64,000 nucleotides of DNA, taken from positions 1 through 64,000 of the forward strand of contig NZ_JADYUD010000007.1 of the NCBI RefSeq assembly GCF_021531595.1, given 5' to 3'. Positions 1-64,000 of the stretch are shown here, piece after piece (within the stretch, counting starts at the first letter, position 1; every line of letters begins with the position of its first letter). The stretch is from Fusobacterium perfoetens (GTDB lineage: Bacteria; Fusobacteriota; Fusobacteriia; Fusobacteriales; Fusobacteriaceae). The position numbers were made by a program, and so were the translations under genes. The notes beneath the pieces were generated by a model. That model was not told the origin of the DNA and did no database searches. It saw nothing but the letters and a program-made list of their open reading frames with translations.

Positions 1-73
1 TTATTTTTGTCTATTTTCATATAAAAAATTAAAAAATTTTTATATAAAATCAATTTATAATTTCCTTAGAAAT

Positions 74-102
74 AAAAAAAGACTGCTTAAAATTAAGCAG
101 CC
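74..102 (-). terminator. Rho-independent terminator after spoVG
   Basis: On the minus strand an 8-bp stem (ctgcttaa / ttaagcag, 83-100) with a 2-nt loop is followed by a T run (complement of 74-80). It lies directly after the spoVG stop codon and closes the mfd-to-spoVG gene run. Confidence 0.85.
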
Positions 103-112
103 TCATATTTTT

Positions 113-415
113 TTATTCTTCAACAGCTTCCTCTTCAGGAAGTGCTCCTTCACTTTCCATAACTTCAGTATATCTTGCAATAACTGTATCTGTTATTTCT
201 TTTCTAAGCTCAGGAGTAATTGGGTGGGCAATGTCCTTATATTCTCCGTCAGGCATTTTTCTTGACGGCATAGCTACAAACATTCCCTTTTGTCCGTCAA
301 TAATTTTAAGTCCGTGAACTACAAAACTTCCGTCAAAAGTAACATCAGCATATGCTTTTAGTTTAACCTCGTTTTCGCTTTTTACCGCTCTCAATCTTAT
401 GTCTGTAATTTTCAT
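113..415 (-). CDS. spoVG: SpoVG family regulatory protein
   Basis: This 100-residue protein is SpoVG, a small nucleic-acid-binding regulator that is widespread in low-GC bacteria whether or not they form spores. It begins MKITDIRLR and has the family core around DGSFVVHGLKIIDGQKGMFVAMPSRK, with an acidic tail (EEEAVEE). Length and order match full-length homologues. It follows ispE by 40 bases and ends at a terminator, so it is probably the last gene of the mfd-mazG-rqcP-ispE run; the ispE-spoVG adjacency is also common in Firmicutes. Its targets cannot be told from the sequence. Confidence 0.93.
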   Translation of the reverse strand: MKITDIRLRAVKSENEVKLKAYADVTFDGSFVVHGLKIIDGQKGMFVAMPSRKMPDGEYKDIAHPITPELRKEITDTVIARYTEVMESEGALPEEEAVEE

Positions 416-455
416 GTCTCAATGCACCGTCCTTTAATTTAGTAATTGATGTTCC

Positions 456-1316
456 TTATAAAAAACTGCAGCTGTAAATCTGACAGTTACTTATCTTGGT
501 TTTCAATAAGCTGGCATACTTCTCTCCCTCTCCCTTTGGACAGAAAGTATAGTAACAGCTCCCGCTTCCTGACATAAAAAATCTGGTACTGCATTTTTCT
601 TCTAACTCTTTTCTGAATAATTTTATATTTTCATTTAAAGAAAGAAGCCCCTGTTCAAGAATATTTTCTGAAAATTTTTCAACTTTTTCCTGATTGTTCT
701 CTTTAAGCCCTTCTTTTATTTTATCTATATCTGCATCTTTTTTATTTTTTAAAATACTATAATATGAATAAGCCTCTTTTGTTGATACGCCAAAAGATGG
801 TTTTACAAGAACTATATCTAAATTAAGATTATTTTCTATTTTTTCAAGCTGTTCTCCTATACCTTTTACTCTGCATGGATAATTTTTTATAAAAAAGGGA
901 ATATCTGCTCCTACACTTTTTCCTATTTTTATAAGTTCCTCATCACTTAAAATATTTCCACTATATTTATTAAGTTCCCTCAGAAAAAAAGCTCCATTTG
1001 AACTTCCTCCCCCAAGACCTGCTTCATGAGGGATAATTTTATGAAGATATACTTCTACTTCATCTGTATCTTTTTTTATAAAATCATAAAAAGCATTATA
1101 AACCTTCCAAAGAATATTTCTTTCATCTGTCGGAATGTCTTTTATATTAGAAGTAATACAAAGTTTTCCTTTTTTTCCTGTAAAATTAATATTAAGAGTA
1201 TCACTTAAAGATATAGGAACCATTACCATATCAAGACTATGATAACCATTAGGAAGTTTTTCAACTATATTAAGACCTATATTTATTTTTGCATTGCTTT
1301 TTACAGACACTTTCAT
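456..1316 (-). CDS. ispE: 4-diphosphocytidyl-2-C-methyl-D-erythritol kinase
   Basis: IspE phosphorylates CDP-methylerythritol with ATP in the MEP isoprenoid pathway in the cytosol. The 286-residue length is normal for this GHMP kinase. The ATP-binding glycine-rich motif PHEAGLGGGSSNGAF is at about residues 96-110, the N-terminal KINIGLNI and GYHSL substrate motifs are present, and the C-terminal FMSGSGSCYY glycine motif is intact. It starts two bases after the stop of the S4-domain gene, so the two are co-translated or at least co-transcribed. A second MEP gene, ispF, lies far away at about 55.3 kb. Confidence 0.95.
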   Translation of the reverse strand: MKVSVKSNAKINIGLNIVEKLPNGYHSLDMVMVPISLSDTLNINFTGKKGKLCITSNIKDIPTDERNILWKVYNAFYDFIKKDTDEVEVYLHKIIPHEAGLGGGSSNGAFFLRELNKYSGNILSDEELIKIGKSVGADIPFFIKNYPCRVKGIGEQLEKIENNLNLDIVLVKPSFGVSTKEAYSYYSILKNKKDADIDKIKEGLKENNQEKVEKFSENILEQGLLSLNENIKLFRKELEEKCSTRFFMSGSGSCYYTFCPKGEGEKYASLLKTKISNCQIYSCSFL

Positions 1317-1318
1317 AA

Positions 1319-1612
1319 TTATTCCAAAATCTCCTTATCTGAGCTTAAATCCACTTCTATTCCACGGCTATCCAAAACTTTAACAAGATCATTACTTTTT
1401 TCTTTTGGAACATTTCCTTCTGGAACTTCAAGAATTTCAAATTTAAAGTATTTGTCATAATATTCAAGTTCTAAAATATCTCCTGTTTTTAAAGCTGTAC
1501 TGGCTTTTGCAGTTTTACCGTTTATTTTAGCTTTTCCTCCATCAACTACAATTTTTGCCACAGGTCTTCTTTTTATAATTCTGCTTACCTTCAAAAATTT
1601 ATCTAATCTCAT
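1319..1612 (-). CDS. RNA-binding S4 domain protein, RqcP/Hsp15 type
   Basis: A 97-residue protein that is mostly one S4 RNA-binding domain: MRLDKFLKVSRIIKRRPVAK then VVDGGKAKINGKTAKASTALKTGDILEL. This is the pattern of the Hsp15/YabO (RqcP) family, which binds stalled 50S subunits carrying nascent-chain tRNA; in Firmicutes RqcP works with RqcH to add alanine tails. The C-terminal part after residue 60 is less conserved. It has a good ribosome site (AAGGAG). Its position between mazG and ispE recalls the mfd-mazG-yabO order of Bacillus, which supports the RqcP reading over a ribosomal-protein S4 paralogue. Confidence 0.85.
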   Translation of the reverse strand: MRLDKFLKVSRIIKRRPVAKIVVDGGKAKINGKTAKASTALKTGDILELEYYDKYFKFEILEVPEGNVPKEKSNDLVKVLDSRGIEVDLSSDKEILE

Positions 1613-1683
1613 ATGTTCTCCTTTATATTATATATACCTCATTTTTTCTATAAGTCAATAACCTTTTTGATTTTTTAATGAAT

Positions 1684-2457
1684 TTATTTTTCTTTTTTCT
1701 CTTTTTCATATTTTTTAGCTTCTTCCCAAAAATAATCCATTTCCGTAAGATCTGAATTTTTCATATCACATCTCTCTTCAACATATCTGAATCTTCTTTC
1801 AAATTTTTCATTGCATTTTCTTAGTGCTTCTGAAGGGCTTATTCCAAGATGTCTTGCATAATTTGTTACAGCAAAAAGAAGATCTCCTATTTCTTCTTCA
1901 ATATGTTCATGATTATTTTCTTTTACAGCATCTTTTACTTCTCTTATTTCTTCTTCAACTTTTTTAAATACATCTTCAGGATTATCCCAGTCAAATCCAC
2001 ATGAAGCAGCTTTTTTTTGTATTTTTTCAGCTTTTAAAAGAGGCGGAAGAATTTTTGGAATTCCATCAAGAACAGATTTTCTGTTCTTATGAAGTTTTTC
2101 TTCTCTTTTTATTTTTTCCCAGTTTTCTGCAACTTCTTCACTTGTCTCTGCCTGAACATCTGAGAAAATATGAGGATGTCTTCTTATAAGTTTTTCACAT
2201 ATTTCATGTGCTACATCTTCTATATCAAATTCTCCTTTTTCCTTACATATTTTTGCCTGAAAAACTACATGAAGAAGAACATCTCCAAGTTCTCCTTTAA
2301 GTTCCTCTCCACCTATATCCATAGCTTCTATCGTTTCATAAACTTCCTCTAAAAAAGAAGGTTTAAGGCTTTCAAGAGTTTGCTTTTTATCCCATGGACA
2401 TCCATTTTCTCCTCTTAAAATATCCATTATTTCTACTAATCTATAAAATTCCTTCAA
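1684..2457 (-). CDS. mazG: Nucleoside triphosphate pyrophosphohydrolase MazG
   Basis: MazG hydrolyses nucleoside triphosphates to monophosphates and pyrophosphate, cleaning the nucleotide pool. At 257 residues it has the two tandem MazG domains of the E. coli enzyme: the first with the EEVYE...ELGD metal-binding helices, the second with EEEIREV...EEEIGDLLF. The start is a TTG at 2457: it sits six bases after a perfect GAGGAGG site that lies inside the end of mfd, so the two genes overlap by 17 bases and are probably translationally coupled. Confidence 0.92.
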   Translation of the reverse strand: MKEFYRLVEIMDILRGENGCPWDKKQTLESLKPSFLEEVYETIEAMDIGGEELKGELGDVLLHVVFQAKICKEKGEFDIEDVAHEICEKLIRRHPHIFSDVQAETSEEVAENWEKIKREEKLHKNRKSVLDGIPKILPPLLKAEKIQKKAASCGFDWDNPEDVFKKVEEEIREVKDAVKENNHEHIEEEIGDLLFAVTNYARHLGISPSEALRKCNEKFERRFRYVEERCDMKNSDLTEMDYFWEEAKKYEKEKKEK

Positions 2458-5437
2458 TTTTTTCCTCCTCGTACTCTTTAAAAAACTCTGTAATATCTTT
2501 AGAATACTCTATCCCATCTTTTCCTCTTAATCTGCATTTTCCTGTTGTTATCATACTAATAATTTTTTCAGGAATTATTCTATCTTTGTTGAATTTCATA
2601 TAATAAGATCCATTTGTTTCTTTTTTTATTTCTGACACTCCACAATTAAAAGCCTGTGCTTTTATTTCTAAAAATCTAAAAAGATTTTTTACTTCCTGAG
2701 GAGCTTTTCCGAATCTATCCTCTATTTCATCAAAAAGATTTCTTATATCTTGAAGTTCTGTCATTTCAACTGCTCTTTTATATATAGTAATTTTTTCAAA
2801 TTCTTCAATATATTCTTTTGGAATATATGCAGGTTCATTTAAATCAATTTTTATATCATATTTAGGTCTATACTCACCTTTTATTCTTTCTACCTCCTCT
2901 TGAAGAAGTTTCATATAAAGATTATACCCAAAAGTCTCCAATGCTCCATGCTGTTTTTCTCCTAATATTTCTCCTGCACCTCTTATATTCATATCCTCAA
3001 GAGAAAGGTTAAATCCTCCTCCAAGACCTTCAAGATTTTCTATACTTTCTTTTCTTAAAATAGTTTTCTTATTATATTTTCTGTCATTCTCTGTCACAAG
3101 ATAGCAATAAGCTTTTTTCTTTCCTCTTCCTACTCTGCCTCTTAACTGATAAATTTGCGAAAGACCTAATTTTTCAATTCCTTCTATTATTATAGTGTTT
3201 GCATTTTCTATATCAATTCCATTTTCTATAATAGTTGTTGTAACTAAAACATCTGTATCTCCATTTTCAAACTGATGAAGTACCTCTTTTATTTGTTTTG
3301 CAGGCATTCTTCCATGAGCATACCCTATTTTTATATATGGAGGAAGAATTTTAGAAAGTTCTTTTACCTTATACTCCATTCCATAAACAGAATTATAAAT
3401 ATAAAATACCTGCCCCTCTCTTCCTATCTCTTTCATTATCACATCTCTTATTGTATCTTTATTATTGTCTATAAGTACATTTTCAACAGGAAGTCTATTT
3501 GGTGGTGCTGTTTTTATTACTGAGATATCTCTTATACCTAAAAGAGCTAGATTTAAAGTTCTTGGAATAGGAGTAGCTGTAAGAGTTAAAAGATCAACAT
3601 TATCTTTCATTTTCTTTAATTTTTCTTTAGCTTTTACACCAAATTTTTGCTCTTCATCTACTATTATTAAACCTAGATTTAAAAAATTTATATCATTTGA
3701 AAGAAGTCTGTGTGTTCCTATTACAATATCAATTCCTCCACCAGAAAGTCTCTTTATTATTTCTTCTTGTTCCTTTCCAGAATTCATTCTGCTTAAAAGA
3801 GCTATATTTATTCCATAATTTTTAAATCTCTCTTCAAATCTTTCATAATGCTGATCAGCAAGAACAGTTGTAGGGGTTATTATAAGAACCTGTTTCCCAT
3901 CCATAACTGCTTTGAAAGCTGCTCTCATTGCAACCTCTGTTTTTCCAAATCCAACATCTCCACAGATAATTCTATCCATAACCATATCAGATTCCATATC
4001 TTTCTTTACCATTCTTATTGCTTCAAGCTGATCTTTGGTTTCTGTATAAGGAAATCCTTCTTCAAATTCTTCCTGCCATACAGTATCCTTTGAAAAAGCA
4101 TAGCCTACAGCTGATTTTCTCCTTGCTTGAACAGCAATAAGCTCTTTTGCAAACTCTCTCATTTCATTTTCAAGTTTTTCTCTTTTTCGCTTAAATCCTC
4201 TTCTTCCAAGATTGTATATTTCAGGAACATTTCCAGGATCACAAATATATTTTTCTATTCTATTAAGATTTTCTGTAGGAACATACAATTTATCTTCCCC
4301 TGCATATTGAATCTTAAGATAATCGCTTCCATCTATAATCTCTATTCCTAAATATTTTCCTACACCAAAATTTTCATGAATAATATAATCTCCTTCTCTT
4401 ATTTGAGATACATTTTCATATTTAATTCCACCTCTTGTTTTTACTTCTTTTTTTACTCTTATCCCTTTTATCTCTCTGTCAGTAAGAACAAGAACATCTC
4501 CAGCATAAAATCCTTCATAATGAGGATATTTTTTTACTTCTATATTTTTATATTCTCCAAAAATTTCATCATATCTTTTTTTCTCTTCTGAAAGAATTAA
4601 AATTTTTCGTTTCTTACTTTCTTTTTTTATAACCTCAAGATCTTCAAATTTTCTTATTTCATCAAAATCAAGCCTTTTAGTTTCAATAGGAGTAAAAAGA
4701 GAGACTGCTTTATTAAAAATATTTCTATACTCTTCTTCTTCCTCTCTATTTTTTAAAATTTGTTCTTCCAGCTTATATCTTAAAATTTCTGTATTTTCTA
4801 TATATAACTTATCTATTGACCTTTCAAAATCCTTTATAATTTCAAAAAAAGAAAATTTTTCATTTTTATTTTTGTTTATATACATATAAATATTTTCTTT
4901 TTCTTCAATGCTTTTTTGAGTATAAAAATCAAACTCTGTTATTCTTTCTACCTCTGTATCAAAAAATTCTATTCTATAAGGGAATTCGCTGCTTATTGGA
5001 AAAATATCTAAAATATCTCCTCTTAGAGAATACTCCATTCTTTCTTCTACAAGATAATTTTTTCTATATCCACTATTTAAAAGTTTTTCTTCCAATTCTT
5101 TTCTACTTATCTCTTTTCCTTTTTCAAAAAAAAGTTTCTCTCCATCTTTTACATATTTTTTCATTATTCCTTGAAGAGACACAAGAATTATAAATTTCTT
5201 TTTATTTTTAAGACAATCTAAAAGAGCATAATTTTTTTTATATTCATCATTTTCATCTTCAAAATCATCTATTTTTATAATTTCTCCATTATAAAAATCT
5301 TTAAGAGTATAATAATAATCCTCTATATTTTTATTTGAAGATGCTAACAGGATAACTCCTTTTTTTTCATCAGAGAGAAAGAAAGGCAGAGACCCTCTGT
5401 ATAAATTATCTGATGAAAAGGTATTCTGCTTAAACAT
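2441..5437 (-). CDS. mfd: Transcription-repair coupling factor Mfd
   Basis: Mfd removes RNA polymerase stalled at DNA lesions and recruits UvrA. Visible parts: a UvrB-like N-terminal region, the RNA-polymerase-interacting domain (EGDYIIHENFGVGKYLGI, about residues 350-370), a RecG-like translocase with Walker A GDVGFGKTE near residue 495, DEEQ in motif II, TATPIPRT in motif III, QLRGRVGRG in motif VI, and the C-terminal TRCF domain. About 998 residues, somewhat shorter than the 1148 of E. coli. I chose the ATG at 5437 because AGGAGG lies just before it; an upstream ATG at 5470 has no ribosome site. Confidence 0.95.
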   Translation of the reverse strand: MFKQNTFSSDNLYRGSLPFFLSDEKKGVILLASSNKNIEDYYYTLKDFYNGEIIKIDDFEDENDEYKKNYALLDCLKNKKKFIILVSLQGIMKKYVKDGEKLFFEKGKEISRKELEEKLLNSGYRKNYLVEERMEYSLRGDILDIFPISSEFPYRIEFFDTEVERITEFDFYTQKSIEEKENIYMYINKNKNEKFSFFEIIKDFERSIDKLYIENTEILRYKLEEQILKNREEEEEYRNIFNKAVSLFTPIETKRLDFDEIRKFEDLEVIKKESKKRKILILSEEKKRYDEIFGEYKNIEVKKYPHYEGFYAGDVLVLTDREIKGIRVKKEVKTRGGIKYENVSQIREGDYIIHENFGVGKYLGIEIIDGSDYLKIQYAGEDKLYVPTENLNRIEKYICDPGNVPEIYNLGRRGFKRKREKLENEMREFAKELIAVQARRKSAVGYAFSKDTVWQEEFEEGFPYTETKDQLEAIRMVKKDMESDMVMDRIICGDVGFGKTEVAMRAAFKAVMDGKQVLIITPTTVLADQHYERFEERFKNYGINIALLSRMNSGKEQEEIIKRLSGGGIDIVIGTHRLLSNDINFLNLGLIIVDEEQKFGVKAKEKLKKMKDNVDLLTLTATPIPRTLNLALLGIRDISVIKTAPPNRLPVENVLIDNNKDTIRDVIMKEIGREGQVFYIYNSVYGMEYKVKELSKILPPYIKIGYAHGRMPAKQIKEVLHQFENGDTDVLVTTTIIENGIDIENANTIIIEGIEKLGLSQIYQLRGRVGRGKKKAYCYLVTENDRKYNKKTILRKESIENLEGLGGGFNLSLEDMNIRGAGEILGEKQHGALETFGYNLYMKLLQEEVERIKGEYRPKYDIKIDLNEPAYIPKEYIEEFEKITIYKRAVEMTELQDIRNLFDEIEDRFGKAPQEVKNLFRFLEIKAQAFNCGVSEIKKETNGSYYMKFNKDRIIPEKIISMITTGKCRLRGKDGIEYSKDITEFFKEYEEEKIEGIL

Positions 5438-5478
5438 AACCCCTCCTGTATTTTTTATGTATATCATCAATAATAATT

Positions 5479-5802
5479 TTATTTTTCCAATTTTTCTTTA
5501 TACTCTGTTCCCCATTTTATCATGGCATCTGTTACAATTTTTAAACTGTATCCTACTTCTGTCAAAGTATATTCAACTCTTGGCGGAACTTCTGCATAAA
5601 CAGTTCTTGTTAAAAGCCCACTTTCTTCCATAGAACGAAGATTTGCTGTAAGAACTTTTTGTGTAATATTTCCTATTGATTTTTTTAATTCTCCAAACCG
5701 TTTTGTCCCTTCCATCAAATCTCTTAAAATTAAAACTTTCCATTTATCACTTATAAGCATAAGAGTAACTTCAACAGGACACATAGGCAAATCTTTTTTC
5801 AT
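5479..5802 (-). CDS. HxlR family winged-helix regulator
   Basis: A 107-residue winged-helix protein of the HxlR/YodB family: CPVEVTLMLISDKWKVLILRDL, then RFGELKKSIGNITQKVLTANLRSMEESGLL and the wing VPPRVEYTLTEVGYSL. Such proteins often sense quinones, aldehydes or thiol stress through a cysteine near the N-terminus; here Cys8 (MKKDLPMC) fits that position. The ATG at 5802 follows GGAGG by five bases and is preferred to an ATG four codons upstream that overlaps this site. It is divergent from the flavin-fold gene at 5943, its likely target, and 41 bases upstream of mfd. Confidence 0.88.
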   Translation of the reverse strand: MKKDLPMCPVEVTLMLISDKWKVLILRDLMEGTKRFGELKKSIGNITQKVLTANLRSMEESGLLTRTVYAEVPPRVEYTLTEVGYSLKIVTDAMIKWGTEYKEKLEK

Positions 5803-5823
5803 CTTTTCCTCCATATTTTTACA

Positions 5824-5864
5824 ATAGTATCTTTTTAGTACCTACAGCACAAAATAGTGCCTAC
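5824..5864. promoter_or_regulatory. Candidate operator/promoter between hxlR-like gene and flavin-fold gene
   Basis: Two 10-bp direct repeats, tagtacctac (5836-5845) and tagtgcctac (5855-5864), are spaced 19 bp, about two helix turns. They overlap a minus-strand promoter for the regulator: TTGTGC (complement of 5847-5852), 17 bp, TACTAT (complement of 5824-5829). This layout suits autoregulation and control of the divergent gene. The operator assignment is inference. Confidence 0.5.
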
Positions 5865-5942
5865 TTTACTTTTTTTCCTTATAGATATATTATATTCTTA
5901 ATAAGAGAGCATTGCAAATAAAATATTTTGGAGGTAATTTTT

Positions 5943-6347
5943 ATGATTGAAAAAGCTGTAAAATTTTTAAGAGAAAATCCTGTTCAATATCTTGCAACAG
6001 TAGGAACTGAAGGAAAAGCAAAATGCCGTCCATTTATGTTCCTTTTAGAAAAAGAAGGAAAATTATTTTTCTGTACAAATAATAAAAAAGAAGTTTATAA
6101 AGAAATGAAAAAAAATCCATATATTGAAATCTCTACATCTGCAAAAGATTTTACATGGATAAGAATAAGCGGAAAAGCTGTTTTTACACAAGATAGAAAA
6201 ATGAGAGAAGAATGTGTAAACATTCCTATGATTAAAAATATTTATCACAGTGCTGACAATCCTATATTTGAAGTTTTCTATATTGATGATGCAAAAATAA
6301 AACTTCTTGATGTAACAGGAACTGTTAAAGAAGAACTTTCTCTATAA
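5943..6347 (+). CDS. Pyridoxamine 5'-phosphate oxidase-fold protein
   Basis: A 134-residue single-domain protein of the PNPOx-like split-barrel superfamily, which binds FMN or related cofactors. The start region VKFLRENPVQYLATVGTEGKAKCRPFMFLLEKEGKLFFCTNNKKEVYKEM is typical, followed by FTWIRISGKAVF. Members include nitroimidazole-reductase-like and general flavin reductases; the substrate is unknown. ATG at 5943 is preceded by GGAGG (5930-5934). It is divergent from an HxlR-type regulator, a pairing seen for electrophile or quinone defence genes, so a detoxification role is plausible but unproven. Confidence 0.85.
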   Translation: MIEKAVKFLRENPVQYLATVGTEGKAKCRPFMFLLEKEGKLFFCTNNKKEVYKEMKKNPYIEISTSAKDFTWIRISGKAVFTQDRKMREECVNIPMIKNIYHSADNPIFEVFYIDDAKIKLLDVTGTVKEELSL

Positions 6348-6349
6348 TA

Positions 6350-6392
6350 AAAAAAGCAGAGTGTTTATTTGATTAACATTCTGCTTTTTTTA
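6350..6392 (+). terminator. Rho-independent terminator
   Basis: An 11-bp stem (agcagagtgtt / aacattctgct, one G-U pair) between 6355 and 6385 followed by a run of T. The A run before the stem could let it also work on the minus strand. Confidence 0.85.
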
Positions 6393-6494
6393 TTATAGAT
6401 TACAAATTATGTGTCAGAAAAAACTTTTTTAAAAGAGATTAAATTTACTATAAATTTTCTATATGATAGAATAAATAAAAAAGGGAGAATAAAT

Positions 6495-7026
6495 ATGAAA
6501 GAAGGAAGAATAGTCATAATTACAGGAACTTCAGGAACAGGAAAAACAACGACAGCACAAATTATATCTCAAAAGTCAGATTTAGAAAAATCTATACATC
6601 TTCATACAGATGATTTTTATCATTATTTGGTAAACTCCATATTTGCCAGAAGCAGCAGAACAAAATCTTATTGTTATTGAGGCTTTTTTAGAAAGTGCAA
6701 AAAGATTTGTCTGTGGAGGCTATGATGTGATTGTAGATGGAATTATAGGACCTTGGTTTTTAGAGCCGTGGATAAAAACTGCAAAAGAAAATTACGAAGT
6801 TCATTATATAATATTAAGAGCGGATAAAAAAGAAACTCTTAAACGGGCTGTTGAAAGAAAAAAATTAAATCGTAAAATAAATATTCAATTAGTAGAAATC
6901 ATGTGGGAGCAGTTTAACAATTTAGGAATTTACGAAACCCATATTATAGACATAACAAATCTTTCTGTTGAAGAAACTGTTTCTGCAATAAAGGAAAAAA
7001 TTAATAAAAAATTATGTCTGCTTTGA
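6495..7026 (+). pseudogene. Frameshifted P-loop kinase-like protein
   Basis: Two pieces of one P-loop nucleotide-binding protein lie in different frames. The first (from ATG 6495, after GGGAG) has Walker A TGTSGTGKTTTAQ and LHTDDFYHYL; the second, readable from about 6634 to 7026, continues TPYLPEAAEQN, then IEAFLESAKRF and YDVIVDGIIGPWFLEPW. This second part matches the expected continuation of small AAA_33-type kinases, so the break near 6630 is a frameshift, probably a short deletion, since the residues between DDFYHY and PYLPEA are also fewer than usual. An upstream in-frame ATG at 6411 lacks a ribosome site. Either a pseudogene or a sequencing error. Confidence 0.75.
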
Positions 7027-7085
7027 TTTAAAATAATAAAATACATATTATCAATAATAAATTTACTGATATAAAAGAGGTAAAA

Positions 7086-7787
7086 ATGAAAAAAGAATTT
7101 TTTAAAATAAATAATATACCTGCTGTTTTATGGGGAGAAGATTCAGAAAAAATAATAATAGCTATTCATGGAAATATGTCACACAAAGAAGATGTACCAA
7201 TAGAAATCTTAGCTGAAACAGGAAATCAAAAAAATTATCAGATTTTAAGTTTTGACCTTCCTGAACATGGAGAAAGAAAAAATGAAAAAACTCTCTGTAA
7301 AGTTCAAGAATGTGTAAAAGAACTTTCTTTAATTATAGAATATGCTAAACTTCACTGGAAAAATATTTCTATTTTTGGGAACAGTATTGGAGCATATTTC
7401 TCTCTTCTTGCTTTTAAAAATGAAAATATTTCAAATGCTTTCTTTTTGTCTCCTGTTGTTGATATGGAAAAAATTATAAAAAATATGATGTTGTGGTTTG
7501 ATGTTTCAGAAGAAAGACTTGAAAAAGAAAAAATTATATCAACACCAATAGGACAGAATTTATATTGGGACTATTACTGCTATGTAAAAGAAAATCCAAT
7601 TACAATTTGGAATATTTCTACTCATATTTTATATGGCGAAAAAGATAATCTCTGTGAAAAAAATATTATTATGAATTTTGCTGAAAAATTTAACTGTAAC
7701 ATTTTAATCTCAAATGAAAGTGAACATTGGTTTCATACAGAAAGTGATTTAAAAATTTTAAAAAATTGGTTTGAGAAAGTATTATAA
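7086..7787 (+). CDS. Alpha/beta hydrolase
   Basis: A 233-residue alpha/beta-hydrolase fold protein, cytosolic (no signal peptide). Visible: the oxyanion-hole strand IIIAIHGNMSH, the nucleophile elbow FGNSIGAYFS (Ser in GxSxG), the acid in LYGEKDNL and the catalytic His near the end (SNESEHWFHTESD). The substrate is unknown; closest in look to small esterase/lipase-like proteins of the Hydrolase_4 or 'alpha/beta hydrolase family 6' kind. Good ribosome site AGAGG. It follows the broken kinase gene by 59 bases and is closed by a terminator. Confidence 0.82.
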   Translation: MKKEFFKINNIPAVLWGEDSEKIIIAIHGNMSHKEDVPIEILAETGNQKNYQILSFDLPEHGERKNEKTLCKVQECVKELSLIIEYAKLHWKNISIFGNSIGAYFSLLAFKNENISNAFFLSPVVDMEKIIKNMMLWFDVSEERLEKEKIISTPIGQNLYWDYYCYVKENPITIWNISTHILYGEKDNLCEKNIIMNFAEKFNCNILISNESEHWFHTESDLKILKNWFEKVL

Positions 7788-7812
7788 TATTATTTTTATC
7801 TATAAGTACATT

Positions 7813-7856
7813 GAGTTTATTGAAAAAATTTTTTCTTTTCAGTAAACTCTTTTTAT
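7813..7856 (+). terminator. Rho-independent terminator
   Basis: A 14-bp stem, GAGTTTATTGAAAA paired with TTTTCAGTAAACTC (one G-U pair), followed by TTTTTAT. It separates the hydrolase gene from the folate cluster. Confidence 0.8.
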
Positions 7857-7910
7857 ATTCCGTTTCTTATTGTATAATAAATTATTGAATAATTTTTTAA
7901 GGAGATATGT

Positions 7911-8486
7911 ATGAGTATAAAAAAATCTTTTCAGGATATTTTAGAAAATCTTGATAAAGAAAAAAAATATATAAATAAAGAAGTTTTTGAAAACACACCT
8001 CAAAGAATAGAGGATTTTTATAAAGAATTCTTTTCAGGAATGTATGTAAATCCCTATGAGTTTTTACAGAATACTTTTGATGTTCCAAACAACGATTTAA
8101 TAATAGAAAAAAATATCAACTTTTATTCTATGTGTGAACATCATTTTCTTCCTTTCTTTGGAAAAGTAACCATTGCATATATACCTAATGGAAAAATTGT
8201 AGGTTTTGGAGATATTGTAAAAGTTATTGAAACATATGCAAAAAGACCTCAGCTTCAAGAAAGAATGACAGAACAGATAGCTTTGACAATTTATAAAGGA
8301 CTTAAATGTAAAGGTGTCTATGTTCTTATTGAAGCAGAGCATACATGTATGACTATGAGAGGAGTTAAAAAGCCAGGAGCAAAAATTATCACTACTGGAA
8401 CAAAAGGAATTTTTGCAGAAGATTCTCTTAAAAGAATGGAAGTTTTAACTCTTATTAAAAATAACTCAGGAGATATTAATGGATAA
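7911..8486 (+). CDS. folE: GTP cyclohydrolase I
   Basis: FolE converts GTP to 7,8-dihydroneopterin triphosphate, the first step of tetrahydrofolate synthesis. At 191 residues it is of usual length for the type IA enzyme. The zinc ligands are in FYSMCEHHFLPF and HTCMTMRGVKKPG, and the GFGDIVKVIETYAKRPQLQERMTEQIA block is diagnostic. The ATG at 7911 follows GGAG (7901-7904). A possible -10 element, TATAAT, is at 7873-7878, though the -35 is weak. It overlaps the next gene by 8 bases. Confidence 0.96.
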   Translation: MSIKKSFQDILENLDKEKKYINKEVFENTPQRIEDFYKEFFSGMYVNPYEFLQNTFDVPNNDLIIEKNINFYSMCEHHFLPFFGKVTIAYIPNGKIVGFGDIVKVIETYAKRPQLQERMTEQIALTIYKGLKCKGVYVLIEAEHTCMTMRGVKKPGAKIITTGTKGIFAEDSLKRMEVLTLIKNNSGDING

Positions 8487-9306
8487 AATTATTATAGAAA
8501 ATCTGGAAATAATAGCAGAACATGGAGTTTTTAAAGAAGAAAAATTTCTAGGACAAAAATTTATAATCTCTGTTGAAATGATAACAGATACAAGAGAAGC
8601 TGGAAAAACAGGGAATCTTAATGCCTCAACACACTATGGATTTGTTGCTGATGATATTGAAAAGGTTTTTACAAGTCGGTCTTTTGATTTAATTGAAACT
8701 TGTGCAGAAAAAATTGCTGAAATGATACTTACAAAATATCCTCTTATTTCACAAGTAAAAATTACAGTAAAAAAACCATGGGCACCAATAAGAAAGCATT
8801 TTGATTTTGTAGCTGTTGAAATCACTAGAAAATGGCATACAGCTTATCTTTCTTTAGGAACAAATATGGGAGACAAGAAAAAAAATCTTCTTGAAGCTAT
8901 TGAAAAAATAGGAAATCTTGAAAATACAAAAGTAACTGCACAAAGTACAATAGTTGAAACAGAACCTTTCGGGTATACTGATCAAGATATGTTTTTAAAT
9001 GCCTGCCTTGAAGTAAAAACTCTTTTTACTCCTCAGGAACTTTTAGAAAAACTTTTAGACATTGAACTTCAAATGGGAAGAAAAAGAATTATAAAATGGG
9101 GACCAAGAATAATTGACCTTGATATCCTTTTCTTTGATGATGAAATTATTCAAGATAAAAATCTTGCTGTTCCTCATCCATGGATTTGTGAAAGGATGTT
9201 TGTTCTTGAGCCTCTTTGTGAAATAGCTCCCAATCTTGTGCACCCTCTTGAAAGAAAAACTGTGGGAACACTTAAAAGACTTCTTGAAAAAGAAATTAAT
9301 AAATAA
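8479..9306 (+). CDS. folB-folK: Bifunctional dihydroneopterin aldolase / HPPK
   Basis: A fusion of two consecutive folate enzymes. Residues 1-116 are dihydroneopterin aldolase (IIIENLEIIAEHGVF, FDLIETCAEKIAEMIL, KITVKKPWAPI). Residues 120-275 are 6-hydroxymethyl-7,8-dihydropterin pyrophosphokinase (TAYLSLGTNMGD, ETEPFGYTDQDMFLNACLEV, WGPRIIDLDILFFDDE, VPHPWICERMFVLEPL). Such FolB-FolK fusions are known in several lineages. Together with folE and folP it covers the pterin branch to dihydropteroate, apart from the phosphatase step. Confidence 0.95.
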   Translation: MDKIIIENLEIIAEHGVFKEEKFLGQKFIISVEMITDTREAGKTGNLNASTHYGFVADDIEKVFTSRSFDLIETCAEKIAEMILTKYPLISQVKITVKKPWAPIRKHFDFVAVEITRKWHTAYLSLGTNMGDKKKNLLEAIEKIGNLENTKVTAQSTIVETEPFGYTDQDMFLNACLEVKTLFTPQELLEKLLDIELQMGRKRIIKWGPRIIDLDILFFDDEIIQDKNLAVPHPWICERMFVLEPLCEIAPNLVHPLERKTVGTLKRLLEKEINK

Positions 9307-9354
9307 TTCTTATGTATATGAACAATAATATTTTTAAAGGGGAACTGATTACTT

Positions 9355-10173
9355 ATGATACTTCACTCACAAAATAAAACAATAGAAATAGGAAAAAGAA
9401 CTCTTATTATGGGAATTTTAAATGTTACAACAGATTCATTTTCAGATGGAGGAGATTATACTGACATTGATACTGCTGTTGCAAGAGCTAAAGAAATGAT
9501 TGAGCAAGGAGCTGATATCATTGATATAGGAGGAATGTCAACAAGACCTGGACATGAAGAAATCTCAATTGAACTTGAAATGGAAAGAGTTATTCCTGTA
9601 ATAAAAAGAATTTCTTCTGAACTTGATGCTATTATCTCCATTGATACATACAGATATGAAGTTGCTGAAGAAGCTATGAAAAATGGTGCTCATATAATAA
9701 ATGATGTGTGGGGACTTCAATGGGACAATGGTGAAATGGCAGCTGTTGCTGCAAAATATGATGCTGTTGTTGTTGCAATGCATAACCAAAATGGAACTCA
9801 TTATGAAAAAGATATTATGATTTCTATGAGGGAATTTTTTGAAAAAACTTTTAATATAGCTGAAGAAAATGGTCTTTCAAGAAATAAAATCATAATTGAT
9901 CCTGGAATAGGATTTGGAAAAGATATAAACCTAAATCTTGAGGTTCTTCATAGAATGAGTGAAATAAGAGATATCGCTCCTATTCTCCTTGGAACATCTA
10001 GAAAAAGATTTATAGGAACTCTTCTTAATGGTCTTCCTCCAAAAGAAAGAGCTGAAGGAACAGTTGCTACTACTGTTGCTGGTATTGAAAGAGGAGCTGA
10101 TATTGTAAGAGTTCATGATGTTCTTCAAAATAAAAGAGCTGCTCTTGTAGCTGATGCTATTATAAGAAGATAA
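9355..10173 (+). CDS. folP: Dihydropteroate synthase
   Basis: FolP joins p-aminobenzoate to hydroxymethyl-dihydropterin pyrophosphate; it is the sulfonamide target. The 272-residue TIM barrel shows LIMGILNVTTDSFSDGG at the N-terminus, DIIDIGGMSTRPGH in the pterin loop region, INDVWG, IIIDPGIGFGKD and the end TVATTVAGIERGADIVRVHDV. Last gene of the folE-folBK-folP cluster, 48 bases after folBK, with an AAAGGGG ribosome site set rather far (12 bases) from its ATG. No folC or pab genes are nearby. Confidence 0.96.
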   Translation: MILHSQNKTIEIGKRTLIMGILNVTTDSFSDGGDYTDIDTAVARAKEMIEQGADIIDIGGMSTRPGHEEISIELEMERVIPVIKRISSELDAIISIDTYRYEVAEEAMKNGAHIINDVWGLQWDNGEMAAVAAKYDAVVVAMHNQNGTHYEKDIMISMREFFEKTFNIAEENGLSRNKIIIDPGIGFGKDINLNLEVLHRMSEIRDIAPILLGTSRKRFIGTLLNGLPPKERAEGTVATTVAGIERGADIVRVHDVLQNKRAALVADAIIRR

Positions 10174-10181
10174 TATTTTAT

Positions 10182-10220
10182 AAAAAACGGACTGCTTAAA
10201 ATTTAACAGTCCGTTTTTTT
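10182..10220. terminator. Bidirectional terminator between folP and nanE
   Basis: The stem CGGACTG / CAGTCCG (10188-10213) has an A run before it and a T run after it, and lies between two convergent genes, so it can end transcription from both sides. Confidence 0.85.
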
Positions 10221-10223
10221 ATT

Positions 10224-10898
10224 TTATTTTTCCATTTCAGTTACAAATTTTCTTGTAATTTGCTGAGGTCTTGTTATAGCTCCTCCTACAACAACAGCAT
10301 AAGCACCTATTTCTAAAGCTTTTTTAGCTTTTACAGGAGTATCTATATTTCCTTCTCCTATCACAGGAATTTTTACTGCTTTCACAACTTTTGCAAGTTC
10401 AGTTAAAGGATCATTTCCTTTTGTATATTCTGTATACCCTACAAGAGTTGTTCCAACAATATCAAATCCTAATCTTTCACATTCAACAGCTTCTTCTGCA
10501 CAAGAAATATCTGCCATAAATAATTGGTTAGGATATTTAGTTCTTATTTCTTTCATAAGTTCTTCAAGAGTTTTTCCATCAGGTCTTTCTCTCTTAGTTC
10601 CGTCTATTGCTATAATATCTACACCTTCTGCCATAAGAGCATCAACCTCTTTCATTGTAGGTGTAATATATACATTATTATCTCCATATTGTTCTTTTAT
10701 AATTCCTATTATTGGAAGATTAACAGTTGTCTTTATCTCCTTTATATCTGCAACTGTATTTGCTCTTATACCTGATGCTCCTCCTGTATAAGCTGCATAA
10801 GCCATTCTTCCCATTATATATGAACTATGTAAAGGTTCATCAGGAAGTGCCTGACAAGAAACTATTAATTTACCTTTAACTTTTTCTAATCTGTTCAT
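10224..10898 (-). CDS. nanE: N-acetylmannosamine-6-phosphate 2-epimerase
   Basis: NanE turns ManNAc-6-phosphate into GlcNAc-6-phosphate in sialic acid breakdown. The 224-residue TIM barrel shows the family start [19 protein letters not shown], then [34 protein letters not shown] and VIGEGNID. Good ribosome site (GAGGGG). It follows the YhcH-type gene by 51 bases, and both are read from a promoter carrying the putative nan operator at about 11.45 kb. Confidence 0.95.
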
Positions 10899-10949
10899 TA
10901 AATATCCCCTCTTTTTTAAAAATAATTAATAATAATTTTTTTCTCTTAA

Positions 10950-11405
10950 CTACACTAAAACTTTAAAAATTACTTTTGTAATTTGCTTTACTTCTCCTAC
11001 TTTTAAAAGAGCTGCATGAGGCTCTTCAGGGAAAAACATTATAAATCTTTCAGGTGTTAAGTGAAAAATATTTTTTATTTCTCCTTCATAAAGTTCATAA
11101 TCTCCTGCTTCATCATATTCCTGTTTTATAACTACTTCAGGACGAGGAACAAATCCTAAGTTTTCTTCTCCATCTATAACAACATGTATATCTATATATT
11201 GTTTATGTCCTTCTAAAAATCCATCTTTAAGTTCTTTTGTCATTGCACATTGAGGATAATTAAAATAAAGAGTATCACCATCAATAACATTTTTTCCTGG
11301 AGTTCCTTTTTTATATTCTCCTTTTAAAATGTAATCAATTGCTTTATCTAAGTTTGCAGATATTCCTCTGTACTGGTTTAAATCTTTAATTTCACCGTAT
11401 ATCAT
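10950..11405 (-). CDS. YhcH/YjgK/YiaL family protein (sialic-acid associated)
   Basis: A 151-residue cupin-like protein of the YhcH/YjgK/YiaL family; in Enterobacteria the member in the nan operon (NanQ/YhcH) helps process N-acetylneuraminate anomers. Family marks: YHIDIHVVIDGEENLGF-like core (here QYIDIHVVIDGEENLGF), FHLTPERFIMFFPEEPHAALL near the metal site. The ATG at 11405 follows AAGGAG by seven bases; an upstream frame to 11453 would swallow the promoter/operator and is rejected. Located between nanE and the ROK kinase. Confidence 0.85.
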   Translation of the reverse strand: MIYGEIKDLNQYRGISANLDKAIDYILKGEYKKGTPGKNVIDGDTLYFNYPQCAMTKELKDGFLEGHKQYIDIHVVIDGEENLGFVPRPEVVIKQEYDEAGDYELYEGEIKNIFHLTPERFIMFFPEEPHAALLKVGEVKQITKVIFKVLV

Positions 11406-11438
11406 TTTCCATCTCCTTATATGTTTTTTGACATTTTT

Positions 11439-11492
11439 TGTTCTCGTGAACATTTATGTTTTTAAAATAACTCTTTTATCTTCTTTTGTCAA
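11439..11492 (-). promoter_or_regulatory. Promoter and nan operator for yhcH-nanE
   Basis: On the minus strand: TTGACA (complement of 11487-11492), 17 bp, TATTTT (11464-11469), then the palindrome TGTTCACGAGAACA (11439-11452) just after the expected transcription start. The same palindrome in the same place occurs before nanM and the symporter. A bound repressor here would block initiation or escape; the LacI-type regulator at 12.4-13.4 kb is the obvious candidate. Confidence 0.75.
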
Positions 11493-11499
11493 CCATTTT

Positions 11500-12408
11500 T
11501 TAATTTATTCTTCCTGTCTTTCTAAGAAGAAGATATTCTGCTCCCAGCATTCCTGCATTATTTCCAAGTTCAGCAAATCTTATTGAAAGATTTTTTTTGA
11601 AATTTACTCCTAACTTTTCTGAAAGACTTTCATTTATTTTATCAAGAAGGTAATCTCCTTGCTTTGTGACTCCTCCTCCAATTACTACAAGTGAAGGATT
11701 AAAAATATATATAATAGTGCTAAGCCCATCTGTAAAATAATCAACCCAGTCTTTTATAAGTTGGACAAAAACAGCTTCTCCTGCTTTTTCTCTGTCAAAA
11801 ATTTCTTTTCCGTTTAATTTTTCTCCAGTTCTTTCTTCTGCCATTCTTACAAGAGCTGTAGCAGAAGCATATCTCTCATAGCACCCTTTTTTTCCGCATA
11901 AACACTGTACACCATTTTTTTCTACTTGAATATGACCAAACTCTCCTGCAACACAAGTATCTCCTCTGAAGATATCTCCATTTAAAACAATACCTCCTCC
12001 TATACCTGTTCCTATTGTAAGACAAACAAAATTATTCTGCCCTTTTCCTGCTCCAAGCCATTTTTCTCCAAGAGCTGCACAGTTTACATCATTTTCTAAA
12101 ACTGCTGGAAGATTAAATTTTTTCTCTATTCTTTCCACAAGATTTGTTCCTATCCATCCAGGAATAATTTCGTTTCCTCCAACAACTTTTCCGATACTTC
12201 CGTCTATCTGACCAGTACCTGACACTGCTATTCCAAGAATTTCTTCTCCAGAATATTTTTCCACAATACTGCATATTTTGTCAAAAAGCACTTCAACTCC
12301 TCTTTCTGCTTCTGTTGCAGTTTCTCCACTTTCTAAAATCTGTCCTTCAAGAGAAAGCAGACCGTATTTTATCATTGTACCGCCAATATCTATACCTACT
12401 ATTTTCAA
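11500..12408 (-). CDS. nanK: ROK family kinase, probable N-acetylmannosamine kinase
   Basis: A 302-residue ROK sugar kinase. The N-terminal phosphate motif is VGIDIGGTMIKYGLL, the nucleotide/sugar motif LTIGTGIGGGIVLNGD is present, and the zinc motif of ROK kinases is complete (GVQCLCGKKGCYERYAS). The sialic-acid neighbourhood (nanE, nanM) suggests ManNAc as substrate; sequence alone would also allow GlcNAc or glucose. The start is TTG at 12408, six bases after AAGGAG. It lies 18 bases after the LacI-type gene and is probably co-transcribed with it. Confidence 0.85.
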   Translation of the reverse strand: MKIVGIDIGGTMIKYGLLSLEGQILESGETATEAERGVEVLFDKICSIVEKYSGEEILGIAVSGTGQIDGSIGKVVGGNEIIPGWIGTNLVERIEKKFNLPAVLENDVNCAALGEKWLGAGKGQNNFVCLTIGTGIGGGIVLNGDIFRGDTCVAGEFGHIQVEKNGVQCLCGKKGCYERYASATALVRMAEERTGEKLNGKEIFDREKAGEAVFVQLIKDWVDYFTDGLSTIIYIFNPSLVVIGGGVTKQGDYLLDKINESLSEKLGVNFKKNLSIRFAELGNNAGMLGAEYLLLRKTGRIN

Positions 12409-12426
12409 TTTTTTCTCCTTGATACT

Positions 12427-13431
12427 CTAATCATTTAAATTTTCAGGAAAAATTATATGAGATTTTGAAATTTCCCACTTTTCTTTTCCTGCTGCACCTT
12501 TATATAGAAGTTCAAACATTCTTTTCCCTGAAATATATCCTTCAGCAGAAATTTCTTCCATTACAGTTGCTGTTATTATGCCATTTCTTATCATTTTTTT
12601 AACTTGCTCACTTATTCCAGAAGCTACAATTCTTTTATCTTTTAAAAACTTTTTAGGTATTTTAGAATATATATCCTGAGCATATCTATTTATATAAATA
12701 CCATCTATCTCCTGTTCAGAAGAAAGTTTTTTTATAATTTCTATACTGTTTTCAAGTCCTCCACCTTTTACAGGACCAACTATATCAGCTTTTCCTTCTC
12801 CTGCTTTCTCAAGAAAACCTTCTAGATACATCTTAGAAGAAATTTTATCATCTCCATTATCTATTATAAGAAGCTTTTCTCCTTTTCTTAGCATAATATT
12901 CATTATGCTAGCTGCTATTCTTCCTTGTTTTACATGATCAGGACCGACATGATATATGTCATCATTTAATCTTATTCCTAAAGATACAACTTTAATTTTT
13001 TCAAGATAAGGCTCTATCATTGAATATGCTTTCTCTTTTTCAAGAGGTGTTATTATAAGACCATCTATATCGTCATACTCAAGTACCTTTTTTAATGTGT
13101 CCAACTGGCTTTGAGAATCATTAATATCAGTTGTTATTATTTCCATTCTATAACTATATGATTTATACTCTCTTGCTGCTTCATTAAGACCACGAATTAT
13201 TTCCTGAGTATAAAATTCATTTTTAGATTTTATAACAAGACAATAAACTTTTTTATTTTTCTTTATAGCCAGTGAACTTCCAATGATATTTTTTTCATAC
13301 TTCATCTCTTTTATAAGTTTCATTACTTTTTCTTTTGTCTCTTCTTTGATTAAGGGACTTCCATTTATTGCCCTTGCAACTGTAGTCCTGCTTATTCCCA
13401 GTTGTTTTGCTATCTCTTTTTGAGTAATCAT
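12427..13431 (-). CDS. LacI family transcriptional regulator, probable nan regulator
   Basis: A 334-residue LacI/GalR-type repressor. The N-terminal helix-turn-helix and hinge are clear (MITQKEIAKQLGISRTTVARAINGSPLIKEETKEKVMKLIKEM), followed by a periplasmic-binding-protein-like sensor domain. It sits in the middle of the sialic-acid genes and is co-oriented with the ROK kinase. LacI-family sites are usually palindromes with a central CG; TGTTCTCGCGAACA, found at three nan promoters, has that form. That it binds a sialic-acid catabolite such as ManNAc-6-phosphate is inference. Confidence 0.88.
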   Translation of the reverse strand: MITQKEIAKQLGISRTTVARAINGSPLIKEETKEKVMKLIKEMKYEKNIIGSSLAIKKNKKVYCLVIKSKNEFYTQEIIRGLNEAAREYKSYSYRMEIITTDINDSQSQLDTLKKVLEYDDIDGLIITPLEKEKAYSMIEPYLEKIKVVSLGIRLNDDIYHVGPDHVKQGRIAASIMNIMLRKGEKLLIIDNGDDKISSKMYLEGFLEKAGEGKADIVGPVKGGGLENSIEIIKKLSSEQEIDGIYINRYAQDIYSKIPKKFLKDKRIVASGISEQVKKMIRNGIITATVMEEISAEGYISGKRMFELLYKGAAGKEKWEISKSHIIFPENLND

Positions 13432-13474
13432 TTTCGTTCACCTTTTTTAAAATATTTACAAACCCTACGAGTAA

Positions 13475-13503
13475 ACTATACCTTGTCTTTTGTTATTTGT
13501 CAA
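13475..13503 (-). promoter_or_regulatory. Promoter of lacI-type regulator and nanK
   Basis: Minus strand TTGACA (complement of 13498-13503), 17-bp spacer, TATAGT (13475-13480). Just downstream is TTTACTCGTAGGGTT, which shares only the central part of the nan operator, so self-repression, if any, would use a weak site. Confidence 0.7.
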
Positions 13504-13587
13504 TGGTTTTAAGAGCTTACAAGGAATTTTAAGGTGTATAATATTATCAAAATCCAACTGGAAATCCAAAAAATAATCTGTATTTTT

Positions 13588-13655
13588 AAAAAGAAATACA
13601 GCTGAAAACATAAGTTACTACCTAAAATTATGCTTTCAGCTTCTGTGTTTCTTTT
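13588..13655 (-). terminator. Probable terminator after nanM
   Basis: A long imperfect hairpin: GCTGAAAGCATAA (minus strand, near 13630-13642) pairs with TTATGTTTTCAGC (near 13602-13614), with flanking GAAACA / TATTTC partly paired, followed by TTTCTTTTT. It lies just after the nanM stop. Confidence 0.6.
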
Positions 13656-13666
13656 TTAGTTACTTA

Positions 13667-14800
13667 TTATTTTTTTAATAAAGTACCAGTATACATTCTG
13701 TCTGTTCTTACACCAGGTTTTATTTCTCCATTTATTGAAAAGACTTTATTTCCTATTACAGAAAGGCCTGCACCACAAGGAGCATCAAATGTAATTTCTC
13801 CCATTGTTGACCAAGTATTTGTTTCAGCATTATATACTAATATATTTCTATTCCAGTTAAATTCAGCAGGATCTGCACCAAAATAAGCTGCCTTATATTC
13901 ATCTAATTTTTTACCTTTAAGGCTTCCAAGATTTTTATTTGCATCATCCCATACTGCCTTATTAAATCCTCCGATTACCATCATTTCTTTATCATTTAAT
14001 TTAACAGAATTTGCTCCAATAAGAGAAATTCCTTCTCCGTCTAACTCTACAGAAGCTACTTCTGTCCATGTATTTGTTTTAAAATTATATTTATATCCAT
14101 CTGTATAAGCTATTGAAGTTCCTCCACTGAATACATATAATTCTCCATTAAGAATTTGTCCTACAGCTTGAGTTCTTGGACCTCCTGGCACAGATGCTAA
14201 TTCTTTTGTCTCTCCTGTTGCTAAATTATAAGAATACATTTTATCACTAGCTGCACCATTTTGTTTTCCTGTTAAAATATATAATTTTCCATCTTTTTCA
14301 ACTGCTACACCATTTTGTAGTGTAAATGGAAGATCTCCTACTTTTTTAACAGTTAATTTTCCTTCATTCATGTTAAAGAAAAGAATGTCATTGTCTGCTT
14401 CAGGATTAGATGAACCTCCTACATAATAAACTCCATCTTTTACTGTTACAGAAGAACCATATCCTATTTCATTATCAAGATTCATACGCTGTACAACTTC
14501 AAGTTTATCTCCTTTTTCTTGTAATAAATAAACATCAGAATATAGTTTCTTTGCTCCTCCTTGAGCTGTTGGTGCATAAGGGAAGTTTGCCCCTCCACCT
14601 ACCAATACATATTTTCCTTCAAGAACACCAGATAAAACTCCAGCAACTCCTATATTTTTTTCAAATCCTTTCTGTGCTGGAAGATTTCCTGCATGTTCCC
14701 ATGTAATTTTTCTTTCTACTCCTGGATTTTTTACACCTGTTGAAGAACATCCTCCTAAAACTAATGCAGATACTATTGCAGCAAAAACAAATTTTTTCAT
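13667..14800 (-). CDS. nanM: N-acetylneuraminate epimerase, lipoprotein form
   Basis: NanM speeds the alpha-to-beta mutarotation of sialic acid outside the inner membrane. The 377-residue protein is a Kelch-type beta-propeller; repeats are seen as paired glycines before aromatic stretches (YVLVGGGANFPY, YYVGGSSN, YVFSGGTS, MMVIGGFN). Unlike the soluble periplasmic E. coli enzyme it begins with a lipoprotein signal (MKKFVFAAIVSALVLGGCSS, lipobox Cys18), so it is probably membrane-anchored. ATG 14800 follows AGGAGG; the longer frame to 14821 has no site. It has its own promoter with the nan operator. Confidence 0.9.
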   Translation of the reverse strand: MKKFVFAAIVSALVLGGCSSTGVKNPGVERKITWEHAGNLPAQKGFEKNIGVAGVLSGVLEGKYVLVGGGANFPYAPTAQGGAKKLYSDVYLLQEKGDKLEVVQRMNLDNEIGYGSSVTVKDGVYYVGGSSNPEADNDILFFNMNEGKLTVKKVGDLPFTLQNGVAVEKDGKLYILTGKQNGAASDKMYSYNLATGETKELASVPGGPRTQAVGQILNGELYVFSGGTSIAYTDGYKYNFKTNTWTEVASVELDGEGISLIGANSVKLNDKEMMVIGGFNKAVWDDANKNLGSLKGKKLDEYKAAYFGADPAEFNWNRNILVYNAETNTWSTMGEITFDAPCGAGLSVIGNKVFSINGEIKPGVRTDRMYTGTLLKK

Positions 14801-14853
14801 AGCTCCTCCTGACTTTTCCATTGTTTTAATAAAAGATTTTAATTTTTTGAAAA

Positions 14854-14904
14854 TGTGCTCGCGTTCATTAATGATAATATATATATTTTTTTACTCTTTG
14901 TCAA
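14854..14904 (-). promoter_or_regulatory. Promoter and nan operator for nanM
   Basis: Minus strand TTGACA (complement of 14899-14904), 17 bp, TATATT (14876-14881), then TGAACGCGAGCACA (14854-14867), an imperfect copy of the nan palindrome at about +1 to +15. The layout equals that of yhcH-nanE and of the symporter. Confidence 0.7.
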
Positions 14905-15259
14905 CATTTTTTATTTTTTTTGAACACTTAATTTTAAATACAAACTAAATATATGATGTAATTATTGATGGTTTCTTAGTCAGCTTATATTTTTTATAAA
15001 AAAATTTTCAAAAAATTTAAAAATTCTTTCATGAAAAACTAGTGAATAATTTTTTATACTTTATTTTTTTATATTTTAATTACATATGTATGTTTAAATT
15101 TTTTCATATTGTAAAACTATAGAAATAAAAAAATTTTTTTAATACATAAAAAAGATTTCATATATTTTTTTCGTCATTAAAATCCTTATTTTTCTATATT
15201 CTTATAATTTTTTTAAACCATTATTTCTAATTTCAGTACATATGTTTTAAAATAGTTTA
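14905..15259. other. AT-rich spacer between divergent nan genes
   Basis: About 350 bases between the two divergent promoters, very AT-rich with many T runs. I see no open frame with a ribosome site, no clear hairpin and no further copy of the nan operator. One copy of acatatgt occurs near 15082-15089 and a similar acatatgtt near 15238-15246; I attach no meaning to them. Confidence 0.6.
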
Positions 15260-15317
15260 TTGACAAATCATGAAAAATAATTTATTATTAATTAGAAAAT
15301 AAATGTTCTCGCGAACA
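15260..15317 (+). promoter_or_regulatory. Promoter and nan operator for the symporter
   Basis: TTGACA (15260-15265), 17-bp spacer, TATTAT (15283-15288), then the palindrome TGTTCTCGCGAACA (15304-15317) about 15 bases after the -10, that is at the start of the transcript. This is the best-preserved of the three nan operators. Confidence 0.8.
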
Positions 15318-15361
15318 AAACAAATTTTAAAATTTATAAATTTATTCTTAGGAGGTTTCAA

Positions 15362-16897
15362 ATGGCTTGGCATTGGTTTAACTGGGTTGTAATTTTACTT
15401 TATTTCTTCGGAATGTTTATGGTTGGAGTTTATTTTTCAAAAAGAGCTAATTCTACAGAGGATTATTTCAAAGCTGGTGGAAGAGTTCCTTCATGGGTAA
15501 CTGCATGTAGTATTTATGCAACTGCACTTTCTTCTATATCTTTCATAGCTATACCTGCTTCTGTTTTCAGTAAAGGTTGGCTTCTTGGTATGGCTCCTTT
15601 AGGAATCATTCCTATAGTATGGGTTGCTGCTGTTGTATTCGTTCCTTTCTTCAGAAGAGTTAATGTTACAACAGCCTACGAATATCTTGGAAAAAGATTT
15701 GATAACAAATTTAGATTAATAGGAAGTTTAGCTTTTATTCTTTTCCATATTGTAAGAATGGCTATAGTTCTTTATTTACCAACACTTGCTTTACAGCATG
15801 CTCTTCCATCACTTAACCCTGTTGTTTTAACAGTAGGAGTTGCTGTATTCTGTGTTGCTTATACATCTATGGGAGGTATTGAAGCAGTTCTTTGGTCTGA
15901 TGCTATACAAACAATCGTTCTTCTTGTTGGAGCTTTCCTTATCATAATAACTGGATTTACTTCAGCTCCTGAAGGAATTGGTCAAGGATTCCAAGCTCTT
16001 TCTGAAGGAGGACTTCTTCTTAATAAAGATTTCTTCAGTATGGATCTTGCTAAAATTAGTATTTGGACAATGCTTATAGGTGGATTTGTAAACTCTATAT
16101 ACTCATATGTTGGAAGCCAAGATATTGTTCAAAGATATAATACAACTAAAAATGAACAAGAAGCTAAGAAAAGTTTATTTATGAATATCCCTCTTCTTTT
16201 AACAAGTATATTTATCTTTGTTGGAATGGGTTCTGCATTATATATCTTCTTTAAATATAAAGCTCAGCTTCCTTCAAATATAAACGGAAATGCAATATTA
16301 CCATATTTCGTTATCCAATATATCCCTACAGGAGTTTCAGGATTAGTTCTTGCTGCAATATTTGCTGCTGCTCAGTCTACAGTTTCTTCAAGCTTAAACT
16401 CTGTTTCTACTTGTATGACTGCTGATATATTAGAACAATTAAGACCTGATATGACAGATAAACAAAAACTAAACTTTGCAAAAGGATCAAGCTGGATAGT
16501 TGGAATCTTAAGTACAATTCTTGCTGTTCATTTCTTATATGCTGGTCAAGGAGATATGTTCTTATATTTCCAAGCTATCACTGGATTACTTGGAGGACCT
16601 ATAGCAGGGGTATTCTTAGTTGGTATTTTCTTTGATAAAGTTAACACTAAAGCTGTATGGTTTGGATTCATCGCTTCTATCTTAATAGCTGTATACTTAA
16701 CTAATCCAATGGGAATGGCTGCTGCTGTAATTCCTGGATATGTTCAACCAAAAGTATTTGAATTTATGATTTCTTTCTTAATCATAGGAGGAAGTGTTCT
16801 AGTTTCTTTAATAGCTTCATTTGTAACTGGAAAACCAACAGAAGAACAAGTAAAAGGATTAACTCTTTCTTCTGTAAAAAACATGCAAGAAAGATAA
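15362..16897 (+). CDS. Sodium:solute symporter, probable sialic acid transporter
   Basis: A 511-residue inner-membrane protein of the SSS family with about 13 hydrophobic segments. Typical marks: DYFKAGGRVPSWVTACSIYATALSSISFIAIPA near the N-terminus (TM1-2, sodium and substrate site), MGGIEAVLWSDAIQ, and the GLVLAAIFAAAQSTVSSSLNSVSTCMTADI stretch. SSS members next to nan genes (SiaT/NanT-like) carry N-acetylneuraminate with sodium. Its promoter bears the nan operator and it is divergent from nanM, which supports the substrate; a different sialic-acid derivative is possible. Ribosome site AGGAGG. Confidence 0.88.
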   Translation: MAWHWFNWVVILLYFFGMFMVGVYFSKRANSTEDYFKAGGRVPSWVTACSIYATALSSISFIAIPASVFSKGWLLGMAPLGIIPIVWVAAVVFVPFFRRVNVTTAYEYLGKRFDNKFRLIGSLAFILFHIVRMAIVLYLPTLALQHALPSLNPVVLTVGVAVFCVAYTSMGGIEAVLWSDAIQTIVLLVGAFLIIITGFTSAPEGIGQGFQALSEGGLLLNKDFFSMDLAKISIWTMLIGGFVNSIYSYVGSQDIVQRYNTTKNEQEAKKSLFMNIPLLLTSIFIFVGMGSALYIFFKYKAQLPSNINGNAILPYFVIQYIPTGVSGLVLAAIFAAAQSTVSSSLNSVSTCMTADILEQLRPDMTDKQKLNFAKGSSWIVGILSTILAVHFLYAGQGDMFLYFQAITGLLGGPIAGVFLVGIFFDKVNTKAVWFGFIASILIAVYLTNPMGMAAAVIPGYVQPKVFEFMISFLIIGGSVLVSLIASFVTGKPTEEQVKGLTLSSVKNMQER

Positions 16898-16936
16898 TTA
16901 AAAGTTACCTAACCAACCTTTCAATAATAAAATGAA

Positions 16937-16976
16937 ATGAAACAAAAAGAGAGATTTAAGATCTCTCTTTTTGTTT
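16937..16976 (+). terminator. Rho-independent terminator after the symporter
   Basis: Perfect 15-bp stem aacaaaaagagagat / atctctctttttgtt (16941-16975) with a 5-base loop; the T run is part of the stem's 3' arm. Confidence 0.85.
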
Positions 16977-17113
16977 ATATTAAATTTTAAACTGCATTCT
17001 TACTAAATCATCATACCACTTTTATAATCATAATTACTTCTATATTAAAATATCATATTAATATCTTTATTCTATTTTTTCTTTATGAATTTCTCATAAG
17101 TCTTTTTATCTAT

Positions 17114-17145
17114 AACAAAAAGCCTGTGATTTCTCACAGGCTTTA
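17114..17145 (-). terminator. Rho-independent terminator after hbd
   Basis: Stem AGCCTGTGA / TCACAGGCT (17121-17141) with a 3-base loop; on the minus strand it is followed by TTTTTGTT. It lies 40 bases after the hbd stop. Confidence 0.8.
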
Positions 17146-17183
17146 ATTTTCAATCTATTAATCTTTGATTTTCAGATTTATTC

Positions 17184-18023
17184 TTATTTAGAATAATCGT
17201 AGAATCCTTTACCAGTTTTCATTCCTAGTTGTTTTCCTCTAACCATTTTTCTTAATAATGGATGAGGTCTGTATTTGCTGTCTCCCATTTCAGCATATAG
17301 AACTTCCATAATAGCAAGACATACATCTAGTCCTATTAAGTCTCCTAATGCTAATGGTCCCATTGGATGGTTAGCTCCAAGTTTCATTGCAGCATCAATA
17401 CCTTCAACTGATGCAACACCGTCAGCGTAGATTCCTACAGCTTCGTTGATCATAGGGATTAAGATTCTATTTACTACGAATCCAGCAGCTTCTTCTACTT
17501 GAACAGGAACTTTTCCTATTTCTTCAGATATAGCTTTTATTTTTTCAACCATTTCAGCTGGAGTATTAAGTCCTGCGATAACTTCTACAAGTTTCATAAC
17601 TGGAGCTGGGTTGAAGAAGTGCATTCCGATAACTGGTCTGTCAAGTCCTGCACCGATTTCAGTTATTGAAAGAGATGAAGTGTTTGTTGCAAACATTGCT
17701 TCAGGTTTACAAATATCTTGTAATTCTTTGAATGTTTGTTTTTTAATTTCCATATTTTCTATTGCAGCTTCAATTATTAAGTCGCAGTCTCCACAGATTT
17801 CTTTAGTTCCTGTAGTGATTTTTGCTAATATTTCATCAGCTGCAGCTTGTTCCATTTTTCCTTTAGCTATTCTTTTTTCAAATCCTTTAGCTATTTTAGC
17901 TTTTCCGTTTGCTGCGAATTGCTCATTGATGTCACATAAACATACTTCATATCCAGCTGTTTGTGCGAACGCTTGTGCAATTCCTGATCCCATTGTACCT
18001 GCTCCGATAATACCTACTTTCAT
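17184..18023 (-). CDS. hbd: 3-hydroxybutyryl-CoA dehydrogenase
   Basis: Hbd interconverts acetoacetyl-CoA and 3-hydroxybutyryl-CoA with NAD(P)H in butyrate formation. The 279-residue protein has the Rossmann start [20 protein letters not shown], the [11 protein letters not shown] and [17 protein letters not shown] (catalytic His) motifs and the end [12 protein letters not shown], close to clostridial Hbd. ATG at 18023 is seven bases after AGGAGG; an ATG two codons earlier is too close to that site. It lies 82 bases after crt and ends at a terminator, so crt-hbd form an operon. Confidence 0.95.
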
Positions 18024-18105
18024 TTTCATTCCTCCTGAAATTTTTAGTTATTAAATTCTCTTTGAGATTTTTTATTTTGTTTATAATTTATTATTATAAA
18101 ATTTA

Positions 18106-18882
18106 TTATCTATTTTTGAATCCTTCAACTTTTCTTTTTTCTAAGAAAGCTCCCATACCTTCTCTTTGGTCTTCTGTTTCAAAACAGCTTCCAAATAATT
18201 TTTCTTCTATTACTATTGCTTCATCCATTGGAGCATCTAATCCATCATTTATAGCTTTTTTACATGCTTTTACTGCGATAGGGGCATTTTTAGCTATTTT
18301 TCCTGCTAATTTTTTAGCAGCTGGAAGTAATTCTTCTTGAGTGTAAACAGCATTTACTAATCCTAGTGCTTTAGCTTCTTCAGCTTTTACATTAGTACAT
18401 GCATAAATCATTTCTTTAGCTTTTCCTGCTCCGATAAGTCTTGCAAGTCTTTGAGTTCCTCCAAATCCTGGAGTGATTCCTAAACCTACTTCAGGTTGTC
18501 CAAAAAGAGCATTGTCAGAACATATTCTTATGTCACAGCTCATAGCTATTTCGCATCCTCCACCAAGAGCAAATCCATTTACTGCTGCGATAACTGGAAT
18601 AGGGAAAGTTTCTAGTTTTCTGAAAACATCATTTCCTTTTTTTCCGAAAGCTTCTCCTTCAGCTTTAGTTAATGTACTCATTTCTGCAATGTCAGCACCT
18701 GCAACAAATGATTTTTCACCTGCTCCTGTTAAAACAAGTGCTCTAGTTGTTTCTAAATCAATTGCATCTAAACAAGCATTTAATTCATCAAGAACTCCGC
18801 TGTTAAGAGCGTTAAGAGCTTTTGGTCTGTTTATAGTAATTACTCCTACAAATCCTTCTTGCTCATATGTTATAAAATCCAT
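18106..18882 (-). CDS. crt: Enoyl-CoA hydratase (crotonase)
   Basis: Crt hydrates crotonyl-CoA to 3-hydroxybutyryl-CoA. The 258-residue crotonase-fold enzyme shows FVAGADIAEM (oxyanion hole), NGFALGGGCEIAMSCD with the first catalytic Glu and FGQPEVGLGITPGFGGTQRL with the second. It precedes hbd in the same operon. In the same window only the acyl-CoA dehydrogenase fusion at 44.8-46.7 kb could act on the same intermediates; thiolase and transferase genes are not here. It is read from a strong promoter at about 19.0 kb through a leader of about 95 bases. Confidence 0.95.
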   Translation of the reverse strand: MDFITYEQEGFVGVITINRPKALNALNSGVLDELNACLDAIDLETTRALVLTGAGEKSFVAGADIAEMSTLTKAEGEAFGKKGNDVFRKLETFPIPVIAAVNGFALGGGCEIAMSCDIRICSDNALFGQPEVGLGITPGFGGTQRLARLIGAGKAKEMIYACTNVKAEEAKALGLVNAVYTQEELLPAAKKLAGKIAKNAPIAVKACKKAINDGLDAPMDEAIVIEEKLFGSCFETEDQREGMGAFLEKRKVEGFKNR

Positions 18883-18900
18883 AATAACCTCCTTTGAGAT

Positions 18901-18941
18901 ACTATGAAAAAGCTTTCTGATTCCGCTTTGCCTCTCATAGT
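18901..18941 (-). promoter_or_regulatory. Hairpin in the crt leader
   Basis: Within the 5' untranslated leader of crt, ACTATGA and TCATAGT (18901-18907 and 18935-18941) pair around an inner region with AAAGC / GCTTT complementarity. It ends about ten bases before the crt ribosome site, so it could affect translation or mRNA stability. It matches no riboswitch class that I recognise. Confidence 0.45.
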
Positions 18942-18982
18942 TATTTTTATTTTAAAAGATTTTTTAATACACTCATAATATA

Positions 18983-19011
18983 GTTATACTTTTACAGAGC
19001 TATTAAGTCAA
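18983..19011 (-). promoter_or_regulatory. Promoter of crt-hbd
   Basis: Minus strand TTGACT (complement of 19006-19011), 17-bp spacer, TATAAC (18983-18988). The predicted start near 18976 gives a leader of about 95 bases. Confidence 0.8.
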
Positions 19012-19047
19012 GCCCTTACTTACAATTTACAAAATTATGATTAATTA

Positions 19048-19232
19048 TTTATCACTTTAAGGTTAATCTTTGTTATTTTTATTTTATTAATCTTCCAAAA
19101 AAATTTTTTTCACATTATTATATTCTAATTATAATCCAAAATTTAATATTTTTAAAATATATTTTATATATATTCCATGTTTTTTATGCTATTTTAAGTT
19201 ATAATGTTTATTTTTTTATCACTTAATGTTAA
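19048..19232. repeat. Two copies of a TTATCACTT-TTAA element upstream of crt
   Basis: Copies tttatcactttaaggttaa (19048-19066) and tttatcacttaatgttaa (19215-19232) lie in direct orientation about 167 bp apart upstream of the crt promoter. The rest of 19012-19320 is AT-rich without a credible gene. The repeats may be activator or repressor sites; no factor can be named. Confidence 0.4.
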
Positions 19233-19320
19233 ATATTTAAAATAAAGATTTTCTGATAATTGATCAATTTTTTACAGATTATTTTTTTACCATTTCTATA
19301 CATTTTATATACTTCTTTAT

Positions 19321-19390
19321 AAACAAAAAAGAGAGTGATTATTAAAAGAATAAACTTATTTTTTCAGCTCTTCTTTTAATCACTCTCATA
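19321..19390 (-). terminator. Terminator at the end of the ABC importer operon
   Basis: On the minus strand GAGAGTGATTAAAAGAA pairs with TTCTTTTAATAATCACTCTC (arms about 19371-19387 and 19331-19350, a small bulge), followed by TTTTTTGTTT. Confidence 0.85.
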
Positions 19391-19408
19391 TTTTTATTTG
19401 TTTATTTT

Positions 19409-19804
19409 TTATTCTTCTTCTGCAGTTTCAGCCTCACTATCTTTATAAATAATCCAATTTTCTGCTCCACTAATAATTCCTGCAAAATCTATTATTTCTT
19501 CCTGAGATAATTTTGTTTTAAAATTTTTAGTTATTTCTTGATTTTGTCCATTAGCATCTTTAAATCTAATTGTTATTTTATGATTTATACCTTTTACATA
19601 AACAACACCTTTTTTATTTGCCCTTATACTTTTTGGTTTATCTGCATTCTGTCCATCAACTATATAAGCTACTCTTGCAGGAACTTCTGCTCCGTTTTCA
19701 CCATTTATAAGCATAACTTTGTGCTGTTTTCCTGTAACAAAAAGAATTACAGACAATACTATTACAGCTGCCATTACCACTACCCAGCTTAAAATTCTTT
19801 TCAT
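19409..19804 (-). CDS. Small membrane-anchored protein of the ABC importer operon
   Basis: A 131-residue protein that I do not assign to a named function. It has one N-terminal transmembrane segment (WVVVMAAVIVLSVILFV, about residues 7-23) followed by about 100 residues of soluble, probably periplasmic, beta-rich sequence (HKVMLINGENGAEVPARVAYIVDG..., IKYVKG-like repeats) and an acidic tail. Its ATG shares one base with the stop of the permease gene (TAATG), so it belongs to the importer operon and is probably an accessory to it. It is the last gene before the terminator. Confidence 0.75.
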   Translation of the reverse strand: MKRILSWVVVMAAVIVLSVILFVTGKQHKVMLINGENGAEVPARVAYIVDGQNADKPKSIRANKKGVVYVKGINHKITIRFKDANGQNQEITKNFKTKLSQEEIIDFAGIISGAENWIIYKDSEAETAEEE

Positions 19805-20916
19805 TACTTATCACCACCCTCTGTTTGAGCTGTTCTCTCTGCCATAAGTCTTCTTCTTTGTTCTTCTTTTTCTTTCTCTCTTCTCCATTGATGAAGAACA
19901 AGAGTAAGAGCTATTACTCCATAAGAAACAAATACTCTAAAGTATTCACCTATCTGTGCAGAACCCATAAGCTCTTTACCTGCCATAGGTGAAACAATAA
20001 ATAGCATATGGAAAAGGAAAATACCACTTATAGCATTTAATATAGTTGCTTTTGATGCACTTGCTCCACCTACAAGAAGAGCTGCTATAGAGAACATTCC
20101 TATCTGTTCGTGGCTGTTATAAGTATTCATTGTTCCTATATTTTGAAGATAAATTATTTGACCAAATCCAGCAAGCACAGTTGAAATAACAATAGCAATT
20201 ATTCTTGTTTTCTCAACATCAATTCCTGCCGTTTTAGAAACTTCCATATCCTGACCTATAGCTTTCATATCCTGACCTAATTTTGTTTTTCTAAACCACA
20301 CAGTAAACCATGCAAGTGCTGCAACTATTAAGAAAACAAATACAGGTATTTCAATTTCACCTATTTTTATAGCAAAAACTGAATCTAAAACTTTTCTTAC
20401 ATCTTTAAGGTCTATGGCATTTCTTATTCCATATCCTCTTGAAAGAACAAGTTTATTATTTGTTATTGGAATTACTTTTCCCATTCCGTAAAGGACAACT
20501 AATTGATAAACACCATTTATGAAGAATCCTAATATCATAGATGTTATCATTTCTCTTCCTTTAGCTCTGTTAAGTATCATACCACTCATTATTCCAAGAA
20601 GAATAGAAACAGGTACAGAAATTATTGCTGCAAGAAGAACTCCTTGCATTCCTACAATCTGCCAGTCTGTTATAAGCACAAGAGCAATTTGACCTGCCAT
20701 AGCTCCAAGAACTATACCAAAATTAAGTCCCATTCCTGCAATAATAGGAATAAGAAGTGAAAGAACAAGAAATAGGTTTCTTGAAAGTCTAAGTATCATT
20801 TCCTGAATTGTATATGTTACACTAAGCCCTGACAATGGGAAACAAAAAGCTATTATTATTAATATTAATATAGGTACTATATTATTTATTAATGTGTTTT
20901 TTAAATTGTTGTTCAT
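19804..20916 (-). CDS. ABC transporter permease, RbsC/BPD_transp_2 type
   Basis: A 370-residue inner-membrane permease with about 9-10 hydrophobic segments. Like other members of the ribose/simple-sugar or nucleoside importer class it has the GLNFGIVLGAMAGQIALVLIT stretch and the cytoplasmic coupling helix region GQDMKAIGQDMEVSKTAGIDVEKTRIIAIVIS, followed by LLVGGASASKATI. I start it at ATG 20916, preceded by AAGGGGG; a longer frame runs into the upstream gene. The C-terminal tail is charged (QWRREKEKEEQRRR). It forms a likely heterodimer with the next permease. Confidence 0.88.
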   Translation of the reverse strand: MNNNLKNTLINNIVPILILIIIAFCFPLSGLSVTYTIQEMILRLSRNLFLVLSLLIPIIAGMGLNFGIVLGAMAGQIALVLITDWQIVGMQGVLLAAIISVPVSILLGIMSGMILNRAKGREMITSMILGFFINGVYQLVVLYGMGKVIPITNNKLVLSRGYGIRNAIDLKDVRKVLDSVFAIKIGEIEIPVFVFLIVAALAWFTVWFRKTKLGQDMKAIGQDMEVSKTAGIDVEKTRIIAIVISTVLAGFGQIIYLQNIGTMNTYNSHEQIGMFSIAALLVGGASASKATILNAISGIFLFHMLFIVSPMAGKELMGSAQIGEYFRVFVSYGVIALTLVLHQWRREKEKEEQRRRLMAERTAQTEGGDK

Positions 20917-20917
20917 T

Positions 20918-21934
20918 TTATAGTTCCCCCTTTCTAGTAAGAGCATAAAGTATCATTCCATTTGATACAATTATTCTTATTGTTTCTGACATATCTGTTT
21001 TAATAATTCCATTAACAACACTTGGAGTCATTGTAAGTATTCCTTGGAAAAGGAATGTTCCTATTATTACATTTACAATAGTTGCTTTATTAACTGAAGC
21101 TCCTCCTATAAGTATTGCTGCAATAGCAGGGAATGCCATGTAGAAAGGTGCTAAATAAAGCTGAATAAATCCGAAGCTCTGTTGATAAATTATAATTCCA
21201 ACAGCAGCAAGAACACTTGATAATACAACTGATTTTATTCTTACTTTATCTATATCTATTCCTGTAGCTCTTGCAAACTTTTCATTTGCACCTACAGCTT
21301 TCATTGCAAGTCCACCTTTTGTTCTAAAAAATACCCAGATTATAAATCCAAGAACAGCAAACATCACTATTTCCCCAAAAGGAAGTCCTGTATTTCCAAC
21401 TTCTAATATTTTATGCCAATAATTTTCAACACTAATTGTTGTACGAAGTCCTTCTCCTCCATAAGCCCATATCATATCTTGACTTTTAAACGGAAGTATA
21501 AGCCACATTATACACATAATAGCAACTGATGAGAATCCTATATATGTTGCTATCATCATTTCTCCACCTTTTACTTTATTAAGAATTGCTCCATAAAGCC
21601 ATCCAAAAATAACTGCAAAAGGTATTGAAATTAAAATTGCTCCAAAGAATCCTGCCAAACCTGTAAGTCCTAATTCTATACTTATTACTGCTCCAAGAAG
21701 GCCTGCTTCAACTCCTAAAGGCATACCAAAGTTCAGTCCTGTCCCAGCCTGAATCATAGGCACAAGAGATAAAACTAAAACAACATTCATTCCAAATCTT
21801 ATAATTGTATCACTTATTGCCGCTTTTAAATTAAGACCAATAAAAGGGCAAGAAATATACATTAGTAAAAGGAAAAGTCCTATTATAATTCTAGGCCAAC
21901 CCATATTTTGTATTGTCTTTTTTATACTAGTCAT
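20918..21934 (-). CDS. ABC transporter permease, RbsC/BPD_transp_2 type
   Basis: A 338-residue paralogue of the neighbouring permease, with the same GTGLNFGMPLGVEAGLLGAVI stretch, the coupling region GGLAMKAVGANEKFARATGIDIDKVRIKSVVLSS and ILIGGASVNKATI. The stop is one base from the start of the next permease and the start overlaps the ATPase gene by 8 bases, so ATPase and both permeases are tightly coupled. The substrate is unknown; fold and gene arrangement resemble the nucleoside/simple-sugar (BmpA/RbsC) class. Confidence 0.88.
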   Translation of the reverse strand: MTSIKKTIQNMGWPRIIIGLFLLLMYISCPFIGLNLKAAISDTIIRFGMNVVLVLSLVPMIQAGTGLNFGMPLGVEAGLLGAVISIELGLTGLAGFFGAILISIPFAVIFGWLYGAILNKVKGGEMMIATYIGFSSVAIMCIMWLILPFKSQDMIWAYGGEGLRTTISVENYWHKILEVGNTGLPFGEIVMFAVLGFIIWVFFRTKGGLAMKAVGANEKFARATGIDIDKVRIKSVVLSSVLAAVGIIIYQQSFGFIQLYLAPFYMAFPAIAAILIGGASVNKATIVNVIIGTFLFQGILTMTPSVVNGIIKTDMSETIRIIVSNGMILYALTRKGEL

Positions 21935-23522
21935 TGCTGTTTCCTCCTACTCCTACCATATATTTACCGAATTCAAGTATGTCAGCCTGTGGAGGTAATA
22001 TTCCGGCTACTTTTCCTTCATTTATAATAGCTATTCTATCACATACAGATCTTAATTCTTCTACTTCTGAAGAAGTAATAACTATTGTTACTCCTTTTTC
22101 TTTATTATATTGTTTTAAGAAATCAAGAACTAATTTTTTTGCTCCAACATCTATACCTCTTGTAGGTTCAGATACAAATAAAAGTTCTGGTTCCATTGTA
22201 AAGGCTTTTGCAAGACATACTTTCTGCTGATTTCCTCCACTTAACTCCTGTACTCTTTGCTCTTCTCCCATACATTTTATTTCAAGAGTTTTTATATATT
22301 TTTTAGCATTTTCTTTTATAGCTTCATTATCCTGATATTTTACAAAACCTGCAAAAGATTTTAAAAACTGCTCTTTAATCTGAATTGCAGGATAAGCTAT
22401 ATTCATTTCTATTGACTTATCAAGAAGAAGACCTACTCCTTTTCTATCTTCTGACATAAAAAATAATCCTTTTTTTAGTGGATCTGCAGGATCATTTATT
22501 TTTATAGGATTTCCATTAAATAAAACTTCTCCTGTTGTAAGATAAAGTCCCATTACACCATTGGCCACTCCTATTTTACCTTGCCCTGCCATACCTCCAA
22601 GACCAAGTATTTCCCCTCTTCTTACTTTTAGATTAAGATTTTTTACTGCCTCTCCAGGCATATCTACAGAAAGATTTTTTATGTCAAGGATAATATCTTT
22701 ATCATCTGCTTTATTTTCTTTAATATTTTCTGATTCACTGCTTTCTATTTTTCTTCCTATCATCCATTGAGTAATTTCATCTACATTTGTATCTTTTGTA
22801 GGAACTGCATTTATCATTACTCCATCTCTAAGAACAACTACTTTATCACAAGCAGCTATTATTTCATCAAGTCTGTGAGTAATAAAGATTACTGCTATCC
22901 CTTTTTCTGATAGTCTTTTTATTGTCTGAACAAGAACTTCTGCTTCACTTTCTGTAAGAACAGCTGTAGGTTCATCAAGAACAAGAAGTTTTGTATGTTC
23001 TCTTTCTATTTCTCTTGCTATTTCTGTAAACTGCATATGAGCAACTGGCATCTGTTCAACATATTGCTCTTCATCTATTGTTACACCTAAATGTCCAATT
23101 GCATCTTTTGATCTTTGTTTTATTGTTTTTCCATCAATAACTCTTATTCTTTCACCAAAAAGAAGTTCTAAAAGACTTGCTTTTGTTGTTTCTCTATTAA
23201 GTACTATATTTTCACTAGCTTTAAATCCAGGTATAAGAGAAAATTCTTGGTGAACCATTCCTATTCCTGCTGCAAGAGCATCAAAAGGACTGTTAAAATT
23301 TACAACCTTACCATTTACTTTGACTTCTCCGTTGTAGCCACCTGTTTCTTTTATAACAGGCATTCCGAAAATAATCTTCATAAGAGTAGACTTTCCGGCA
23401 CCATTTTCTCCTACTAACCCTATTACTTCACCCTCTTTTATTTCAAGGTTTATATCTTTCAGAACTGTATTCTCTCCGAAAGATTTTGATAGGTTTCTTA
23501 TTTCTAACAATATATTTTCCAT
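21927..23522 (-). CDS. ABC transporter ATP-binding protein, two fused domains
   Basis: A 531-residue protein with two ABC ATPase domains in tandem, as in RbsA/MglA. Domain 1 has Walker A GLVGENGAGKSTLMK, a signature altered to QMPVAHMQFTEIAREIE (no LSGGQ), and LLVLDEPTAVLT. Domain 2 has GLGGMAGQGKIGVANG in place of a standard Walker A, LSGGNQQKVCLAKAF, and LLFVSEPTRGIDVGAKK. Having degenerate sites is normal in this family. ATG 23522 follows GGTGGG; a TTG one codon upstream is less likely. It lies 60 bases after the DUF3798 gene, with a terminator-like hairpin between. Confidence 0.92.
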   Translation of the reverse strand: MENILLEIRNLSKSFGENTVLKDINLEIKEGEVIGLVGENGAGKSTLMKIIFGMPVIKETGGYNGEVKVNGKVVNFNSPFDALAAGIGMVHQEFSLIPGFKASENIVLNRETTKASLLELLFGERIRVIDGKTIKQRSKDAIGHLGVTIDEEQYVEQMPVAHMQFTEIAREIEREHTKLLVLDEPTAVLTESEAEVLVQTIKRLSEKGIAVIFITHRLDEIIAACDKVVVLRDGVMINAVPTKDTNVDEITQWMIGRKIESSESENIKENKADDKDIILDIKNLSVDMPGEAVKNLNLKVRRGEILGLGGMAGQGKIGVANGVMGLYLTTGEVLFNGNPIKINDPADPLKKGLFFMSEDRKGVGLLLDKSIEMNIAYPAIQIKEQFLKSFAGFVKYQDNEAIKENAKKYIKTLEIKCMGEEQRVQELSGGNQQKVCLAKAFTMEPELLFVSEPTRGIDVGAKKLVLDFLKQYNKEKGVTIVITSSEVEELRSVCDRIAIINEGKVAGILPPQADILEFGKYMVGVGGNSND

Positions 23523-23544
23523 CAATTCCCACCTTTCATATTAA

Positions 23545-23575
23545 TAAAAAGGGTAGTTTAAAAACTACCCTCTTT
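23545..23575 (-). terminator. Intra-operon terminator-like hairpin
   Basis: Stem GGGTAGTTT / AAACTACCC (23551-23570) followed on the minus strand by TTTTTATT. Lying between the exported-protein gene and the ATPase gene, it probably lets only part of the transcripts continue, giving more binding protein than membrane complex. Confidence 0.8.
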
Positions 23576-23582
23576 TACATTA

Positions 23583-24758
23583 CTATTGAATGTCAAGATA
23601 TTTCTTAGGTACCTCTAAGTCTGTCATATGTAAATATCCTTTACCAAACACATAAGTATCTTGATAAATAAGGATATAGTTCTCTCTCTCAACACCATCT
23701 GCATCTACTAAGTAGTTTCCGTTCCAACCAGCTCCTGATGTACTGTTTTGTAAAGCAGACATTATTGCATCAAAGTCAAGAATGTCGCATTTTCCTTCTA
23801 TAACATTAACTGCATGATCTCCAAGAGCTGTTGCAGTACTAAAGTTATATGAATAAGCCCATGTTCCCATTCTTCCTGCTGCGCCTTTATCAACAACTGC
23901 TTTTTCTACTTTTTTAAGGATTGCTGGCCAGTTTCCTTTTTCAGAATCATCAAATTTTATTCCTAAAGCACCTGGATATCCAATTGTTGGAGAAGGCATA
24001 TCTGCCTCAACAAAATATCCTCCTTCTTCAGCTATTCTTTTTAATAGTGGTTCAGTATGAGCATCATTTGTTGCAAAGAATGCTATATCTTTACCATATT
24101 TTTCAAGCCAGTTAGGTACTTGTTCTAATATATATTGTTGAGCTCCTGCTACTCCAACATCACTTACTGGATCTGGTGCAGAAGTGTCTATAAATTCCAT
24201 TCCTAAATCTTTTGCCACTGCAGCCATTATATTTCTTCTTCTTGAAAGAAGTTCATAGCTTAAGTGTCTTGGGAATGATATATGCATAAATTTAGTAGCT
24301 CCCATCATATTTGCAGCTTTTACTATTGTATATCCTCTGATAATATCATCTGGATAAAGTGCTAAATCTGCAACATCTGCTATCATATCAGGATCTTCAT
24401 GAGCTGTATTTGCAATAAGAAGAATATCTGGTCTTTGAGCTCTTATTCTTCTAAATGCTTCTACTGTACCAGGAATAGCTTCTGTCATAACAACAGCTTT
24501 CATCTTAGGATCATCTGCAAGAGATGCTATTTGAGAAATTGTTGTTTCCATTTCCTGCATAAAGTTATCAGGATATGTAACATGAACAACCATTCCACCT
24601 TTATCTGCTGCTCCATATTTAGCCATTACAGCCTCTGCTCCTCTTAAAGAATCTTCTGACTGTGATACTGTTCCACTTACTATACCTATGTGATAGTCAG
24701 CTGCGAAAGTTAATGCTGAAAGCATAAACATTAAAATTCCAACAAATATTTTTTTCAT
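23583..24758 (-). CDS. DUF3798 exported protein, probable substrate-binding component (copy 2)
   Basis: A 391-residue exported protein with signal peptide MKKIFVGILMFMLSALTFAA. The mature part starts YHIGIVSGTVSQSEDSLRGAEAVMAKYG, a form much like type I periplasmic binding proteins, and belongs to the uncharacterised DUF3798 family. It is followed by ATPase and permease genes of an importer that has no other binding protein, so I infer that it is the binding component. By eye about four of five residues match the copy at 25080-26249 along the whole length, which indicates a recent tandem duplication. It has its own strong promoter at about 24.88 kb. Confidence 0.85.
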   Translation of the reverse strand: MKKIFVGILMFMLSALTFAADYHIGIVSGTVSQSEDSLRGAEAVMAKYGAADKGGMVVHVTYPDNFMQEMETTISQIASLADDPKMKAVVMTEAIPGTVEAFRRIRAQRPDILLIANTAHEDPDMIADVADLALYPDDIIRGYTIVKAANMMGATKFMHISFPRHLSYELLSRRRNIMAAVAKDLGMEFIDTSAPDPVSDVGVAGAQQYILEQVPNWLEKYGKDIAFFATNDAHTEPLLKRIAEEGGYFVEADMPSPTIGYPGALGIKFDDSEKGNWPAILKKVEKAVVDKGAAGRMGTWAYSYNFSTATALGDHAVNVIEGKCDILDFDAIMSALQNSTSGAGWNGNYLVDADGVERENYILIYQDTYVFGKGYLHMTDLEVPKKYLDIQ

Positions 24759-24864
24759 AAAAAATGCCCTCCCGAAAAATACCTTAGAAATGTCCTTTAC
24801 TTCCTGACATCATTCTTATCATAAATGTATAACACTTCCAGTATTTATTTTGTATAATGTTTTG

Positions 24865-24893
24865 ATTATACTCCTAAGAAACATTAGTGTCAA
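24865..24893 (-). promoter_or_regulatory. Promoter of DUF3798 copy 2 and the ABC operon
   Basis: Minus strand TTGACA (complement of 24888-24893), spacer of 17 bp, TATAAT (24865-24870): a perfect consensus promoter. The 3' end of the spacer (TTAGGAG) and -10 are the same as in the promoter of copy 1. Confidence 0.9.
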
Positions 24894-24965
24894 TAAATTT
24901 TGTCAGGGTTTTCAACAACTTTTTTAATAAAAAATTGTTTTATTTTTAGGATAATTTTGGGGAGG

Positions 24966-24995
24966 CACAAAGTGCATATATTTATGCACTTTGTG
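24966..24995. repeat. Perfect 13-bp inverted repeat between the DUF3798 genes
   Basis: CACAAAGTGCATA (24966-24978) and its exact complement (24983-24995) with a 4-base loop. No T run follows on either strand, so it is not a standard terminator. It lies about 75 bp upstream of the -35 of copy 2 and 85 bp after the stop of copy 1. It could be an operator or a 3'-end stabilising hairpin. Nothing else is seen in the 320-base gap apart from the promoter. Confidence 0.75.
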
Positions 24996-25079
24996 ACTAT
25001 TTATGAAATTTATTCTAAAGAATAAAATATTCATAACCTCTTTTTATTAACTATTCAAATTTTAAATACTTCCTATTTA

Positions 25080-26249
25080 TTATCTGATATCAAAATATTT
25101 TTCAGGAACCTTTACATCTGTCATATGTAAATATCCTTTTCCAAATACATAAGTATCTTGATAAATAAGAATATAGTTATCTCTTTCAACACCATTTACA
25201 TCTACTAAATAACTTCCGTTCCATCCTGCACCAGGAGTATTTGATTTTAATGTTTCCATTACTGCATCAAAATCTAATACATCGCATTTTCCTTCTATTA
25301 CATTAACTGCATGATCTCCCATTGCCTGAGCAACACTAAAGTTATATGAATAAGCCCATGTTCCCATTCTTCCTGCTGCACCTTTATCTGATACAACTTT
25401 TTCAACTTTTTTAAGAATTGCTGGCCAATTTCCTTTTTCACTGTCACTGAAATCAATTCCTAAAGCACCTGGATATCCCATTGTTGGAGAAGGTAAATCA
25501 GCTTCTACAAAATATCCTCCATCTTCAGCTACTCTTTTTAATAATGGTTCAGTATGAGCATCATTTGTTGCAAAGAATGCTGTATTTTTACCATATTTTG
25601 CAAGCCAGTTAGGTACTTGTTCTAATATATATTGTTGAGCTCCTGCTACTCCAACATCACTTACTGGATCTGGTGCAGAAACATCTATAAATTCCATTCC
25701 TAAATCTTTTGCTGTTTCAGCCATTATATTTCTTCTTCTTGATAACATTTCATAACTTAAATGTCTTGGGAATGATACATGAACAAATTTATCTGCTCCC
25801 ATTTCTTTTGCTGCTTTAACAATTAAATATCCTCTTGCTATAGCATCTGGATAAAGTGCTAAGTCTGATACATCTGCTATCATTTCAGGATCTTCATGAG
25901 CTGTATTTGCCATAAGAATTATGTCAGGTCTTTTATCTCTTATTCTTCTAAATGCTTCAACAGTTCCTGGAACTGCTTCTGTCATTATTACTGCTTTCAT
26001 TTCAGGGTCATCTGCAAGGGAAACTATTTGAGAAATAGTAGTTTCCATTTCCTGCATAAAGTTATCAGGATATGTTATATGAACTACTTTTCCACCTTTA
26101 TCTGCTGCTCCGTATTTAGCCATTACAGCTTCTGCTCCTCTTAAAGAATCTTCTGACTGTGATACTGTTCCACTAACAACTCCAATATGATACGCAAAAC
26201 TTACTGCTGATATTGCAGTCATAAACATCGCCATTAATGCCTTCTTCAT
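25080..26249 (-). CDS. DUF3798 exported protein, probable substrate-binding component (copy 1)
   Basis: A 389-residue exported protein with signal peptide MKKALMAMFMTAISAVSFA, then YHIGVVSGTVSQSEDSLRGAEAVMAKYG. It is collinear with copy 2 downstream; the conserved blocks include GAAGRMGTWAYSYNFS, HAVNVIEGKCD and YILIYQDTYVFGKGYLHMTD. ATG 26249 is seven bases after GGAGG; ATGs four and five codons upstream overlap this site. It has its own consensus promoter and could deliver a related ligand to the same permease. Ligand unknown. Confidence 0.85.
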   Translation of the reverse strand: MKKALMAMFMTAISAVSFAYHIGVVSGTVSQSEDSLRGAEAVMAKYGAADKGGKVVHITYPDNFMQEMETTISQIVSLADDPEMKAVIMTEAVPGTVEAFRRIRDKRPDIILMANTAHEDPEMIADVSDLALYPDAIARGYLIVKAAKEMGADKFVHVSFPRHLSYEMLSRRRNIMAETAKDLGMEFIDVSAPDPVSDVGVAGAQQYILEQVPNWLAKYGKNTAFFATNDAHTEPLLKRVAEDGGYFVEADLPSPTMGYPGALGIDFSDSEKGNWPAILKKVEKVVSDKGAAGRMGTWAYSYNFSVAQAMGDHAVNVIEGKCDVLDFDAVMETLKSNTPGAGWNGSYLVDVNGVERDNYILIYQDTYVFGKGYLHMTDVKVPEKYFDIR

Positions 26250-26358
26250 AAACATGCCTCCCATTTTATATAATCTTTAAAAATTAAAAGCTCATAAACA
26301 CACAGTTCATTTATTTAGTACTAATGTTACTGTACTACAAGCAACTAATTTTAGAAAG

Positions 26359-26387
26359 ATTATACTCCTAATTTATTTCAATGTCAA
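26359..26387 (-). promoter_or_regulatory. Promoter of DUF3798 copy 1
   Basis: Minus strand TTGACA (complement of 26382-26387), 17-bp spacer ending TTAGGAG, TATAAT (26359-26364). Same -10 context as the copy 2 promoter, so the duplication included the promoter. Confidence 0.9.
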
Positions 26388-26472
26388 TATAAGTAGTATA
26401 TATATTTTTCCTAGTTATTATTCATTTTCTAAATTATTTTATAGTATGATTTTTTCATTTTTTAACATATTC

Positions 26473-27327
26473 TTATTCTATATCTAAAGGCATTTTTCTT
26501 GTAGGAGAAGGAAATTCTTTATTTAATATTTCTATATCCTCTTTTGAAAATTCAATTTCAAGACATTTTATATTGTCTTTCATATGATCTAAAGTAGCTG
26601 CTTTTGGTATTGCTATCATATTATCCTGTTGTAAAACAAAAGAAAGAAGAACTTGTATTGGTGTAATATTATATTTTTCAGCTATTTCTTTCACTGCAGA
26701 AGAATCTAAAATTTTCTTTCTTAATCTTCCTCCCTGAGCAATAGGACAATATGCTATTGTAGGAATATTATTTCTATCTGTAAAAGGTTTTAATGAATAT
26801 TCTATCCCTCTTGAACCTAAATGATATAGTACTTGATTTACACAGCAATTTTCTCCATCTCTACATTCTAAAATTTCTTCCATATCATCTATATCCATAT
26901 TTGAAACTCCCCATCTACGGATTTTTCCTCTTCTTTTTAGCTCTTCCATACACTCTATAGTTTCTTCAAAAGGTATCATCCCTCTCCAATGAAGAAGATA
27001 TAAATCAAGATAATCTGTTCCAAGCCTTTTTAAAGTTCTTTCACACGCTTGAAATATTCTCCCTCTTCCTGCATTACTTGGAAGAACTTTTGAAATTATA
27101 AATAACTTCTCTCTGTTATATCCTTTTATAGCTTCCCCTATAAGAATTTCACTGTTCCCATTTCCATACATCTCTGCTGTATCTATTGTTGTAACTCCAT
27201 TTTCAATAGCATATCTTATACTTGCTATTTCTTCAGCTTTTGTTTTCTGAGCATCTCCTAGATACCATGTTCCTATTCCCATATTTCCAATTTCTGTTCC
27301 ATCAGGTAATATTATTTTTTTATACAT
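26473..27327 (-). CDS. Aldo/keto reductase
   Basis: A 284-residue NAD(P)H-dependent aldo/keto reductase. The catalytic tetrad is visible: Asp and Tyr in TIDTAEMYGNGNSEILIGEAI, Lys in FIISKVLP, His in LDLYLLHWRG. The C-terminal AIPKAATLDHMKDNIKCLEIEFS is the nucleotide-binding end. The substrate is unknown. It follows the 2-hydroxyacid dehydrogenase gene by 28 bases, so both are probably co-transcribed; their place after the sugar-diacid genes suggests aldehyde or keto-acid substrates, but a terminator separates them from garK. Confidence 0.85.
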   Translation of the reverse strand: MYKKIILPDGTEIGNMGIGTWYLGDAQKTKAEEIASIRYAIENGVTTIDTAEMYGNGNSEILIGEAIKGYNREKLFIISKVLPSNAGRGRIFQACERTLKRLGTDYLDLYLLHWRGMIPFEETIECMEELKRRGKIRRWGVSNMDIDDMEEILECRDGENCCVNQVLYHLGSRGIEYSLKPFTDRNNIPTIAYCPIAQGGRLRKKILDSSAVKEIAEKYNITPIQVLLSFVLQQDNMIAIPKAATLDHMKDNIKCLEIEFSKEDIEILNKEFPSPTRKMPLDIE

Positions 27328-27355
27328 ATTTTTCCCCTTTCTATTTATTAACCAT

Positions 27356-28321
27356 TTATTCTATAAATTTTTTATATCCTGTTTTAAAATCAACTATATT
27401 TTTCATAGGTTCATTTTTATAATAAGCCTCTAAATTACTTATCGCTATATTTCTTACTCTTTTAAGAGTTTCTTTCAGATGATATCCTCCTGAAACATGA
27501 GGAGTTATTAATATATTTTTAGCATTCCATAAAGGACTCTCTTTTGGAAGAGGCTCTATATCTACAACATCTATTCCTGCTCCTTTTATTATCCCTTCAT
27601 TTAATGCCTCACATAAATCTTTTGTATTTACTGTACTTCCTCTTCCTGCATTTAAAAAAAATACACTATTTTTCATAATTATAAATTTTGATTTATCAAA
27701 AAGATTTATAGTTTCCTTTGTTTCTGGCAAGAAAACAGCTACTATATCAAATTCAGAAAGGATTTTTTCTAATTCTTCTATCTCATACATTTTTTCTATA
27801 TAGAAAGGTTTCTCTGCTTTATGTTTTCTTATTCCATATACTTTACTTCCAAGAGCATTCATTCTTAATGCAAATTCACTTCCTATATCTCCAAGTCCTA
27901 CAACTAAAGTTTTAGATCCATATATTGAAACTACTTCTCCTTCATCTTTCCATAAATGTTCTTTTTGATTTTCTGTATAAATATATATTTTTTTCTGCAA
28001 CGATAGCAAAACTGCAAACATATGCTCTGCAATAGCTAAACCATATGCTCCTGTTGAATTCGTAAGAATAGTTCCTTCTTTTAATATATCTTTTTCTGTA
28101 TAATTATTTGCCCCTGCACTATTTAAATGTAGCCACTTTAAATTTATACTTTCCTTTATAAAGTTTACAGGAACATTTCCTAAAATTATTTCTGCATCAC
28201 ATACATCTTTTTTTGTAATTTTTTCTACAGAACAATATTTTATTTCTGCATCAAATGCTATTTCATTTATTCTCTTTTTGTGTTCTTCTTCCATAGGTAT
28301 TGTAATTAATATTTTTTTCAC
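27356..28321 (-). CDS. D-isomer specific 2-hydroxyacid dehydrogenase family protein
   Basis: A 321-residue NAD-dependent dehydrogenase. Visible: substrate domain with LHLNSAGANNYTEKDIL, the Rossmann motif TLVVGLGDIGSEFALRMNALGSKV, the Arg region FFLNAGRGSTVN, the Glu in VVDIEPLPKESPLW, and His in ITPHVSGGY. The substrate is not certain; hydroxypyruvate/glyoxylate or a related 2-keto acid would fit next to glycerate metabolism. I chose the GTG at 28321, five bases after AAAGGAG; a TTG five codons upstream overlaps that site. Confidence 0.85.
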   Translation of the reverse strand: MKKILITIPMEEEHKKRINEIAFDAEIKYCSVEKITKKDVCDAEIILGNVPVNFIKESINLKWLHLNSAGANNYTEKDILKEGTILTNSTGAYGLAIAEHMFAVLLSLQKKIYIYTENQKEHLWKDEGEVVSIYGSKTLVVGLGDIGSEFALRMNALGSKVYGIRKHKAEKPFYIEKMYEIEELEKILSEFDIVAVFLPETKETINLFDKSKFIIMKNSVFFLNAGRGSTVNTKDLCEALNEGIIKGAGIDVVDIEPLPKESPLWNAKNILITPHVSGGYHLKETLKRVRNIAISNLEAYYKNEPMKNIVDFKTGYKKFIE

Positions 28322-28365
28322 AACAGCTCCTTTCAAAAATATATTTTTCCTCTAAAAATTCTATA

Positions 28366-28398
28366 GAAAAAAGGAACTGTATAATACAGTTCCTTTTT
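28366..28398 (-). terminator. Rho-independent terminator after garK
   Basis: Stem GGAACTGTA / TACAGTTCC (28373-28393, 3-base loop) followed on the minus strand by TTTTTT. It ends the garR-dapA-like-garK operon. Confidence 0.9.
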
Positions 28399-28417
28399 TA
28401 CTAAAGCTGTCTAAAGT

Positions 28418-29557
28418 TTATTTACCAATTAAAAATGCCCGAATTGCCTTTTCTCCTACAAATTCAAGAAGCTCTCCTACATCTTTTATTGCTTTATCAA
28501 GGCTCATAGGTTCATTAATAATATCTAGAACTAAATCTATTCCATTTTTATAAATCTCTTCAAGATTTCTTGCTGAACTCCCTACAACAGCAATAACTGG
28601 AATATTATATTTTTTAGCAAGCTTTGCTATTCCTACAGGAGCTTTTCCATATACAGATTGATTGTCTATTCTTCCTTCCCCTGTAATAACTAAATCTGCA
28701 TCTTTTATTGTATCTTCCAGATTTATTAAATTCATTATTTCAACTATTCCCTCTTTAAATTCAGCTTTACAAATACTTAAAAGTGCAAAACCAAGTCCTC
28801 CTGCTGCTCCACTTCCAGGCTGAGATGAATAATTCTTGTCAGATATTTTATCTATTATATCTCCATAATTTCTTAAAATACTGTCAAGTTCTTTGACATC
28901 TTCTGAACTTGCTCCTTTTTGAGGTCCAAATATATATGATGCTCCATTTTCTCCACATAAAGGATTACGAACATCAGATAGAACTGTAATTTTTGCTTCC
29001 TGTATTCTTTCATCAAAAGAAGATAAATCTATACTTTTTAATTTTTTCAATTCTGCAGGAGTATATCCAATCTTATTTCCTTCAGAGTCATAAAACTCAG
29101 CTCCCAAAGAAGCCAACATTCCTGCTCCTCCGTCATTAGTTGCACTTCCTCCTATTCCAATATAAATATCTCTTATCCCCTTATCAAGTATAGCTTTTAA
29201 AACTTCTCCCACACCATATGTACTGGCAGAAAAAGGATTAAGTTCTTCATGCTTTACAAGATTTATTCCTGAAGCTTCAGCCATTTCCATAACAGCAATC
29301 TTTCCATTAAGAATCCCATACTTTGCATTTACTTCTGCTCCAAGAGGCCCATGAACTCTCTCAAACATATATTGCCCATATGCTGATTCTACTATTGCTT
29401 CTACAGTACCTTCTCCTCCATCAGCAATAGATACTTTTTTAACAGAAATATCACTGAACACATTTTTTATTCCTTTTTCAATATATTCAGAAACTTCTTT
29501 TGATGTTGCGCTTCCTTTAAAAGAGTCTACAGCAACAACAACTTTCATTTTTTTCAT
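28418..29557 (-). CDS. garK: Glycerate 2-kinase
   Basis: GarK/GlxK type kinase that phosphorylates D-glycerate, giving 2-phosphoglycerate in the sugar-diacid pathway. The 379-residue protein starts MKVVVAVDSFKGSATSKEVSE, then IADGGEGTVEAI, IGIGGSATNDGGAGMLASLG, FGPQKGAS and DLVITGEGRIDNQSVYGKAP, all typical of the GarK family. It is the last gene of the operon, four bases after the DapA-family gene. Start ATG 29557 follows AGAGG by seven bases. Confidence 0.93.
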   Translation of the reverse strand: MKKMKVVVAVDSFKGSATSKEVSEYIEKGIKNVFSDISVKKVSIADGGEGTVEAIVESAYGQYMFERVHGPLGAEVNAKYGILNGKIAVMEMAEASGINLVKHEELNPFSASTYGVGEVLKAILDKGIRDIYIGIGGSATNDGGAGMLASLGAEFYDSEGNKIGYTPAELKKLKSIDLSSFDERIQEAKITVLSDVRNPLCGENGASYIFGPQKGASSEDVKELDSILRNYGDIIDKISDKNYSSQPGSGAAGGLGFALLSICKAEFKEGIVEIMNLINLEDTIKDADLVITGEGRIDNQSVYGKAPVGIAKLAKKYNIPVIAVVGSSARNLEEIYKNGIDLVLDIINEPMSLDKAIKDVGELLEFVGEKAIRAFLIGK

Positions 29558-29561
29558 AAGC

Positions 29562-30461
29562 CTACCTCTTTAACAGACCTGCTTCATCCATTTTTCCTGT
29601 CATAAATTTTACAACATTATCATTTGATGGAAGATTAGGTTTTATTGGTGCTCCTACATTCATTTTATTTATATTAGCCATATCCTTTGTAGCTACTGGA
29701 AAACTTGCCTTATCCATTGATAATCTTACAGGATTTAATTTGAACTGAAGTTCTAAAGATTCTTTCAAATCTCCTTCTGCATATTTTTTATAAATAGATG
29801 TCACTAATTCAGGGAATATATTAGCTGTTGTACATACTCCTCCAACTGCTCCTATTGTTAATGAAGAATAAATTAATGTATCTTTTCCTCCAAAAACTTT
29901 AAATCCTGTATCTCTCGTTCTTCTTATAAATTCAAGAACTTGATTTATATCTCCACTTGAATCTTTAATTCCTACTATATTTTTTACTTCTCTTGCCAGT
30001 TTTTCTACTAAATCACCTGAAAGTGTATATCCTATTCTTGGATTGTTATAAATTAATAAAGGCATTTCTCCTATTGAATCAGCTACTGTTTTGTAGTGTA
30101 AAAATAATTCTTCATCATTAGGTTTTAAAAACATAGGCTGTAATAGTGCTATTCCATCTACACCTAATTTTTTACCAAGCTGAGCTAATTTTACACATTT
30201 AGAAGTTCTTATAGCCCCTACACCCATAATTACAGGAACTCTTCCTTTAGTTTCATCTAGAATTATTCTTGTTATTTTTTCATAGTCTTCCTCATCAAAC
30301 ATGTAAAATTCACTGTTGCTTCCATGTGCAAGAATACCGTTTACTCCTCCGTCTATTACAAAATTAACCTGCTTTCTTAATTTTACTTCATCTACATTTT
30401 CATTTTCATCTACTGGAGTAATAATAGGAACATATATTCCCTTTAATAAGCTTAAATCCAT
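29562..30461 (-). CDS. DapA/NanA family lyase, probable 5-keto-4-deoxyglucarate aldolase or dehydratase
   Basis: A 299-residue class I lyase of the dihydrodipicolinate synthase family. The Schiff-base Lys is in NIVGIKDSSGD (about residue 164) and the catalytic Tyr in LLIYNNPRIGY; the pyruvate-binding loop reads AHGSNSEFYMF. The neighbours garR and garK need tartronate semialdehyde, which in E. coli comes from 5-keto-4-deoxyglucarate through GarL, a protein of a different family absent here. I therefore infer an aldolase acting in GarL's place. A dehydratase forming 2-oxoglutarate semialdehyde is the alternative, but no semialdehyde dehydrogenase is nearby. NanA and DapA functions are less likely by context. 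Confidence 0.8.
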   Translation of the reverse strand: MDLSLLKGIYVPIITPVDENENVDEVKLRKQVNFVIDGGVNGILAHGSNSEFYMFDEEDYEKITRIILDETKGRVPVIMGVGAIRTSKCVKLAQLGKKLGVDGIALLQPMFLKPNDEELFLHYKTVADSIGEMPLLIYNNPRIGYTLSGDLVEKLAREVKNIVGIKDSSGDINQVLEFIRRTRDTGFKVFGGKDTLIYSSLTIGAVGGVCTTANIFPELVTSIYKKYAEGDLKESLELQFKLNPVRLSMDKASFPVATKDMANINKMNVGAPIKPNLPSNDNVVKFMTGKMDEAGLLKR

Positions 30462-30504
30462 TTATAAATCCTCCTGAACTCTTATACTTTTTATTAAATT
30501 ATTA

Positions 30505-31395
30505 TTAATCTTTTTTACCAACTGTTATATTGTTAATTTTTTCATAATAATTTAATAATGCTGAGTGGTCTTTTTTCTCTCTTCCATCTATTTTTAAAGC
30601 TTGCATCATTTCCATAACTTGAGCTGTTAATGGTAAAGATACATTGATTGAGTGAGATGTATCAAGAGCATTTTGTAAGTCTTTAATATGTAGTTCTATT
30701 CTGAATCCAGGTTCAAAGTTTCTTGAAAGCATCATTGGAGCTTTTGCATTCATTACTGTACTTCCTGCAAGTCCTCCTTTTATTGCATCAAAAACTAATT
30801 GAGGATCTACTCCTGCTTTTTCACAAAGAACAAATGCTTCACTTAAAGCTGCAATATTAACAGCAACAATCATTTGGTTAGCTAGTTTTGTAGTATTTCC
30901 TGCACCAACTGCTCCTGTTCTTACAACTGATCCTGCCATAGATTTCATTAAATCATAATATTTATCAAATAATTCTTGATCTCCTCCAACCATTACAGAA
31001 ATAGTTCCGTCAATAGCTTTTGGTTCTCCTCCAGATACTGGTGCATCTAAGAATCCTATATTCATTTCTTTTAATTTAGCTGCAATATTTTGGCTTTCAA
31101 CTGGGTTTATAGAACTCATATCTATTACAACTGATCCTGCCTTTAATCCTTCAGCTGCTCCATTTTCATTAAATAAAGCTGCTTTTACATGTGGTGAATT
31201 TGGAAGCATAGTAATTAATACATCACAGTTTTCTCCAACTTCTTTTCCTGATTTTGCTCCTTTAGCACCACAAGAAACTAAATCTTCAACAGCTGCTGTA
31301 TTAAAATCAAAAACAGTTACTTCATATCCTGCTTTTAAAACATTTTTACACATTGGTCTTCCCATTATTCCTAATCCGATAAATCCTACTTTCAT
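30505..31395 (-). CDS. garR: 2-hydroxy-3-oxopropionate (tartronate semialdehyde) reductase
   Basis: GarR reduces tartronate semialdehyde to D-glycerate with NAD(P)H. The 296-residue beta-hydroxyacid dehydrogenase shows MKVGFIGLGIMGRPMCKN, the substrate motif FLDAPVSGGEPKAIDGTISVMVGG, and the catalytic Lys in GAGNTTKLANQMIVA. ATG 31395 is five bases after GGAGG and is preferred to an ATG four codons upstream. First gene of the garR-lyase-garK operon, divergent from the CdaR-type activator. Confidence 0.92.
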   Translation of the reverse strand: MKVGFIGLGIMGRPMCKNVLKAGYEVTVFDFNTAAVEDLVSCGAKGAKSGKEVGENCDVLITMLPNSPHVKAALFNENGAAEGLKAGSVVIDMSSINPVESQNIAAKLKEMNIGFLDAPVSGGEPKAIDGTISVMVGGDQELFDKYYDLMKSMAGSVVRTGAVGAGNTTKLANQMIVAVNIAALSEAFVLCEKAGVDPQLVFDAIKGGLAGSTVMNAKAPMMLSRNFEPGFRIELHIKDLQNALDTSHSINVSLPLTAQVMEMMQALKIDGREKKDHSALLNYYEKINNITVGKKD

Positions 31396-31455
31396 TTTTA
31401 CCTCCATATATTTTTATTAGTTGTTGTGTTCTAAATTGATTTTTTCTTATGCTTT

Positions 31456-31575
31456 ATTTTAGAATAATTTTATCTCCTATTCAATGTTACACAGACTATT
31501 ATTTTTTATATTTTTTATATTTTTTTGTTCCTTGTAACATATTTTTTTGTGATTTTTAAAATTTTATGCTAAGAT
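31456..31575. promoter_or_regulatory. Divergent promoters of garR and cdaR with inverted repeat
   Basis: garR, minus strand: TTGAAT (complement of 31479-31484), 17 bp, TAAAAT (31456-31461). cdaR, plus strand: TTGTGA (31547-31552), 17 bp, TAAGAT (31570-31575). Between them an inverted repeat ATGTTACA (31484-31491) / TGTAACAT (31533-31540) touches the garR -35, a good place for an activator site. The CdaR-site reading is inference. Confidence 0.6.
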
Positions 31576-31619
31576 AACATTATTAATACCTTATCCTAGT
31601 TTATTTAAAGAGGTGAAAT

Positions 31620-32729
31620 ATGAATATTCCTACTGATCTTGCCTTAAAAATTGTAAAAGATATGAAAGATATCATAAATCAAGACTTAAACTTTATAAAT
31701 ATTGATGGATATATTATTGCAAGTACAGATAGAGAAAGAATAGGACAAATACATGAAGCATCTTTAAAATGTATAGCAACTAATAACGATGTAGTTATTA
31801 ACAGTGATACAGAATATGCAGGAAGTAAAAAAGGAATCAATATCCCTGTCCATCTTAATAATGAAATTGTAGGAGTGATAGGAATTACTGGTGACAGAAA
31901 AGATGTTGAAAGGTTTGGAAAAATTATCAAATCTATGACAGAAATTCTTGTTAAAGAAGCTTGGCTTAAAGAACTGTTCATAAAGAAGAGAGAACAAAAC
32001 AGAAACATGATTGAAACCATTCTTTTTGGGAATCACGAAAATATAGAATTTTATCCTTCTCTTGATTTTCCTTACACCGTTATTGTAGGAAATATTAACA
32101 GTGTCTTTGAAGACAATAACGATTTATATAAAATACTTGAAACTTTTCTAGCAAGAAATAAAAAAAATATTTTTTCAGTTACTTCCAATCAAATTATTAT
32201 TTTTTTCAATTCAGATAACAAAAAATATATTAAAGAATTTATCTCTGCTATCCAAAAAAATTTATCTGAATCTTTAAAATTTAATTTTAAATTTGGAATA
32301 GGAAAAAGTGTAAGCTCATTAAAAGATTTTACTATTTCGTATTCTGAAGCTAAAAATGCTTTAAAATATATTGTAAATTTTGATACTGAAAAAACACATG
32401 CTTTGTATTCAGAACTTGATCTTGGAATTCTTCTCTCAAATATAAAACAAAATAAAATAAATGAATTCACAAATAAGGTAATAGGAAATCTTCAGGAAGA
32501 TGAGATTAATTTCTTTTATGAAATTTTTAAATCATATAAAAATAATAATGGAAGCATTAAAGAAGCTTCTGCTGAACTTTTTATGCATAAAAACACTCTT
32601 CAATATCAACTTAACAAAATAGAAAAACTTACTGGATATAATCCTAGGTCTCTTAAAGATTTTTCAATTTTAGATTTAGCATTTACTTTAAAAAATTTTT
32701 ATTATTACAAAAAGAAAGAACAGCTTTAA
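31620..32729 (+). CDS. cdaR: Sugar diacid utilisation regulator, CdaR type
   Basis: CdaR activates glucarate, galactarate and glycerate genes in response to diacids. The 369-residue protein has the N-terminal sugar-diacid recognition domain (about 1-135: ALKIVKDMKDIINQDLNFINIDGYIIASTDRERIGQIHEASL and GINIPVHLNNEIVGVIGITG), a middle GGDEF-like region, and a C-terminal PucR-type helix-turn-helix (NGSIKEASAELFMHKNTLQYQLNKIEKLTGYNPR, about 308-345). It is divergent from garR and faces gudD, both likely targets. Ribosome site AGAGG. Confidence 0.92.
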   Translation: MNIPTDLALKIVKDMKDIINQDLNFINIDGYIIASTDRERIGQIHEASLKCIATNNDVVINSDTEYAGSKKGINIPVHLNNEIVGVIGITGDRKDVERFGKIIKSMTEILVKEAWLKELFIKKREQNRNMIETILFGNHENIEFYPSLDFPYTVIVGNINSVFEDNNDLYKILETFLARNKKNIFSVTSNQIIIFFNSDNKKYIKEFISAIQKNLSESLKFNFKFGIGKSVSSLKDFTISYSEAKNALKYIVNFDTEKTHALYSELDLGILLSNIKQNKINEFTNKVIGNLQEDEINFFYEIFKSYKNNNGSIKEASAELFMHKNTLQYQLNKIEKLTGYNPRSLKDFSILDLAFTLKNFYYYKKKEQL

Positions 32730-32748
32730 AAGCTGTTCTTTCTTTGTA
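32710..32748. terminator. Bidirectional terminator between cdaR and gudD
   Basis: A 16-bp stem aaagaaagaacagctt / aagctgttctttcttt with a minimal loop, between convergent genes. T-rich flanks on both strands; the cdaR stop codon lies inside it. Confidence 0.85.
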
Positions 32749-32795
32749 TATTTTAAAATTCAGAAAGGTATTATAACACAAAAATTTTTATTAAA

Positions 32796-34121
32796 TTATC
32801 TTACAAGACAAGGTTTTTTATTGTCAAATTTCCAGTCTTTTATTAAATATTGCATTGCTATTGAGTCATCTCTTGCACCAAGATTTTTTTCCACATAAAG
32901 TTTATGAGCTGCCATAATCTTATCCATATCAATTTCTATTCCTAATCCAGGAATGTCTCTTGGAACTGTTATTTCTCCATTTACAATTTTATGTGCATTC
33001 TTAGTTAAATCTTGTCCATCTTGCCAAATCCAGTGAGTATCAATAGCTGTTATATTTCCAGGAACTGCTGCTGCAACATGGCTGAACATAGCAAGTGATA
33101 TATCAAAGTGGTTATTTGAGTGAGATCCCCAAGTAAGTCCAAACTCATTACACATTTGTCCTACTCTTACTGAACCTTCCATTGTCCAGAAATGTGGATC
33201 TGCAAGAGGGATAGAAACACTGTTTAAAGCAACTGAGTGCTGCATTTGTCTCCAGTCTGTTGCAATCATATTTGTTGCTGTAGGAAGTCCTGTTGCTTTT
33301 CTAAATTCTGACATAACCTCTCTTCCTGAGAAACCATCTTCAGCTCCACAAGGATCTTCTGCATAAGCAAGTATTCCATGCATATCTTTGCATAAAGAAA
33401 CTGCTTCTTTTAAAGACCATGCTCCATTTGGATCAAGAGTTATTCTTGCTTCTGGGAATGCTTCATGAAGGGCTTTTATAGCTTTTATTTCTTCTTTTCC
33501 TTCTAAAACTCCACCTTTTAATTTAAAATCTTCAAATCCATATCTTGCATGTGCTGCTTTTGCAAGAGCAACAATTTTTTCAGGAGTCATTGCTTCATCC
33601 CTTCTTATTCTTCCCCATTCATCTGAATTGTCATCCCCTGACAAATATGGTAAATCTGTTTTATTTCTATCAGCTATGTAGAATAAATATCCTAAAACTT
33701 TTACTTTTTCTCTTTGTTGTCCTTCACCTAAAAGAGCAGCTACAGGAACATTTAAATATTTTCCCATAAGATCTAATAGAGGAGCTTCAACTGCAGTCAT
33801 TACATGAACTGTTGTTCTAAGGTCAAATGTTTGTGTTCCTCTTCCTGAAGAGTCTCTGTCAATAAAAGCATCATGAATACTTTTTACTATATTTTTGTAT
33901 TCTCCTATACTTTTCCCAACAACTAATGATTTTGCATCTTCAAGAGTTTTTCTTATTTTTTCTCCTCCTGGAACTTCTCCAACTCCAATTTCTCCATTAT
34001 CTGCCTTTAAAATAACAATATTTCTTGTGAAATATGGTCCATGAGCTCCACTAAGATTTAAAAGCATACTATCGTAACCAGCTACTGGTATTACATTCAT
34101 CTCAATAACTTTAGGTGTCAT
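32796..34121 (-). CDS. gudD: Glucarate dehydratase (copy 1)
   Basis: GudD, an enolase-superfamily enzyme, dehydrates D-glucarate to 5-keto-4-deoxyglucarate. The 441-residue protein has the catalytic Lys pair in [11 protein letters not shown], metal ligands in [15 protein letters not shown] and TNMIATDW, and the His/Asp dyad region [14 protein letters not shown] and DTHWIWQDG, close to E. coli GudD in length and layout. ATG 34121 follows AAGGAG; the longer frame to 34151 has none. A second, clearly diverged copy lies at 41.8-43.2 kb with a transporter. Confidence 0.93.
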
Positions 34122-34316
34122 TCTTCTCTCCTTTTTGACTTTTATATTCATCTTGTCACATTTGTATTTATTTATTCTGTTTTTAAAACATTTAAATTAG
34201 TTATAAGAACATATGTCCGTCTTTACAATATTATTTTATAAAATTTTTATTATTAAGTAAACTTCTTATTTTTAATACTTCTCTAAGTTTTTCTTATAAT
34301 AGAGCTCAAAAATATT

Positions 34317-35228
34317 TCAAAGTACCATACACCATAAAGGTATAGTTATTATTGATAAAATTGTACTGCAAACAATACATTTTCCTGCAAAAATATAATC
34401 CCCATCGTATTTTGCAGCTAAAATAGCACTTGTACTAGCTGCAGGCATTCCACTTATAAGAACTTCTATTCCTGTACTCAAAGCATTTACTCCACATATT
34501 CTGCACATTGCAAAAACTATCAAAGGAATTAAAATAAGTCTTACAAAAGAATAATAAAGCACTGTTTTAGAAATAACTGATTTTATATCCTTTATTTCAC
34601 CTAAAATACTTCCTATTAAAATCATGGAAATACTTGTTGTACAGCCACCAACACTTCTTAAAGTTTTATCTAAAAAAACAGGCAACGGAATTTGAAAAAA
34701 CATCAATACTAAACCTACATATACAGCTATTATACAAGGATGAAGAGCCACTCTCTTAAAAATTTCTTTTTTACTTCCTGATGAAGTAAAACATGAAATT
34801 CCTGCAGACCACATCACTATCCTTTGAGGAATAAGACATACTGAACCATACATAAGCCCTGCTGACTCATATACTCCCTCAACTACTGCCAGTCCCATAA
34901 AACCAGCATTTGAAGAAACAGTTGCATATTTAAGAACCTTTTTTCTTCCTTCTGGTTGATTTCTATATAGAATTTCTGCTAAAAACATGCTAATAAACTG
35001 TGCTGCAAAAGCAAATGTAATTATTACCAAAAATCTTATTAATATTTCATAATCAAATTTCACTCTGAAAGAATTTGTTATCATAGCTGGTAAAAAAATA
35101 TATATCAGTAAATCTGTAAGGACTGCTCTTCCAGCATCATTTAATATTCCTTTCCTTTTAGCTACTATTCCTATCATCATAAGAAGAAATAGAATTCCTT
35201 GTAAAGATAAAATTTTTGTTATTTCCAT
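34317..35228 (-). CDS. AEC family transporter
   Basis: A 303-residue inner-membrane protein with about 8-10 hydrophobic segments of the auxin efflux carrier (AEC) family, which includes malonate and other organic-acid carriers. Marks: GIVAKRKGILNDAGRAVLTDLLIYIFLPAMITNSF at the N-terminus and the C-terminal SGMPAASTSAILAAKYDGD. It starts 18 bases after garD and is probably co-transcribed, which suggests a diacid or related acid as substrate. No terminator is clear in the 195 bases down to gudD, so it may run on into gudD. Confidence 0.85.
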   Translation of the reverse strand: MEITKILSLQGILFLLMMIGIVAKRKGILNDAGRAVLTDLLIYIFLPAMITNSFRVKFDYEILIRFLVIITFAFAAQFISMFLAEILYRNQPEGRKKVLKYATVSSNAGFMGLAVVEGVYESAGLMYGSVCLIPQRIVMWSAGISCFTSSGSKKEIFKRVALHPCIIAVYVGLVLMFFQIPLPVFLDKTLRSVGGCTTSISMILIGSILGEIKDIKSVISKTVLYYSFVRLILIPLIVFAMCRICGVNALSTGIEVLISGMPAASTSAILAAKYDGDYIFAGKCIVCSTILSIITIPLWCMVL

Positions 35229-35246
35229 TTTCCTGCCTCTTTTTTA

Positions 35247-36764
35247 TTAAGTAATAGGTGCTGGATTAAAAATGCAGAAGTCGTTGTAAAGCTTATATTT
35301 TTCGGCAAAACTTTGTTTTCTTCCACTTGCTACATCTATGATTTCTTTAAATAATAATGTTCCAATATCTTTTATTGTTGCTTCTCCTGTAGCTATAGGT
35401 CCTGCATTAATATCAATCAAATCAAACCATTGATTTTTCATGTCATTTCTTGAACATACTTTTATTACAGGAGCTACTGCAAGTCCATAAGGAGTTCCTC
35501 TTCCTGTCATAAAAACTTGAAGACCTATTCCTGATGCAAGCTGACATGGCCCACATACAATATCACTTGCAGGAGTAGCTGCATAAATAAGTCCATGTTT
35601 TGTAGGTTTTTCTCCTGGAGACAATACCTCTACAATAGGAGATGTTCCTGATTTTGCTATAGAACCCATTGCTTTTTCAACTATATTTGCAAGTCCTCCC
35701 TTTTTATTTCCAGGAGTTGGATTAGCACTTCTGTCTACTTCTCCTTCTTCTAAATACTTATCATACCATCTCATTTCAGAAGCAAGCTTTTCCCCTACTT
35801 CTTTATTTGTACAACGCTCACCTATAATATGTATACCATCTCTTACTTCTGTCACTTCTGAAAACATTACTGTAGCTCCACCTTTAACAAGCATATCTGC
35901 AGCATATCCTGCTGATGGATTAGCAGTTACACCTGAAAAAGCATCACTTCCTCCACACTGCATTCCGATTAGCAAATCTGAAAGAGGAAGAACTTCTCTT
36001 TTTCTTTCATTAAGAATTGCTAATTTTTTATCAGCCATTTCCATAATAGAATCTATCATATCGGCAAAGCCTTTTTTCTCTTGAAGTATTATTACATTGT
36101 CAGGAGTAATATCTTTTTCATCACAAAGCATATCTACAGTGAATTTTTCACAACCTAATCCCACAACCATCATTTGTCCGCCAAAATTTGGATGCTTAGA
36201 TAAATTACGAAGTATTCTTATAGGTATTTTTGCTTCAGGAGCATTTATTGCTACACCACACCCATAAGCATGATTTATTGCCACTACTCCATCAACATTA
36301 GGATATTTTGGAAGAAGTTCTTTTTTTATTTTTTCAACAGCTACATTTAAAACTCCTGTTACACATTGTACTGTTGTACTTATTCCTAAAATATTTCTTG
36401 TCCCTGCATATCCTCCATTGGGATTTCTATATCCTTCCCATGTTGTTACAGGAGGTTCTGGAAGTTCTGTTACAATATTGGTTCCAAATTCCATATTATC
36501 AACTGAAGGTGGTGTTGGAAGAATTAACATTTTTTCATTTATCCACTGACCTTTTTTAATATCTCTCATAGCATATCCTAAAACTACACCATATCTTATA
36601 ATAGGTTTTCCTTCAGGAATATCACATAGAGCTATTTTATGTGCTTGAGGAATATCATCTAATGCTGTAATATCATTCATAACAACTGTACCAGCTTTTA
36701 TTTCATCTACAGCAACTGCTACATTGTCTATATCTTTTATTTTTATACATGATACTGTTTTCAT
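35247..36764 (-). CDS. garD: Galactarate dehydratase (GarD/UxaA family)
   Basis: GarD dehydrates galactarate (meso) to 5-keto-4-deoxyglucarate, joining the gudD route. The 505-residue protein has the N-terminal SAF-like domain ([16 protein letters not shown]...[18 protein letters not shown]) and the long UxaA/GarD C-terminal domain ([71 protein letters not shown]). Related altronate dehydratases differ mainly in specificity; the context with gudD, garR, garK and CdaR makes galactarate the best guess. Ribosome site AGGTGAG. Confidence 0.88.
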
Positions 36765-36787
36765 TTTCTCACCTTTTAATGTTAAGA

Positions 36788-36889
36788 TTATTTTTCTTTA
36801 AATTTATGATTATCATATACAGCATAAGCTATTGATAATAATATTAATACCCAGATTCCTAATCCAATAAATCTTTGGAAGAAACATAA
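36788..36889 (-). pseudogene. Possible remnant of a membrane-protein gene upstream of garD
   Basis: Just before garD the minus strand has a 33-codon open stretch without a start codon. It reads like the last transmembrane helix and basic tail of a transporter (FQRFIGLGIWVL, then ILLLSIAYAVYD and HKFKEK, stop at 36788). Its composition is unlike that of the surrounding non-coding DNA. I suggest that it is what is left of a transporter gene once upstream of garD. The rest of 36765-37067 holds an inverted repeat aattttact (36892-36900) / agtaaaatt (36950-36958) that could serve the LysR-type regulator. Confidence 0.4.
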
Positions 36890-37067
36890 TAAATTTTACT
36901 CAAAACTTTTTTATTTTTATAATATCATTTTATTTTAATAATTCTATTAAGTAAAATTCTTTTTTTTAATAACAGTCTTAATTTTTCTTATTTTTTTAAG
37001 AAAGATATTGATTTATAGTCTACAGATAAATTATAATTTAATAAAAAATAAAAAAAAGAGGATAAAG

Positions 37068-37970
37068 ATGGATTTAAAACAGCTGGAATATATTGTAGAA
37101 ATTGCAAAAGAAAAAAATATCACTCATGCTGCTGAAAAACTTTTCATTTCCCAATCTGCACTAAATCAGCAACTTTTAAAACTAGAAAAAGAATTAGGAA
37201 CTCAACTTTTTCATCGTTCAAGAACTGACTGGCGTCTTACTGAAGTCGGGAAAATCTATATTGAAAATGCCAAAAAAATTTTAGAAATACAAAAAAATAC
37301 ATACAATCAAATTTATGATTGCATAGAACAACATAAAAGAAAACTCACTATAGGACTTACTGCAGAAAGAGGATTTGAACTCTTCACATCAATTTTTTCT
37401 GAATTTCAAAAACTCTATCCAAATGTCATAATTGAACCAATAGAAATGCCTGTATATGAACAACAAAAAAAAATAGAAAAAGGTGAATTAGATTTAGGCT
37501 TTATGACATTATCTAAAGGGCAAAGAACAAAAGATAATTATATAGTTCTATATTCTGAAGAAATGGTCTTAATTACTCCTAGAAAATATCCTTTTATAAA
37601 CTCAAATCTTATAAAAGAACCTGTTAATCTTTTTGACTTAAAGGAAGAACCTTTTGTGTTTATAAATAAAAAGTCAACAAACAGAGATATTATTGATGAA
37701 ATTTTTAAAAATGCAGGTTTTGAACCAAAAATACTTTTTGAAACGACTTATACAAGCAGTATCGTAAGAGCTGTAGAATTTAATTTATGCTGTGCTATTG
37801 TTCCACATTATTATGCAAAATCTGAAAATAAAAAGTTATCTTCTTTCAGATTAAAAGATTTTCCTTCTTGGGATGTAGTTATAAGTTATAAAAAAGACAG
37901 TTATCTTTCAAAACCTGCTAAAGCTTTTATAGAACTTGCGAAAAAATATTATAGTAATAAAATCTTATAA
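37068..37970 (+). CDS. LysR family transcriptional regulator
   Basis: A 300-residue LysR-type regulator. The N-terminal helix-turn-helix is standard (MDLKQLEYIVEIAKEKNITHAAEKLFISQSALNQQLLKLEKELGTQLFHRS) and the effector domain follows from about residue 90. ATG 37068 is preceded by GAGG; the longer frame from a TTG at 37008 lacks a site. It is divergent from garD, so galactarate or hydroxy-acid control of garD and the AEC gene is likely. It gives this region a second regulator beside CdaR. Confidence 0.9.
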   Translation: MDLKQLEYIVEIAKEKNITHAAEKLFISQSALNQQLLKLEKELGTQLFHRSRTDWRLTEVGKIYIENAKKILEIQKNTYNQIYDCIEQHKRKLTIGLTAERGFELFTSIFSEFQKLYPNVIIEPIEMPVYEQQKKIEKGELDLGFMTLSKGQRTKDNYIVLYSEEMVLITPRKYPFINSNLIKEPVNLFDLKEEPFVFINKKSTNRDIIDEIFKNAGFEPKILFETTYTSSIVRAVEFNLCCAIVPHYYAKSENKKLSSFRLKDFPSWDVVISYKKDSYLSKPAKAFIELAKKYYSNKIL

Positions 37971-38084
37971 AAATAAAATAGTCTTAATATAACTTATACC
38001 TTTCTTAATTTTTCCAATTTTACAAATAAAGATTCTTCTTTTATACTATAGTTGATAACTTAGTTTTATATAGGAGGAATGCTT

Positions 38085-38510
38085 ATGGAATTTCAAAGAT
38101 TTGATAATTATTGTATTGTAAGACTTGATAAAGGTGAAGAAGTTCTTCAAAAATTAAAAGAAGTCTGTGAAAAAGAAGATATAAAACTTGGAAGCATAAC
38201 AGGTCTTGGAGCAACTAATAAAGTTGTTTTAGGATTATTTTATACTGAAGAAAAAATATATAATAAAACTACTTTGACAGGTCCTATGGAAATCACTTCC
38301 CTTGTTGGAAATATTTCTACTTTGAATGGAAAATGTTATCTTCACTGTCATATAAATGTTTGTGATAAAAATATGAATGTCTTAGGTGGACATTTAAATG
38401 AATGTTATATATCTGCTACTGGAGAATTTATCATTTCTGTAATAGATGGAAAAATTGAAAGAGAACTTAATAAAGAAGTTGGATTAAATTTATATAAATT
38501 TTTAAAATAG
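38085..38510 (+). CDS. PCC-domain (DUF296) protein
   Basis: A 141-residue protein that is one PPC/PCC domain (DUF296), the fold of plant AT-hook-linked proteins and of many stand-alone bacterial proteins of unclear role. Marks: FDNYCIVRLDKGEEVLQKLKEVCEKEDIKLGSITGLGA, the His pair YLHCHINV and NVLGGHLNECYI, which form the metal or ligand site of structures in this family. ATG 38085 is seven bases after AGGAGG; the ATG at 38079 is too close. It lies 114 bases after the LysR gene and before the convergent tct operon; the function is unknown. Confidence 0.85.
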   Translation: MEFQRFDNYCIVRLDKGEEVLQKLKEVCEKEDIKLGSITGLGATNKVVLGLFYTEEKIYNKTTLTGPMEITSLVGNISTLNGKCYLHCHINVCDKNMNVLGGHLNECYISATGEFIISVIDGKIERELNKEVGLNLYKFLK

Positions 38511-38604
38511 TTTCATGATAAAAGTAAAAATTTTATTATAATATTCTTAGCTTTTCTAATCTGTATAAAAATTTTTCTTTACTTAATTATATAACTAAAT
38601 ATTT

Positions 38605-38655
38605 TATAGGTCTTGAATTTATTAAATTTAAGACCTATTTTTATTATTTTTTAAT
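38605..38655 (+). terminator. Rho-independent terminator after the PCC-domain gene
   Basis: A 15-bp stem ATAGGTCTTGAATTT / AAATTTAAGACCTAT (one G-U pair, 38606-38639) followed by TTTTTATTATTTTTT. Confidence 0.85.
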
Positions 38656-38679
38656 ATAATCAAAAAAATTTTATCTTTA

Positions 38680-38735
38680 TTCAAAAAAAAAATAACTGCT
38701 ACAAATTAATAATAAAAATCATTAATTTGTAGCAG
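38680..38735 (-). terminator. Rho-independent terminator after tctC
   Basis: A 14-bp or longer stem CTGCTACAAATTAAT / ATTAATTTGTAGCAG (arms about 38721-38735 and 38696-38710) followed on the minus strand by a run of ten T (38682-38692). It ends the gudD-tctBAC operon. Confidence 0.9.
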
Positions 38736-38758
38736 CCTCTTGATATCAATACCTAAAT

Positions 38759-39754
38759 TTATTTAGTAGAACTTCTTAGTTGATCTTTATATTGTAAATA
38801 AGTATCTTCTACTTTTTGTAAATATGCTTTTGCATCTTCAGTTTCTAAAACTTTTGCTTCTTGGCTGAATCCATTTTTTAATTTTTCTGCATATTCTGGA
38901 TTTGCTGCAACTTTAACTGCTATATCACTCATTTTCTTAACAATTTCAGGATCTGTTCCTTTAGGGAAAGCAATTATATAAGGATTATCCATTGATAATT
39001 CTACTCCTTGTTCCTTAAATGTAGGAATATCTCCTAAGTTAGGGTTTCTTTCATCATTGTACTGTGCAAGAGCTATCATATCCCCATTTTTAATATAATC
39101 TTTTACACTTCCGTAAGCAATAGAAGCTAGTGCAATTCTTCCTCCTAGAAGGTTTGTTACTTTATCTGCTGTTGATCCAATATCAGCTAATTTTAATTTT
39201 ATTTGAGTTTTATCTTGAAGCATTAATACTTGAAGGTGTGAGTATCCTCCAAATTCTGTTCCGTATATAACAGTTTCTGGAGCTGCCTTACTTTTATCCA
39301 TTAAATCTTTTAAAGAAGTAATTCCTGATTGTTTACTTGCTACTAATACTGTTCCTCCATCTATTGCTGGAATACAAGAAACATCAAATTCTTTAAAGTC
39401 ATATTCTGCTACACCTGAAACATAGTTAACTACCATTGGTCCTGAGTGTGTAAATAGTGCTTTATATCCATTTGCAGGAGTATTTTTAATATTTTCTGTT
39501 GCTGCTAAACCAGAAGCTCCTGGCATATTAGTTACAACAAATGGTTTTCCTGTTTCTTTTTCAAAGAATTCTCCGAAAGTTCTTGCATTAAAGTCTGTAT
39601 CTCCACCTGCTGAAGCATGAAGCACAACTTCCATAGGTCTTTTTGGCCAGCTGTCTTTTACACTTTCTTCTGCTTTCTTTTCTCCACCACACCCTGTAAG
39701 TATTCCTGTTAAGATAGTTCCTACTAGTAATAGTTTTCCTAATCCTTTTTTCAT
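38759..39754 (-). CDS. tctC: Tripartite tricarboxylate transporter substrate-binding protein
   Basis: The extracytoplasmic binding protein of a TTT (Tct) importer. The 331-residue protein begins with a lipoprotein signal (MKKGLGKLLLVGTILTGILTGCGG, lipobox Cys22) and has the Bug/TctC fold marks WPKRPMEVVLHASAGGDTDFNARTFGEFFEKETGKPFVVTNMPGASG and the ITSLKDLMDKSK block. Lipid anchoring differs from the free periplasmic form of most Proteobacteria. It is the last gene of an operon headed by a glucarate dehydratase, so glucarate or galactarate is the likely cargo rather than citrate. Confidence 0.9.
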   Translation of the reverse strand: MKKGLGKLLLVGTILTGILTGCGGEKKAEESVKDSWPKRPMEVVLHASAGGDTDFNARTFGEFFEKETGKPFVVTNMPGASGLAATENIKNTPANGYKALFTHSGPMVVNYVSGVAEYDFKEFDVSCIPAIDGGTVLVASKQSGITSLKDLMDKSKAAPETVIYGTEFGGYSHLQVLMLQDKTQIKLKLADIGSTADKVTNLLGGRIALASIAYGSVKDYIKNGDMIALAQYNDERNPNLGDIPTFKEQGVELSMDNPYIIAFPKGTDPEIVKKMSDIAVKVAANPEYAEKLKNGFSQEAKVLETEDAKAYLQKVEDTYLQYKDQLRSSTK

Positions 39755-39797
39755 AAAATAACCTCCATCTATTTTAATTAAAGACTTTTATACTTAT

Positions 39798-41303
39798 TTA
39801 TATTTGAGCAACTTTTTTTGATTCTTTAAAATATTTTACTAATAAATATAGTAGATAAGCTATAGTGGCTACTAAGAAAATACATGCTATTGGTCTTCCA
39901 AAGAAATTTAAAATATTATTATTTGATAAAATTAAACCTCTTCTTAGATTTTCTTCTGTCATTTTTCCTAGAATAAATCCAATAATAAATGGTGATTGAG
40001 GTACTTTAAATTTAGCAAATATATATCCTAATATTCCAAATACTAAAATTGCAACAACATCAAATGTTCTGCTAGCAAGAGCAAAAGCACCAACAGTTGT
40101 AAATACTATTACTACTGGAAGAAGTATATGTTTAGGAACTCTTAGCACATGAGCAAAAATTCTAAGTCCGAAAAATTCTACTATCAACATTAAAAATGCA
40201 CCTATAAACATTGCAGCAAATATTGCAAATACTAAAGAAGCATTATTTTTAAATAGTAATGGACCTGGAGTAATTCCATGAACCATAAATGCTCCTAAAA
40301 GAACTGCTGTTGCTCCATCTCCTGGTATTCCTAGAGTAAGTAAAGGAATCATCGCTCCTCCTACTGAAGCATTATTAGAAGTTTCTGAAGCAACTATTCC
40401 ATCTGGTATACCTGTTCCATATTTTTCAGGATATTTAGATCTGCTTTTTATAACATTGTATGCTATTAAGTTTGAAGTAGAACCTCCTATTCCTGGTAAA
40501 ATACCTATTAATGTACCTATAACTGCTGAAACAAATGCATTCCATTTTTGTGCAAAGAACTCATGTATAGAAAAACCAAATCCTTTTACTTTCGTATTTA
40601 TTGTGATTTTTTCCTGCTGTTGAGAATATTTTATATTTTCTGCTGTTACTATAATTTCTGTAATAGCGAATAATCCAATAAGAACTGTTAAGGTATTAAA
40701 CCCTCCTACTAATTGTGGGTTATCAAAAGTAAATCTTTTTACTGCATCTGTTGGTGATAATCCCACTGTTGCAAAAGCCATTCCCATAAATGTTGCAAAG
40801 AAAGCTTTTGGTAAAGTACTTCCTGATAAAGTTGTTATTAAAATTATTGCAAATATTGAAATTGCAAAATATTCATGTGGTCCAAACTGTAAAGCTATTT
40901 TAGCAAGAAGTGGTGAAACAAAAACAAGTGCTAATGTGCTGAATACTGTTCCTATAAAACTGAACACAACTCCAAGCCCTAGAGCTTTCATAGCAAATCC
41001 TTTGTTTTTCATTGGTAATCCATCAAAACAAGTTGCTATTGAAGCAGGTGTCCCAGGTATTCCAATTAAAATAGCTGAAATAAGACCTCCTGAAGTTCCC
41101 CCTATGTAAAGAGAAATTAAAAAACATATTCCGACTGCTGGAGACATTGTATAAGTAAATGGTAATCCTAAAACAAGCCCCATAACAGTTGATAATCCAG
41201 GAACAGCTCCGAAAACTATACCTACAGCTGTACCGATGAACATTAATATTAAAGTAAATGGATTTAATGCTGTCAATAATCCTGAAACAAATAATTCAAT
41301 CAT
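39798..41303 (-). CDS. tctA: Tripartite tricarboxylate transporter, large membrane subunit
   Basis: TctA is the main channel subunit: 501 residues with about 12 hydrophobic segments. Family marks are GTAVGIVFGAVPGLSTVMGLVLGLPFTYTM, YIGGTSGGLISAILIGIPGTPASIATCFDGLPM, and GIGGSTSNLIAYN followed by GMIPLLTLGIPGDGATAVLLGA-like sequence (here GAMIPLLTLGIPGDGATAVLLGAFMVHG). It lies 12 bases after tctB and 43 before tctC. Transport is driven by ion gradient, not ATP. Confidence 0.93.
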   Translation of the reverse strand: MIELFVSGLLTALNPFTLILMFIGTAVGIVFGAVPGLSTVMGLVLGLPFTYTMSPAVGICFLISLYIGGTSGGLISAILIGIPGTPASIATCFDGLPMKNKGFAMKALGLGVVFSFIGTVFSTLALVFVSPLLAKIALQFGPHEYFAISIFAIILITTLSGSTLPKAFFATFMGMAFATVGLSPTDAVKRFTFDNPQLVGGFNTLTVLIGLFAITEIIVTAENIKYSQQQEKITINTKVKGFGFSIHEFFAQKWNAFVSAVIGTLIGILPGIGGSTSNLIAYNVIKSRSKYPEKYGTGIPDGIVASETSNNASVGGAMIPLLTLGIPGDGATAVLLGAFMVHGITPGPLLFKNNASLVFAIFAAMFIGAFLMLIVEFFGLRIFAHVLRVPKHILLPVVIVFTTVGAFALASRTFDVVAILVFGILGYIFAKFKVPQSPFIIGFILGKMTEENLRRGLILSNNNILNFFGRPIACIFLVATIAYLLYLLVKYFKESKKVAQI

Positions 41304-41315
41304 TTATATTCCCTC

Positions 41316-41801
41316 CTAAAGCATATATAATATTCCTGTTGGTAAAAAGATAGTAAATCCATAATAGAATAGATAATAGATTCCAAAAGAGAATGCAAGA
41401 GATATTATTACATATAACACCTGATTTCTCTTAGCATAATTTGGAGTCAAAACATTCATTTCCAATAACAGAAATAAAAATGTGCTTACAATAAATCCTA
41501 AAATAGAATATAAAAGGATATATAAAATAATTAATGCAAAAGTAAAAATAACTGTCTTAGTGTCAAATTCTTTTTTTGCTTTATTTTCTTCAATAGGTTT
41601 TTGTAATCCTCTTCCAAGTTCAAGTATACCTATAAGCAGTATGAATACTGTCAGAAGAACAGGAACAAATCTTGAGTCAAATAATTGTGATTTAGTTCCT
41701 GGAATTTGCAGAGTTGCTAATCCATAAAAAATTCCAAAGATTAATATTATAATTCCTAATATTGTATCATTATTATGCCAATTTAATTTTTTTTGATTCA
41801 T
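41316..41801 (-). CDS. tctB: Tripartite tricarboxylate transporter, small membrane subunit
   Basis: A 161-residue membrane protein with four hydrophobic segments (DTILGIIILIFGIFYGLATL, FVPVLLTVFILLIGILELG, TVIFTFALIILYILLYSILGFIVSTFLFLLL, VLYVIISLAFSFGIYYLFYYGF), the layout of the TctB/DUF1468 subunit that pairs with TctA. It starts 14 bases after the second glucarate dehydratase gene, with AGGAGG before its ATG. Confidence 0.88.
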   Translation of the reverse strand: MNQKKLNWHNNDTILGIIILIFGIFYGLATLQIPGTKSQLFDSRFVPVLLTVFILLIGILELGRGLQKPIEENKAKKEFDTKTVIFTFALIILYILLYSILGFIVSTFLFLLLEMNVLTPNYAKRNQVLYVIISLAFSFGIYYLFYYGFTIFLPTGILYML

Positions 41802-41815
41802 AAATCTCCTCCTTA

Positions 41816-43168
41816 CTATCTAACCATACAAGGTTTTTTAGAATCATATTTCCAATCTTTTATCAAATATTGCATTGCTAAAGCATCATCACGAGTTCTA
41901 AATTGTGCAGGCATTGTTTTATATAGTTCATGAGCTTTTAATAATTTTTCCATATCTATTTCCACACCTAAACCAGGTTTATCAGTTATTTCTATTACTC
42001 CATTTTTTATTACAGGAGGATTTTTTGTTATTCCCTGTCCATCTTGCCAGATGTAATGAGTATCCACTGGAGTTATATTTCCAGGAGCTGCTGCTGCAAC
42101 TTGTGCAAATGTTGCTAGTGTTATATCAAAGTGATTGTTTGAATGAGATCCCCATGTTAATCCCCAGTCTTTTAATAAATAAGCCATTCTTACACTTCCA
42201 TTTAATGTCCAGAAATGAGGATCTGCAAGAATTATATCAACTGATCTTTCTGAAGCTGCATGATAGAACTGTCTCCAGTTAGTAGCAATCATATTAGTTG
42301 CAACTTTTAAATTTGTAGCAGTTTTAAATTCACTCATAATTTCTCTACTTGAGAATCCAGCTTCAGGTCCACAAGGATCTTCCATATAAGCAACTACACC
42401 ATGTTTATCTTTACATAATCTTATTGCTTCTTCTAAAGACCATGCTCCATTTGGATCTATATTTACCCTTGCTTCAGGAAAAGCTTTATGAAGAGCTTCT
42501 ACCGCTTTCATTTCTTCTTCTCCTTTTAATACTCCACCTTTTAATTTAAAATCTTTAAATCCATATCTTTCATATAAAGCTTTAGCTTGTTCTACTATTC
42601 CTTCTGGTGTTAAAGTTTCTTGTCTTCTTATTTTTTCCCAAGAATCTTTACAATCTGTTTCAATTAAATAAGGCATATCTATTTTTTTAGGATCTGCTAT
42701 ATAAAATAAATATCCCAAGAAAGGAACTTCTCTTCTTTGGATTCCTCCATCACCAAGAAGAGCTGCCATAGGTTTATTTAAAAACTTTCCTAATAAATCA
42801 AGCATTGCACATTCTATTGCTGCTTCTGCTTGAACAACAAATTTTAAATTGCTTATATTTAATCCTTGTAATCCTTCTCCTGTATCTCCTTTTGCTTTTT
42901 GTCCATTTGCTCTTATATCAGTAATTACTTTTCTATAATCTGCTATTTCTGCACCTATTACCATTGGCTTATAACTTTCAAGCATTTCAGTTATAGCTTC
43001 TCCACCATGAATCTCTCCAATACCTTTATTCCCTGTTTCGTCTTCTAAAACAACTATATTTCTTGTAAAATATGGAGAATGACATCCACTTAATGTAAGC
43101 AAAGCACTGTCATAACCAGCAACAGGATATACATCCATTTTTAAAACTTTTGGTGAACCTTGTTTCAT
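41816..43168 (-). CDS. Glucarate dehydratase (copy 2)
   Basis: A 450-residue enolase-superfamily enzyme clearly homologous to the gudD copy at 32.8-34.1 kb but diverged throughout. Catalytic parts are kept: [11 protein letters not shown] (Lys), NIDPNGAW, YMEDPCG, TNMIATNW (Asn where copy 1 has Asp), [14 protein letters not shown] and DTHYIWQDG. An internal insertion of about 8 residues near residue 110 (GQKAKGDTGEGLQG) differs from copy 1. It heads the operon with tctBAC. It may prefer another diacid (for example idarate) or be a GudX-like protein. ATG 43168 follows GGGAGGG. Confidence 0.88.
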   Translation of the reverse strand: MKQGSPKVLKMDVYPVAGYDSALLTLSGCHSPYFTRNIVVLEDETGNKGIGEIHGGEAITEMLESYKPMVIGAEIADYRKVITDIRANGQKAKGDTGEGLQGLNISNLKFVVQAEAAIECAMLDLLGKFLNKPMAALLGDGGIQRREVPFLGYLFYIADPKKIDMPYLIETDCKDSWEKIRRQETLTPEGIVEQAKALYERYGFKDFKLKGGVLKGEEEMKAVEALHKAFPEARVNIDPNGAWSLEEAIRLCKDKHGVVAYMEDPCGPEAGFSSREIMSEFKTATNLKVATNMIATNWRQFYHAASERSVDIILADPHFWTLNGSVRMAYLLKDWGLTWGSHSNNHFDITLATFAQVAAAAPGNITPVDTHYIWQDGQGITKNPPVIKNGVIEITDKPGLGVEIDMEKLLKAHELYKTMPAQFRTRDDALAMQYLIKDWKYDSKKPCMVR

Positions 43169-43496
43169 ATAATTCCCTCCCAATATTATTATCTTTATAA
43201 CTATTTTGTTCTATTAAAGTTCTTTTAGTTTTAATATTTATTATTTTACACCCCATGTTTCTTTTTTTATATATTACAGGTAACTATTTTTTTCTCTGTT
43301 TAAAAACAGTTTTTTGTTCTAAAATACAATTTTTCTAAATCAATTAGAATTTTTTTATTTTCTATCCTCATCTTAAAATATTATTTTACACATAAATAAT
43401 AATTATAAAAATATGAACTTAAACAATTATTTTAATTATTTAAATTATATTTTATATTAAGTCCAAAAAATTGTAAACAAATATATGTTTTCAATA
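43169..43496. other. Intergenic leader before gudD copy 2
   Basis: About 330 bases of AT-rich DNA. It must hold the promoter of the gudD2-tctBAC operon, but I see no consensus promoter. A short imperfect palindrome tattacaggtaacta lies near 43273-43287 and shares the TTAC/GTAA halves of the inverted repeat before garR; this could be a CdaR-type site but is weak. Confidence 0.35.
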
Positions 43497-43532
43497 TAAA
43501 AAAGAGGACTTTTTATAAGTCCTCTTTTTTTA
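43497..43532 (-). terminator. Rho-independent terminator after the flavodiiron gene
   Basis: Stem AAAAAAGAGGACTT / AAGTCCTCTTTTTT (about 43498-43530) with a 5-base loop, six bases after the stop codon. Confidence 0.9.
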
Positions 43533-43537
43533 TATTC

Positions 43538-44740
43538 TTAATCTTTCATTGATTCAATAATTCCATCAACAAGAACATCCATCTCATCAATTTTCTCTTC
43601 ATTTAGAGAAGATACCATTGTAAGTCTTTCATTTAAAACTGACATTTGTTTCATATCATCTAAAAACTCTGCCATTAAATCTCCAGACTTACATGCCCAT
43701 GAACCATTCTCCACAATAGCCACTGTACGGTTCTGTACATTTAAAGCCTTCATATCCATTAAATAATTGTGCATTAATGGATAAATTCCAAGATTATATG
43801 TTACTGATGCCAAAACTATATGACTGTACTTGAATGTTTCTGATATAAGCTGTGATACATGAGTATTTGAAACATCATACATAACAACATTTGTAATACC
43901 TTTTTCTACAAGTTTTGAAGCAAGAACTGTTGCTGCACTCTCTGTATTTCCATACATAGAAGCATAAACTATCATTACCCCTTTTTCTTCAGGTTCATAT
44001 CTACTCCATTTATCATACTTATCTATAAAATATCCAAGATTTGAACGCCATACTGGACCATGTAAAGGACAAATTATTTTAATATCTATACCTGCTGCTT
44101 TTTTAAGAAGAGCTTGTACATGTGGCCCATATTTTCCAACTATATTTGTATAGTATCTTCTTGCTTCATCTATCCAGTCTCTGTCAAAATTAACTTCATC
44201 ATTAAATAGTTTTCCATCAAGAGCTCCAAAAGATCCAAAAGCATCTGCTGCAAAAAGAACTCCATTTGTAGTATCAAATGTAACCATAGCTTCAGGCCAG
44301 TGAACCATAGGTGCAGATACAAAAGTTACAGTATGTTTTCCAAAAGATTTCACATCTCCTTCTTTAACAACTTCTTTTCTCTCTTCAACATCAAATCCAA
44401 ATTGATGCATAAGCATAAAAGCTTTTTCAGTGCTGATTACTTTTACCTTAGGATAACGAAGAAGTATCTCTTCTATAGATGCAGCATGATCTGGCTCCAT
44501 ATGATTTATTACAAGATAATCTAAATTTCTTCCGTCAAGAACTGCTTTGACATTTTCTAAGAACTGACGGCATACAGACCAGTCTACAGTATCAAATAAT
44601 ACTGTCTTTTTATCCATTAAAAGATAAGAGTTATATGATACCCCACGAGAAATAGGGTGTATATTTTCAAAAAGATTTAAACGATGATCATTAGCACCAA
44701 CCCAGTATAAATCTTCTGTTACTTTTCTCACACAATGCAT
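43538..44740 (-). CDS. Flavodiiron protein (FprA family)
   Basis: A 400-residue A-type flavodiiron protein that reduces O2 to water and/or NO to N2O. Residues 1-250 are the metallo-beta-lactamase-like diiron domain: NHMEPDHAAS (His80, Glu82, Asp84, His85), then MVHWPEAM, FAADAFGSFG and PLHGPVW supply the other ligands. Residues from about 255 are a flavodoxin with the FMN loop VYASMYGNTESAA. It has no own rubredoxin domain; the operon partner 28 bases upstream carries one. ATG 44740 is chosen over a TTG three codons earlier that is too close to AGGAGG. Confidence 0.93.
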   Translation of the reverse strand: MHCVRKVTEDLYWVGANDHRLNLFENIHPISRGVSYNSYLLMDKKTVLFDTVDWSVCRQFLENVKAVLDGRNLDYLVINHMEPDHAASIEEILLRYPKVKVISTEKAFMLMHQFGFDVEERKEVVKEGDVKSFGKHTVTFVSAPMVHWPEAMVTFDTTNGVLFAADAFGSFGALDGKLFNDEVNFDRDWIDEARRYYTNIVGKYGPHVQALLKKAAGIDIKIICPLHGPVWRSNLGYFIDKYDKWSRYEPEEKGVMIVYASMYGNTESAATVLASKLVEKGITNVVMYDVSNTHVSQLISETFKYSHIVLASVTYNLGIYPLMHNYLMDMKALNVQNRTVAIVENGSWACKSGDLMAEFLDDMKQMSVLNERLTMVSSLNEEKIDEMDVLVDGIIESMKD

Positions 44741-44768
44741 AATATTCAATCCTCCTCTGCCTTATTTA

Positions 44769-46670
44769 TTAAACTTCAATAAATTCATCTTTTGATTCTC
44801 CACATAATGGACAAATCCATTCTTCAGGAAGTTTTTCAAAAGTTGTTCCAGGTTTAATTTCATTTTCAGGATCTCCAATTTCTTGGTCATATTCATATCC
44901 ACAACCACTGCACACATGAATCTTGTAGCTTGGAGCTGATTTTTTAATGAAAGGTTTTTTCATTTTTTTCATAGGAGGTGCTTCTTTTTTAGGTTCACCA
45001 TTATCAAGTGCTGCTGTTAAAACAGGAAGTACTTCCTCTATTGTTCCAACTATTCCATAATCTGCATTCTTAAATATAGGAGCATTTGCATTGCTGTTTA
45101 TTGCTACTATTGTTGTTGCATCTTTTATTCCTTTTAAGTGCTGTCCTGCACCTGAAATTCCACAAGCTATATATAGGTTTCCATTAAACTTTTGTCCTGA
45201 CATTCCAACATAACGGTTTAAAGGGACATATTTCCATTCTTCTGCTACAGGACGAGATGAACCTACTGCTGCTCCTGCCTGTACTGCAAGATTTTTAATA
45301 AGTTCCATATTTTCCTTTTTACCTACTCCTCTTCCAGCACTTACAACACGGTCAGCTTTTGTAATAGGAGTATCTAAATCTATTCCAACAGTAAAATCAT
45401 ATCCATCAGCTTTAAGAGCATCAACTAAAGTTTTTACTCTTTCTTCTACTGTTCCTTCTTTTAAAATCATTTTCTTTCTAAGACCTGCAATAGGACCTTT
45501 CTTTTTAGAACTTCCTCCTTCTTTTGCAATCTTACCTATAATATGAGCTGCTATAACCACTCTTTGAATTTCGTTTGTTCCTTCATAGATAGTACAGATT
45601 TTAGCATCTCTGTATGCTCTTTCTACTTCCATTCCTTTAAGGTATCCAGTACCACCAAAAATTTGAAGAGCATCATTTACAACTTCAAGACATATATCTG
45701 AAGCATACTGTTTTGCCATTGCTGATTCCATTCCATAAGGTTCATGATGTTCTTTAAGTTCTGCAGCACTATAAACTAAAAATCTTGCTGCTCTTAATTT
45801 TGTTGCCATATCAGCAAGTTTGAAAGATATAATTTGCTGATGTGCTATAGGTTTTCCAAACTGAATTCTTTCTTTTGCATATTCAAGAGCATGTTCATAA
45901 GCTCCCTGAGCAATTCCTAAAGCCTGAGAAGCAATTCCTATTCTTCCTCCATCAAGAGTTGCCATAGCAATTTTAAATCCTTCTCCCTCTTTTCCAAGAA
46001 GATTTTCTTTAGGAACTTTTACATCATTGAATAAAAGCTGTGCTGTTGATGATGAACGGATTCCAAGTTTGTCATAATGATCTCCAAATGTAAATCCTTC
46101 CCATCCTTTTTCAACTATGAAAGCACTTATTCCTTTTGTTCCTATATCTGGTGTTGTTACTGCAAATATAATATATGTATCTGCCTTAGGGGCATTTGTT
46201 ATAAATATTTTTTCTCCATTAAGAATATAGTGATCTCCCTGAAGAACTGCTGTTGTCTCTGTTCCTCCTGCATCACTTCCTGCATTTGGTTCTGTAAGTC
46301 CAAATGCTCCTATTTTTTCTCCTTTAGCTAAAGGTACAAGATATTTTTTCTTTTGTTCTTCTGTTCCAAAAGCCATTATAGGATATGATCCAAGAGATAC
46401 ATGAGCTGATAAAATAACTCCTGTTCCTCCATCTACTCTTGAAAGTTCTTCAACTGCTATTGCATAACTTAAAGCATCAAGTCCTGCTCCTCCATACTCT
46501 TTAGGATATGGAATTCCCATTAAATCCATTTCTCCAAGTTTTTTTATTGCCTCTGAAGGAAATTCATTATTTTGATCAAGCATAAACGCAATCGGTTTTA
46601 CCTCATTTTCTGCAAATTCTCTTACTCTTGCACGAAGAGCCTCATGGGCCTCAGTAGTTTTAAAAAGCAT
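44769..46670 (-). CDS. Acyl-CoA dehydrogenase / EtfA-like / rubredoxin fusion
   Basis: A 633-residue three-part protein. Residues 1-382 are a short-chain (butyryl-CoA-like) acyl-CoA dehydrogenase with [37 protein letters not shown] and the catalytic Glu in [10 protein letters not shown] (Glu363). Residues 437-556 match the C-terminal FAD-binding domain of electron-transfer flavoprotein alpha ([52 protein letters not shown]); the N-terminal EtfA domain and EtfB are absent. Residues about 584-633 are a rubredoxin ([10 protein letters not shown]...CPLCG). Electrons could pass flavin, FAD, iron within one chain to the flavodiiron protein encoded next. Confidence 0.93.
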
Positions 46671-46763
46671 GTTCCTACCTCCTATTCATTCAACCATATT
46701 CTAAATTTAAAAAAATAATTGCTGTTTTATTTTTAATAAAATAGTATTTTTATCTTTAAATAT

Positions 46764-46792
46764 AGCATACCAAAAAAATATTTTTCTGTCAA
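46764..46792 (-). promoter_or_regulatory. Promoter of the acyl-CoA dehydrogenase fusion operon
   Basis: Minus strand TTGACA (complement of 46787-46792), 17-bp spacer, TATGCT (46764-46769). It leaves a leader of about 85-90 bases. The remaining part of 46671-46904 is AT-rich with nothing else seen. Confidence 0.8.
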
Positions 46793-46904
46793 TTTATATT
46801 TTTTTATTTTTGTATTTTTTTTATAATATTTTTTCATATATATTACATTTTATATTTTTATAAAACTTTTTATTTTTGAGCATAGACATTAAATATATTT
46901 TTTA

Positions 46905-46939
46905 AAATAAAAAAATGCCGAAAAGATTAACTTTCCGAC
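46905..46939 (-). terminator. Rho-independent terminator after phoR
   Basis: Minus strand GTCGGAAAG / CTTTTCGGC (46931-46939 and 46917-46925, two G-U pairs) followed by ATTTTTTTATTTT. Confidence 0.75.
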
Positions 46940-46965
46940 ACTTTATAATTCTTTTATATAATTTT

Positions 46966-48621
46966 TTATTTAAGAAGTGTAAAAATAAATTCTGAACCCT
47001 CATTTTCAGATGAAAATACTTCTATTTTTCCACCACAAATATCCACAGTTTCTTTTACTATTGAAAGTCCTAAACCTGTTCCAGCAACATTGCTTGTTCT
47101 AGCTTTATCAATTCTATAGAATCTTTCAAAGATATTATCTTTTTCCTGTTCTGGAAAACCTATTCCATTATCTTTAACAGATACTCTGTATCTATCATCT
47201 TCTTCCTTTATTGAAACAGTAATATGAGGAACTTTGTTATTATATATTATTCCATTTTCAATAAGATTTTTTAAAACTGTCACTGTTTTTTCAAAATCTA
47301 TATTCATATAGTTATTTTCATCTTTTAAATCAAGATTATATTCTATAACAGCTCCTGATTTTTTTACTTTGCCATTAAGAATTTTTTCAACTTCATCTTT
47401 TACTCTTTCAAAAGGAACTGGAGCAAGGTTTATTATTTTAGAACTTTCTATTTTAGATATATTTAAGAAATCCATTGTTATATTTTCTAGTTTTTCAACA
47501 TTACTTCTTATTATATCAAGAAAGTTTTTCTGAAGTTCCTGAGGTGCATCTTCAAGAGCAATTAAATATCCCTTTATATTTGTAAGAGGTGTTTTTAATT
47601 CATGACTTACATTTGCTATAAAGTTTTTCTGTATTTCTCCAAGCTCTCTGCTTCTTGTAATATCTTTTATTGTAATCAAAAATTCTTTTTTAAATTCAAG
47701 ATATTTAACTGTTACAAGAAGATATTTTTTAAGTTTTGAAATAAATATTTCTTCTTTTATATTTTCTTTTGTTTTCATTCCTTTATTTATAACATTAAGT
47801 ATCTCAATGTATTTAACTTTTTTATAAATAGAATCCAATTTTCCATTTACATAAAGATAACCAAGAGCATTGTTCTTCATAATTATTTTAGATTCTTCAT
47901 CTGCAAGAATTATTGAAAGATCTACAGCTGATATAACTCTTTTAAGTCTTGTTTTTTCTTCATTAAGTTTTCTTATATTTTTAAGATTTTCTTTCTGCCA
48001 ATCTCTTACAACTTTCCAGAATTTTACAAGCCAGACATCTCCTTTAGCATAGATTGTTTTTATTTCATCTCCACTTTCAAGAGCTTCTCTCATACTTTCA
48101 ATTTTTTTAAACAAATCTCTTTTTAAATAATTTTTATAGCATATATAAATTGCAATATTTAAAATTATAAAGAAAAATATCTGTGTTACAAGAAGAGTTC
48201 TTAAATCTTTTATCTCTTCATCATAACTTATTGATGTTCTGATTACAGTTTTTTCTCCTTCGCTATTTTCATTAAGAAGACCATAATAAGCCATATTTTG
48301 TCTTAATGTCTTACTTTTTCTTATAGCAAATCCTTCACCTGTTTCAAAAGCTTCCTTTACTTCCTCTCTGTTTCTGTGATTTGCCATTTCATCTTCTTTT
48401 GTATATCTTTCAGAGTCATAAAGAATATTTCCCTGTGCATCTATAAGAGTAAATCTTTTCTTTACATTACCAAACATATCCTGAAAGTTTGATTTAGTAT
48501 ATCCATTTGTAAGCTCTTTAACCATAAGAGCATCTTCTTTAAGTGTTCTTTTTGCAGCATCACCATATAATTCTGATATTTTGCCCATGTATGTATTTAC
48601 AAAAAGAACTTCCAGGAACAA
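46966..48621 (-). CDS. phoR: Sensor histidine kinase PhoR
   Basis: Phosphate-regulon sensor kinase. At least 551 residues: an extracytoplasmic segment, a second transmembrane stretch (IFFFIILNIAIYICY), a PAS-like region, HisKA with the phospho-acceptor His in IANVSHELKTPLTN, and the ATPase with N box NLIENGIIYN, DNGIGFP and GTGLGLSIVKE. The N-terminus is uncertain: the TTG at 48621 begins in the middle of the first membrane helix. The frame is open further back and reads IRRKEIIALIFILFLEVLF, an ideal signal anchor, but has no ATG, GTG or TTG; an ATT at 48657 would fit. Confidence 0.9.
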   Translation of the reverse strand: MFLEVLFVNTYMGKISELYGDAAKRTLKEDALMVKELTNGYTKSNFQDMFGNVKKRFTLIDAQGNILYDSERYTKEDEMANHRNREEVKEAFETGEGFAIRKSKTLRQNMAYYGLLNENSEGEKTVIRTSISYDEEIKDLRTLLVTQIFFFIILNIAIYICYKNYLKRDLFKKIESMREALESGDEIKTIYAKGDVWLVKFWKVVRDWQKENLKNIRKLNEEKTRLKRVISAVDLSIILADEESKIIMKNNALGYLYVNGKLDSIYKKVKYIEILNVINKGMKTKENIKEEIFISKLKKYLLVTVKYLEFKKEFLITIKDITRSRELGEIQKNFIANVSHELKTPLTNIKGYLIALEDAPQELQKNFLDIIRSNVEKLENITMDFLNISKIESSKIINLAPVPFERVKDEVEKILNGKVKKSGAVIEYNLDLKDENNYMNIDFEKTVTVLKNLIENGIIYNNKVPHITVSIKEEDDRYRVSVKDNGIGFPEQEKDNIFERFYRIDKARTSNVAGTGLGLSIVKETVDICGGKIEVFSSENEGSEFIFTLLK

Positions 48622-48638
48622 AATAAAAATCAGGGCAA

Positions 48639-49316
48639 TTATCTCTTTTCTTCTAATTTGTACCCGACCCCCTTCACTGTTTTAATGTTTTCAGCAATAC
48701 TTTTAACTTTTTCTCTTAATTTTGAAATATAAATATCAACTGATCTGTCTCCAGTGTAATAATTTGACTCCCATACTCTGTCAAGGATTTTCTCTCTTGA
48801 TAAGACTATTCCCTGATTTTTTATAAGCAAAAGAAGAAGATCAAATTCTTTTTTAGAAAGTTCTACCTCTTCCTCTCCATCTTTTACAATACGCCTTTTT
48901 TCATCTACAACAACCTGTTTAAAACTATATCTTCCAGATTTTCCAACATTTTTTCCTTCTAAGAATTTTCTTGCACGAAGAACAAGTTCTCTTGGATCAA
49001 AAGGCTTTTTCATATAGTCATCTGCTCCTAACTGAAGACCTTCAAGAACATCTTCTATTTCTGTTTTTGCTGTAAGCATTATTATTACAGGATCTCCATA
49101 TTCAGCAGACATATCTCTTACTATACTTGTAAAATTTTTTCCATCAAGACTTGGGAGCATAATATCTAATACAATAAGATCAGGTTTAAAGCTTTTCACT
49201 GCTTTTAATCCTTCAAGTCCGTCACCAGCTGTCTGAACTTCATAATTTTCTTTTTTAAAAAAATAACTTACCAGCTGTTGTATTTCCATATCATCTTCTA
49301 CTATTAAAACTCTCAT
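48639..49316 (-). CDS. phoB: Phosphate response regulator PhoB
   Basis: A 225-residue OmpR/PhoB-class response regulator: receiver domain with acidic pocket in VEDDMEIQ, phospho-acceptor Asp in DLIVLDIMLPSLDG, the switch Thr/Lys in MLTAKTE and MKKPFDP, then a winged helix (ELSKKEFDLLLLLIKNQGIVLSREKILDRVW, DRSVDIYISKLREKV). It follows phoU and precedes phoR in the pst-pho operon. Its likely binding site is the 11-bp-period repeat before pstC. Confidence 0.92.
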   Translation of the reverse strand: MRVLIVEDDMEIQQLVSYFFKKENYEVQTAGDGLEGLKAVKSFKPDLIVLDIMLPSLDGKNFTSIVRDMSAEYGDPVIIMLTAKTEIEDVLEGLQLGADDYMKKPFDPRELVLRARKFLEGKNVGKSGRYSFKQVVVDEKRRIVKDGEEEVELSKKEFDLLLLLIKNQGIVLSREKILDRVWESNYYTGDRSVDIYISKLREKVKSIAENIKTVKGVGYKLEEKR

Positions 49317-49334
49317 TGTATCCTCCCAGTTTTT

Positions 49335-50048
49335 CTATTCTTCTGCCTCTTCCTTTTCCTCACTTTTATGTTTTTCTCTCTCAAGAAGTTCAACTACTCT
49401 CATATTTTCTCCACTGAAATTATAAATTGAACTCATAGCAAGTTGTGTTATTTTATCTGAAACTCTTTCATACTTTTTGTTAATAAGAAGCATAAGAATT
49501 CCTGCATCAATATTTTTTGATTCTTCTTTCATTTGGCTTCCGATAATAGAATCTATCTCTCCTCTTATTTCATTAATTTCTTCATCCATTCCAAGAAGAA
49601 CATAAGCTTTTTTCTCATCTTTTTCTATAAAAGCTTCCATATATTTTTGGAATATATCATCTATTTTTATAAGAAAATTTTCAAGAATTCCAAAATCTCT
49701 TTCCATATTTCCTTCTTTTTTTTCTATTTTTCTCATTAAGACTAGAGTATCAAGAAGAAGATCTCCCATTCTTTCAAGCATTTTACTTGATTCTATAAAT
49801 GTTATAAGAGCTCTTAAATCTCCTGCAGCAGGTTGAAATCTTGCTATTGACATTATTGATGTTTCTTTTATTTTTACATCAAAAGCATTTATCATATCTT
49901 CAACAAGCTTTGCTTCCCCATAAAGAGATCTGTCAAAACTATCTTTTTTTAACATTTCCATATTTATTCTAAAAAGTCTATCTACATTTTTACAAAGTTC
50001 TATATAATGTTCTGTTATTCCATTGATACTTTCGTGAAGATTTCTCAT
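49335..50048 (-). CDS. phoU: Phosphate signalling protein PhoU
   Basis: A 237-residue all-helical protein with two PhoU repeats (about 10-100 and 115-205; each with an E/D-rich metal motif, for example EAKLVEDMINAFDVKI and ILMLLINKKYERVSDKITQLA). PhoU links the Pst transporter to PhoR and dampens phosphate starvation signalling. ATG 50048 follows AGGAG by seven bases; ATGs further upstream lie in or before this site. The C-terminal tail is strongly charged (EREKHKSEEKEEAEE). Confidence 0.9.
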   Translation of the reverse strand: MRNLHESINGITEHYIELCKNVDRLFRINMEMLKKDSFDRSLYGEAKLVEDMINAFDVKIKETSIMSIARFQPAAGDLRALITFIESSKMLERMGDLLLDTLVLMRKIEKKEGNMERDFGILENFLIKIDDIFQKYMEAFIEKDEKKAYVLLGMDEEINEIRGEIDSIIGSQMKEESKNIDAGILMLLINKKYERVSDKITQLAMSSIYNFSGENMRVVELLEREKHKSEEKEEAEE

Positions 50049-50100
50049 TTTATCACTCCTCATTTTTATTCTATCATATTTTTTCAAAACTTTTTATATT

Positions 50101-50862
50101 CTATCCAAATTTACCTGTTATATAATCTTCTGTTTTTTTCTTGTTAGGCTTAGTAAAAATTATATCTGTTTTATCAAACTCTTCTAGTTTTCCTTGATAG
50201 AAAAATCCTGTAAAATCTGAAATTCTTGCAGCTTGCTGCATATTATGTGTAACTATTATTATAGTATAATCTTTCTGAAGTTCTCTTATAAGTTCTTCTA
50301 TTTTTAAAGTTGAAATAGGATCAAGAGCTGATGTAGGTTCGTCCATAAGAAGTATTTCTGGTTTTACTGCTATTGCCCTTGCAATGCAAAGTCTTTGTTG
50401 CTGTCCTCCTGAAAGTCCAAGTGCTGACTGATGAAGTTTATCCTTTACTTCATCCCATAAAGCTACTGCCTTTAAACTATTTATTACTATTTCATCAAGA
50501 ACTTTTTTATCTTTTTCTCCGTGAAGTTTAGGACCATAAACAATATTTTCATATATTGTTTTAGGGAATGGATTTGGCTTTTGGAAAACCATTCCTATTT
50601 TTTTTCTCAATTCAACTATATCATTATCTGGATTAAAAATATTTTTTCCATCAAACTCTATTACACCTTCATATCTTACACCTTCAATAAGGTCATTCAT
50701 CCTGTTTATAGATCTTAAGAATGTTGATTTCCCACATCCTGAAGGACCTATAAGAGCCGTTACTTTATTTTCTTGTATCTCCATGTTTATATCCTTAAGA
50801 GCCTGAAACTTATCATAATAAAAGTTAAAGTTATTGACCTTAAGTCTTATTGTATTTTCCAT
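50101..50862 (-). CDS. pstB: Phosphate ABC transporter ATP-binding protein
   Basis: PstB energises phosphate import. 253 residues: Walker [21 protein letters not shown]-loop [17 protein letters not shown], signature [15 protein letters not shown], Walker [15 protein letters not shown] and switch His in [10 protein letters not shown]. The [11 protein letters not shown] and RMNDL motifs are specific for PstB. Gene order pstC-pstA-pstB-phoU is conserved. Confidence 0.96.
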
Positions 50863-50901
50863 TTATCCTCCTTAAAAAACTTAAATATATATTTACTCAA
50901 A

Positions 50902-51744
50902 TTATTTACTGCTGAATTTTTTTCTTAAAACTGCACCAAGCAAGTTAAATCCTACTGTAAGAACAACTATTACAAGAACTGTTCCATTCATTATCTTATC
51001 AGGCATATTAGGAACTTGTGTTGCAATTACATAAAGATGATATGGAAGAGCCATTACCTGATCCCATACAGATTCTGGAAGGAAAGGCAGATAAAATGCT
51101 ACTACTGTAAACATTATAGGTGCTGTTTCTCCAGCAGCTCTTGATATACTTAAAATAATTCCTGTAAGAATTCCTGGAAGAGCTGTTGGAAGAATTATTT
51201 TCCATGTTGTTTCCCATTTTGTTGCCCCTAAAGCTAAAGAAGCTTCCCTTAAATCTTTAGGTATTGCAAGAAGTGCTTCCCTTGTTGCTGTTATTATTAC
51301 AGGAAGACACATTATTCCAAGGGTAAGAGCCCCTGAAAGAATTGATGAACCAAATTGTAAGAAAATTACAAACAATGACATTCCAAAAAGTCCATATATG
51401 ATACTTGGTATTCCTGCCAGATTTACTATTGTAAGATTTATTACTCTTCTTATTATATTATCTTTAGAATATTCAACTAGAAATATTCCTGTAAGAATAC
51501 CAAAAGGAACTGAAACTGCTATTGTTCCTATTGTAAGATAAATACTTCCAATTATTGCAGGAAGTATTCCTCCTGCTCTCATTCCATCAGTAGGGTTTGT
51601 TGCTAAAAATTCCCACGATATTGAAGGAACTCCTTTAAATATTATATAAATCACTATGCAGACAACAGGTAAAACTGAAAGATACCCAACACCTTTAATA
51701 ATTCCCTCTATTACTTTTGCTCCTGTTCCTTTTAATAAACTCAT
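50902..51744 (-). CDS. pstA: Phosphate ABC transporter permease PstA
   Basis: A 280-residue permease with six hydrophobic segments, of the PstA type: GGILPAIIGSIYLTIGTIAVSVPFGILTGIFLVEYSKDN, the substrate/ATPase coupling region EALLAIPKDLREASLALGATKWETTWKIILPTALPGILTGIILSISRAAGETAPI. ATG 51744 is seven bases after AAGGAG; an ATG two codons earlier is too close. It is 11 bases after pstC. Confidence 0.94.
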   Translation of the reverse strand: MSLLKGTGAKVIEGIIKGVGYLSVLPVVCIVIYIIFKGVPSISWEFLATNPTDGMRAGGILPAIIGSIYLTIGTIAVSVPFGILTGIFLVEYSKDNIIRRVINLTIVNLAGIPSIIYGLFGMSLFVIFLQFGSSILSGALTLGIMCLPVIITATREALLAIPKDLREASLALGATKWETTWKIILPTALPGILTGIILSISRAAGETAPIMFTVVAFYLPFLPESVWDQVMALPYHLYVIATQVPNMPDKIMNGTVLVIVVLTVGFNLLGAVLRKKFSSK

Positions 51745-51755
51745 TTTCATGCTCC

Positions 51756-52634
51756 TTATTTTCTCATTATCTTTCTTGATTTATTTATAAAATAATCTGC
51801 TATTGTATTTGTTATAAAACTTATTCCGAAAAGTACAAGTCCAACTGCAAAAAGTACATAATAATGTGTGCTGCCATTTACAACTTCCCCCATTTCTGCA
51901 GCTATTGTTGCTGTAAGAGTTCTTACTGGAGAAAGAATTCCTCCTCCTAAAATAGGAGCATTTCCTGTTACCATTAAAACCGTTATTGTTTCACCTATTA
52001 TTCTTCCAAACCCAAGCATTATCCCTGCAAAAATTCCAGGAAACGCTGCTGGAAGTATTATTTTTACAACTGTTTCCAATTTATTCGCTCCCATTGCAAG
52101 AGAAGCTTCTTTATATGAAGGATCAAGTGCCCTTATAGCATCATCTGATATACTTACCATAGTTGGAATAGCCATAAAAGAAAGAAGTATTCCTCCTGTA
52201 AGAGCTGTAAGCCCTGTATTAAGATTAAATATATTTTTTACTAATGCTGATAATACATAAAGCCCTATATATCCAAGTACAACTGAAGGAAGTGCAGACA
52301 TTGTTTCTATAAGAAGTTTAAAAATATCTCTTGTTTTTTTATTTGCATATTCTGCCATGTATACTGCACTCATAATACTTATAGGAACAGATATTCCAAG
52401 TGCTACTAAAGTTACACGGAAAGAACCTGATAGCAAAGGAAGAAGTCCATATTTTTCTGAAAGAGAAATCCATTCTCTTCCTAAGAAAAACTTTGATAAC
52501 GATACATCTTCAAAAGCTTTCATGCTATTTGTCAATATAAATAAAAATATAAGAAAAACTATTACAACATTAAATCCGCCGATTAAAAATATACAATATT
52601 TCATACATTTATCTACGATTTTTCTTAAATTCAT
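51756..52634 (-). CDS. pstC: Phosphate ABC transporter permease PstC
   Basis: A 292-residue permease with six hydrophobic segments; coupling region DDAIRALDPSYKEASLAMGANKLETVVKIILPAAFPGIFAGIMLGFGRIIGETITVLMVTGNAP is typical of PstC. It is the first gene of the operon: upstream there is no pstS but a Pho box, and then a terminator of an oppositely placed group. The binding protein must be coded elsewhere. Confidence 0.94.
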   Translation of the reverse strand: MNLRKIVDKCMKYCIFLIGGFNVVIVFLIFLFILTNSMKAFEDVSLSKFFLGREWISLSEKYGLLPLLSGSFRVTLVALGISVPISIMSAVYMAEYANKKTRDIFKLLIETMSALPSVVLGYIGLYVLSALVKNIFNLNTGLTALTGGILLSFMAIPTMVSISDDAIRALDPSYKEASLAMGANKLETVVKIILPAAFPGIFAGIMLGFGRIIGETITVLMVTGNAPILGGGILSPVRTLTATIAAEMGEVVNGSTHYYVLFAVGLVLFGISFITNTIADYFINKSRKIMRK

Positions 52635-52673
52635 TTTCTACCCCTTATTTTTTCATTCTTTTTATTTTTTTCA

Positions 52674-52726
52674 ATTTTACTCTCAGTTTGTAAGATAAAT
52701 ATTAATTTAATGTAAAAAATATGTAA
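52674..52726 (-). promoter_or_regulatory. Pho box and promoter of the pst-pho operon
   Basis: Four 7-bp elements at exact 11-bp steps (plus strand: TTTGTAA 52687-52693, AATATTA 52698-52704, AATGTAA 52709-52715, TATGTAA 52720-52726), read on the minus strand as TTACATA-N4 units. A possible -10, TAAAAT, lies at 52674-52679. Tandem 7+4 bp spacing is the established form of PhoB and PhoP binding sites, so this is the probable PhoB target. Confidence 0.75.
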
Positions 52727-52749
52727 AAAAATAATTTCAAAAAATATAA

Positions 52750-52820
52750 AAAAGGAGCTGTTGCATTTTCTAATCTATAAAAATAAAATTTTATTTTTAT
52801 AAATCTGCAACAACCCCTTT
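52750..52820 (-). terminator. Terminator after the Spy-like gene
   Basis: A long hairpin: outer arms GTTGTTGCA / TGCAACAGC with AAAAGG...CCTTTT ends, and a perfect AT-rich inner palindrome (about 52776-52801). It is followed on the minus strand by TTTTTTATATTTT. Confidence 0.75.
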
Positions 52821-52829
52821 TAATTATTT

Positions 52830-53198
52830 TTATCTTATAAGAGCTTCTGAGTTTAGTGGAGATTCCATTCTTCTTGTCTGTCTTTCAAATCTTTCTCTCA
52901 TTAAATCTGTTTTATATTTAGATCTTTCCAAAGCTATGTCATCATTAAGCTTCTGAACTTTATTCCAGTCAGGTTTATCATTTAAAAGTTCTTTTCTTAT
53001 TTCAAGTCTTTTTTCATCAATAGAAATTTCCATCTTTCTAAATTCAAAACTTCTTCTGCAGTTATCAGCTCTTTCTATATTCTTTGAATAATGATGTCTA
53101 TGCCATTCCCTTGGTTCTTCTCTTCTATGATGTATCCCTGCAAAAGCTGTTGTTCCTACTGCAAGTAACATTAAACTTCCTATTAATAATCTTTTCAT
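52830..53198 (-). CDS. Spy/CpxP-like small periplasmic protein
   Basis: A 122-residue exported protein with signal peptide MKRLLIGSLMLLAVGTTAFA. The mature part starts with a His-rich stretch (GIHHRREEPREWHRHH) and continues as charged helices (RKMEISIDEKRLEIRKELL, DWNKVQKLNDDIALERSKYKTDLMRERFERQ), the layout of Spy/CpxP/ZraP chaperone-like proteins with a weak LTxxQ motif. It lies 54 bases after a histidine kinase gene, so it may be the feedback or stress chaperone of that system; the His stretch could bind metal. Confidence 0.7.
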   Translation of the reverse strand: MKRLLIGSLMLLAVGTTAFAGIHHRREEPREWHRHHYSKNIERADNCRRSFEFRKMEISIDEKRLEIRKELLNDKPDWNKVQKLNDDIALERSKYKTDLMRERFERQTRRMESPLNSEALIR

Positions 53199-53252
53199 AT
53201 TAATCACTCCTTTACTCTCTTCCTTTTGTAAAGAAATTATACTGCTAATTTG

Positions 53253-54566
53253 TTACCTGAATATGTCAAAATAAAAAATAAATTTATTATTTTTTATTTT
53301 TATTCCATACTCAAATGAATGAAGAGATAAAATTCTTTTAATAAGAGAAAGTCCTAAACCACTTCCTTCTATTCCTTTCTCAGTTCCATTATTTCCTCTG
53401 AAAAAAGGCTCAAATAATTTATCTGTCTTTTCTATTTCTTTAATATACATTGGATTTTCTATTACAATGTTATTCCCTTCTCTATAAATTTTTATTTTTG
53501 AATTTTCAGGAGAATATTTTAGAGCATTTTGTATAATGTTATTAAAAACTATTTCTATAAGTTTTTTATTTGCTGTCACTTCTTTTTCATCAATATCTAT
53601 TTCCCATTCTATATCTTTTTTAAGTTCCAAAAATTCAAATTGCTCAATGCTTTTTCTTATAACTTCATGCAATTCAAATTTTTCTTCAGAAAGTTTTGTA
53701 TCAGCTGAAGAAAGCTTTGAAATAAGCAGAAGATCTTTTACAAGAGTATTCATATATCTGCTTTCTTTTAAAATTACCCTGTAATAATTTTTTCTTTCTT
53801 GCTCCTCTGTAATTTTTCCAGTAAGAAGAAGCTGAGCATGTGTATCAATTACAGCAATTGGAGTTTTTAACTCATGAGAAGCATTGGAAACAAAATTATT
53901 AAGCCCCTCTATAGAGGACGATATACTGTCAGCCATTATATTTATACTTCTACTTAAATCTTTAAGCTCATCACTTGTATTAATGTTAGATTTCTCAGAA
54001 AAATCTAACTCTGCTATTTTTTTGGCTGCTCTGTTAAGAGCCCCTATATTATCAGTTATTCTCTTAGCAAAAATTCTGCTTATAAAAGCACTTATTCCAA
54101 GTGCAACAACAAGAGTTATTAAATTAAGAAGATATACTTCATGTCTATGACTGCTCATTACAGAAAGGGATGTTGTAATAAAAACTATTTCATTTTTTGA
54201 AATATTTTCTTTATAGACTAAAAGAATTATATTATTTTGCATTGAAATTATATGAAATCCATTTTCTACTTTTCTGTATCTGCTTCTGCTTTTTTTATGA
54301 TGAGACTCTGGTTTCATTGAATTCTCAATATATATATTTATTCCCTCTTTATCTTTTACATTTTCTATATATTCTTCAAGGGCATATTCATTATCTGAAA
54401 AATTTTTTATATTATCTTTTATTTTTATAATCTCACTTTTTCTTCTGTTTATATAAAAAGAATCTGCTGCAAATATGCTTAGAATATAACTTACAGATAT
54501 TGTAAAAATAATAAGAAATATAGAGAATAAAAAGATTTTTCTGAAAAGATTAATTTTTATTTTCAT
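53253..54566 (-). CDS. Sensor histidine kinase
   Basis: A 437-residue membrane kinase: TM1 (IFLFSIFLIIFTISVSYILSIFA, about 11-33), a periplasmic domain of about 110 residues, TM2 (LLNLITLVVALGISAFISRIFA), HAMP, HisKA with His in FVSNASHELKTPIAV, and an ATPase domain ending FEPFFRGNNGTEKGIEGSGLGLSLIKRI. Its ATG overlaps the response-regulator gene by 17 bases. The signal is unknown; a Spy-like gene follows, as in CpxRA-type envelope-stress systems. Confidence 0.9.
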   Translation of the reverse strand: MKIKINLFRKIFLFSIFLIIFTISVSYILSIFAADSFYINRRKSEIIKIKDNIKNFSDNEYALEEYIENVKDKEGINIYIENSMKPESHHKKSRSRYRKVENGFHIISMQNNIILLVYKENISKNEIVFITTSLSVMSSHRHEVYLLNLITLVVALGISAFISRIFAKRITDNIGALNRAAKKIAELDFSEKSNINTSDELKDLSRSINIMADSISSSIEGLNNFVSNASHELKTPIAVIDTHAQLLLTGKITEEQERKNYYRVILKESRYMNTLVKDLLLISKLSSADTKLSEEKFELHEVIRKSIEQFEFLELKKDIEWEIDIDEKEVTANKKLIEIVFNNIIQNALKYSPENSKIKIYREGNNIVIENPMYIKEIEKTDKLFEPFFRGNNGTEKGIEGSGLGLSLIKRILSLHSFEYGIKIKNNKFIFYFDIFR

Positions 54567-55212
54567 CTAACACATACCCCATTCCTCTTACTGTTTTTAA
54601 AAGAAATTCATAGCTTCCCATCTTTTTACGAACTCTTCTTACAAGAGTATCTACAGCTCTATCATCTCCATCAAAATCAAATCCCCATACTTCATTTAAA
54701 AGTTGTTCCCTTGAAAAAATTATTCCTTTATTCTTAAACATATATTCTAAAAATTGTATCTCTCTTCTTGTAAGCTCAATGCTTTTATTTTCTAAAATAA
54801 GTTCTCCTTTTTTTGAATCAAAAGAAAACTTATCATATTTATATATACTATTGTTATCTATCTTCAAAAGCTTTTTTATTTTAAGAGTAAGAATCTTAAG
54901 ATTAAAAGGTTTTGTTATATAATCATCTGCTCCTATACTTAAACCATTGTATTCATCTGCATCTGAATCTCTTGCAGTCATTATAATAACAGGAATATTT
55001 GAATTTTTTCTTATTTCTTTACATATATCCCAGCCTGTAACTTTAGGAAGATTTATATCTAAGAGAACAAGATCTGCTCCTGCATTATAAAATTTTTCAA
55101 TTCCTTCTTCTCCGTCAAAAGCTTTTATTATTTCAAACTCATCTGAAAGTGAATCATATAATACCTGCATTAAATTTTTTTCATCTTCTATTATTAACAA
55201 TCTTTTTTTCAC
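54550..55212 (-). CDS. OmpR-family response regulator
   Basis: A 220-residue response regulator: receiver with EDEKNLM, phospho-acceptor Asp in ADLVLLDINLPKVTG, MTARDSD and ITKPFNL, then a winged helix (ELTRREIQFLEYMFKNKGIIFSREQLLNEVWGFDFDGDDRAVDTLVRRVRKKMG). The start is GTG at 55212, six bases after AAGAGG. It heads the regulator-kinase-Spy-like operon. Confidence 0.92.
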   Translation of the reverse strand: MKKRLLIIEDEKNLMQVLYDSLSDEFEIIKAFDGEEGIEKFYNAGADLVLLDINLPKVTGWDICKEIRKNSNIPVIIMTARDSDADEYNGLSIGADDYITKPFNLKILTLKIKKLLKIDNNSIYKYDKFSFDSKKGELILENKSIELTRREIQFLEYMFKNKGIIFSREQLLNEVWGFDFDGDDRAVDTLVRRVRKKMGSYEFLLKTVRGMGYVLDENKN

Positions 55213-55242
55213 AAATTACCTCTTAAAAATTATTTTATAAAA

Positions 55243-55282
55243 AAGACTGCTGCAAATTTTATGTTAATATGCACCAGTCCTT
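55243..55282 (-). terminator. Terminator after ispF
   Basis: Minus strand GGACTGgTGCA ... TGCAgCAGTC with an AT-rich loop, followed by TTTTTTATAAAAT. It separates ispF from the two-component genes. Confidence 0.7.
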
Positions 55283-55289
55283 ATTTTAA

Positions 55290-55766
55290 TTAAATCTTAT
55301 TAAGCAAAACCACACAATATGATTTTATTCCTTCTTCATTTCCTGTAAATCCTAATTTTTCTTCTGTTGTAGCTTTAACACTTACATTTTCAATATCTGT
55401 GTGAAGAATTTTAGCCATTTTTTTTCTCATCTCTTCAATGTAATCTTTAAGCTTTGGTTTCTGAGCTACAATTATTGAATCAAGATTTCCTATTTTATAT
55501 CCTTTTTCTCTCATAAGTTCATAAACTTTTTTTAAAAGAATTTTGCTGTCTATTCCTTCATATTTCATATCTGTATCTGGAAAATGTTTTCCTATATCTC
55601 CAAGAGCAAGAGCTCCTAAAATTGCATCCATAACAGCATGAATAAGAACATCTCCATCTGAATGTCCAAGAACTCCCTTTATATGAGGAATTTCCACTCC
55701 TCCTAAAACAAGTTTTCTTCCCTCTACAAGTTTATGAACATCATAACCATTTCCTATTCTTATCAT
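55290..55766 (-). CDS. ispF: 2-C-methyl-D-erythritol 2,4-cyclodiphosphate synthase
   Basis: IspF forms the cyclodiphosphate in the MEP isoprenoid pathway. 158 residues with [66 protein letters not shown] (zinc ligands in DVH and the later His) and [23 protein letters not shown] 55766 is one base after the rfaE1 stop; a longer frame overlaps rfaE1 without a site. Confidence 0.96.
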
Positions 55767-55767
55767 C

Positions 55768-56754
55768 TTAGTTCCATTCCTTATATATATCATTATAGAA
55801 ATCTACTATTTCTTCTTTTGTTGCTGTTGATGTTCCTATTTTTCCAACTACAACTCCTGCTGCTGTATTTGCTATTCTTGCTGCTTCTGTCCAGCTTGCT
55901 CCAGCTGCTTTTGCAAGAGTATAAACAGATATTACAGTATCCCCTGCACCTGTAACATCATAAACTTCTTTGGCAAAAGTTGGAATATTTGCAACTCCAT
56001 TTTCATCGTAAAGACTTACTCCCTCTTCACTTCTTGTTAAAAGAAGATTATCAAGCTGTAATTTTTCTCTTATTGTTGTTCCTACAACATCTATATCTGT
56101 TCCTTTAGGAAGTTTTGCACATTCAAGAGCTTCTTTTTTATTAGGAGTCATTGAAGAAGCTTTTACATAGTTCATAATATTTGAAGGCTTTGGATCTACT
56201 GTTACTATTTTTCCATATTTTCTTGCTATTTTTATAGCTTCTTTAGCCACTCTTTCTGTAAGAACTCCTTTATCATAATCAGAAAGAATTATGGCATCTA
56301 TATTATCTATATTTTTTCTTAAATTACTTAAAATAGTTTCTTCAAGAATTCCATTTATATTTGTAGGATCTTCCCAGTCTATTCTAAGAAGCTGTTGATT
56401 TCCACCAAGTATTCTTCTTTTTACTATTGTAGGTCTGTCTTCACTTCTTATAAGTCCGTCTGTATTTACTCCTAAAAGTTTTAAAGATTTTTTAAGTCTG
56501 TCTCCATCAATATCATCACCAATTACTCCATAACAATAAGTTTTTACACCTAAAGTAGCTAGGTTATTGATTACATTTCCTGCTCCTCCTAAAACAAATC
56601 TTTCTTCTTTTACAGAAACAACAGGCACTGGAGCTTCAGGAGATATTCTTTCTACACTTCCTATTATATAGTCATCAATCATCAAATCTCCGATAACAGC
56701 CACATTTACTTTTCTAAAATTTGAAATTATTTCCAACAGTCTCTCTTTATTCAT
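55768..56754 (-). CDS. rfaE1: D-glycero-beta-D-manno-heptose-7-phosphate kinase
   Basis: RfaE1/HldA phosphorylates heptose-7-phosphate at C1 for ADP-heptose in LPS core synthesis. The 328-residue PfkB-type kinase shows [53 protein letters not shown], and the anion-hole [16 protein letters not shown]. Only the kinase part is present; the adenylyltransferase part that is fused in E. coli HldE must be a separate gene elsewhere. Good ribosome site GGAGG. It supports a Gram-negative outer membrane. Confidence 0.93.
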
Positions 56755-56838
56755 TTTTCCTCCAGAAATACTCTACGAATTAATACATTTTCTTTCATTT
56801 TATATTTTACTAATAAATTTTAATAATAGCAAGAAATA

Positions 56839-58461
56839 TTAAATATGCTGAAAAGTTTCCATTCCTGCATCATTAAATCCACTATCTTTTACAACATCAA
56901 CCTTTAATCTTATATAAAGGTCTGTAACTTCTTTTCTTTCAGAACTATTTTTAAAAAGAGCTCCTACAACAGGAACTGCAGATATAAAAGGAATTCTACT
57001 TTCACCCTTTTGGATTATTCCCTTTTTAAGTCCTCCTATAAAAACTGTATCTCCATCTTTCATTCTCACTGTTGTTTCTATATTTCTTGAAATTTTTGAA
57101 CCTCCCTTCATATCAGAATCCGTACTGCTGTCATCATCTTCTATATAATTCTGCATTTTAAAATCACTTGTTTCAAGATTTATTTTTAAGACAATTGAAT
57201 CATCTTTCATAATTTCTGGAGTAACATTCAAAATTATTCCCGCTTCTCTAAAAATTGGAGTATAAGTTGTTTTTCCATTTTCATCGTTTTCTGTTTTTTC
57301 CTGCCCTATTATTCTTTCCTCAGTTATTTTAAAAACTCCCTCTTTTCCGCTTGTTGTTACTATTGAAGGCACTGCACTAATTGTAAGATCTTGTGTTCCT
57401 TGAAGAAGATTAAAACTCATTCTTAAAATATCTTCATCATTGTTAAAATTTCTTACAAGAGTGAAAACAGAAGAAAAAAGAGAACCTATTCCTGTTACTG
57501 ACGAGTCAGTTAAGATTCCTGTACTTATACTATTTTCTGCTTTTTCTGTATTTCCACCATAAAGCCATGAAAATCCTAAATCTTCAAAAAGATTTTCTGT
57601 CACATCTAAAATTTGAGCTGTAATTCTTACTTGTTTATTATGACTGTCTAACTCTTCAAGATATTTTTTTATCTTTAATACTTTTTTCTTTTCACCACTC
57701 ACATAAATTATTCCTTTATCTTTGTTTTTTGAAAAGTTAACACCCTCTTTTAATCCTGTATCAAGCATATTTTCAATATTTATAGTTTCCACATCACTGA
57801 ATTTTATTTTTTCTATAACAAATCCCTCTTCTTCTGCCTCTTTTTTCTCCTCTTTTTCTTTAAGATCTTTTTCCATAAATATCTTTACAGTATTATCTTT
57901 TTTATTTACATCAATCATTTCCCCTTCTATTCTGCAACCTTTTTTTTCTGCACGAATAAAATAAACTCCATATGGAATATTTTTAAATCTGAATATACCA
58001 TTTACATCTGTATAAACAGGATAGGAGTAATCATCAAGAAGAGTTATTTTTACTCCCTCAATATCTTTTTTATATTCAAGAGATGAAACTTTCCCTGTTA
58101 TATTTCCTCTCCCTTCTTTCTGAACTATTCTTGGAGAAATAAATATATATCCCTTTTCCTTTTTTGCCTTCCATTCATTACTTTCACATAAAATTGAAAG
58201 AATTTTTGTTAAAGTTGCTCCCTCTTTGCAAAATATATCTATATTTTTTTCTTTTATACTTTCTTCAGGAACTATTTCAACTCCCCCTTCTTTAGAAAGA
58301 TAAAAAAGAAAATCAGATACTTTTATTCCTGAAACATTTATTTCTTCTTTATATATTATCTTTTCTGTATCTATTTCTGTTTCCCCAAAAGTTAAAAAAC
58401 ATATAGAAAAGAAAAATACAAGATAAAAACTAATTTTTCTTAATACTCTTTTCACCCTCAT
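56839..58461 (-). CDS. pilQ: Secretin (PilQ/GspD-like) with inserted regulatory-like beta domain
   Basis: An outer-membrane secretin of about 540 residues that would let the pilus or pseudopilus through. After a signal peptide (ISFYLVFFFSICFLTFG) come an N0/STN domain (about 38-112), then a carboxypeptidase-regulatory-like beta-sandwich (about 119-197: ITGKVSS...GVKITLLDDYSYPVYTDVNGIFRFKNIPYGVYFIRAEK), an N1-like domain (about 214-275), and the secretin core (about 280-535: LEELDSHNKQVRITAQILDV, VPSIVTTSGKEGVF, DGDTVFIGGLKKG, IPFISAVPVVGALFK). No AMIN domains. The start is not certain (ATG 58461 or GTG 58464); it overlaps the PilO-like gene. Confidence 0.88.
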   Translation of the reverse strand: MRVKRVLRKISFYLVFFFSICFLTFGETEIDTEKIIYKEEINVSGIKVSDFLFYLSKEGGVEIVPEESIKEKNIDIFCKEGATLTKILSILCESNEWKAKKEKGYIFISPRIVQKEGRGNITGKVSSLEYKKDIEGVKITLLDDYSYPVYTDVNGIFRFKNIPYGVYFIRAEKKGCRIEGEMIDVNKKDNTVKIFMEKDLKEKEEKKEAEEEGFVIEKIKFSDVETINIENMLDTGLKEGVNFSKNKDKGIIYVSGEKKKVLKIKKYLEELDSHNKQVRITAQILDVTENLFEDLGFSWLYGGNTEKAENSISTGILTDSSVTGIGSLFSSVFTLVRNFNNDEDILRMSFNLLQGTQDLTISAVPSIVTTSGKEGVFKITEERIIGQEKTENDENGKTTYTPIFREAGIILNVTPEIMKDDSIVLKINLETSDFKMQNYIEDDDSSTDSDMKGGSKISRNIETTVRMKDGDTVFIGGLKKGIIQKGESRIPFISAVPVVGALFKNSSERKEVTDLYIRLKVDVVKDSGFNDAGMETFQHI

Positions 58462-59245
58462 CACCTAAATAAAATACTGCTCTTTTCCCATTCTCTAAAT
58501 TATGAAGTATAATTTTATTTTTTAATACATCTACTTTCCAATAACTTTCATTAAATTTAAATTTTTCTCCTTTTTTTAAATAATACCTTTGCTCTATCCC
58601 TTTTTTATTAACAATATAAAATATCCCTCTATTTTCTCCTAACATTTTATATTTTAAAATTTTTATATCACCTTCACCTATATCTGTAACAGAAGTCTTT
58701 CTCTCAGCTGTTTTTAAATTTTCTGAAGTTTTTTCTATTTTTATTTCTATAGAAAATCTTAACTTTATCTTGTTGTCTTCTTTATAAAATTCAAAAGGTC
58801 CTTTAAAAATTGAAATATTTTCATTCTTATCTGTTTCAAGAAGAAAATTTATTATATTTTCTTCTGCTCCATATATTGTATAAGGAACTAAACATCTATC
58901 TTCATTAAAAATACTTCTCCCTATTTCATATATTTCTATATTATTTTTTAATAATTTATCATTTAATTCTTTTTGAAATTCTCCTAAAGATTTATATCTC
59001 TTTTCATTTCTCTTTTTTTCTTCATAGCACTCTTTTTGTTTTTCTTTTTCAGCTATAAGTTTCTTTATATCTTCAGTTATAATTTTTTCTGTTGAAATAA
59101 TTCTTTCAAGTCTTTTCTGCTTAAGTTCAATATTTTTTCTATTTTCATAAATTTTTTCTAAAGGAACTGCTACAAAAAAATAAAAAGCAACTGCTGCTCC
59201 TATAAAAAACGATATCTTTTTATGTTCTAATATAAATTTCTCCAT
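58430..59245 (-). CDS. PilO/GspM-like protein with PilP/GspC-like C-terminus
   Basis: A 271-residue bitopic membrane protein. It has a short cytoplasmic start, one membrane helix (ISFFIGAAVAFYFFVAVPL, about 11-29), a coiled coil rich in Glu/Lys (about 30-100), and a ferredoxin-like region (ENNIEIYEIGRSIF... to IKLRFSIEIKI) as in PilO/GspM. The last 80 residues (about 190-271) are additional and beta-rich (GIFYIVNKKGIEQRYYLKKGEKFKFNESYWKVDVLKNKIILHN), reminiscent of the HR domain of PilP/GspC, which contacts the secretin. No separate pilP is seen, so a combined role is possible but only inferred. Confidence 0.7.
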   Translation of the reverse strand: MEKFILEHKKISFFIGAAVAFYFFVAVPLEKIYENRKNIELKQKRLERIISTEKIITEDIKKLIAEKEKQKECYEEKKRNEKRYKSLGEFQKELNDKLLKNNIEIYEIGRSIFNEDRCLVPYTIYGAEENIINFLLETDKNENISIFKGPFEFYKEDNKIKLRFSIEIKIEKTSENLKTAERKTSVTDIGEGDIKILKYKMLGENRGIFYIVNKKGIEQRYYLKKGEKFKFNESYWKVDVLKNKIILHNLENGKRAVFYLGDEGEKSIKKN

Positions 59246-60216
59246 TATTGCACCTTTAGTTCCAGAAAAAATTCATAAAAATTTTCTTTTTTTATAATGT
59301 AATCATAAACTACTTTTTCTATTCTGCTATCTTTTTCAAGAATCTTTGAATATTCAAAAAGAGAGTTTTCATCAAGAGAATTTCCTTTTATTGTAAGAAT
59401 ATTTTTTTCAAAATAAATATTTTCTGCTGTTATATTTTCTGGCATCATTTTTAAAATTCTGAAAATCTTATCATTAAAATATTCTTTATTTTTTGAAAAT
59501 TCTTCCAGCTTTTCTTTTAATACAGATATTTCTTTTTCAAGCATATTATATTCTGCTTTTAATTTTTCTATCTTTTCTTCCCCTAAAATAATTTCTCTAT
59601 TTACAATTTCTTTTTCCCTTTCAAGTTTTGAATTATAATATTTTATTCCTAAAAAAAATAAAATAAAAATTAATCCTAAGATAATATATTGTTTTTTTCC
59701 TTTTATATCTCCTTTTCTTTGAAATAAAATATCATAATCGTCTAAGATATAATCCTCTTCATCTTTTATAAAAATTTTATTTACTTTTAGATTTTTTCTT
59801 AAAATGAATTCAACAATCTCTTCTATAAAATCTCTTTCAAAAATAAAAACAATATATATTTCATCTGATTTTTTAAAAAATTTTATAAAATAATTTTCTA
59901 TATTGTCTTCATCTAAAAATTCTTTTGCTGAATATTCTATATATTTTTCAAGATTTTCTTCTGAAACTTCATCTTTTGCTACCTGAACCTCAAATTTTTT
60001 AAAACAAAATTCATCTATAAAAATATCCAGAAAAAGTTTTCTTAATTTTCCACTATAAAGATTTAATTTTCTTTCTATATTTTCTGTATCCCAATCTGTT
60101 TTTTGAAAAATTTTTTCTACTTCATTTTCCGTTTCGTATATAATAATTTCATCTGAAAAAACTATTTTCCCTTTTCTTTTATTAAATATTTTATTTTTTA
60201 TATCAGTATATTTCAA
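59245..60216 (-). CDS. PilN/GspL-like inner-membrane assembly protein
   Basis: A 323-residue bitopic protein. Residues 1-170 are cytoplasmic and may be a degenerate PilM/GspL-type domain; a helix at about 176-190 (QYIILGLIFILFFLGIKYY) crosses the membrane, followed by a coiled coil (KLEREKEIVNREIILGEEKI...) and a C-terminal ferredoxin-like domain (MMPENITAENIYFEKNILTIKGNSLDENSLFEYSKILEKDSRIEKV), the PilN pattern. It shares one base with the PilO-like gene. No separate pilM lies in the window, so the N-terminal part may do that job. Confidence 0.7.
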   Translation of the reverse strand: MKYTDIKNKIFNKRKGKIVFSDEIIIYETENEVEKIFQKTDWDTENIERKLNLYSGKLRKLFLDIFIDEFCFKKFEVQVAKDEVSEENLEKYIEYSAKEFLDEDNIENYFIKFFKKSDEIYIVFIFERDFIEEIVEFILRKNLKVNKIFIKDEEDYILDDYDILFQRKGDIKGKKQYIILGLIFILFFLGIKYYNSKLEREKEIVNREIILGEEKIEKLKAEYNMLEKEISVLKEKLEEFSKNKEYFNDKIFRILKMMPENITAENIYFEKNILTIKGNSLDENSLFEYSKILEKDSRIEKVVYDYIIKKENFYEFFLELKVQ

Positions 60217-60835
60217 ATCTTAACTCCTTAATTTCACAATTAACAAGAGAATCTTCATTTAAATCTTTTTCAAATATATACTCTGTATGAACCTGTCCCA
60301 TTATTTTTATAATATATTTTTTATCTTCCATTTCTTCGGCATAAACATTTTTTAATTCTTTTGAAAAAGAAATTACAGCCTTATTAGTTCTTTTGGGAAC
60401 ACTGTTATTTTTTATAAGATTTTTAAATTTAAAAACTGTCTCCTTATCAGAATAATCATAAGTTTTATCATCTCCATCACTATTTTTTATAAATATTTTA
60501 TCAATAACAAAACCATTATCACTTTTTGTAAAAGCATCATAATTATTAAGCCATAAAAGAGTATTCCCCTTTTTCATAAAATATCTGATTACATCTTTTG
60601 TATCAGGATTTTCTGAAATTTCCTTTTCTATTTCTTCCACTTTTTTTAAAAAAACTGCTTCTAAAAGATTTTCTATACTTTCATTTTTTTCTATTTCTTT
60701 TCTGTCTCTTAATACAAAAAGTTCTTCTGATATAAGAAAAGAAGCTGAAAATATTGCCCAACTTATAAAAGAAAAAACAAGAACAGCCACTACAGTTATA
60801 TATCCTTTTTTCTTGTTTTCTTTTTTTACTTCCAT
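60203..60835 (-). CDS. Minor pilin-like protein (PilX/GspK-like)
   Basis: A 210-residue protein with a basic N-terminus and one membrane helix (KKKGYITVVAVLVFSFISWAIFSASFLI), followed by a soluble domain. Compared with classical prepilins the Glu at +5 is missing (G/YITVV), as is common for GspK/PilX-type minor pilins. It overlaps the PilN-like gene by 14 bases and the next gene by 10. Family identity beyond this is not clear. Confidence 0.65.
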   Translation of the reverse strand: MEVKKENKKKGYITVVAVLVFSFISWAIFSASFLISEELFVLRDRKEIEKNESIENLLEAVFLKKVEEIEKEISENPDTKDVIRYFMKKGNTLLWLNNYDAFTKSDNGFVIDKIFIKNSDGDDKTYDYSDKETVFKFKNLIKNNSVPKRTNKAVISFSKELKNVYAEEMEDKKYIIKIMGQVHTEYIFEKDLNEDSLVNCEIKELRFEIY

Positions 60836-61290
60836 ATATATTCTTCCTCTTTTGAAGTTTTATATGCTATTCTTAATTTTATAAATCCATCTTCTTCAAA
60901 AAATTTTCCTTTAACACTTTCAAAAACTATATCATCTTTAAGTCTTTGTCCATCTACAACAGTATATCTTATAAAACTGCTTCCATATTCCTTTCCTGTA
61001 AAATAATAAACAACCTTTATTGTTTTACATTCCCCGTCTTCATATATATCTTTTATTGCTTCTAATTTACCATCATTTAAAATTTTTATCTCTCTGCTAT
61101 TTTTAATTTCCCTATTTATATTTTCCATTACATATATAAAATTTCTGTTGTATCTAAGTTCTTTTCTCACTGTATTTTTTAAATTTATACTCTGTTTTAT
61201 AAATGGAAGAGCAAAACTCATAAAAACAGCAAAAATTCCTGCTACAATAACCCCTTCCAACAAAAAAATCCCTTTTCTCTTTTCTTTCAT
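60826..61290 (-). CDS. Prepilin-like minor pilin (GspJ/PilW-like)
   Basis: A 154-residue protein with a type IV prepilin start: KRKG/IFLLEGVIVAGIFAVFMSFALPFI, with Glu at position +5 after the predicted cut and a hydrophobic helix. The globular part (KTIKVVYYFTGKEYGSSFIRYTVVDGQRL) resembles minor pilins such as GspJ or PilW. It overlaps the next upstream gene by 4 bases. Confidence 0.72.
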   Translation of the reverse strand: MKEKRKGIFLLEGVIVAGIFAVFMSFALPFIKQSINLKNTVRKELRYNRNFIYVMENINREIKNSREIKILNDGKLEAIKDIYEDGECKTIKVVYYFTGKEYGSSFIRYTVVDGQRLKDDIVFESVKGKFFEEDGFIKLRIAYKTSKEEEYIWK

Positions 61291-61724
61291 ATAGGAAGAA
61301 TCTTTTTTATTATCTTATCTTTTGTTTTTACTTCTAAAATAAAAACCTCTGTAAAACTTTTTTCTATTTTATCTTCTTCTATAAATACTTTACTCTTTAA
61401 AAGAGATATCTTAATATCCGAAGAAATCTTTATTCCTCTTAATTTAGTAACTGTTTTTTCAGGTCCTTCTTTTAAAATAAAAACTCCTTTTTCTGTGTCA
61501 TCTTTTATAAGATAATAAGTTTTATCTGCACCTCCTTTTTCTTTTAATTTTTTTATAAATACACTCTCTAAATTCTCAGTGAGTTTTCTTATCTCATAAT
61601 CTTCTTTTATATAATTAAGTTTATTTATATTTTTGTTCATAAGCATAACAAGTGGTAATATTATAATTGAAAATAACCCTGCAACAGCTATGAACTCTAT
61701 AAAAAGATATCCTTTTCTTTTCAT
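61287..61724 (-). CDS. Prepilin-like minor pilin (GspI/PilV-like)
   Basis: A 145-residue protein with prepilin start MKRKG/YLFIEFIAVAGLFSIIILPLVMLM, Glu at +5. The globular part is short and Lys-rich. It overlaps the prepilin peptidase gene and the next minor pilin gene by 4 bases each, so translation is coupled through the whole cluster. Confidence 0.72.
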   Translation of the reverse strand: MKRKGYLFIEFIAVAGLFSIIILPLVMLMNKNINKLNYIKEDYEIRKLTENLESVFIKKLKEKGGADKTYYLIKDDTEKGVFILKEGPEKTVTKLRGIKISSDIKISLLKSKVFIEEDKIEKSFTEVFILEVKTKDKIIKKILPI

Positions 61725-62188
61725 AAAATTACTATAACCCCAAAAACTACACTTCCTATACAGATAAAAGGAGCAAATGGTATTTCCTTCTCTTTTTTAT
61801 ATTTTTTTAAAATTATTAATGGTGTTACAAAAATAAATCCTAAAATAAAAATAAGATTATGAAGTAATATCAGATTATAAATACCTGAATATCCTAAGTA
61901 AAAACCAATTGCTCCCATAAGTTTTATATCTCCAAATCCTATAACTTCTTTTTTAAAAAAATCACTTACATACCCATAGAGAAATATAAAAAGTACTGGA
62001 TAAATACCAAGTCCTAATAAACTCTTCTCAAAATCTCCATCTGCAAAAATTATTTTTAAAATTCCTAGAAAAATTATTCCAAGAGTAAAAAAATTGGGTA
62101 TTATTTTTTCTTTTATATCTTTTAAAGTTATTAAGATTAGAAAAATAACAAAAAAAATATCAAAAATATGTTCTATAATTCTGTCCAT
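61721..62188 (-). CDS. pilD: Prepilin peptidase, short form
   Basis: A 155-residue membrane aspartic peptidase (A24 family) that cuts the prepilin leader. The two catalytic Asp are in LITLKDIKEKIIPNFFTLG and VIGFGDIKLMGAIGF (GxGD). It lacks the N-terminal cytoplasmic methyltransferase domain of PilD/GspO, so it is like TadV/FlaK or ComC-truncated forms; N-methylation of the pilins may be absent or done otherwise. About six hydrophobic segments. It overlaps the prepilin gene by 16 bases. Confidence 0.88.
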   Translation of the reverse strand: MDRIIEHIFDIFFVIFLILITLKDIKEKIIPNFFTLGIIFLGILKIIFADGDFEKSLLGLGIYPVLFIFLYGYVSDFFKKEVIGFGDIKLMGAIGFYLGYSGIYNLILLHNLIFILGFIFVTPLIILKKYKKEKEIPFAPFICIGSVVFGVIVIL

Positions 62189-62664
62189 TTATCTCCATTT
62201 ATATTATATTTTTTTATTTCGTCTCCATGAGTAAACCATATATTTATTCCATCAGATTTTTTATTATCTCCTTCTCCTGTTACTTCTGGATCTTTTGTAG
62301 TAAATCCTATTTCTCCTCCATAAATAATTTCTTCACTGTCTGCTTCTTCTTTGCTTCCTCCTATTTCCACTACAACTTTACCATCTTTCACTAAATCTGA
62401 AGCATTTTCTGAAAGATATTTTTCAAGATTTTTAAATTGCTCTGCTGTTATCTCTCCATATTCTGTACTTTTTACAAAACTTTCTCCTTCATCTAAATAG
62501 TAAAGCTGAGATGCTGTTCTTAAAGACTCAAGTACAGCTACTGCTTTTGTTTCTTTTCCTTTAGCCATATAAACCATAACCTTTGGAGTAATAAAGCTTG
62601 ATAAAACACCTATTATCCCTAACACAACCAATAATTCAATAAGTGAAAAACCTTTGTTCTTCAT
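62173..62664 (-). CDS. Type IV prepilin / major pseudopilin
   Basis: A 163-residue prepilin with the classical start MKNKG/FSLIELLVVLGIIGVLSSFITPKVM: short basic leader, cut after Gly5, Phe at +1 and Glu at +5. The globular part is acidic (EGESFVKSTEYGEITAEQ) and ends INIWFTHGDEIKKYNINGDKW; no Cys pair is seen. It has a very strong ribosome site (GGGAGGGG), as expected for the main subunit. Could be PilA/ComGC-like or GspG-like. Confidence 0.88.
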   Translation of the reverse strand: MKNKGFSLIELLVVLGIIGVLSSFITPKVMVYMAKGKETKAVAVLESLRTASQLYYLDEGESFVKSTEYGEITAEQFKNLEKYLSENASDLVKDGKVVVEIGGSKEEADSEEIIYGGEIGFTTKDPEVTGEGDNKKSDGINIWFTHGDEIKKYNINGDKWTEL

Positions 62665-62682
62665 AAAAACCCCTCCCTGCTT

Positions 62683-63846
62683 TTAAATATTATCCATCAT
62701 TTGAAAAATTGGAAGATATATTCCCAAAAATATTAATCCAGTGATTATTCCTATTATAATAATACTCACTGGTTCTAGAACTTTTATTCCCAGCTGAAAT
62801 TTTTCTTTTAAATACTCTTTATTTCTTAATGATACTGCAAAAAGAGTATCTACAAGTTCTCCTGATTCTTCCCCTGAGTTTATAAGTTCCAAATCTATTT
62901 TTGAAAAAACTTCCATTTTTTCAAAAGATTTTCCTATACTTTTTCCTTTTCTCAAATACTTTTCAGATTCTTCAATTCTTTTTTCAAAATATACATTATC
63001 TGTTTCCTCTTCCAATATTTTTACTGCTTCTGTTATCGTTATTCCAGAAGCCAAGAGAATTCCTAAAACATATGTAAAATTTGAAATAAAAATTTTATCT
63101 TCTATATATTTAAATATATTAACTTTCATAAATTTTTGAAATAATTTTTCTCTTAATTTTTTCTTTTTCAAAAATCCTGTTATTATAATTAAAATAAATA
63201 TTCCAACAGAAACAATAAAAATAAAATTATCTGCAAAAAAAATTATAAACCTTGTTATTAAAGGCGGGCTTTGAGAAGAAGCTTTTATTATTTTTATAAA
63301 ATCAGGAAGAATATATATCCCTGTAAAAATTATTAAAAAGATAATCATTATAAATACTGTCAGAGGATAAAACATGATTTTTAAAATCTCTTTTTTTGCT
63401 TTTTCTCTGTCTCGCATTCCTTTTTCAATAATTTCAAAAGCCTGATATATATTTCCAGATTCTTCTCCCGACTTAATTATCGTATATTCACTTGCTTTAA
63501 GATTTAATCCACTGTTTTTAAACATTTCATGAAGACTTTCTCCATTTCTTAGAGAGTCTTTCATCTTATTTATATAAAATCTTAAATTTCTATTCTCGCC
63601 TAATATTTCAAAAATCCTTTGAAAAGAGTATCCATTTTTTATAAACATCTTTGATTGTGTGAAAATCATAATTACATCTTCCAATTTTTCTTTTCTTGTA
63701 AAAAAAGGAATATAATACAATTTTTCTGAAAAAATATCTTCACTTTTAATTTTTTTTCTTACATCTTTTTCATCATTTCCTCTGCTGAATCCTAATATAA
63801 ATTTTCCTTTTCTTGTATATCCTGTATAAAAATATAATTTCAGCAT
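62683..63846 (-). CDS. pilC: Type IV pilus assembly / type II secretion platform protein
   Basis: PilC/GspF is the inner-membrane platform that works with the ATPase. The 387-residue protein has two T2SSF domains, each followed by hydrophobic helices: FTQSKMFIKNGYSFQRIFEILGENR ... SLHEMFKNSG ... IIKSGEESGNIYQAFEII, then FISNFTYVLGILLASGITITEAVKILEEETDN ... ELINSGEESGELVDTLFAV. Its ATG overlaps the stop of the ATPase gene (ATGCTGA). Confidence 0.92.
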   Translation of the reverse strand: MLKLYFYTGYTRKGKFILGFSRGNDEKDVRKKIKSEDIFSEKLYYIPFFTRKEKLEDVIMIFTQSKMFIKNGYSFQRIFEILGENRNLRFYINKMKDSLRNGESLHEMFKNSGLNLKASEYTIIKSGEESGNIYQAFEIIEKGMRDREKAKKEILKIMFYPLTVFIMIIFLIIFTGIYILPDFIKIIKASSQSPPLITRFIIFFADNFIFIVSVGIFILIIITGFLKKKKLREKLFQKFMKVNIFKYIEDKIFISNFTYVLGILLASGITITEAVKILEEETDNVYFEKRIEESEKYLRKGKSIGKSFEKMEVFSKIDLELINSGEESGELVDTLFAVSLRNKEYLKEKFQLGIKVLEPVSIIIIGIITGLIFLGIYLPIFQMMDNI

Positions 63847-64000
63847 TCTCTTATAATTTCATCAAGTGAGGTTATTCCACAAGAAGCTTTATCAACACCA
63901 TTTATAATAAGAGAAGTCATACCATTTAATATCCCTTCTTTTTCTATTTCTCTCACTGATGCTCCTTTTTCTATTTTTTCAGCCATACTACTATCTATAT
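63840..64000 (-). CDS. pilB: Type IV pilus assembly ATPase, C-terminal end (partial)
   Basis: Only the last 53 codons lie in the window; the gene continues beyond position 64000. The minus strand reads ...DSSMAEKIEKGASVREIEK, EGILNGMTSLIINGVDK and CGITSLDEIIREC, then TGA at 63840. This is the typical end of PilB/GspE ATPases (GM.SL..NGV.K...GITSLDE). It overlaps pilC by 7 bases. Confidence 0.85.
   Translation of the reverse strand, partial: IDSSMAEKIEKGASVREIEKEGILNGMTSLIINGVDKASCGITSLDEIIREC

Follow-up and report, generated by a model that had tools for sequence, protein, structure and literature searches.

The PhoP box of Bacillus subtilis is built from TTAACA-like units at an 11-bp period. 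In the accessible part of PMC4415409, Pho boxes are defined as 11-nt direct repeats with 7 well conserved and 4 less conserved positions, B. subtilis is described as sharing the direct-repeat features, and the consensus is stated to vary between species. Cyanobacterial SphR boxes are given as tandem 8-bp repeats with a 3-bp linker, that is, an 11-bp period, with a similar footprinting logic, and the E. coli gap as 10 bp when 8-bp boxes are counted (available excerpt of PMC1906773). Further, the excerpt of PMC9210968 assigns an envelope regulon to WalR (YycF) and, in B. subtilis, the consensus TGTWAH-N5-TGTWAH. A search of the open-access literature, with most subscription papers outside its reach, returned no description of Pho boxes in Fusobacteria among the titles listed.

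We analyzed a stretch of 64,000 nucleotides from Fusobacterium perfoetens (the window), in which a tandem array of four 7-bp units precedes pstC (Table 1). The units occupy 52727-52688 of the minus strand, are separated by attt, taaa and ttat, and repeat with a period of exactly 11 bp, in agreement with the broad Pho-box pattern of 11-nt direct repeats with 7 well conserved and 4 less conserved positions. The different core is no bar to membership in this broad class, since the consensus varies between species (accessible part of PMC4415409). An earlier note on this DNA had placed the units at positions 52720-52726, 52709-52715, 52698-52704 and 52687-52693 of the plus strand, 11 bp apart, and these coordinates were confirmed by the sequence; in that register, the minus-strand units read TTACATA, TTACATT, TAATATT and TTACAAA. 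The array is the same, but the better-conserved register is shifted by one base, and the third unit is degenerate in that it has no C. The TAAAAT hexamer lies at the edge of the interval discussed in that note (52674-52726) and was not named there. On its 3' side, an apparent ribosome-binding sequence was seen by eye, followed by the pstC start codon at 52634. The array and TAAAAT (52679-52674) together constitute a predicted complete promoter upstream of pstC. This is very probably a PhoB-dependent promoter, with the array as the site of PhoB activation.

Table 1. Positions of the repeat units, the predicted -10 element and the genes of the pst-pho cluster in the window
Feature	Position	Strand	Basis or remark
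Pho-box unit 1, TTTACAT	52721..52727	minus	read from sequence
Pho-box unit 2, TTTACAT	52710..52716	minus	read from sequence
Pho-box unit 3, TTAATAT	52699..52705	minus	degenerate, without C, as at most sites of relatives; sequence and site statistics
Pho-box unit 4, CTTACAA	52688..52694	minus	read from sequence
-10 element (predicted), TAAAAT	52679-52674	minus	8 bp past unit 4; position typical of relatives' sites
pstC, phosphate ABC transporter permease, first gene of the putative operon	51756..52634	minus	NCBIfam TIGR02138 over cut-off
pstA	50902..51750	minus	TIGR00974 over cut-off
pstB	50101..50862	minus	TIGR00972 over cut-off
phoU	49335..50087	minus	PF01895 over cut-off; TIGR02135 111 bits, under cut-off 130
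phoB-type response regulator, presumed binder	48639..49316	minus	Response_reg and Trans_reg_C
phoR-type sensor kinase	46966..48621	minus	HisKA and HATPase_c

Upstream of the array, between the Pho box and a small gene (52830-53207), we also observed a long imperfect inverted repeat (52750-52825). By eye it appears to be the terminator of the small gene; it is absent from the output of the terminator scan, which covers short loops only. The small gene encodes an Arg/His-rich, exported-looking protein without a Pfam or NCBIfam match and lies (52830-55212) beside a second two-component system (53253-54566 and 54550-55212). Elsewhere in the window, a single ORF (44769-46670) combines an acyl-CoA-dehydrogenase-like part, an electron-transfer-flavoprotein alpha part and a rubredoxin-like end, with all three NCBIfam matches below their cut-offs.

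The genes 3' of the box follow in the order pstC, pstA, pstB, phoU, phoB, phoR, and probably form one operon. The best NCBIfam model for the phoB-type gene is TIGR02154 (PhoB) with 181 bits, below the cut-off of 296, which is a naming threshold rather than a functional test; by this curated cut-off the protein is not classed as a PhoB equivalog. For the phoR-type kinase, the best models were PnpS (264 bits, cut-off 400) and then phoR_proteo (211 bits, cut-off 334), both under their cut-offs.

The PhoB protein of the window is 34% identical to E. coli PhoB. The fetched loci (window included) yielded 32 fusobacterial PhoB sequences with an alignment length of 215 residues or more, and all 32 carry Tyr, Lys and Lys at E. 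coli positions 198, 201 and 219 instead of His198, Arg201 and Arg219, with positions 193, 196, 203 and 217 unchanged; fewer than 32 of them are independent, because some loci come from one genome fetched twice. From structure work, residues 198, 201 and 219 of E. coli PhoB presumably touch DNA. The changed recognition residues would fit the changed core, a fit that alone is no proof.

The genome was searched with a sequence-only model based on a gapless alignment of 20 sites from 12 relatives, its own sites being excluded, and 150 of the 5426 first-look candidates were scored. We obtained 37 matches at E ≤ 10. Three were below E 0.05, upstream of pstS (C7:101890-101935, 39.4 bits, E 1e-9), of pstC in the window (25.9 bits, E 1.7e-5) and of phnS2 (21.2 bits, E 5e-4), a gene named after the aminoethylphosphonate binding-protein model phnS2, whose cut-off its product exceeds. 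The earlier note had proposed checking for the array before pstS as well, where it is indeed present, and had named equal scores at many AT-rich sites as evidence against a Pho box. No such scores were found: all three matches below E 0.05 precede phosphorus-uptake genes, and the fourth (E 0.07) lies upstream of a gene for a PHP-domain, HisJ-family phosphatase. The hexamer at the canonical -10 place reads TAAAAT at pstC, TATAAT at pstS, TAAAAT at phnS2 and TATACT at the PHP gene. Ranks 7 (E 0.40) and 11 (E 0.53) precede a Na/Pi cotransporter (NptA) and a phytase-like gene, respectively; both sites are weak, and neither has a convincing -10 at the canonical position. Such weak matches become more credible in view of the strong boxes that precede related genes in L205, L215 and L240. 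Among the first 11 of the 37 matches, which were inspected, the sites on C15, C14, C2, C11 and C3 show no full array. The phytase-like gene behind the weak box (C5:81-1469; L064, 81-1469) has an early in-frame stop, reflecting either a decayed gene or a sequencing error, and an intact relative with a strong box is found in L240.

At E ≤ 0.001 and with stricter filters, 134 sites were detected in 50 of 61 Fusobacteriaceae genomes: 65 adjoin pstC of other genomes, 3 are those of F. perfoetens itself and 66 lie elsewhere, including at pstS genes not directly beside that pstC box. Next to pstC, two arrays often stand back to back, one for pstC and the other for a divergent gene, which was pstS wherever it was read; eight loci (L006, L007, L008 and L010-L014) show two such boxes on opposite strands between pstC and a divergent gene that is apparently pstS. 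For the 66 other sites, a script took the longest ORF starting within 400 bp downstream as the target, and targets were labeled directly by Pfam or NCBIfam or, for the remainder, by clustering. Phosphate or phosphonate uptake genes, phosphatases or similar genes follow 56 of these 66 sites: Na/Pi cotransporters (21 sites at 20 genes, one with two sites; 9 of the 20 genes labeled directly), pstS (9, all direct), alkaline phosphatase (9, of which 6 direct), a UgpA-like permease (7, all direct), Ppx/GppA (3, all direct), PHP/HisJ-type proteins (2), pyrophosphatase (2, both direct), and one each of a phytase-like protein, a metallophosphoesterase and PhnG, all three labeled directly. The UgpA-like label is tentative because the seven proteins score 162-168 bits against a UgpA cut-off of 335, UgpA still being the best model. 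Five sites precede genes without an evident phosphorus role (two CehA/McbA-type metallohydrolases, two LacI-type regulators, both labeled directly, and one SBP_bac_6 binding protein, likewise labeled directly), and no ORF was found downstream of the remaining five. Its position and orientation thus place the box as an activating site upstream of pst genes and of further phosphorus genes. The two LacI-type regulator genes (L209 and L218, 100-1300) stand behind strong boxes in two genomes, so that phosphate may be linked to carbon control.

The 61 genomes include several that were used for training, in which pstC and pstS matches are expected; sites at all other genes are outside the training data. 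A box was present in 42 of 49 pstC upstream regions (window included, about a dozen from training genomes). Five of the seven boxless regions belong to genus g14, where an array scoring 17.8-27.0 precedes the adjacent pstS; one of these five passes E 0.001. The other two belong to distant pstC genes of 31-32% identity, and in one case (L230) a box is found upstream of pstS.

The sites also share a promoter geometry. Counting from the first base of unit 1, a TATAAT-like hexamer (at least 5 of 6 bases) begins at position 49 in 69 of 96 thinned sites, the next commonest positions reaching 11, and this fixed -10 place is independent of site finding because the model ends at position 44. Outside the training set the hexamer is at position 49 in 53 of 77 thinned sites; the count is 8 at positions 47 and 52 and averages 2.1 over positions 56-90, with a maximum of 7. 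The fifth base is C in units 1, 2 and 4 of 76, 76 and 74 of these 77 sites and in unit 3 of 10, and the fourth unit is mostly TTAACA among the thinned sites. A near-invariant C in units 1, 2 and 4 but usually not in unit 3, and a -10 mostly 8 bp past unit 4, are features of the lineage.

We further compared the occurrence of the box (E ≤ 0.001) with that of PhoB orthologues (E ≤ 1e-50) in 98 genomes of the phylum. Both were present in 54 genomes and neither in 39, so that box presence tracks PhoB in 93 of 98. A box without a detected orthologue was found in G007 (67% complete) and G085, and PhoB without a box in G039, G046 and G047, the latter two with sub-threshold boxes before pstC (L109, L113). 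For PstC over its cut-off, the counts were 52 for both, 34 for neither, 4 for the box only (G007, G048, G055 and G059, all 62-85% complete) and 8 for PstC only (8 of 60 PstC genomes: G039, G046, G047, G066, G081, G084, G091 and G092). The Fisher test on such counts ignores the kinship of the genomes. The contrast is also seen within one genus, g4: at these thresholds PstC, PhoB and the box are all found in G015 and are all missing from G016 and G017. The window likewise encodes PhoB/PhoR together with the Pst system. The genome search, the regulon content and the co-occurrence with PhoB support the earlier suggestion of a PhoB-type Pho box whose spacing is 7+4 and whose core is not CTGTCAT, to which PhoB would bind.

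The main rival to this reading is that a WalR/YycF-type or other OmpR-family regulator binds the repeats instead of PhoB. The opposite strand of units 1 and 2 reads TGTAAA-N5-TGTAAA (plus 52711-52727), an exact match to the WalR consensus as given in the excerpt of PMC9210968, and the genome holds at least four other response-regulator genes. However, the array has four repeats, not two, its -10 lies mostly at one fixed place in the direction of pstC, and the phoB gene itself lies behind the site. Because most genes behind the sites are phosphorus genes and box presence agrees with PhoB in nearly all genomes compared, we consider this alternative very unlikely.

The box could also be a recent passenger, acquired as the promoter of a transferred pst-pho operon and no longer used. 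The pst-pho genes (46966-52634) look foreign to the genus, and a horizontal replacement is likely: PstC of the window shares 77-78% identity with genus g14 vs. 61-64% within the own genus, and for PhoB the values are 73-74% with genera g8 and g13 vs. 56-64% within the own genus. In contrast, the heptose-phosphate kinase gene at 55768-56754 is 72-76% identical to the own genus and at most 70% to others. In own-genus relatives, pstC is divergent from the pstS-phoB side. That the site went out of use is nevertheless highly improbable, as boxes also stand upstream of pstS and phnS2 elsewhere in this genome, each at its own locus, and the motif is used by relatives of the genus too.

The array also stands out from its AT-rich surroundings. 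With a position-weight matrix trained solely on other genomes, the window site scores 35.4, and the best of 20,000 first-order Markov resamples of the 195-bp intergenic region scored 20.3; unit matches were 24 of 28, with a resample maximum of 22. A pattern drawn from the window site found, with up to 3 mismatches, only itself in the 64-kb window (mean 0 in 100 dinucleotide shuffles), a self-match by construction, so that the absence of other matches is the informative part. In the whole genome it gave 4 matches vs. 1 for the reversed pattern. Among periods of 8-15 bp, 11 bp alone stands out in 15 regions upstream of pstC, one from the window and 14 from relatives whose contig names are public, with a mean best score of 22.3 vs. 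17.1-18.1 for periods 8-10 and 12-15. Two of these regions (L001 and L002) have no array directly upstream of pstC; L002 has one of score 27.0 about 1.07 kb before pstC, where pstS adjoins in that genus. Column-permuted matrices (n = 5) gave 0 matches at score 22 in 157,787 bases of L001-L014 vs. 23 for the real matrix, 20 of which are training sites and 3 of which lie about 1.1-1.3 kb before pstC. Chance repeats over an ordinary sigma-70 promoter in AT-rich DNA (e.g., TTTACA-17-TAATAT from units 1 and 3) are barely conceivable and were rejected by the resampling, the pattern shuffles and a promoter-pair scan: the scan found 4 promoter-like pairs in 52600-52900, 2 of them on units 1 and 3, but shuffles give 2.0 (sd 1.5), no pair uses the 52679-52674 hexamer, none of the 20,000 resamples reaches the array score, and the array with its -10 at +49 recurs across genera.

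Some strong boxes were found without an ORF behind them. These are L225 (150-245) and, on the minus strand, L224 (about 2380-2490) with a near-identical copy in L218, each with a perfect TATAAT at the canonical place. A transcript from L225 would be about 75 nt long, with a C-rich stretch and a terminal hairpin before a run of T's. A search within the genus for a conserved small RNA downstream of this box found none: apart from the self-match, everything better than E 1e-4 is confined to the box, and many weaker, low-complexity-like matches lie elsewhere. Rfam returned nothing at gathering scores for L206, L218, L224, L225 and L247, and the hairpin in L247 suits a converging gene. L225 and L224/L218 are candidate phosphate-regulated non-coding RNAs, which remain a lead because there was no conservation beyond the L225 box and no Rfam match.

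For the PhoB-activated promoter, we propose the following model. Under phosphate shortage, PhoR would phosphorylate PhoB, and two PhoB dimers would bind head-to-tail to the four 11-bp repeats on one face of the helix. Bound PhoB would recruit RNA polymerase to the -10 at 52679-52674, which lacks a good -35, and the promoter would drive pstC-pstA-pstB-phoU-phoB-phoR, with positive feedback through the inclusion of phoB. The same array would control pstS, about 49 kb away, and the gene for phosphonate-type uptake, and probably a small number of other phosphorus genes as well. This provides a usable motif and a predicted phosphate-starvation regulon for a phylum in which we found none described in the open-access literature, comprising Pst, Na/Pi cotransporter, alkaline phosphatase, UgpA-like and phosphonate-type uptake, PhnG, exopolyphosphatase and pyrophosphatase. 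It also offers a natural experiment on the relation between the recognition residues of PhoB, the sequence of the half-sites and the -10 distance. Tentatively, Fusobacteriota may have a Pho regulon with its own DNA code and geometry, in which Tyr198/Lys201/Lys219 of PhoB (E. coli numbering) would read TTTACAT, the third half-site would be deliberately C-less, the polymerase would sit 2 bp closer than in E. coli so that the PhoB-sigma contact must differ, and some species would add PhoB-driven short non-coding RNAs (L225, L224).

Among the known systems, the E. coli Pho box (pstS and phoA promoters) shares the tandem direct repeats of 7 + 4 bp, the fixed distance to the -10 and the pst targets. 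E. coli pstS has four units too, the third of which, CTTACAT, is one base from TTTACAT. The array departs from the narrow E. coli type in its core (TTTACAT vs. CTGTCAT) and in the gap from the last 7-mer to the -10 (8 bp vs. 10 bp, by our own reading of E. coli K-12 pstS and phoA). The usual lack of C in unit 3 and the PhoB recognition residues differ from E. coli as well. The mostly TTAACA fourth unit resembles the TTAACA-like units of the B. subtilis PhoP box. Cyanobacterial SphR boxes share the 11-bp period and differ in their core, CTTAACCT. The WalR (YycF) motif TGTWAH-N5-TGTWAH fits the reverse complement of two adjacent units, but it has two repeats instead of four, and most targets here are phosphorus genes rather than envelope genes. 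Overall, the results support a PhoB-activated promoter of known architecture with a probably lineage-specific core, an asymmetric third half-site and a shorter -10 distance. Sites of this kind are well established, but in this group both sequence and spacing appear to be specific to the lineage.

What the first reader, a model, noticed from the sequence alone, without database searches (positions are those of the whole stretch)
56839..58461. Secretin with a carboxypeptidase-regulatory-like beta-sandwich between N0 and N1
About residues 119-197 read GKVSS...GVKITLLDD...TDVNGIFRFKNIPYGVYFI, the pattern of CarboxypepD_reg/Cna-B-like folds, placed inside the periplasmic part of a secretin where I would expect only N-domains. 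It may replace AMIN domains in binding the wall or a partner protein.
Basis: partly seen in the sequence, partly recalled or inferred. Interest (0 to 1): 0.55.

Follow-up and report, generated by a model that had tools for sequence, protein, structure and literature searches.

The report
Pilus channel with extra beta-sandwich domain
The outer-membrane channel of a pilus and DNA-uptake machine in Fusobacteria carries an extra carboxypeptidase-type beta-sandwich between its first two periplasmic domains; the domain is shared by most relatives outside one family and may help tie the channel to the rest of the machine.

Summary
The gene at 56839-58461 (-) encodes the genome's only secretin. Residues 118-201 (counted from the GTG at 58464) form a transthyretin-like CarboxypepD_reg domain ("CPD").

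It is not peculiar to this genome. 56 of 90 PilQ-like secretin loci in the Fusobacteriota survey carry it, including the deepest families sampled; 0 of 13 T2SS-like paralogues do. A tree made without the N-domains needs three changes, which fits one gain and two losses. A Fusobacterium vincentii record has it too; in the related F. nucleatum, pilQ is reported as needed for DNA uptake.

Function is inferred. No AMIN domain was found in 55 homologues and no conserved polar site in the domain. Losses are nested: every genome with a PilP-like domain encoded upstream keeps the CPD, and every CPD secretin keeps N0. That suits a spacer or adaptor on the inner-membrane-facing side. Wall binding is untested. 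New variant of a known kind.

The parts
56839..58461 (-). pilQ-like secretin gene (ATG at 58461; an in-frame GTG one codon upstream at 58464)
   Evidence: only PF00263 match in the genome
58384..58461 (-). signal peptide-like N-terminus (residues 2-27), read by eye
   Evidence: sequence; no signal peptide predictor was run
58126..58347 (-). N0 domain (residues 40-113), STN/FecR_C fold
   Evidence: AF2 model residues 13-86, VIA-align to PupR, MxiD, InvG N0, PDB profile to PilQ N0 4ar0, FecR_C in 36 of 55 homologues
57862..58113 (-). inserted CarboxypepD_reg / transthyretin-like beta-sandwich (residues 118-201)
57823..57870 (-). flexible, poorly conserved linker (residues 199-214; pLDDT around 50-55)
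   Evidence: lowest identity of the segments compared
57643..57822 (-). N1 KH-like domain (residues 215-274)
   Evidence: secondary structure; PDB profile hits 196-271; Secretin_N in 48 of 55 homologues
56887..57405 (-). secretin core (residues 354-526)
   Evidence: PF00263 E 3e-34
58430..59245 (-). PilO-like protein with a C-terminal small beta-type domain, perhaps PilP/HR-like
   Evidence: C-terminal domain shared by HMM with separate exported or lipoprotein-like genes upstream of pilQ in relatives; no Pfam or PDB profile match, so the PilO and PilP names are inference
59245..60216 (-). PilM/GspL-PilN-like protein
   Evidence: weak PilN match 256-321, E 0.011, below cut-off; position; inference
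60203..61724 (-). three small genes with an N-terminal hydrophobic segment, prepilin-like by position (60203-60835, 60826-61290, 61287-61724)
   Evidence: no significant Pfam match; inference
61721..62188 (-). prepilin peptidase-like membrane protein (GFGDIKL motif, recognised from memory)
   Evidence: no NCBIfam match at E<=0.01
62173..62664 (-). major pilin/pseudopilin
   Evidence: N_methyl PF07963 E 1.3e-7; GFxxxE domain over cut-off
62683..63846 (-). PilC/GspF platform protein; a PilB/GspE-like ATPase gene follows, most of it past the window's end (contig C7:63849-64994)
   Evidence: T2SSF E 1.7e-36

Best explanation
This is the PilQ-type secretin of the genome's only type IV pilus/DNA-uptake apparatus. 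Its periplasmic arm is N0 - CPD beta-sandwich - flexible linker - N1 - secretin barrel. SHOWN: fold (by prediction) and order of the domains, distribution in the phylum, absence from the T2SS-like secretins of the same phylum, clean losses. INFERRED: in the 12-15-mer typical of secretins (stated in passages of PMC10653833) the sandwiches add an extra, flexibly tethered layer between the N0 ring and the N1 ring. They lengthen the periplasmic arm and offer protein-binding surface near N0, the domain that in the T2SS binds the inner-membrane HR protein GspC (a similar role for PilP is called likely in passages of PMC10499894). I think the domain most likely acts as a non-enzymatic spacer/adaptor that helps the secretin meet the inner-membrane platform (PilO/PilP-like proteins encoded immediately upstream), and that it is dispensable in lineages that simplified this contact.
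For: Fold. Distribution: CPD in 56 of 90 PilQ-like loci, 56 of 59 outside family f4, 0 of 31 in f4, 0 of 13 T2SS-like loci. A tree of the secretin part alone (no N0, CPD or N1) puts the 13 T2SS-like rows on one side of a branch (SH-aLRT 99) and needs 3 changes of the CPD state, against a mean of 33.2 in label shuffles: one gain and two losses fits. Nested losses: of 80 loci where the upstream gene could be scored, all 34 with the PilP-like C-terminal domain have CPD and N0; the 46 without it split into 15 CPD+N0+, 2 CPD-N0+ and 29 CPD-N0-; no CPD+N0- locus was seen. Constraint: mean pairwise identity over 52 homologues is 0.31 for CPD, 0.32 for N0, 0.36 for N1, 0.15 for the linker and 0.47 for the core, so the domain is held about as tightly as its neighbours. 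Columns conserved in more than 60% of rows are Gly, Tyr, hydrophobic or scattered K/E, with no invariant polar site, which argues against an enzyme or isopeptide centre. Pilus context: PilT over cut-off and a PilB/GspE-like ATPase, ComEC.
Against: No interaction was tested. The nested pattern rests on few events (two CPD losses, about four losses of the upstream domain as I read the tree), so it may be chance. The PilP-like identity of the upstream domain failed two tests. pTM of the three-domain model is only 0.49, so the packing of CPD against N0 or N1 is unknown. 15 loci keep the CPD without the PilP-like domain, so that domain cannot be its only partner.
Confidence: 0.42

Rival explanations
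1. The CPD is a wall or envelope anchor that takes the place of the AMIN domains found in other PilQ proteins and positions the secretin in the cell.
For: No AMIN match in any of 55 homologues. In M. xanthus and P. aeruginosa the AMIN domains recruit PilQ to septal/polar peptidoglycan, and absence of AMIN overall goes with peritrichous pili (passages of PMC10653833).
Against: AMIN domains are said not to be universal in T4aP secretins (PMC10653833 passages), so their absence needs no substitute. No family or fold hit points to peptidoglycan binding. Mean net charge of the domain is about zero (-0.5, range -7 to +5, n=55), and no conserved polar site was seen. The nearest folds are carboxypeptidase D, SusC N-terminal extension and Cna-B pilins.
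Confidence: 0.2
2. Passive spacer: the sandwich only lengthens the periplasmic arm and has no specific partner.
For: No conserved surface signature. Where N0 and CPD are lost (family f4), a low-complexity stretch rich in K, N, Q, E and S, 20-107 residues long (n=31), stands in their place.
Against: Identity similar to N0 (0.31 against 0.32) and retention in 56 of 59 loci outside f4 with one apparent origin suggest more than length. The f4 stretches vary too much in length to keep a distance.
Confidence: 0.25
3. The CPD is a built-in substitute for PilP (a cis N0 partner).
For: A review says pilM, pilO and pilP are absent in F. nucleatum (passages of PMC12940168). CPD and PilP-type domains are both small beta domains near N0 (the latter recalled).
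Against: All 34 loci with the PilP-like upstream domain also have the CPD, so the two coexist rather than replace each other.
Confidence: 0.06
4. Artefact: a chance match of a sub-threshold Pfam model to an ordinary N-domain.
For: Pfam score 30.3 bits, below its own cut-off of 32.3.
Against: All-beta AF2 model with pLDDT 91 and Z 13.4 to carboxypeptidase D; 46-49 of 55 homologues match at E<=0.01; a separate N1 is present.
Confidence: 0.01

Closest known systems
Type IV pilus secretin PilQ (with AMIN, N0, N1)
   Same: N0, N1 and secretin core in this order; operon with pilin, PilC-like platform and PilB-like ATPase; PilT and ComEC elsewhere in the genome
   Different: No AMIN found; a CPD beta-sandwich between N0 and N1; NCBIfam PilQ model below cut-off (105.6 against 284.35 bits)
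Fusobacterium nucleatum-complex PilQ
   Same: The F. vincentii record carries the same N0-CPD-N1-secretin protein, 515 aa; F. nucleatum pilQ is reported as needed for DNA uptake (passages of PMC12940168)
   Different: Nothing in architecture; I did not see the primary paper or the sequence of the tested strain
SusC N-terminal extension (PF13715) of Bacteroidota TonB-dependent transporters
   Same: Same fold: 9hfj Z 12.0, 6ytc Z 10.1; some SusC proteins also carry an STN domain; outer-membrane channel with a periplasmic CPD (passages of PMC7782687)
   Different: Different channel family; PMC7782687 says the extension precedes STN, here the STN-like N0 precedes the CPD. From memory I expect STN-CPD order in many Bacteroidota transporters; not tested
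Tad secretin RcpA with VirB9-like beta N-domain
   Same: Precedent for an unusual beta-barrel-like domain in a secretin's periplasmic arm (passages of PMC10499894)
   Different: There it stands instead of N0; here N0 is kept and the sandwich is added
[quoted passage not shown]
   Same: Z 13.4, rmsd 1.1 A, 79 of 81 residues
   Different: No carboxypeptidase attached; 15% identity

Membership tests
CarboxypepD_reg / transthyretin-like domain | profile similarity | tested here: met
   Pfam E 5.3e-7, though 2 bits under the gathering score in the protein scan and over it in the genome scan; 46 and 49 of 55 homologues at E<=0.01
CarboxypepD_reg / transthyretin-like domain | beta-sandwich fold | tested here: met
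   AF2 pLDDT 90.9; Z 13.4 to 5aq0; predicted, not solved
Secretin | C-terminal secretin core | tested here: met
   PF00263 E 3e-34
Secretin | N0 and KH-like N1 domains | tested here: met
PilQ (type IVa pilus secretin) | curated NCBIfam PilQ model over cut-off | tested here: not met
   105.6 bits against 284.35; MshL and GspD models score higher but are also below their cut-offs. So I file it as PilQ-like by context, not as a member of that curated model
PilQ (type IVa pilus secretin) | genomic context of a type IV pilus with PilT | tested here: met
   operon, PilT/PilU family over cut-off elsewhere in the genome
PilQ (type IVa pilus secretin) | AMIN domain (frequent, not universal) | tested here: not met
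   no AMIN among the 22 Pfam families matched by 55 members at E<=0.01
GspD (T2SS secretin) | groups with the T2SS-like secretins of the phylum | tested here: not met
   the 13 T2SS-like rows are one side of a branch (SH-aLRT 99) that excludes it; the T2SS label itself is mine
Secretin | oligomeric outer-membrane ring | not testable with these tools
   needs purification or cryo-EM
Cna-B with isopeptide bond | conserved Lys/Asn/acid triad | tested here: inconclusive
   no strongly conserved Asn or Asp and only K139, K174 and E173 above 60% in the domain; no structural check of the triad

The most novel reading that the evidence does not exclude
Fusobacteriota PilQ gained, once, an extra beta-sandwich ring that is part of how the secretin couples to the inner-membrane pilus platform. 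Its presence depends on the N0/PilP-type contact, and the machine was stripped down in a fixed order: PilP-like domain first, then the CPD, then N0. Family f4 (Leptotrichiaceae-like) is the end state: a secretin with a low-complexity tether in place of both.
Probability: 0.3. Interest if true: 0.55.

Novelty: new variant of a known kind. Interest (0 to 1): 0.4.

Why it matters
It defines a secretin architecture that holds across most of the sampled families of a phylum, including the Fusobacterium nucleatum complex, whose pilQ is reported to be needed for DNA uptake. Because close relatives with and without the CPD, N0 and the PilP-like domain exist, the phylum is a natural series for asking what the periplasmic rings of a secretin are for, and which contact couples the outer channel to the inner-membrane motor.

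Tried and rejected
Rejected: chance match; CPD as a stand-in for PilP; CPD as a curiosity of this genome. A DNA-binding ring through a positive charge was looked for and not supported (mean net charge -0.5).

Led nowhere: Pfam and PDB profiles did not identify the C-terminal domain of the upstream protein, so PilP/HR-like stays inference. A survey outside the phylum was limited: the genome-contig scan returned 18 Fusobacteriota and 3 other loci (2 titled only 'bacterium', 1 Chthonomonadia), whose secretins read as N0-N1-core without CPD. In the phylum sample around one of them, 53 of 101 genomes matched the profile and no listed row spanned both CPD and N1 (28 of the 48 genomes without a match are not listed there), nor in the 3 genomes; I did not check whether different rows share one gene. 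Plasmids gave two hits, F. vincentii and a partial Phocaeicola one. Other phyla, Bacteroidota above all, were not surveyed, so restriction to Fusobacteriota is not shown.

Limits of the counts: the domain HMMs were built from 19 sequences, most from genomes that are also counted. The one match under the cut-off (G020) was not fetched, and the two G077 rows were taken as one locus. L102 was left out of the tree and L014 was not scored for CPD there; the tree left out L014, L049, L102 and the 13 T2SS-like rows. The upstream domain could not be scored in 10 of 90 loci, and its HMM was trained on 26 of the sequences that it then scored. T2SS-like was first assigned by eye and then checked with a tree that has no N-domains. 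Both trees are quick ones with long-branch warnings.

Full report
What is there. The gene at 56839-58461 (-) encodes a 540-541 aa secretin, the only PF00263 match in this 2.06 Mb genome. From the GTG at 58464, residues 40-113 are N0, 118-201 the inserted domain, 199-214 a weak linker, 215-274 N1 and 354-526 the secretin core. The relatives are Fusobacteriaceae: 18 of 21 loci of the named-genome scan are Fusobacteriota, and the contig of one same-genus genome (G034, 14,666 bases) matches in length the record of Fusobacterium sp. cluster1_bin.39; the match by length is inference.

Fold. Pfam alone is borderline: CarboxypepD_reg 30.3 bits, cut-off 32.3. A profile of 35 homologues of N0-CPD-N1 separates three parts in the PDB: positions 10-80 hit PilQ and GspD N0 domains, 90-168 carboxypeptidase D and NOMO2, 197-271 the N-domains of many secretins. 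AlphaFold2 with 19 sequences gives pLDDT 90.9 for the sandwich alone and 80.7, pTM 0.49, for N0-CPD-N1. [quoted passage not shown] In the three-domain model the N0 part matches PupR, a Parabacteroides anti-sigma factor, MxiD and InvG domains at Z 9.8-11.5. No solved structure of this protein was met in these searches.

Distribution. The secretin family was sought in 98 genomes of the phylum and found in 90. I read 103 loci. With HMMs for N0, CPD and N1, 56 of 90 PilQ-like loci have the CPD: 53 of 56 in f1, and the single loci of f2, f3 and f6; 0 of 31 in f4. The three exceptions in f1 are two genomes of g6, which keep N0, and one gene interrupted by an integrase-bearing stretch (L014). 0 of 13 T2SS-like loci have it. 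A tree of the secretin part without any N-domain sets those 13 apart (SH-aLRT 99) and needs three changes of state; rooted on the T2SS-like side this is one gain and two losses, f4 and g6. In the N1-plus-core tree g6 is nested beside g4, which has the CPD, so g6 is a loss. The root itself is not inferred. By name the scan shows the architecture in Fusobacterium, Cetobacterium, Propionigenium, Ilyobacter and Psychrilyobacter records and in F. vincentii NZ_CP084075.1.

Setting. The operon runs PilB/GspE-like ATPase, PilC/GspF, pilin, prepilin peptidase-like protein, three small prepilin-like proteins, a PilN/GspL-like protein, a PilO-like protein, secretin. PilT is over the NCBIfam cut-off elsewhere, and ComEC is present. 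This fits a type IV pilus/competence machine; a T2SS reading is disfavoured by PilT and the tree. A review reports that pilQ and comEC deletion abolished DNA uptake in F. nucleatum ATCC 23726 and that pilM, pilO and pilP were not found (passages of PMC12940168). The PilO-like protein here ends in a small domain that, by an HMM of my own, is shared with separate exported or lipoprotein-like genes in the same position in other genera. I read this as PilP/HR-like, but Pfam and PDB searches do not confirm it.

How it may work. In the T2SS, GspC HR binds GspD N0 and orders it, and PilP likely does so in pili (passages of PMC10499894). Here losses are nested: PilP-like domain present, always CPD and N0 (34 of 34); CPD present, always N0 (56 of 56); N0 absent only where the CPD is absent too and the PilP-like domain is absent (29 loci) or could not be scored (3 loci). 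This fits a CPD that belongs to the inner-facing end of the secretin and became dispensable after the contact was simplified. The events are few. The domain is about as conserved as N0 and shows no conserved polar site, so an adaptor or spacer is likelier than an enzyme. It stays open.

Known or new. Added or changed periplasmic domains are known in secretins (AMIN in PilQ; a VirB9-like domain in RcpA, PMC10499894 passages). A CarboxypepD_reg domain in a secretin was not described in the papers listed, of which I saw listings only, apart from passages of PMC10499894 and PMC10653833; the library lacks most subscription journals. I call it a new variant of a known kind, with moderate interest.

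Noticed in passing
window 58430-59245: The PilO-like gene upstream of the secretin ends in a small domain that other genera encode as a separate exported or lipoprotein-like gene; it may be the PilP reported missing from F. nucleatum. No Pfam or PDB match.
   Followed up: partly
L014, L049, L077, L102: pilQ is broken in four surveyed genomes: an integrase-bearing stretch stands where the N-terminal half should be in L014, and frame breaks occur in L049, L077 and L102. A frameshift in pilQ of F. nucleatum ATCC 25586 is also reported (PMC12940168 passages). Assembly error is not excluded.
   Followed up: no
L068, L069, L071-L076, L078, L082-L103: In family f4 the secretin has lost N0 and CPD; 20-107 residues of K/N/Q/E/S-rich sequence precede N1.
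   Followed up: partly
L055 (G035, same genus as the window): N0 is degenerate (HMM E 5e-3) and the upstream PilP-like domain is missing, while the CPD is kept: a possible intermediate.
   Followed up: no
own genome C9:38880-39275 and C16:21295-21432 (L125, L127, L128): Other CarboxypepD_reg matches: two in a 360-aa protein (39.7 and 16.5 bits), one weak in a 1618-aa protein.
   Followed up: no
L131 (NZ_CP084075.1): A 2.1 Mb Fusobacterium vincentii record is labelled a plasmid in PLSDB; its size suggests a chromosome.
   Followed up: no
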